12,297 nucleotides of DNA, from contig JAFGOG010000602.1 of the NCBI GenBank assembly GCA_016926595.1, positions 1 to 12,297 of the forward strand. Reading direction: 5' to 3'. The notes below the pieces were generated by a model, which worked only from the letters and a program-made list of their open reading frames with translations, did not search any database and was not told the DNA's origin. The position numbers were made by a program, and so were the translations under genes. The stretch is from Anaerolineae bacterium. Its GTDB lineage: Bacteria; Chloroflexota; Anaerolineae; JAAYZQ01. The number at the start of each line of letters is the position of its first letter. The first letter of the stretch is position 1. This document shows, one piece after another, positions 1-12,297 of the stretch.

Positions 1-63
1 ATGTTGGTCATCCGCGGCGCGGTAATGGCCCAAAGCTTTGACCGCCTATGGGACGCAGCCTGA
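1..63 (+). CDS. C-terminal end of a gene cut by the window edge
   Basis: Frame 1 is open from the first base and ends in TGA at 61-63, giving the 20 residues MLVIRGAVMAQSFDRLWDAA. The pattern VIR-x-hydrophobic...F-x-x-LW-x-x-A resembles the tail that follows the second HKD motif in phospholipase D-like proteins. That is only a family resemblance in 20 residues, because the diagnostic motif would lie outside the window. The first ATG is probably internal. No strong terminator follows. Confidence 0.4.
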   Translation: MLVIRGAVMAQSFDRLWDAA

Positions 64-78
64 GTGCCCCCAACTACA

Positions 79-104
79 AACACTCCCCTGCTTTCGGTAG
101 TGTT
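79..104. terminator. Weak hairpin after the left-edge gene
   Basis: AACACT at 79-84 pairs with AGTGTT at 99-104 around a 14-nt loop, 15 bases after the stop codon of the left-edge gene. Only six base pairs are certain, and the following CCTTCATTC is a poor U-tract. It could be a weak terminator or chance. Confidence 0.22.
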
Positions 105-180
105 CCTTCATTCAGGAAATTTCCGCGTTCGCACCTGCCCACTTTGTTTGTCCTCAGAAAAAACGCGCCCTGACGCCCAC

Positions 181-214
181 TACTGAGATTTTACTGAGAC
201 CCTTGTGGTAAGAT
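181..214 (+). promoter_or_regulatory. SARP-type promoter: 11-bp direct repeat plus -10 box (copy A)
   Basis: TACTGAGA occurs at 181-188 and again at 192-199, exactly 11 bp apart. It is followed by CCCTTGTGG and a -10-like TAAGAT at 209-214. There is no conventional TTGACA -35 box. SARP regulators are known to bind heptamer direct repeats with 11-bp period whose last copy ends about 8 bp before the -10, replacing the -35, and this layout fits. The start of transcription would be near 221, giving a leader of about 28 nt before the ATG at 249. Copy B at 5825-5857 has the same geometry. Which protein binds is inferred; the SARP-type gene at 1204-4443 is the nearest candidate. Confidence 0.6.
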
Positions 215-260
215 AGAAGCAACCAGAAAAGGAGGCCTTGGCAGCAGCATGGACCATAAG
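200..260 (+). repeat. Duplicated promoter-leader segment, copy A
   Basis: These 61 bases align without gaps to 5843-5903, with 53 identities. The shared block covers the -10 region, the AAAGGAGGCC ribosome site, the GCAGCAGC spacer, the ATG and codons 2-4. Similarity stops soon after the start codon, so what is conserved is the expression leader. The spacing from GGAGG to ATG is 13 nt in both copies, longer than usual, so the long spacer is itself conserved. Confidence 0.85.
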
Positions 261-470
261 GGTCACGGGCACTTTGCATACCTGCTTCGTCTCTGGCGGG
301 TGGAGGATGGATCGGGGGTGGTTTGGCACGCCTCGCTGCAGGACGTGCGCAGCGGTGAGCGGCAGGGTTTTGCCGGGCTCGACGAGGCTTTTGCCTACCT
401 GCGACAGCAGCTAGAAACACCGCCTGAGCCGTGGCCGCCAGGTCGCGCGGCAGGCATGGCTGCTCGATGA
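249..470 (+). CDS. Small hypothetical protein, YLLRLW...WHASL type (73 aa)
   Basis: This is a 73-residue soluble protein. Its core reads FAYLLRLWRVEDGSGVVWHA, then a turn (DVRSGERQGF) and a likely helix (GLDEAFAYLRQQLE), followed by a Pro/Arg-rich tail that may be disordered. I recall small proteins of this pattern as frequent in Chloroflexota; their function is unknown to me. There is no signal peptide or membrane segment. The start is ATG 249, preceded by GGAGG at 231-235, a long 13-nt spacing. It is preceded by the SARP-type direct-repeat promoter, so its expression is probably under a SARP regulator. A 16-bp tandem repeat overlaps the stop codon, and the secreted-protein gene begins 124 nt later. 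The degraded locus at 5892-6006 appears to be a relative. Confidence 0.75.
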   Translation: MDHKGHGHFAYLLRLWRVEDGSGVVWHASLQDVRSGERQGFAGLDEAFAYLRQQLETPPEPWPPGRAAGMAAR

Positions 471-489
471 GCCGGCTACTCGATAAGCC
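458..489 (+). repeat. 16-bp tandem repeat over the stop codon
   Basis: GGCTGCTCGATGAGCC (458-473) is followed directly by GGCTACTCGATAAGCC (474-489), with 14 of 16 bases identical. Each unit starts GGCT and ends AGCC, so each can fold into a small stem, and the pair could also fold as one longer structure. The first unit contains the TGA stop at 468-470. It could attenuate read-through into the downstream gene, or simply be a slippage duplication. Confidence 0.6.
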
Positions 490-515
490 GAGGAGGGAGG
501 TGGCCAAGACATCGA

Positions 516-544
516 GTGACACAAATAGTAATTGACCAGATACT
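516..544 (+). promoter_or_regulatory. Possible promoter of the secreted-protein gene
   Basis: GTGACA (516-521), a 17-bp spacer and GATACT (539-544) match the sigma-70 -35 and -10 consensus at 5/6 and 4/6 positions. Transcription would start near 551, giving a leader of about 44 nt. The gene might instead, or also, be read from the promoter at 181-214. Confidence 0.35.
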
Positions 545-594
545 AAAGACAAGATGAAGCAGGTTCAATCTACTGATTATGAAGGGAGAAAACG

Positions 595-1116
595 ATGAAA
601 CGGACCACGATCATGCTATCTGTTGCTTTGCTGTTGGTATTGCTTCCCGTGGGGCTTGTCTCTGCGTCGCCAGCGATCCATATCGAGGGGTGGAGCGCGG
701 CCGGACAGCTGCTCTATCCGCCCGCTGTAACGCCTTTCGCGAACGATAACAAGTGTATCATCGATTTTGGGTTTGAATGGGAGCTATACGGAGATATCGA
801 GGCCGTATGCGACACCTACAATTCGATCACCGTGCACGGGCCGTGCGGGTGTCCTGACTGCCGGAGGAACGCAAAGGTGTACGCCGAATGCACGGGCACG
901 GTGGCTGGCTACGGAAACATCGATGACACCTTTGAGCTCAAGGGCACACAGCAACAGTGGTTCGACGACGCTGGGCAAAGTTATGTAAAAAAACAACTCG
1001 TGCTCAGCGGCGGCACTGGAGAACTGGCCAACCTGCACGGGGTTATGCACGTCTTGGGCATGCCTGGCGTGGCGGGTACCTACGATGGCATCATCACCTT
1101 TGGCCAGGACAAGTAG
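595..1116 (+). CDS. Secreted six-cysteine hypothetical protein (173 aa)
   Basis: A clear Sec signal peptide opens the protein: MKRTT, then a hydrophobic run to about residue 22 and a small-residue cleavage region (VSASPA, 22-27). The mature part has six cysteines (54, 72, 84, 86, 89, 99), with a compact CGCPDC cluster at 84-89. They could form disulfides outside the cell or bind a metal. The C-terminal third (GGTGELANLHGVMHV...GTYDGIITF) resembles the strand pattern of small beta-barrels such as allene oxide cyclase or dirigent-like folds. That is a weak resemblance, and no function is claimed. ATG 595 has GGGAG at 584-588, six bases upstream. The gene converges with the SARP-type gene across an 87-bp gap holding a hairpin. 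Confidence 0.85.
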   Translation: MKRTTIMLSVALLLVLLPVGLVSASPAIHIEGWSAAGQLLYPPAVTPFANDNKCIIDFGFEWELYGDIEAVCDTYNSITVHGPCGCPDCRRNAKVYAECTGTVAGYGNIDDTFELKGTQQQWFDDAGQSYVKKQLVLSGGTGELANLHGVMHVLGMPGVAGTYDGIITFGQDK

Positions 1117-1140
1117 ACGATCGGGCGGGGAGATCGCGGG

Positions 1141-1172
1141 AGACCTTCGAGACCTTGAGACCTCGAAGGTCT
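1141..1172. terminator. Hairpin between convergent genes, likely bidirectional
   Basis: AGACCTTCGAG (1141-1151) and CTCGAAGGTCT (1162-1172) form a perfect 11-bp stem around a 10-nt loop. It lies between the stop of the secreted-protein gene (1116) and the stop of the minus-strand regulator (1204), where a shared terminator is expected. No long T-run follows on either strand, so intrinsic termination may be inefficient, or the element may be a dispersed palindrome. Confidence 0.55.
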
Positions 1173-1203
1173 GTCCTGCTCGATCTCTACGCTCGCATCC
1201 GTG

Positions 1204-4200
1204 TCATCCGTGCACACCCGTGTCGTGCGCCAGCTCCTCGAGCAGCTCCCGCAGCGTTGCCTCCAGGTCGCGAGCCCGGCCGCGCGCCTCGGCCACTGCG
1301 TAGGGCTCGGGCGACAGCCTGGCCTGCAATCCGTGCAAAAGCTCATCTGCCCTAACCCGGGTTTCCTCAACGCTCTCGGGATGGTACCGGGCCATAGCCG
1401 TGACCTCGACTGCTCGCGCCTGATCTCCCGTCTGGGCTAAGAACGCCGCCGGCCCGAGCAGCACGTGTGGCTTCAGACCAACCTCGAGTCTGTCCGAGGC
1501 CGCTGCCAGAGCCAACCCATACTGGCGCCTTGCCTCGGGCAGATCTCCGCAGGCCAGGGCGGCATCTCCCAACCGCTGCAGCGAAACCGGCACGCCGTAG
1601 CAGCCGCCGATGAGCGAAAGCACCTCGACCCAGTAAAAGCCCAAATCCTGGTAGCGAGTCAAGGCTCGCCGGTGGTAGTCTTGCGCCGCCTCATCGTCGT
1701 GGACGGCCATGGCCACGTCGCCCAGGTGAGAGTACAGGCGTCCAACGGCCCACAGGTGACCCGTTTGCTGAAACAACTCTAGGCCTTTCTGGTAGGTCTG
1801 CCTGGCCTGTATATAATCGGCGCGCGCATAGAAAATGTGTCCCAACATGGTCAGCGCAAGCGCGGCACCATACCGGTCGTCGATCTGCCGGGCTACAGCC
1901 AGCGCTTCTCGAGCATACTGTTCTGCTGCTACATAGTCCGCCTGAAGCGCCGCAAACACTAGATTGTAGGCCAGGTTGTATAGAGCCAGTATCGTAACCG
2001 GTTTCAGATCCAGCTTCCTGGAGAGGGCTAGGCTCTCCTCCAAGAGTTGCCTGGCCCTGGGCATATTCACCAAGTCAAGGACACCGCTCACTGCGACGAC
2101 ATTGCCCACTGCGATATCGCTGCCCTTGCCCACGCGGTGCAAGAGCGATAGGCCCTGCTCGACATAGTCGATGGCCCGATCCATGTGATCGAACCAGGCG
2201 GCGAAATAGCCCTGCATCACCAGCGCCAGCCCCCTTGCCGCCGTTTGCTCCTCACCTGCCCGCTCTCCTGGCCTCGGCCTCAGGGCCGTCACAGCCTCCG
2301 CAAAGATCGCCTCCCCTTCCTGGCCCAGAAAAGATCCTTGATAGAGGATCCACAGGCTGCTCAAGCATGGATGGATCTGGGCCACACGACGGTTTGCCGT
2401 CACCCAGCGCCACGCGGCGCGGATATTATCGATCTCGCACAGCGACGCTGCCAAGTTCCCTCTCCATATGTCCGTTTCCTGGCGGGCCAGGAACCCGGCA
2501 TACCATGCGCCGTGTCGGTCAAGAGCGCATTCCATCTCCGCCGGACGTTCTTCCAGCTTTTTCTCACCATACTGCCGCAGCAGCTCGTGCACCTGGTAGC
2601 GCCCACGTTCATCGCAGGTCAGGAACAACTTGTGCGCCAGCCCGCGTAGCGTCTCCAGGTCCGCGCCCGCCACCTGCTGTGCTGCCTCTCGCGTGAATCC
2701 CCCGCGAAAGACCGACAGCATGGCAAAGGCTTGGCGCTCCGCTTCGCTCAACATGGCCCACGACACATCAAACGCGGCGACCATACTGCGGTGCCGCTCC
2801 GGCAGGTCAAACAGCTCGCTGTGCAAAAAGGCCAGGCTCCGCCCCAGCTCAGCGGCGATCTCGCTGGGCGAGAGCACGTCGCTCCACGCCGCCGCCAGCA
2901 CGATCGCCAGCGGCATACCTTCCACCATCCGGCAGATCCGCCCGATCTGGGCCAGCGCCTCCTCGTCCGGCTCATACCCCGGCCGCGCCCGCCGCGCCTG
3001 CTGCAGGTACAGCCGCACCCCGCTGTACGCCAGCACAGACCCCCCGAATTTTGTACAAAATTTGAGTATCAGGTCCGGTGGCGGGACATCCAGGCCTGGC
3101 ACCGCCAGCACCTGCTCCCCACTGGCGTTCAGCCGGGCGCGCGAGGTGACCAGCAGCTGGACACCGGGCGCCACGCGCAGCAGCTCCAGCAGCAACTCGA
3201 CCCCTTCCCCTCGCCGGCGTCCACCGCCATCCTCGCCCCCATTGGCGATCAACTGCTCCACGTTATCCAGCACCAGCAGTATACGCCTGTCTCGCAGGGT
3301 GCGCAGCAGTTGCTGCCTTGGCTCGTTGCTCCCGGGCAAAGAGAGCCCGAGCGCCTGCACCACCGCCGACACGGCTCCGTCGACGGTGTGCACCGGCGCC
3401 AGCGGCACGAAATAGACCCCATCGGGGAAACGGTCGCCCGATGCCTGTGCCATCGCTTCCTCCGCTAACTGCAGCGCCAGCCGCGTCTTGCCGATCCCAC
3501 CCGGCCCCACCAGCGTCACCAGCCGGCAGCCCGAATCCTGCAGCAACGCCGTCAGCTCCGCCAGTGTTTTTTCCTGCCCCACAAAGGGCGTCACCGGGGC
3601 AGGCAGGTTGTGTTTTCGGTCAAGAAACCGGGTTTCGGTCACCTGCGGTGCCTTCAAAAGCCCAGTTTCTGAGCTGCCGCGGATCTGTTCGTACAGCGCG
3701 ACCGTCGCCGCTGCCGGCTCGATCCCCAGCTCCTCCGCCAGCGCCCGCCGGCAGGCCTCGTATTGGGCCAACGCTGCGTTCCGCCGCCCGCTCAAGGCCA
3801 ACGCGCGCATGGCCAAGCGGTGCGCCGCCTCGTGCCACGGCTCCAGCTCGACCCAGCGCCGCGCCGCCTCCAGCGCCTGCTCCACATCCCCGCGTGCCTC
3901 ATAGCCCTTTGCCAGCGCCGCCAGCGCGTCTACCGCCAGCTGGTGCAGATGCTCGCGTTGCACCAGCTGCCACTCCTCAAAGGCCGGGCTGTCCGCCAGC
4001 GACAGCCCGTGCAGGAACGGCCCGGCATACAACGCCGCCGCGCACGCCAGCCGCTCGCCACAAGCCGGGCACGTCTCCAGCTGCCAGTGCACGTGCGCCT
4101 GGCAGGCCGACAGCAGCGAGGTGAAGACGCACACGTCCAGCCAGCAATCACCGGCCGGATCGAACTGAACGGCCTGCGCTGTGACCAGCAGGCAGGGCCG

Positions 4201-4443
4201 CCCTGTTCCCTCGAGGGCAGAGCGCAGGACGTACAACGCTTGGCTCAGGTTGTTCCGTGCGCGCCGCTCGCTCAACTCCGGCCACAGCAGGCCGGCCAAC
4301 GCCTCCCGGCGATGGGGCCGTTGTGACTCCAGCGCCAGGTAGGCCAGCAGGGCTCGCACCTTGTTGTATCTCAATTCGGTCTCCGGCCCGCCGTCCAGGC
4401 AGACCCGGAACCCCCCGAGGAACCACATGGATAGTCGCGCCAT
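1204..4443 (-). CDS. SARP-type transcriptional regulator: winged helix, BTAD, NB-ARC-like ATPase, TPR (1079 aa)
   Basis: Residues ~3-95 form an OmpR-like winged helix of the SARP class (LGGFRV, RRARNNLSQALYVLRSAL). Residues ~97-255 are a bacterial transcriptional activation domain with the CPAC cysteine pair at 125-128. A linker (259-282) leads to an ATPase beginning NLPAPVTPFVGQE, with Walker A GPGGIGKT (313-320) and Walker B LLVLDN (389-394). The C-terminal ~450 residues are TPR-like helices that probably sense a ligand or partner. Proteins of this build are cytoplasmic STAND-type activators that bind direct repeats overlapping the -35 region. The start chosen is ATG 4443, four bases after GGAGGAGG; a TTG 18 bases earlier lies within or before that site. 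Two oddities: palindromic repeats are translated in-frame at ~270-278 and ~458-468, and an IS sits just upstream of the promoter. The targets are inferred. Confidence 0.93.
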   Translation of the reverse strand: MARLSMWFLGGFRVCLDGGPETELRYNKVRALLAYLALESQRPHRREALAGLLWPELSERRARNNLSQALYVLRSALEGTGRPCLLVTAQAVQFDPAGDCWLDVCVFTSLLSACQAHVHWQLETCPACGERLACAAALYAGPFLHGLSLADSPAFEEWQLVQREHLHQLAVDALAALAKGYEARGDVEQALEAARRWVELEPWHEAAHRLAMRALALSGRRNAALAQYEACRRALAEELGIEPAAATVALYEQIRGSSETGLLKAPQVTETRFLDRKHNLPAPVTPFVGQEKTLAELTALLQDSGCRLVTLVGPGGIGKTRLALQLAEEAMAQASGDRFPDGVYFVPLAPVHTVDGAVSAVVQALGLSLPGSNEPRQQLLRTLRDRRILLVLDNVEQLIANGGEDGGGRRRGEGVELLLELLRVAPGVQLLVTSRARLNASGEQVLAVPGLDVPPPDLILKFCTKFGGSVLAYSGVRLYLQQARRARPGYEPDEEALAQIGRICRMVEGMPLAIVLAAAWSDVLSPSEIAAELGRSLAFLHSELFDLPERHRSMVAAFDVSWAMLSEAERQAFAMLSVFRGGFTREAAQQVAGADLETLRGLAHKLFLTCDERGRYQVHELLRQYGEKKLEERPAEMECALDRHGAWYAGFLARQETDIWRGNLAASLCEIDNIRAAWRWVTANRRVAQIHPCLSSLWILYQGSFLGQEGEAIFAEAVTALRPRPGERAGEEQTAARGLALVMQGYFAAWFDHMDRAIDYVEQGLSLLHRVGKGSDIAVGNVVAVSGVLDLVNMPRARQLLEESLALSRKLDLKPVTILALYNLAYNLVFAALQADYVAAEQYAREALAVARQIDDRYGAALALTMLGHIFYARADYIQARQTYQKGLELFQQTGHLWAVGRLYSHLGDVAMAVHDDEAAQDYHRRALTRYQDLGFYWVEVLSLIGGCYGVPVSLQRLGDAALACGDLPEARRQYGLALAAASDRLEVGLKPHVLLGPAAFLAQTGDQARAVEVTAMARYHPESVEETRVRADELLHGLQARLSPEPYAVAEARGRARDLEATLRELLEELAHDTGVHG
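3047..3062. repeat. 16-bp AT-rich perfect palindrome inside the regulator gene
   Basis: AATTTTGTACAAAATT is its own reverse complement and stands out in a GC-rich coding region. It encodes part of LILKFCTKFGG (~458-468), which interrupts the usual stretch between the VPGLDVP segment and the VRLYLQQARR helix of the ATPase. It looks like an in-frame insertion of a palindromic element. It could also act as an internal operator. Confidence 0.65.
3612..3636. repeat. GAAACC-N-GGTTTC dispersed element, copy in the regulator linker
   Basis: GAAACCGGGTTTC (3624-3636) is a palindrome around one central base, preceded by GTTTTCGGTCAA. The same arrangement occurs in reverse complement at 5771-5801, with the palindrome and the GTTTT..GTCA arm both recognisable. 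In the regulator it is translated as ETRFLDRK. A weaker unit, CCCAGTTTCTGA, lies at about 3661-3672 and encodes the nearby SETGLL. The element sits in the linker between the BTAD and ATPase domains, where an insertion would be tolerated. Confidence 0.65.
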
Positions 4444-4487
4444 CGCGCCTCCTCCAGGCAACAGGTTAGGACACAGACTGCACCCCT

Positions 4488-4517
4488 ATTGTACAACATG
4501 GCAGATGTACGTGTCAA
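4488..4517 (-). promoter_or_regulatory. Sigma-70-like promoter of the SARP-type regulator
   Basis: On the minus strand TTGACA (4517-4512), an 18-bp spacer and TACAAT (4493-4488) match the consensus at 6/6 and 5/6. Transcription would start near 4481, leaving a leader of about 38 nt to ATG 4443. The target duplication of the IS begins at 4520, so everything further upstream than three bases from the -35 box is now IS DNA. Confidence 0.72.
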
Positions 4518-4519
4518 AC

Positions 4520-4528
4520 GCGCTTGGC
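4520..4528. repeat. Target site duplication, left copy
   Basis: GCGCTTGGC here is repeated exactly at 5750-5758, on the other side of the IS. Nine bases fits the 8-10 bp duplications usual for the ISAs1 family. Confidence 0.85.
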
Positions 4529-4530
4529 AG

Positions 4531-4547
4531 GGCAGGGCAATCGCATC
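4531..4547 (+). repeat. IS left inverted repeat
   Basis: GGCAGGGCAATCGCATC is the exact reverse complement of 5733-5749. GGCAGGG also occurs just outside it, overlapping the target duplication, which blurs the outermost two bases. Confidence 0.93.
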
Positions 4548-4569
4548 TAAACTGGAGCTGAGGTAGAAT
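4541..4569 (+). promoter_or_regulatory. Possible transposase promoter
   Basis: TAGAAT at 4564-4569 is a good -10 box. A poor -35 candidate, TCGCAT (4541-4546), lies 17 bp before it within the inverted repeat. A weak promoter is common for transposases. Confidence 0.3.
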
Positions 4570-4598
4570 ACCCTCCAAGACGAACTATGGAGGGTGAA

Positions 4599-5771
4599 AT
4601 GTCAAAGAATCCAGAGGCGACGATTGTCGAGCACTTGGCCAGTCTAGACGATCCACGGTTGGAACGCACCAAATTGCATCCGTTAATCAACATTTTGGTC
4701 ATTGCCCTCTGCGGCGTGATCTGTGGAGCAGATAGCTGGGTCGACATCGAACTGTTTGGCGAGTCGAAGCAAGCATGGTTTGCCAAGTTCCTCGATCTAG
4801 AAAACGGGATACCTTCACACGATACCTTTGGACGGGTCTTTGCACGATTGGACAGCGAACAGTTCCAGCGCTGCTTTGTCAACTGGGTCCAGGCCATCTG
4901 TGACGTGCTCCAAGGTCAGGTTGTTGCTGTCGATGGCAAAACGGTGCGTCGTTCGCACGACCGGACCATCGGCAAAGACGCGATCCATATGGTCAGTGCC
5001 TGGGCGACAGAGAACCAACTGGTGTTGGCACAGACTAAGGTGGATGACAAGTCGAACGAGATTACGGCTATACCGGTGCTCCTAGAATTGCTTGAGTTAT
5101 CAGGTTGTATCGTGACGATCGATGCGATCGGCTGTCAGAAAGAGATAGCCGAACAGATCGTGGATCAAGACGCAGACTACGTGTTGGCCCTAAAGGCCAA
5201 CCAGGGCCGGCTATATCGAGATGCGCAGACCCTGTTCGAGGACGCACGCGCCATCGACTTCGCGGACTGTGACTATCACAGAACCGTCGACAAAAGGCAC
5301 GGTCGCATCGAGATTCGTGAGTGTTGGGCGACAGCTCATCCGGAATACCTTGCAGCGTTGTACAAGCCTGAACAATGGACGGGATTGCATACAGTAGCTA
5401 TGGTCCGTGCAGAACGGCGTATTGGCGATAAGGTAGAGACAGAAACCCGATACTACCTGTCGAGCTTGCCTGGCGATGCCAAGCAACTCCTGAATGCCAT
5501 TCGCAACCATTGGCACATCGAGAACAAGCTTCACTGGGTGCTAGATGTGACCTTCCGTGAAGATGACAGCCGAATCCGAACGGGCAACGCGGACCAGAAC
5601 ATGACTGTGCTACGGCATATGGCCCTGAACCTACTCAAGCAAGAGCAATCCACCAAGCGCAGTATCCGGGGCAAACGTCTCAAGGCGGGCTGGGACGAGG
5701 GCTATCTAGCCCAAATCCTTTGCGGCAATTACGATGCGATTGCCCTGCCGCGCTTGGCTCTCCACACATAG
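4599..5771 (+). CDS. ISAs1-family DDE transposase (390 aa)
   Basis: This cut-and-paste transposase is related to the H-repeat proteins of enteric bacteria. The N-terminal part, LASLDDPRLERTKLHPLINI, is the DDE_Tnp_1-associated region. The catalytic acidic residues appear in VVAVDGKTVRRS, VTIDAIGCQKEIA and HWHIENKLHWVLDVTFREDD. The tract DYVLALKANQG is typical of the family. ATG 4599 is preferred because GGAGGG at 4589-4594 lies four bases upstream; an in-frame ATG at 4587 would place that site inside the gene. The right inverted repeat is translated as DAIALP, and the frame leaves the element there: the last seven codons (PRLALHT), from the third base of the Pro codon, and the stop TAG are host DNA. 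No frameshift or internal stop is seen, so the protein is probably active. Confidence 0.95.
   Translation: MSKNPEATIVEHLASLDDPRLERTKLHPLINILVIALCGVICGADSWVDIELFGESKQAWFAKFLDLENGIPSHDTFGRVFARLDSEQFQRCFVNWVQAICDVLQGQVVAVDGKTVRRSHDRTIGKDAIHMVSAWATENQLVLAQTKVDDKSNEITAIPVLLELLELSGCIVTIDAIGCQKEIAEQIVDQDADYVLALKANQGRLYRDAQTLFEDARAIDFADCDYHRTVDKRHGRIEIRECWATAHPEYLAALYKPEQWTGLHTVAMVRAERRIGDKVETETRYYLSSLPGDAKQLLNAIRNHWHIENKLHWVLDVTFREDDSRIRTGNADQNMTVLRHMALNLLKQEQSTKRSIRGKRLKAGWDEGYLAQILCGNYDAIALPRLALHT
5733..5749 (-). repeat. IS right inverted repeat
   Basis: GATGCGATTGCCCTGCC is the exact reverse complement of 4531-4547 and lies inside the 3' end of the transposase gene. Confidence 0.93.
5750..5758. 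repeat. Target site duplication, right copy
   Basis: GCGCTTGGC is identical to 4520-4528 and directly abuts the right inverted repeat. It is translated as part of the transposase tail. Confidence 0.85.
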
Positions 5772-5801
5772 AAACCTGGTTTCTGACAAAAACCCGGTTT
5801 C
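5771..5801. repeat. GAAACC-N-GGTTTC dispersed element, intergenic copy
   Basis: GAAACCTGGTTTC (5771-5783) is a perfect palindrome around one base. It is followed by TGACAAA and a second near-palindrome, AAACCCGGTTT (5790-5800). It matches the copy at 3612-3636 in reverse complement. If the IS and one target copy are removed, the first palindrome lies about 23 bp upstream of the SARP-type gene's -35 box, so it may once have been an operator of that promoter. Confidence 0.7.
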
Positions 5802-5824
5802 CAGATCCACGAATGCTGCACGCC

Positions 5825-5857
5825 ATTGACATTCTATTGACACCCTTGTGGCAAGAT
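5825..5857 (+). promoter_or_regulatory. SARP-type promoter: 11-bp direct repeat plus -10 box (copy B)
   Basis: ATTGACA occurs at 5825-5831 and at 5836-5842, exactly 11 bp apart. CCCTTGTGG and CAAGAT (5852-5857) follow, with the same spacing as copy A at 181-214. Compared with copy A, the heptamer has changed at two positions (ACTGAGA to ATTGACA), and both changes appear in both halves, as selection on a dimer-bound repeat would produce. The -10 has lost its first T relative to copy A. A normal sigma-70 reading (TTGACA to CAAGAT with 9 or 20 bp) fits poorly. It points away from the SARP-type gene. Confidence 0.58.
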
Positions 5858-5903
5858 AGGGACGACCAGGAAAGGAGGCCTCGGCAGCAGCATGGACCAA
5901 AAG
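5843..5903 (+). repeat. Duplicated promoter-leader segment, copy B
   Basis: This is the partner of 200-260, with 53 of 61 bases identical and no gaps. It includes AAAGGAGG (5871-5878), a 13-nt spacer and the ATG at 5892. The coding sequences diverge after the fifth codon, so the leader is better preserved than what it expresses. Confidence 0.85.
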
Positions 5904-6006
5904 CGGTACGGGAAACCTGGCGGATCTGCACAGCCTCCTCAAGTTCGCTGGGCGCGCCGGTCAGGCAGGCGCCTACGAGGGTTTTGTGCACTTTGACCCC
6001 GAGTAG
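5892..6006 (+). pseudogene. Decayed small-protein gene behind leader copy B
   Basis: The ATG frame starts MDQKRYGK, like MDHKGHG of the 249-470 protein, but continues into a low-complexity Arg/Pro sequence and stops at 5994-5996 after 34 codons. From 5917 the next frame reads LADLHSLLKFAGRAGQAGAY and on to TAG at 6004-6006. That looks like real protein, and its start resembles the FAGLDEAFAYLRQQLE helix of the 249-470 protein in spacing and hydrophobicity. The simplest reading is an internal deletion with frameshift in a paralogue that kept its promoter. Alternatively the ATG frame is a new 34-residue peptide. The parentage rests on short similarities. Confidence 0.45.
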
Positions 6007-6036
6007 GATGCTGGAGAGTTCTTGACCCGGTGTGCC

Positions 6037-6077
6037 AACAAGCCGGTCAGGTTCGAGAAAACCTGACCGGTCTTGTT
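6037..6077 (-). terminator. Strong terminator of the seven-gene operon
   Basis: CCGGTCAGGTT (6043-6053) and AACCTGACCGG (6060-6070) form a perfect 11-bp stem with a 6-nt loop. AACAAG (6037-6042) and CTTGTT (6072-6077) extend it by six pairs across a single bulged T. The hairpin overlaps the stop codon of the histidine phosphatase gene (6076-6078). A long T-run is missing on the minus strand. It may also stop transcripts from the opposite side. Confidence 0.75.
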
Positions 6078-6690
6078 ACAAGTTCTCCTCCCCCCAGCGC
6101 AGGCACACCCACTCCCCGTCGCGTTGTTCGGCGACGACGGCGACCGTATAGCCGATCGGCCGGGCCATGGAAAAGGGCTTGTCGACGTTCGACAGCAGCA
6201 GCGGCAGCATCGCCCGCAGCGTGCCGCCGTGGCTGATCAGCAGCAGGTTGGCCTCCGTGTCGCGATACCGTTCCTCCAGCCTGGCGATCAGGGGCATAAA
6301 GCGCGCGGCGATGTCGTTATAACTCTCACCGCCCTCGATCCGCGCCTCGTGGTGGTCGTGTTCCATCCACTGCTGAACGACCTGCCAATAGATAGCCTCT
6401 CTCTCTTTGCTGTACTTTGCGCCCTCGAGGATCCCGACATCGTACTCCCACAGCCCTTCGGCCACCTCGGGCGTCAGCCCCAGCCGCTGGCCGACGATCT
6501 GCGCCGCCTGCACGGCGCGCAGCACCGGGCTGCAATAGAGGGCGACAAAGGGGATGCCGGCGAGGCTATCGGCTAACGCTTGGGCCTGCTCCTGCCCCTT
6601 GCCGGTCAAGCCGTAGCCGTGCGGCTTGTTCCAAAACACTTGCTGGACGTTGGCCTCACTCTCGCCGTGCCGGGCAAAATAGAGCCTCAT
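6076..6690 (-). CDS. Histidine phosphatase family protein (phosphoglycerate mutase-like, 204 aa)
   Basis: The phosphate pocket is complete: RHGE at 7-10 with His8 as the likely phospho-acceptor, Arg58 in SPVLRAVQAAQ, Glu82 in GLWEYDVG as proton donor, and His154 in LLISHGG. This is the cytoplasmic two-histidine phosphatase fold of about 200 residues. Members hydrolyse small phosphate esters such as sugar phosphates, nucleotides or alpha-ribazole phosphate; the substrate cannot be read here. The WEYDVGILEG tract is more like broad-specificity phosphatases than cofactor-dependent glycolytic mutases, which are longer. It is the last gene of the operon. Its ATG overlaps the TGA of the acetyltransferase gene by four bases, and GGAGGAG lies just upstream inside that gene, so translation is probably coupled. 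Confidence 0.9.
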   Translation of the reverse strand: MRLYFARHGESEANVQQVFWNKPHGYGLTGKGQEQAQALADSLAGIPFVALYCSPVLRAVQAAQIVGQRLGLTPEVAEGLWEYDVGILEGAKYSKEREAIYWQVVQQWMEHDHHEARIEGGESYNDIAARFMPLIARLEERYRDTEANLLLISHGGTLRAMLPLLLSNVDKPFSMARPIGYTVAVVAEQRDGEWVCLRWGEENL

Positions 6691-7589
6691 GTCTCTCCTC
6701 CTACTGGCAGCTGAAAGTCACAGACGATCGACGGCTGGACCGGCCGGTAGCCGATCCGTTGGTACATACTGTTCGAGGTGGGATTGGCCAGATCGGCGTA
6801 TAGAGCACAGAACTGGTACCCTTCATCGAGCAGCACACGGCTCAGGACGGCAACGCACGAGGTCGCATACCCTCGCTTCCGGTGTTCGGGCGGGGTATAG
6901 ACGCCGCTGACAACGACCCCGTGGCGGGTTGGCCGCGCCTTCCAGGCCATGGACACCGGCGCCCCATCGTGCCACAGATAGAGAGAGGAGGCGGCCACCG
7001 TCCGCTCCACGCGTGCACGTGCCTCGTGGGGTGGCAGTGGATCCAGCGTGATCGCCGAAAAGCCGACCATCCACCCGGTGAGCAGCGGGATATGCGCTGT
7101 AGTGGCCTGGGTGAGCCTGCCCGGGCTGGAGGCGATCGCGTTGACCCGGTCCAGACGGTAGATCATCTGCTCCATCTGCACGGCAACCCTACAGGCTCTA
7201 CGCTGCTGCCACGCCTGGGCAAAAGCGGTTGCTACCTCGCGTGGGCCGATTACGCCCGGCGGCGACACCCCCTGGTCAAGCAAATACGACACGGCCTCGT
7301 CGAGCGCGGCGTCGAGACCATCCCCCCGGCCGTGGACGATCAGGCGAGCCGGCGGAGTCATCAACATGACCAGGGGAACCTGCCCATCGTGTTCAACCAA
7401 CGCGAGAAACGGCGGCCGGTCGCCCGGCGACCGTGCCGGTGTCTGCCCGGCTGGCTCTCGCTCGGTCTGCTCTCGCGCCAACCTGGTCAGCAGGCCCAGC
7501 AGCAGATTGTTCGCCGCCTCGTCCTCTTCCAGCGTGTCCCGCACCCTGTCCAGAAAGGCTGCGGCATCGAGATCGCCCCGCACGTTCAC
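6687..7589 (-). CDS. GNAT-family N-acetyltransferase (300 aa)
   Basis: The C-terminal ~110 residues form a GNAT domain. The acetyl-CoA pyrophosphate loop is VYTPPEHRKRGYAT (~230-243), followed by the helix SCVAVLSRVLLDEG and the closing NPTSNSMYQRIGYRPV motif. The N-terminal ~190 residues are less conserved and may be a second, degenerate GNAT half, as in FR47-like double-domain proteins. The acceptor is unknown. The start chosen is GTG 7589: it overlaps the stop of the MazG-like gene as GTGA, and GGAGG lies nine bases upstream. An in-frame candidate at 7643 would put 18 basic residues, read from inside the previous gene, in front. Four-base overlaps on both sides place it firmly in the operon. 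Confidence 0.88.
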   Translation of the reverse strand: MNVRGDLDAAAFLDRVRDTLEEDEAANNLLLGLLTRLAREQTEREPAGQTPARSPGDRPPFLALVEHDGQVPLVMLMTPPARLIVHGRGDGLDAALDEAVSYLLDQGVSPPGVIGPREVATAFAQAWQQRRACRVAVQMEQMIYRLDRVNAIASSPGRLTQATTAHIPLLTGWMVGFSAITLDPLPPHEARARVERTVAASSLYLWHDGAPVSMAWKARPTRHGVVVSGVYTPPEHRKRGYATSCVAVLSRVLLDEGYQFCALYADLANPTSNSMYQRIGYRPVQPSIVCDFQLPVGGET

Positions 7590-7945
7590 GCTGGCTGTCC
7601 TCCTTCTGCTTCGATCGCGTCGCGGGCCAGCGGCCCGACCCACCCTTCGCTGACGACGCGCTGATAAGCCTGGTCGACGTATGCGGCCATTTCGTCCTGC
7701 AGGCGATAATGGATCGCCAGCTGCAGCACAACGCCCATCACATGCGCCAGTTCCTTGGCCAGTTTGTTTCTGTCCGGCGCGCCCAACTTGGCCAGTTTGA
7801 CGCCCATCCCTTCGAGATGGTTAACCTCGGTGGCCACCTCACCACACTCCTCAGCCAGACGGGTGACGATCTTGAACGGGTCATCGCTGCCATCGCGAAA
7901 TTTGTTGTTCAGTGCCTGGGCGATCTTGTACAGTTTATCGATCAA
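7586..7945 (-). CDS. MazG-like nucleotide pyrophosphohydrolase (119 aa)
   Basis: This is a compact all-alpha protein with the EExxE motif (EECGE, 32-36), as in MazG and related NTP pyrophosphohydrolases that cut NTPs to NMP and pyrophosphate. In the family this pairs with ExxD to hold Mg2+. Here the second motif reads ELAH (65-68), with His in place of Asp, so metal binding or activity may differ. The start is TTG 7945, supported by GGGAGG five bases upstream and a TTGA overlap with the stop of the PHP gene; the next in-frame Met would remove the EExxE motif. The neighbouring phosphoesterase and phosphopentomutase fit a nucleotide-cleaning role, though that is inferred. Confidence 0.8.
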   Translation of the reverse strand: MIDKLYKIAQALNNKFRDGSDDPFKIVTRLAEECGEVATEVNHLEGMGVKLAKLGAPDRNKLAKELAHVMGVVLQLAIHYRLQDEMAAYVDQAYQRVVSEGWVGPLARDAIEAEGGQPA

Positions 7946-8844
7946 CTCTGCCTCCCAGCTTGCCGTGTCTGGTGCCAGGCCACGTGCCGCGCCTCGATGG
8001 CGGCTACCATCTCGCCGGTCACCGGCTCGGTACCCAGGCGACGCCCCTCGTCAGAATAGCCGTGTGTGTCTGACCCGCCGCTGACCAGCAGGTTGAAACG
8101 CCGCGCCAACGCGCCGAAATGAGCCCGCGCTGCATCGTCGAGGCGGAAATGATAGACCTCGAGCCCGTCCAGGCCCATTTCGACCAGCCCGGCCACATGT
8201 GTTTCCTGCAGCCGCTGGCCATCGCAGGTGACCGCCACGGGATGGGCCAGGATGGCCACGCCGCCCGCGCGGTGGATCTGGTTTATGCAGCGGTCGACGG
8301 TCAACGAACTTGGCCGCACCTGCCGCCAACCGCTTATCATCAACTCAAGGGCCGCCGCCTCTGTCGGGGCATAGCCTTTCCCCTGGATGACGTGAATCAG
8401 CTGCATCAGGCCGGCGTAATGGGGATTGTGGGCGAACACGTCGTCGATCGACACGGGATAGCCATCGGCGGTCAGGCAGGCGCAGCAGGCGGCGACGCGC
8501 GCGTGGATGTCGTCCAGCGTAGCCTGCTCGAAAGCACGGAATGCTGCGTCGTCGACGTCGACAAAATAGCCCAGCACGTCGATGTCGCTCTCTCCCGGCG
8601 CGGCGTGGCAGCGCTCCCAACAGCAGGTCAGCTCGATCGCCGGGATCAGGCTCAAACCAAGCTCACCCGCTAGCGCTCGCACCGCGCGCACGCCATTGGC
8701 ATTGTCGTGATCGGTCAGCGCCACCGTGCGCAGGCCCAGCGCCGCACATCGGCGCAACACGCCCTCGGGCGCATCCCGCCCATCGGAGTAATAGGTGTGG
8801 ATGTGCAGGTCGACGGCATGCCGGTTGTTCCCTGACTCGCTCAT
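7942..8844 (-). CDS. PHP-domain phosphoesterase (TrpH/RNase AM-like, 300 aa)
   Basis: The PHP metal-site motifs are in order: DLHIHTYYSDG (12-22), TDHDN (44-48), IELT with Glu71, LAHPV with His201, and GSDTHG (257-262). They make a trinuclear phosphoesterase centre. In stand-alone proteins of this length the best-known activity is 3',5'-nucleoside bisphosphate phosphatase with 5'-3' oligoribonuclease activity (YciV/RNase AM, the former TrpH). Histidinol phosphatase is less likely from the motif order and the absence of his genes. An extra Cys-rich patch (CCWERCH, 74-80; CCAC, 120-123) is unusual. ATG 8844 overlaps the previous stop as ATGA, with GGAGGG about 12 bases upstream. Confidence 0.88.
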   Translation of the reverse strand: MSESGNNRHAVDLHIHTYYSDGRDAPEGVLRRCAALGLRTVALTDHDNANGVRAVRALAGELGLSLIPAIELTCCWERCHAAPGESDIDVLGYFVDVDDAAFRAFEQATLDDIHARVAACCACLTADGYPVSIDDVFAHNPHYAGLMQLIHVIQGKGYAPTEAAALELMISGWRQVRPSSLTVDRCINQIHRAGGVAILAHPVAVTCDGQRLQETHVAGLVEMGLDGLEVYHFRLDDAARAHFGALARRFNLLVSGGSDTHGYSDEGRRLGTEPVTGEMVAAIEARHVAWHQTRQAGRQS

Positions 8845-9914
8845 AAGACTATCTTGCCCTCCAACACGATCGTTCGCCCATCGACCTCGAGCGTCGCGCC
8901 CGGCAGGGCAAAATCGATGTTCAGCGACGACTCGTTCTGGCCGCCCATATAACGGTTCTCACCAAAAGCGACAAAGAGCGCGCCATAAACGTGCTCGTCG
9001 ACCAACGTCCAGCCCATCGGCCGGTTCAGGTAGGGATTGAGCCCCAGGCCGATGTGGCTCACCCGTCTCGGCTCACCGCTGTGTGTATCAAACATCGCCC
9101 GCAGCTCCTCGGCACCGCTGCCGGCCTCGATACGCTCGATCCGCCCCCGGGAAAAGTGGAATACGACCTCGGTCGCTCCTTCCGCTTCCGGCAGCCACAA
9201 GCTGCCCTCGGTTTCTGTTTCGCGGACGGTCGTAAAGATCGCTCCCGATGGCAGGTTACCCGCAACGCCCTCCCGGTCCCAGTCGATCTGGTTAGTCTGG
9301 CCGCCATCCCCCAGCCAGGGACGGTCGCCGCGCTGTAAGCACAGCACGTGGCCCTCTCCGCTGTGAATCGTGATCGTCCGTCCTCCCTCCACCGCAGCAA
9401 ACACCTTGTCGATCTCCCCTTGCAGCTCTTGTGCGCTGGCGGCCAGGGCGGGGATCAAGATCGCTTCCAAAGCTTCGAGGCTGAGGTTGAGCTGCCTGGC
9501 TTGTGCCTCTGTAGGGATCGCGACCAAGAGATCGGGCAGGGAACGCGCTTCTTCGGCTATGGTCAAACGGTATACAGCCTGGCGCCAGGCGTGGAATCGC
9601 GCTTGGGACACCATGTGTAAGTTCGGGTCCGCGCCAGCCAGCACCAGAATCCGATCGATCTGCTCTATCAACTTGGCTCGATGCCGATCCCAGTGAGCGA
9701 GATAGTCCAACGGGGCTTCATTCCACAAGCGCCGTTTGTATTCGGGGGGAAGAAACTCGATCAATGGCGTTGCGCCATGTAACTCAATGGCCAGCGCGAT
9801 CTCGAGCAGGACATCGATCCGCCCCGCGCTGTCCCGGACGTGGACGAGCTCACCCGGCTGTACACCGAGCCCCTGCACGATGCGCCGCGCAATAACAGAC
9901 CATCTTGTGTCTAT
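8841..9914 (-). CDS. M29 aminopeptidase-like protein with altered metal site (~357 aa)
   Basis: The family is recognised from VQPGELVHVRD near the N-terminus, GNLPSGAIFTT, SHIGLGLNPYL and GGQNESSLNIDFALPG. M29 enzymes (AmpS, PepS, thermophilic aminopeptidase T) use two metals held by Glu, Glu, His, His and Asp. At the expected places this protein shows Ala225 (GA for GE), His287 (SHIG for AELG), Phe314 (FVAFG for HIALG) and Asn332 (NID for HxD). Only Asp334 is kept, so it is probably not a normal aminopeptidase. Start: family-like sequence (DTRWSVIARRIV) runs upstream of the first standard start, GTG 9878, to an ATA at 9914 that has GAGGAGG five bases before it and a TAG immediately before. 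It overlaps the PHP gene as ATGA. Confidence 0.8.
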   Translation of the reverse strand: MDTRWSVIARRIVQGLGVQPGELVHVRDSAGRIDVLLEIALAIELHGATPLIEFLPPEYKRRLWNEAPLDYLAHWDRHRAKLIEQIDRILVLAGADPNLHMVSQARFHAWRQAVYRLTIAEEARSLPDLLVAIPTEAQARQLNLSLEALEAILIPALAASAQELQGEIDKVFAAVEGGRTITIHSGEGHVLCLQRGDRPWLGDGGQTNQIDWDREGVAGNLPSGAIFTTVRETETEGSLWLPEAEGATEVVFHFSRGRIERIEAGSGAEELRAMFDTHSGEPRRVSHIGLGLNPYLNRPMGWTLVDEHVYGALFVAFGENRYMGGQNESSLNIDFALPGATLEVDGRTIVLEGKIVL

Positions 9915-9919
9915 CTAAA

Positions 9920-9926
9920 CCTCCTC
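9920..9926 (-). promoter_or_regulatory. Ribosome site that points to an ATA start
   Basis: GAGGAGG on the minus strand (9926-9920) is followed by TTTAG and then ATA at 9914. GTG 9878 has no comparable site, and the ATG at 9904-9902 is out of frame and closes after 17 codons. The site lies in the 29-nt gap after the BrkB-family gene. Confidence 0.6.
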
Positions 9927-9943
9927 GGGCCACCGGCTGTAGG

Positions 9944-10945
9944 TTACTCCACCTCGGCCTCAGGCGCCCTGCTGCGGGCGACAACACCAGGTTGTGGGCC
10001 GCGTGTCACCCAATGCGGCCTTGGCCGTTCCCGGCGCACGAATTGCCAGGCCATGGTTAGCTCGGCGCCGATCAGCAGGATCACGCTGGTGTAGTAGGAC
10101 CAGATAATAAAGGCGATGAACTTGCCCAACGGGCCATAGATCAGGTTATAGGGCCGAAAGGTGACCACATAGTTGGTGAACACCTGCTTGCCCAGCTCCC
10201 AAAACAGCGCGCTCAACACCGCCCCGGGCAGCCACTCCCACCACTGCATGGCAATGTTGGACAGGAGGCGATAGATCGTGTACACCAGGAGAATAGCCAG
10301 CACCATGCCACCCAGCGTCACCAGCCGGGCGCTGAGCTTGCTGGCCTCGACCGAGATCAGCCCCAGGGAGAGGTCGGGCAGGGTGCTGACGATCCCGTCG
10401 ATCGCCGTCAAGGCCATCGACAGCACAAACAACAGCAGGATCAGGCCCACCGCCGCCAGGCCGAGCAGGCGCTGCCACCAGAACGACTTGGGCTCTTGCA
10501 CCTCGCCAATGGCATTCAGCGCGCGGTGAATGCCGGCAAAGACGTTGCTGCCCGACCAAAACAGGCCCAACAGCGACAGCACGCTGGCTACGGTGCGGTA
10601 GCGCAGCAACTGGTCGATGTTGAGCTGCACCAGTTGGTCGGCCTGGGGCAGGTAGCGGTCGACAAAGTTGAAAATCGCCTCTTGCGTCTCGGCATAGGTC
10701 AGAAAAGAACTGCTCAGGACGATCAGCAGCAGGATCAGGGGAAAAAAGGAGAGCAGCAGGTAATAGGCGATCGCCGCCGCGCGCACCGCGCACTCGTGCT
10801 TGCCATAGTTGATGACCGTCTTGCGCACCAGCAGCGCCGCGCTGCCGGCAAGCCATTTGCTCTGTTCCGCCCAACCTCGCCAATCGACGTCTGGCATGGT
10901 CAGCGTACGCCGTCCCTGCTTGTTACGCAACGGGTTCCCCCTCAC
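9944..10945 (-). CDS. YihY/BrkB-family inner membrane protein (333 aa)
   Basis: This is an integral membrane protein with about six hydrophobic segments, beginning [20 protein letters not shown]. Family signatures include [55 protein letters not shown] and [20 protein letters not shown]. Proteins of this family (formerly misnamed RNase BN) have no settled biochemical role; export or envelope integrity has been suggested. The basic, Pro-rich C-terminal tail should be cytoplasmic. The GTG start at 10945 overlaps the deoB stop as GTGA, matching the operon's habit, but its ribosome site is poor; ATG 10897 (MPDVDWRGW) is a fair alternative giving 317 residues. Confidence 0.9.
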
Positions 10946-12180
10946 CGGGAACCGCCTGCCAGCAGCTCGCCGGCAAAGCTGTCGCCAAACGGGATCGCGC
11001 CGATGCCCAGCAGGTCGGTAACGGTCGCCCCCAGGTCGGCAAAAGTCGGCCGCGTGCCCAGGTTGAGGCCGGCGCGAACGCGCTCCCCCACCGCCAGCAG
11101 CGGCACGTACTCGCGCGAGTGATCGGTGCTGGTCGTCGTCGGATCGTTGCCGTGGTCAGCGGTCAGAAAGAGGATGTCAGCCGGGCGCAACGCCTGCAGC
11201 AGCTCGGGCAGGCGTCGGTCGACCTCCTCCAGCGCCGTCGCGTAACCGCGCGGGTCGTTGCGGTGGCCATAGAGCATGTCGAAATCGACCAAGTTGGCAA
11301 AGATCAGGCCGCCCTCCTCCGGCCGGTTAGCCATAAACTGCAGCGTGGCGTCCACCCCGGCCATGTTGTTGGTGCTGTGGATGACGTCGGTCATCCCACG
11401 GTGGGCGAAAATGTCCTCGATCTTGCCCACCGCCATCACCCGTCGCCCCGCCTCTTTGAGCCGGTCCAGGATCGTCGGCTGCGGCGGCGGCGCGGAAAAA
11501 TCGCGCCGGTTTTCGGTGCGCACATACTGGCCATCCACCGGCCCGGTAAAGGGGCGGGCGATGACCCGGCCCACGTTGTGCTCGCCTTGCAGGATCTCGC
11601 GCGCGGTCTCGCAGATGTGGATCTGCTCTTCCAGCGGAATGACCGCTTCGTGCATGGCCACCTGGAACACGCTGTCGGCCGAAGTGTAGACGATCGGCGC
11701 GCCGCTGCGCACGTGGGCGTCGCCCAGCTCCTGGATGATCGCCGTGCCCGAGGCGGTGACGTTGCCCAGGGTCCTGCGCCCGATGCGGCGCTCGAACTCG
11801 TCCAGGATGGCGCGGGGAAAGCCGTTCGGATAGGTCGGCAGCGGCTGCGACGAGACCAATCCGGCGATCTCCCAGTGCCCGGTGGTCGTGTCCTTGCCCT
11901 TGGAGCGCTCGGCCATCCGCCCGTAGGCGCCGGTTGGCGCTGCGGCTGGCGGAACACCCAACACGGGCGCGCCCGACAGCAAGGCCGCGTTGCCCAGCCC
12001 GATGCGCTGCAGATGCGGCAGGGCGAGCCCGCCCACGGCGCGGGCCAGGTTGGCCAGGGTATTCGACTGCGGGTCTTGCTCGCCGTACTCGTCAGCATCG
12101 GGCAGCGCCCCGATCCCGACGCTGTCCAGGACGATCAGGATGGCCCGGTTGATGCCATAGGGTTGGTGTTCAGTGCACAT
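10942..12180 (-). CDS. deoB: Phosphopentomutase (412 aa)
   Basis: DeoB interconverts ribose- or deoxyribose-1-phosphate and the 5-phosphate in nucleoside salvage and catabolism, in the cytoplasm with Mn2+. It belongs to the alkaline phosphatase superfamily. All landmarks are present: [13 protein letters not shown] near the N-terminus, KDTTTGHWE carrying the phospho-acceptor Thr, YTSADSVFQ in the cap domain, [12 protein letters not shown], and the metal-binding TADHGNDPT and [11 protein letters not shown]. The length is close to the family's usual ~390-410. ATG 12180 has only GGAAAGAGAG as a ribosome site. It is the first gene of the minus-strand operon. No deoA, deoC or deoR-like gene is visible in the window, so its usual partners are elsewhere or upstream of 12297. 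Confidence 0.96.
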
Positions 12181-12255
12181 CGTTCGCTCTCTTTCCAGGA
12201 ATTGCCCGGTCTAGCTACCCTACAGTTTTTGAAAAGTTGACTGGCACGCTCGATT

Positions 12256-12292
12256 CGAGTAAAAGAAGGTTTGCGACAACACTCTTTACTCG
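12256..12292. promoter_or_regulatory. Inverted repeat upstream of the deoB operon
   Basis: CGAGTAAAAGA (12256-12266) and TCTTTACTCG (12283-12292) pair over ten bases with one bulged A around a 16-nt loop. It lies 75-112 bp upstream of deoB and is overlapped by the small palindrome CTCGATTCGAG (12249-12259). It may be an operator, a leader structure of the operon, or the terminator of a gene beyond the window. I could not fix a convincing -35/-10 pair between 12181 and 12297. Confidence 0.4.
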
Positions 12293-12297
12293 GAGGA

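Follow-up and report, generated by a model that had tools for sequence, protein, structure and literature searches.

The window, a 12,297-nt stretch of Anaerolineae DNA, very probably exemplifies a type of regulatory cassette in which a large SARP activates a promoter marked by a heptamer pair, and with it a small protein and its cargo, in insulation from other cassettes of its kind. The window would itself hold two tandem copies of the cassette, one intact and one decayed (Table 1). A divergent STAND-type large SARP and the heptamer-pair promoter would make up the regulatory part, a small protein of beta3-alpha form and a cargo of exported type the regulated one; the divergent SARP of copy 1 would be out of view, where the contig ends.

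Table 1. Features of the window and their coordinates
Feature	Position	Strand	Details and basis
Site 1 direct repeat, ACTGAGA-TTTT-ACTGAGA	182..199	+	Heptamers at 182-188 and 193-199, start-to-start 11; lag-11 statistics
Site 1 gap and -10	200..214	+	9-bp gap CCCTTGTGG (200-208); TAAGAT (209-214)
Small ORF 1, 73 aa, conserved family	249..470	+	Motifs YLLRLWR, W.ASL and GER.GF; predicted beta3-alpha
173-aa protein, operon 1 cargo	595..1116	+	Hydrophobic export-type N-terminus, judged from sequence
Large SARP: wHTH, BTAD, NB-ARC/NACHT, TPR	1204..4443	-	Pfam and profile alignment; likely start ATG 4441-4443, behind GGAGGAGG
Putative sigma70-like promoter of SARP gene	4488..4517	-	TTGACA-N18-TACAAT, on SARP side of insertion sequence; read from sequence
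Insertion sequence between SARP and site 2	4519..5757	+	Transposase ORF 4587-5771 (DDE_Tnp_1); inverted ends 4533-4546/5734-5747; 9-bp direct repeats CGCGCTTGG at 4519-4527/5749-5757
Site 2 direct repeat, ATTGACA-TTCT-ATTGACA	5825..5842	+	Heptamers at 5825-5831 and 5836-5842
Site 2 gap and -10	5843..5857	+	9-bp gap CCCTTGTGG (5843-5851); CAAGAT (5852-5857)
Truncated operon 2	5892..6006	+	First codons of second small ORF fused out of frame to second cargo tail (5914-6006)

Two promoters had been predicted at 181-214 and 5825-5857, each with a pair of heptamers 11 bp apart, then CCCTTGTGG and a -10 box, and this layout was confirmed at both positions, the -10 of site 2 being the weaker. The two sites belong to one homologous element (95 nt, 80% identity) that spans the promoter, RBS and first codons; since they head two homologous operons, they are not independent. 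Their heptamers are alike at five of seven bases, including T3, G4 and A7, and differ at base 2 (C/T) and base 6 (G/C), with both repeats of each site carrying the change. A small ORF follows each site, and the second cargo tail resembles the end of the 173-aa protein of operon 1. A plasmid blastn search with the site 1 region gave no match. Viral contigs scanned with CCCTTGTGGNAAGATAG gave two matches, neither with a repeat pair: L001, judged by reading the sequence only, and L002, where the match lies within a long ORF.

The gene between the promoters, predicted to encode a SARP winged helix and BTAD, proved to encode a large SARP. BTAD (PF03704) was matched at 91.8 bits (cut-off 22.1), and NB-ARC (30.6 bits), NACHT (35.4 bits) and TPR_12 (41.7 bits) all scored above cut-off, together with an AAA match; the protein carries NB-ARC/NOD and TPR after the SARP domain, as large SARPs of the AfsR type do. 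The winged helix scored under the Pfam cut-off (Trans_reg_C, 16.9 vs 26.2 bits), and a profile built from the window SARP and 14 relatives aligned across wHTH and BTAD with EmbR and AfsR at E ~1e-18. Despite the sub-cut-off match, the protein therefore appears to possess the N-terminal OmpR-type winged helix of the SARP family. Its NB-ARC/NACHT and TPR half presumably resembles that of MalT-like STAND activators; the TPR_MalT match is weak (32.5 bits, under the cut-off of 45). The DNA-binding part of MalT is a C-terminal LuxR HTH, unlike the N-terminal SARP wHTH of the window protein. In related loci it is the divergent promoter that adjoins the SARP; its equivalent in the window is site 2, now split off by an insertion sequence. 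We take the latter to be of the ISAs1 type, with its inverted ends, target duplication and DDE transposase (PF13808, 123.5 bits; PF01609, 84.7 bits; DDE_Tnp_1-associated domain present).

The small ORF belongs to a family that recurs in Anaerolineae/Chloroflexota and in most cases diverges from the gene of a large SARP with BTAD, NB-ARC and TPR. Genome contigs gave no match to the single window protein; a scan with an alignment yielded 111 relatives, and the best 80 loci of these 111 were used. Module tallies are lower bounds, as part of the listed genome matches was taken in and some of the first-look candidates were scored; modules with less than 100 nt upstream (3/181, 1/67 and 1/89) were left out. 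A divergent large SARP was present in 213 of the 312 modules with 1 kb upstream, and 99/312 had none within 1500 nt. The distance from SARP to small ORF had a median of 205 nt and a 75th percentile of 328 (n=230). One genome contained at least 38 small ORFs and, among the matches listed, 68 to a BTAD profile that also picks up some plain TPR proteins. No Pfam or PADLOC match was found among 21 members of the family, and a fold search with the small protein returned no clear relative.

Exact heptamer pairs at a lag of 11 preceded 36/81 small ORFs (the window plus 80 loci; shuffle mean 0.56, maximum 3) and 140/332 in an enlarged set, as compared with 7/277 control upstreams. Such repeats are therefore commoner upstream of these small ORFs than expected by chance. 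The 277 controls are without the SARP side of module intergenic regions; a first control of 321 upstreams, in which that side was included, contained 43 lag-11 pairs and 6 full sites. The peak occurred at lag 11 alone, other spacings averaging 2-4 per set. Full sites (6/7 matches plus a -10) were present in 174/337 modules; about half of the modules are thus without a recognisable site, and some of the 174 called sites will be chance. The gap to TANNNT had a mode of 9 bp (36/52 exact sites of the training set). TTGACA at four or more of six positions, with 16-18 spacing, was found in one of the 174 sites, and at three positions in 13. These counts bear out the SARP operator geometry put forward in the original prediction, in which direct repeats with an 11-bp period stand some 9 bp ahead of a -10 and there is no -35; in the SARP family the 3' repeat lies about 8 bp from the -10. 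Heptamers match within sites (6.4/7) and not between them (3.2).

The arrangement has counterparts in known SARP systems. AfsR/afsS of Streptomyces coelicolor shares with the window SARP the wHTH-BTAD-NB-ARC-TPR architecture and with the cassettes two 11-bp repeats just ahead of a -10 and the want of a good -35. The PimR/SARP-LAL operator, in the available text of PMC5930380, likewise consists of heptameric direct repeats with 4-nt spacers, and efficient binding requires at least two monomers; the primary PimR operator has three repeats, whereas a third repeat (at least 6/7) was found in 11/174 sites here. Neither a C-terminal half of LuxR type nor a setting in an antibiotic cluster, both features of SARP-LAL regulators, was seen here. 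By analogy with AfsR, we infer that the SARPs studied here would bind, dimerise, contact sigma and activate. The NB-ARC/TPR half would switch the SARP on, and the activated protein would occupy both copies of the heptamer, next to each other on the same DNA face just upstream of the -10. A SARP surface offered to sigma region 4 would replace the absent -35 and thereby turn on the small protein and cargo. It is very unlikely that the SARP is instead a repressor of its divergent promoter: binding near the -10 could block polymerase, but AfsR, as described in the available text of PMC10936776, activates through same-face repeats in fixed phase to the -10 with no -35.

Residues of the SARP recognition helix vary in step with the heptamer next to the gene, the pairs being R67-CG, Q68-T3, R72-G2 and T26-T1. 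This comparison left out SARPs in which fewer than 85 of the first 100 columns were occupied and those whose DBD was at least 90% identical to one retained. Most of the residue-base rules hold in held-out modules and some fail. With a register fixed before held-out set B was read, R67-CG held in only 16/30 cases and Q68-T3 in 4/14; the register was refit after this outcome had been seen, and the refit results are partly post hoc. The training rule S67-A7 (0/2 in held-out A) was recast as 'S67 not CG', K64-T3 (1/4 in held-out A) was dropped, and Q68-G4 was not upheld in held-out A and B together (8/25 vs 9/32). The rules for held-out B, the recast one included, were set down ahead of any reading of its sites. 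Within genomes, the own heptamer ranked first for 48 of 64 SARPs (23 expected). Because the DNA-reading residues change along with the heptamer, regulator and promoter look like matched lock and key; the covariation is a computed result, and sequence-specific DNA binding and activation by these SARPs would follow by analogy with AfsR.

The covarying positions match AfsR contacts within one base. Columns 26, 67, 68 and 72 correspond to AfsR S46, R87, T88 and R92, reported as contacts in the available text of PMC10936776, where R87 is described as contacting phosphate and not a base. The AfsR box given in the available text of PMC10972967, CGTT(T/C)ATCGNN, together with R87, is as rule R67-CG predicts. 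Each heptamer would be read by few residues, the equivalents of AfsR S46, A84, R87, T88 and R92, and we propose that for this reason paralogous cassettes in one genome would be largely insulated. Shared ancestry, with related SARPs standing by related promoters without direct recognition, is an unlikely source of the correlation. Consistent with ancestry, nearest-neighbour heptamer prediction in held-out A from the BTAD (4.52/7) was as good as that from the DBD (4.31; random 3.20), and the BTAD tree is weakly supported, its starred branches alone leaving 1-2 contrasts, too few for an independent-contrast test. It is most improbable that the repeats are read, in place of the adjacent SARP, by some different protein that binds 11-bp repeats, for instance a response regulator of the OmpR/PhoP type. 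PhoP recognises AfsR repeats too, at the afsS promoter (PMC10972967, available text), but from one cassette to the next the heptamer tracks the residues of the SARP beside it, even within one genome, and a common response regulator would force one consensus.

When the residue rules were applied to the window SARP, site 1 scored 2.11 (95th percentile of other heptamers) and site 2 scored -1.03 (77th percentile), the low value for site 2 weighing against the cassette explanation. These ranks, like the five bases common to the two sites, fit a reading to which we give somewhat less than an even chance, that one SARP runs both window promoters, the adjoining divergent site 2 and operon 1 in trans. 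The 248 nt ahead of small ORF 1 show no SARP N-terminus, and among 23 cassettes taken from genome G675 some without a SARP have a heptamer in common. Yet the differences at bases 2 and 6, present in both repeats, are of the type that separates cassettes elsewhere, and the contig ends at those 248 nt, beyond which an own divergent SARP may lie, given the median distance of 205 nt.

Among 29 SARPs from five genomes, those with a divergent small ORF had an exact lag-11 pair in 5/8 cases and a full site in 4/8; where no divergent small ORF was detected, the figures were 3/21 (other-lag mean 1.06) and 1/21. A clustering of N7-N4-N7 repeats around BTAD genes at large, for which a check had been suggested, was thus not borne out, and because SARPs without the small ORF are mostly without sites, this is not a general BTAD operator model. 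The proposed operator model for Chloroflexota SARPs is usable for loci paired with the small ORF, and not as a general BTAD model or as a single consensus heptamer (110/175 second heptamers are distinct).

We lean towards the view that Anaerolineae carry a library of largely orthogonal, self-contained cassettes with private heptamer pairs, fast-changing exported cargo, the small protein as a new switch component, and a residue-to-base code in which 67 would read bases 6-7, 68/64 bases 3-4, 72 bases 1-2 and 26 base 1. Unlike AfsR, these SARPs have a Chloroflexota and not an actinobacterial host, and a genome has from several to many cassettes in parallel, with different heptamers; the cassette target is a small protein plus exported-type cargo operon, that of AfsR being afsS in the available text. 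SARPs here form conserved regulator-promoter cassettes in Chloroflexota, in contrast to the statement in the available text of a 2024 review that they are exclusively actinobacterial (PMC10972967). Because the regulator usually adjoins its operator, the cassette set is a natural experiment on SARP DNA reading; it yields a testable recognition code that, if true, would allow SARP operators to be predicted from sequence. The set draws attention, too, to a small, recurrent protein that is uncharacterised so far, and to diverse exported-type proteins under one type of switch.

A role in antibiotic or secondary-metabolite clusters is descriptive of Streptomyces SARPs. None of the 10 window proteins scanned, a subset of its ORFs, was biosynthetic, and the 173-aa cargo protein matched no Pfam family at E 0.01. 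As the cargo varies and the small protein does not, we would guess that the latter has a conserved partner on which it acts, either an export step or the SARP. The Pfam scan of downstream ORFs covered 20 of the 55 eligible, hand-picked from 30; SnoaL-like domains, a fold that occurs outside polyketide pathways too, were present in four (one under cut-off), and the rest were varied.

Both direct-repeat promoters have the layout claimed for them in the original prediction, two identical heptamers 11 bp apart followed by CCCTTGTGG and then a -10 box, and the gene between them is a large SARP. Sites 1 and 2 form one homologous element (95 nt, 80% identity) that runs into the 5' end of a small ORF encoding a 73-aa protein family, and both repeats of each site carry both of the base changes that set site 1 apart from site 2. 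To judge from its sequence, the second cassette is decayed through an internal deletion uniting the small-ORF start with the tail of the cargo, the gene that follows the small ORF. An insertion sequence sits in the intergenic region between the SARP gene and site 2, just past the SARP's TTGACA-N18-TACAAT promoter and beside its -35; it looks recent because the target-type 9-bp repeat is identical on both flanks. A minus-strand gene row (6076-12180) contains histidine phosphatase, GNAT, MazG-like, PHP, M29-like peptidase and membrane-protein-like ORFs, together with a phosphopentomutase-type protein of the metalloenzyme superfamily. No biosynthetic gene was found among the scanned members of this row.

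Features of the two promoter regions and the intervening genes
Feature	Position	Strand	Description
Site 1	182-214		2 identical heptamers, 11 bp start to start, then CCCTTGTGG, then TAAGAT
Small ORF 1	249-470		intact, 73 aa; downstream of site 1
Cargo of operon 1	595-1116		173 aa, export-type N-terminus; downstream of site 1
Large SARP	1204-4443	minus	BTAD, NB-ARC, TPR
Insertion sequence	4519-5757		inverted ends; 9-bp direct repeat CGCGCTTGG at 4519-4527 and 5749-5757
Site 2	5825-5857		2 identical heptamers, 11 bp start to start, then CCCTTGTGG, then CAAGAT
Operon 2 remnant	5892-6006		first codons of small ORF fused out of frame to tail of second cargo copy

A protein search with the 73-aa protein returned 26 relatives besides itself, and a 21-member alignment searched against genome contigs gave 111 relatives, of which the best 80 loci were kept. 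By title, 76 of these 80 loci are Chloroflexi/Chloroflexota or come from groups placed within that phylum; the titles of the other four read Latescibacterota, Rubrobacter, Methanosaeta and simply 'bacterium'. The family is present in at least 22/301 genomes drawn from the phylum, at least 191/396 drawn from the class, and 38/48 and 42/56 genomes of two orders. The small protein is predicted to fold as beta-beta-beta-alpha (mean pLDDT >90 over residues 11-50), and a structure search with it yielded no convincing relative. A 2024 review describes SARPs as exclusive to actinobacteria (PMC10972967). Among open-licence papers, searches combining SARP or BTAD with Chloroflexi, Chloroflexota or Anaerolineae found only a soil metagenome study and an MmyB-like regulator structure, which does not prove that nothing else has been published; a search that included Ktedonobacter gave no paper with that word among the matches listed.

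Exact heptamer pairs at a start-to-start lag of 11 bp occur in 36 of 81 upstream regions (the window plus the 80 loci), against a mean of 0.56 and a maximum of 3 when the regions are shuffled and 0 to 6 pairs at other lags from 7 to 24. Upstream regions of other long ORFs at the 80 loci contain the pair in 7/277 cases, no more than at other lags (mean 7.35), and the pair with a -10 in 3/277. The geometry is commoner upstream of small ORFs than chance allows. Among 332 modules (small-ORF loci) with at least 100 nt upstream, 140 have the exact pair (76/178, 28/66 and 36/88 in the training, held-out A and held-out B sets) and 97 the exact pair plus a -10. In 36 of the 52 exact training-set sites, a 9-bp gap separates the second heptamer from the -10. 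Position 2 of the gap is T in 112/174 sites and TG stands one base ahead of the -10 in 60/174, a pattern hinting at an extended -10.

Of the 187 modules whose downstream sequence exceeds 1.5 kb, 184 have an ORF after the small ORF, with an export-type start in 133 of the 184 by a crude hydrophobicity cut. These ORFs form 93 clusters, 68 of them single. Pfam scanning of 20 of the 55 eligible downstream ORFs matched kelch, right-handed beta-helix, SnoaL-like, beta-lactamase-fold, laminin-G, solute-binding, DUF6159 and TPR families; five of the 20 had no family, and one is DNA gyrase A, probably not part of a cassette.

A divergent SARP N-terminus lies upstream in 71/81 loci, within 1500 nt in 66 of these. 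Where a module has 1 kb or more of upstream sequence, a divergent SARP is found within 1500 nt in 114/166, 44/62 and 55/84 across the three sets, and the median SARP to small-ORF distance is 205 nt (230 pairs). The expectation that such repeats cluster near BTAD genes in general was not supported: among 29 SARPs of five genomes, the lag-11 pair accompanies 3/21 without a detected small ORF versus 5/8 with one, and the operator is therefore tied to the cassette.

Within a site the two heptamers match at 6.38 of 7 positions, as against 3.17 between sites (175 sites, window site 2 included). Selecting sites at ≥6 of 7 matches partly produces the within-site figure; unbiased evidence comes from the lag profile. 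There are 110 distinct second heptamers among the 175 sites. The training set and held-out A supplied the rules pairing SARP residues with heptamer bases, and the rules for set B were written down ahead of reading its sites. After the fixed-register test, the register was refitted with a site model blind to the SARP, to allow for the one-base variation in -10 distance.

Residue rules (SARP column and residue, heptamer base; CG, bases 6-7), with other SARPs in brackets, and median independent contrasts on the BTAD tree
Rule	Set B, fixed register	A+B, refitted register	Contrasts
R67-CG	16/30 (0/5)	41/50 (0/7)	13:0
R67-G7			11:0
S67-not-CG	5/5 (14/30)	7/7 (9/50)	
S67-A7		4/7 (0/50); A alone 0/2	
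Q68-T3	4/14 (1/21)	17/25 (2/32)	9:1
V68-A4	5/5 (14/30)	8/8 (20/49)	
H/Q64-T3	1/2 (4/33)	6/6 (13/51)	5:0
R72-G2	7/11 (5/24)	11/12 (8/45)	6:0
T26-T1	3/4 (6/31)	3/4 (9/53)	10:1
S26-C1	10/22 (0/13)	21/40 (3/17)	

At the refitted register in A+B, N72-C2 is weak (5/19, others 2/38) and Q68-G4 fails (8/25 versus 9/32). Column 67, the strongest covarying residue, corresponds to AfsR R87, which PMC10936776 describes as a phosphate contact; the covariation suggests that this residue also selects bases 6-7.

Nearest-neighbour prediction of held-out A heptamers reaches 4.3 to 4.5 of 7 (random 3.2) from every SARP part tried, BTAD included, and therefore cannot tell recognition and shared ancestry apart. 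Independent contrasts on the best tree built from BTAD columns only are lopsided for the rules, and mixed for 20 BTAD columns sampled as controls and set against G7 (most lopsided 9:2), on a weakly supported tree in which just 1-2 contrasts fall on starred branches. The within-genome ranking is the stronger test: rules learned from other genomes, using SARPs with <80% DBD identity, place the SARP's own heptamer first in 48/64 modules versus 23 expected (permutation p 1e-4 for the summed own score).

The window SARP faces site 2, with ∼218 nt between the SARP and small ORF 2 starts when the insertion sequence is left out, and site 2 is therefore its divergent promoter by position. This divergent target, the site 2 operon, is broken. 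The intact operon 1 may be served either by the window SARP in trans or by another SARP past the contig edge; for the window SARP, the residue rules score site 1 above site 2. AfsR-like activation, of which the analysis shows the sequence side, is the most economical reading: the SARP would dimerise on the two heptamers, take the place of the -35 contact and recruit polymerase to the -10, and its NB-ARC/TPR half would control its activity.

In one multi-cassette genome (G675; loci L360 and L372-L394), BTAD matches number 68 and small ORFs at least 38. Of the 24 small ORFs listed, 15 lie within 2.5 kb of a divergent BTAD match. Among those lacking such a match, several carry identical or nearly identical heptamers (GGCTACG and AGCTACG; TTGGATC), as though a SARP encoded elsewhere acted on them in trans.
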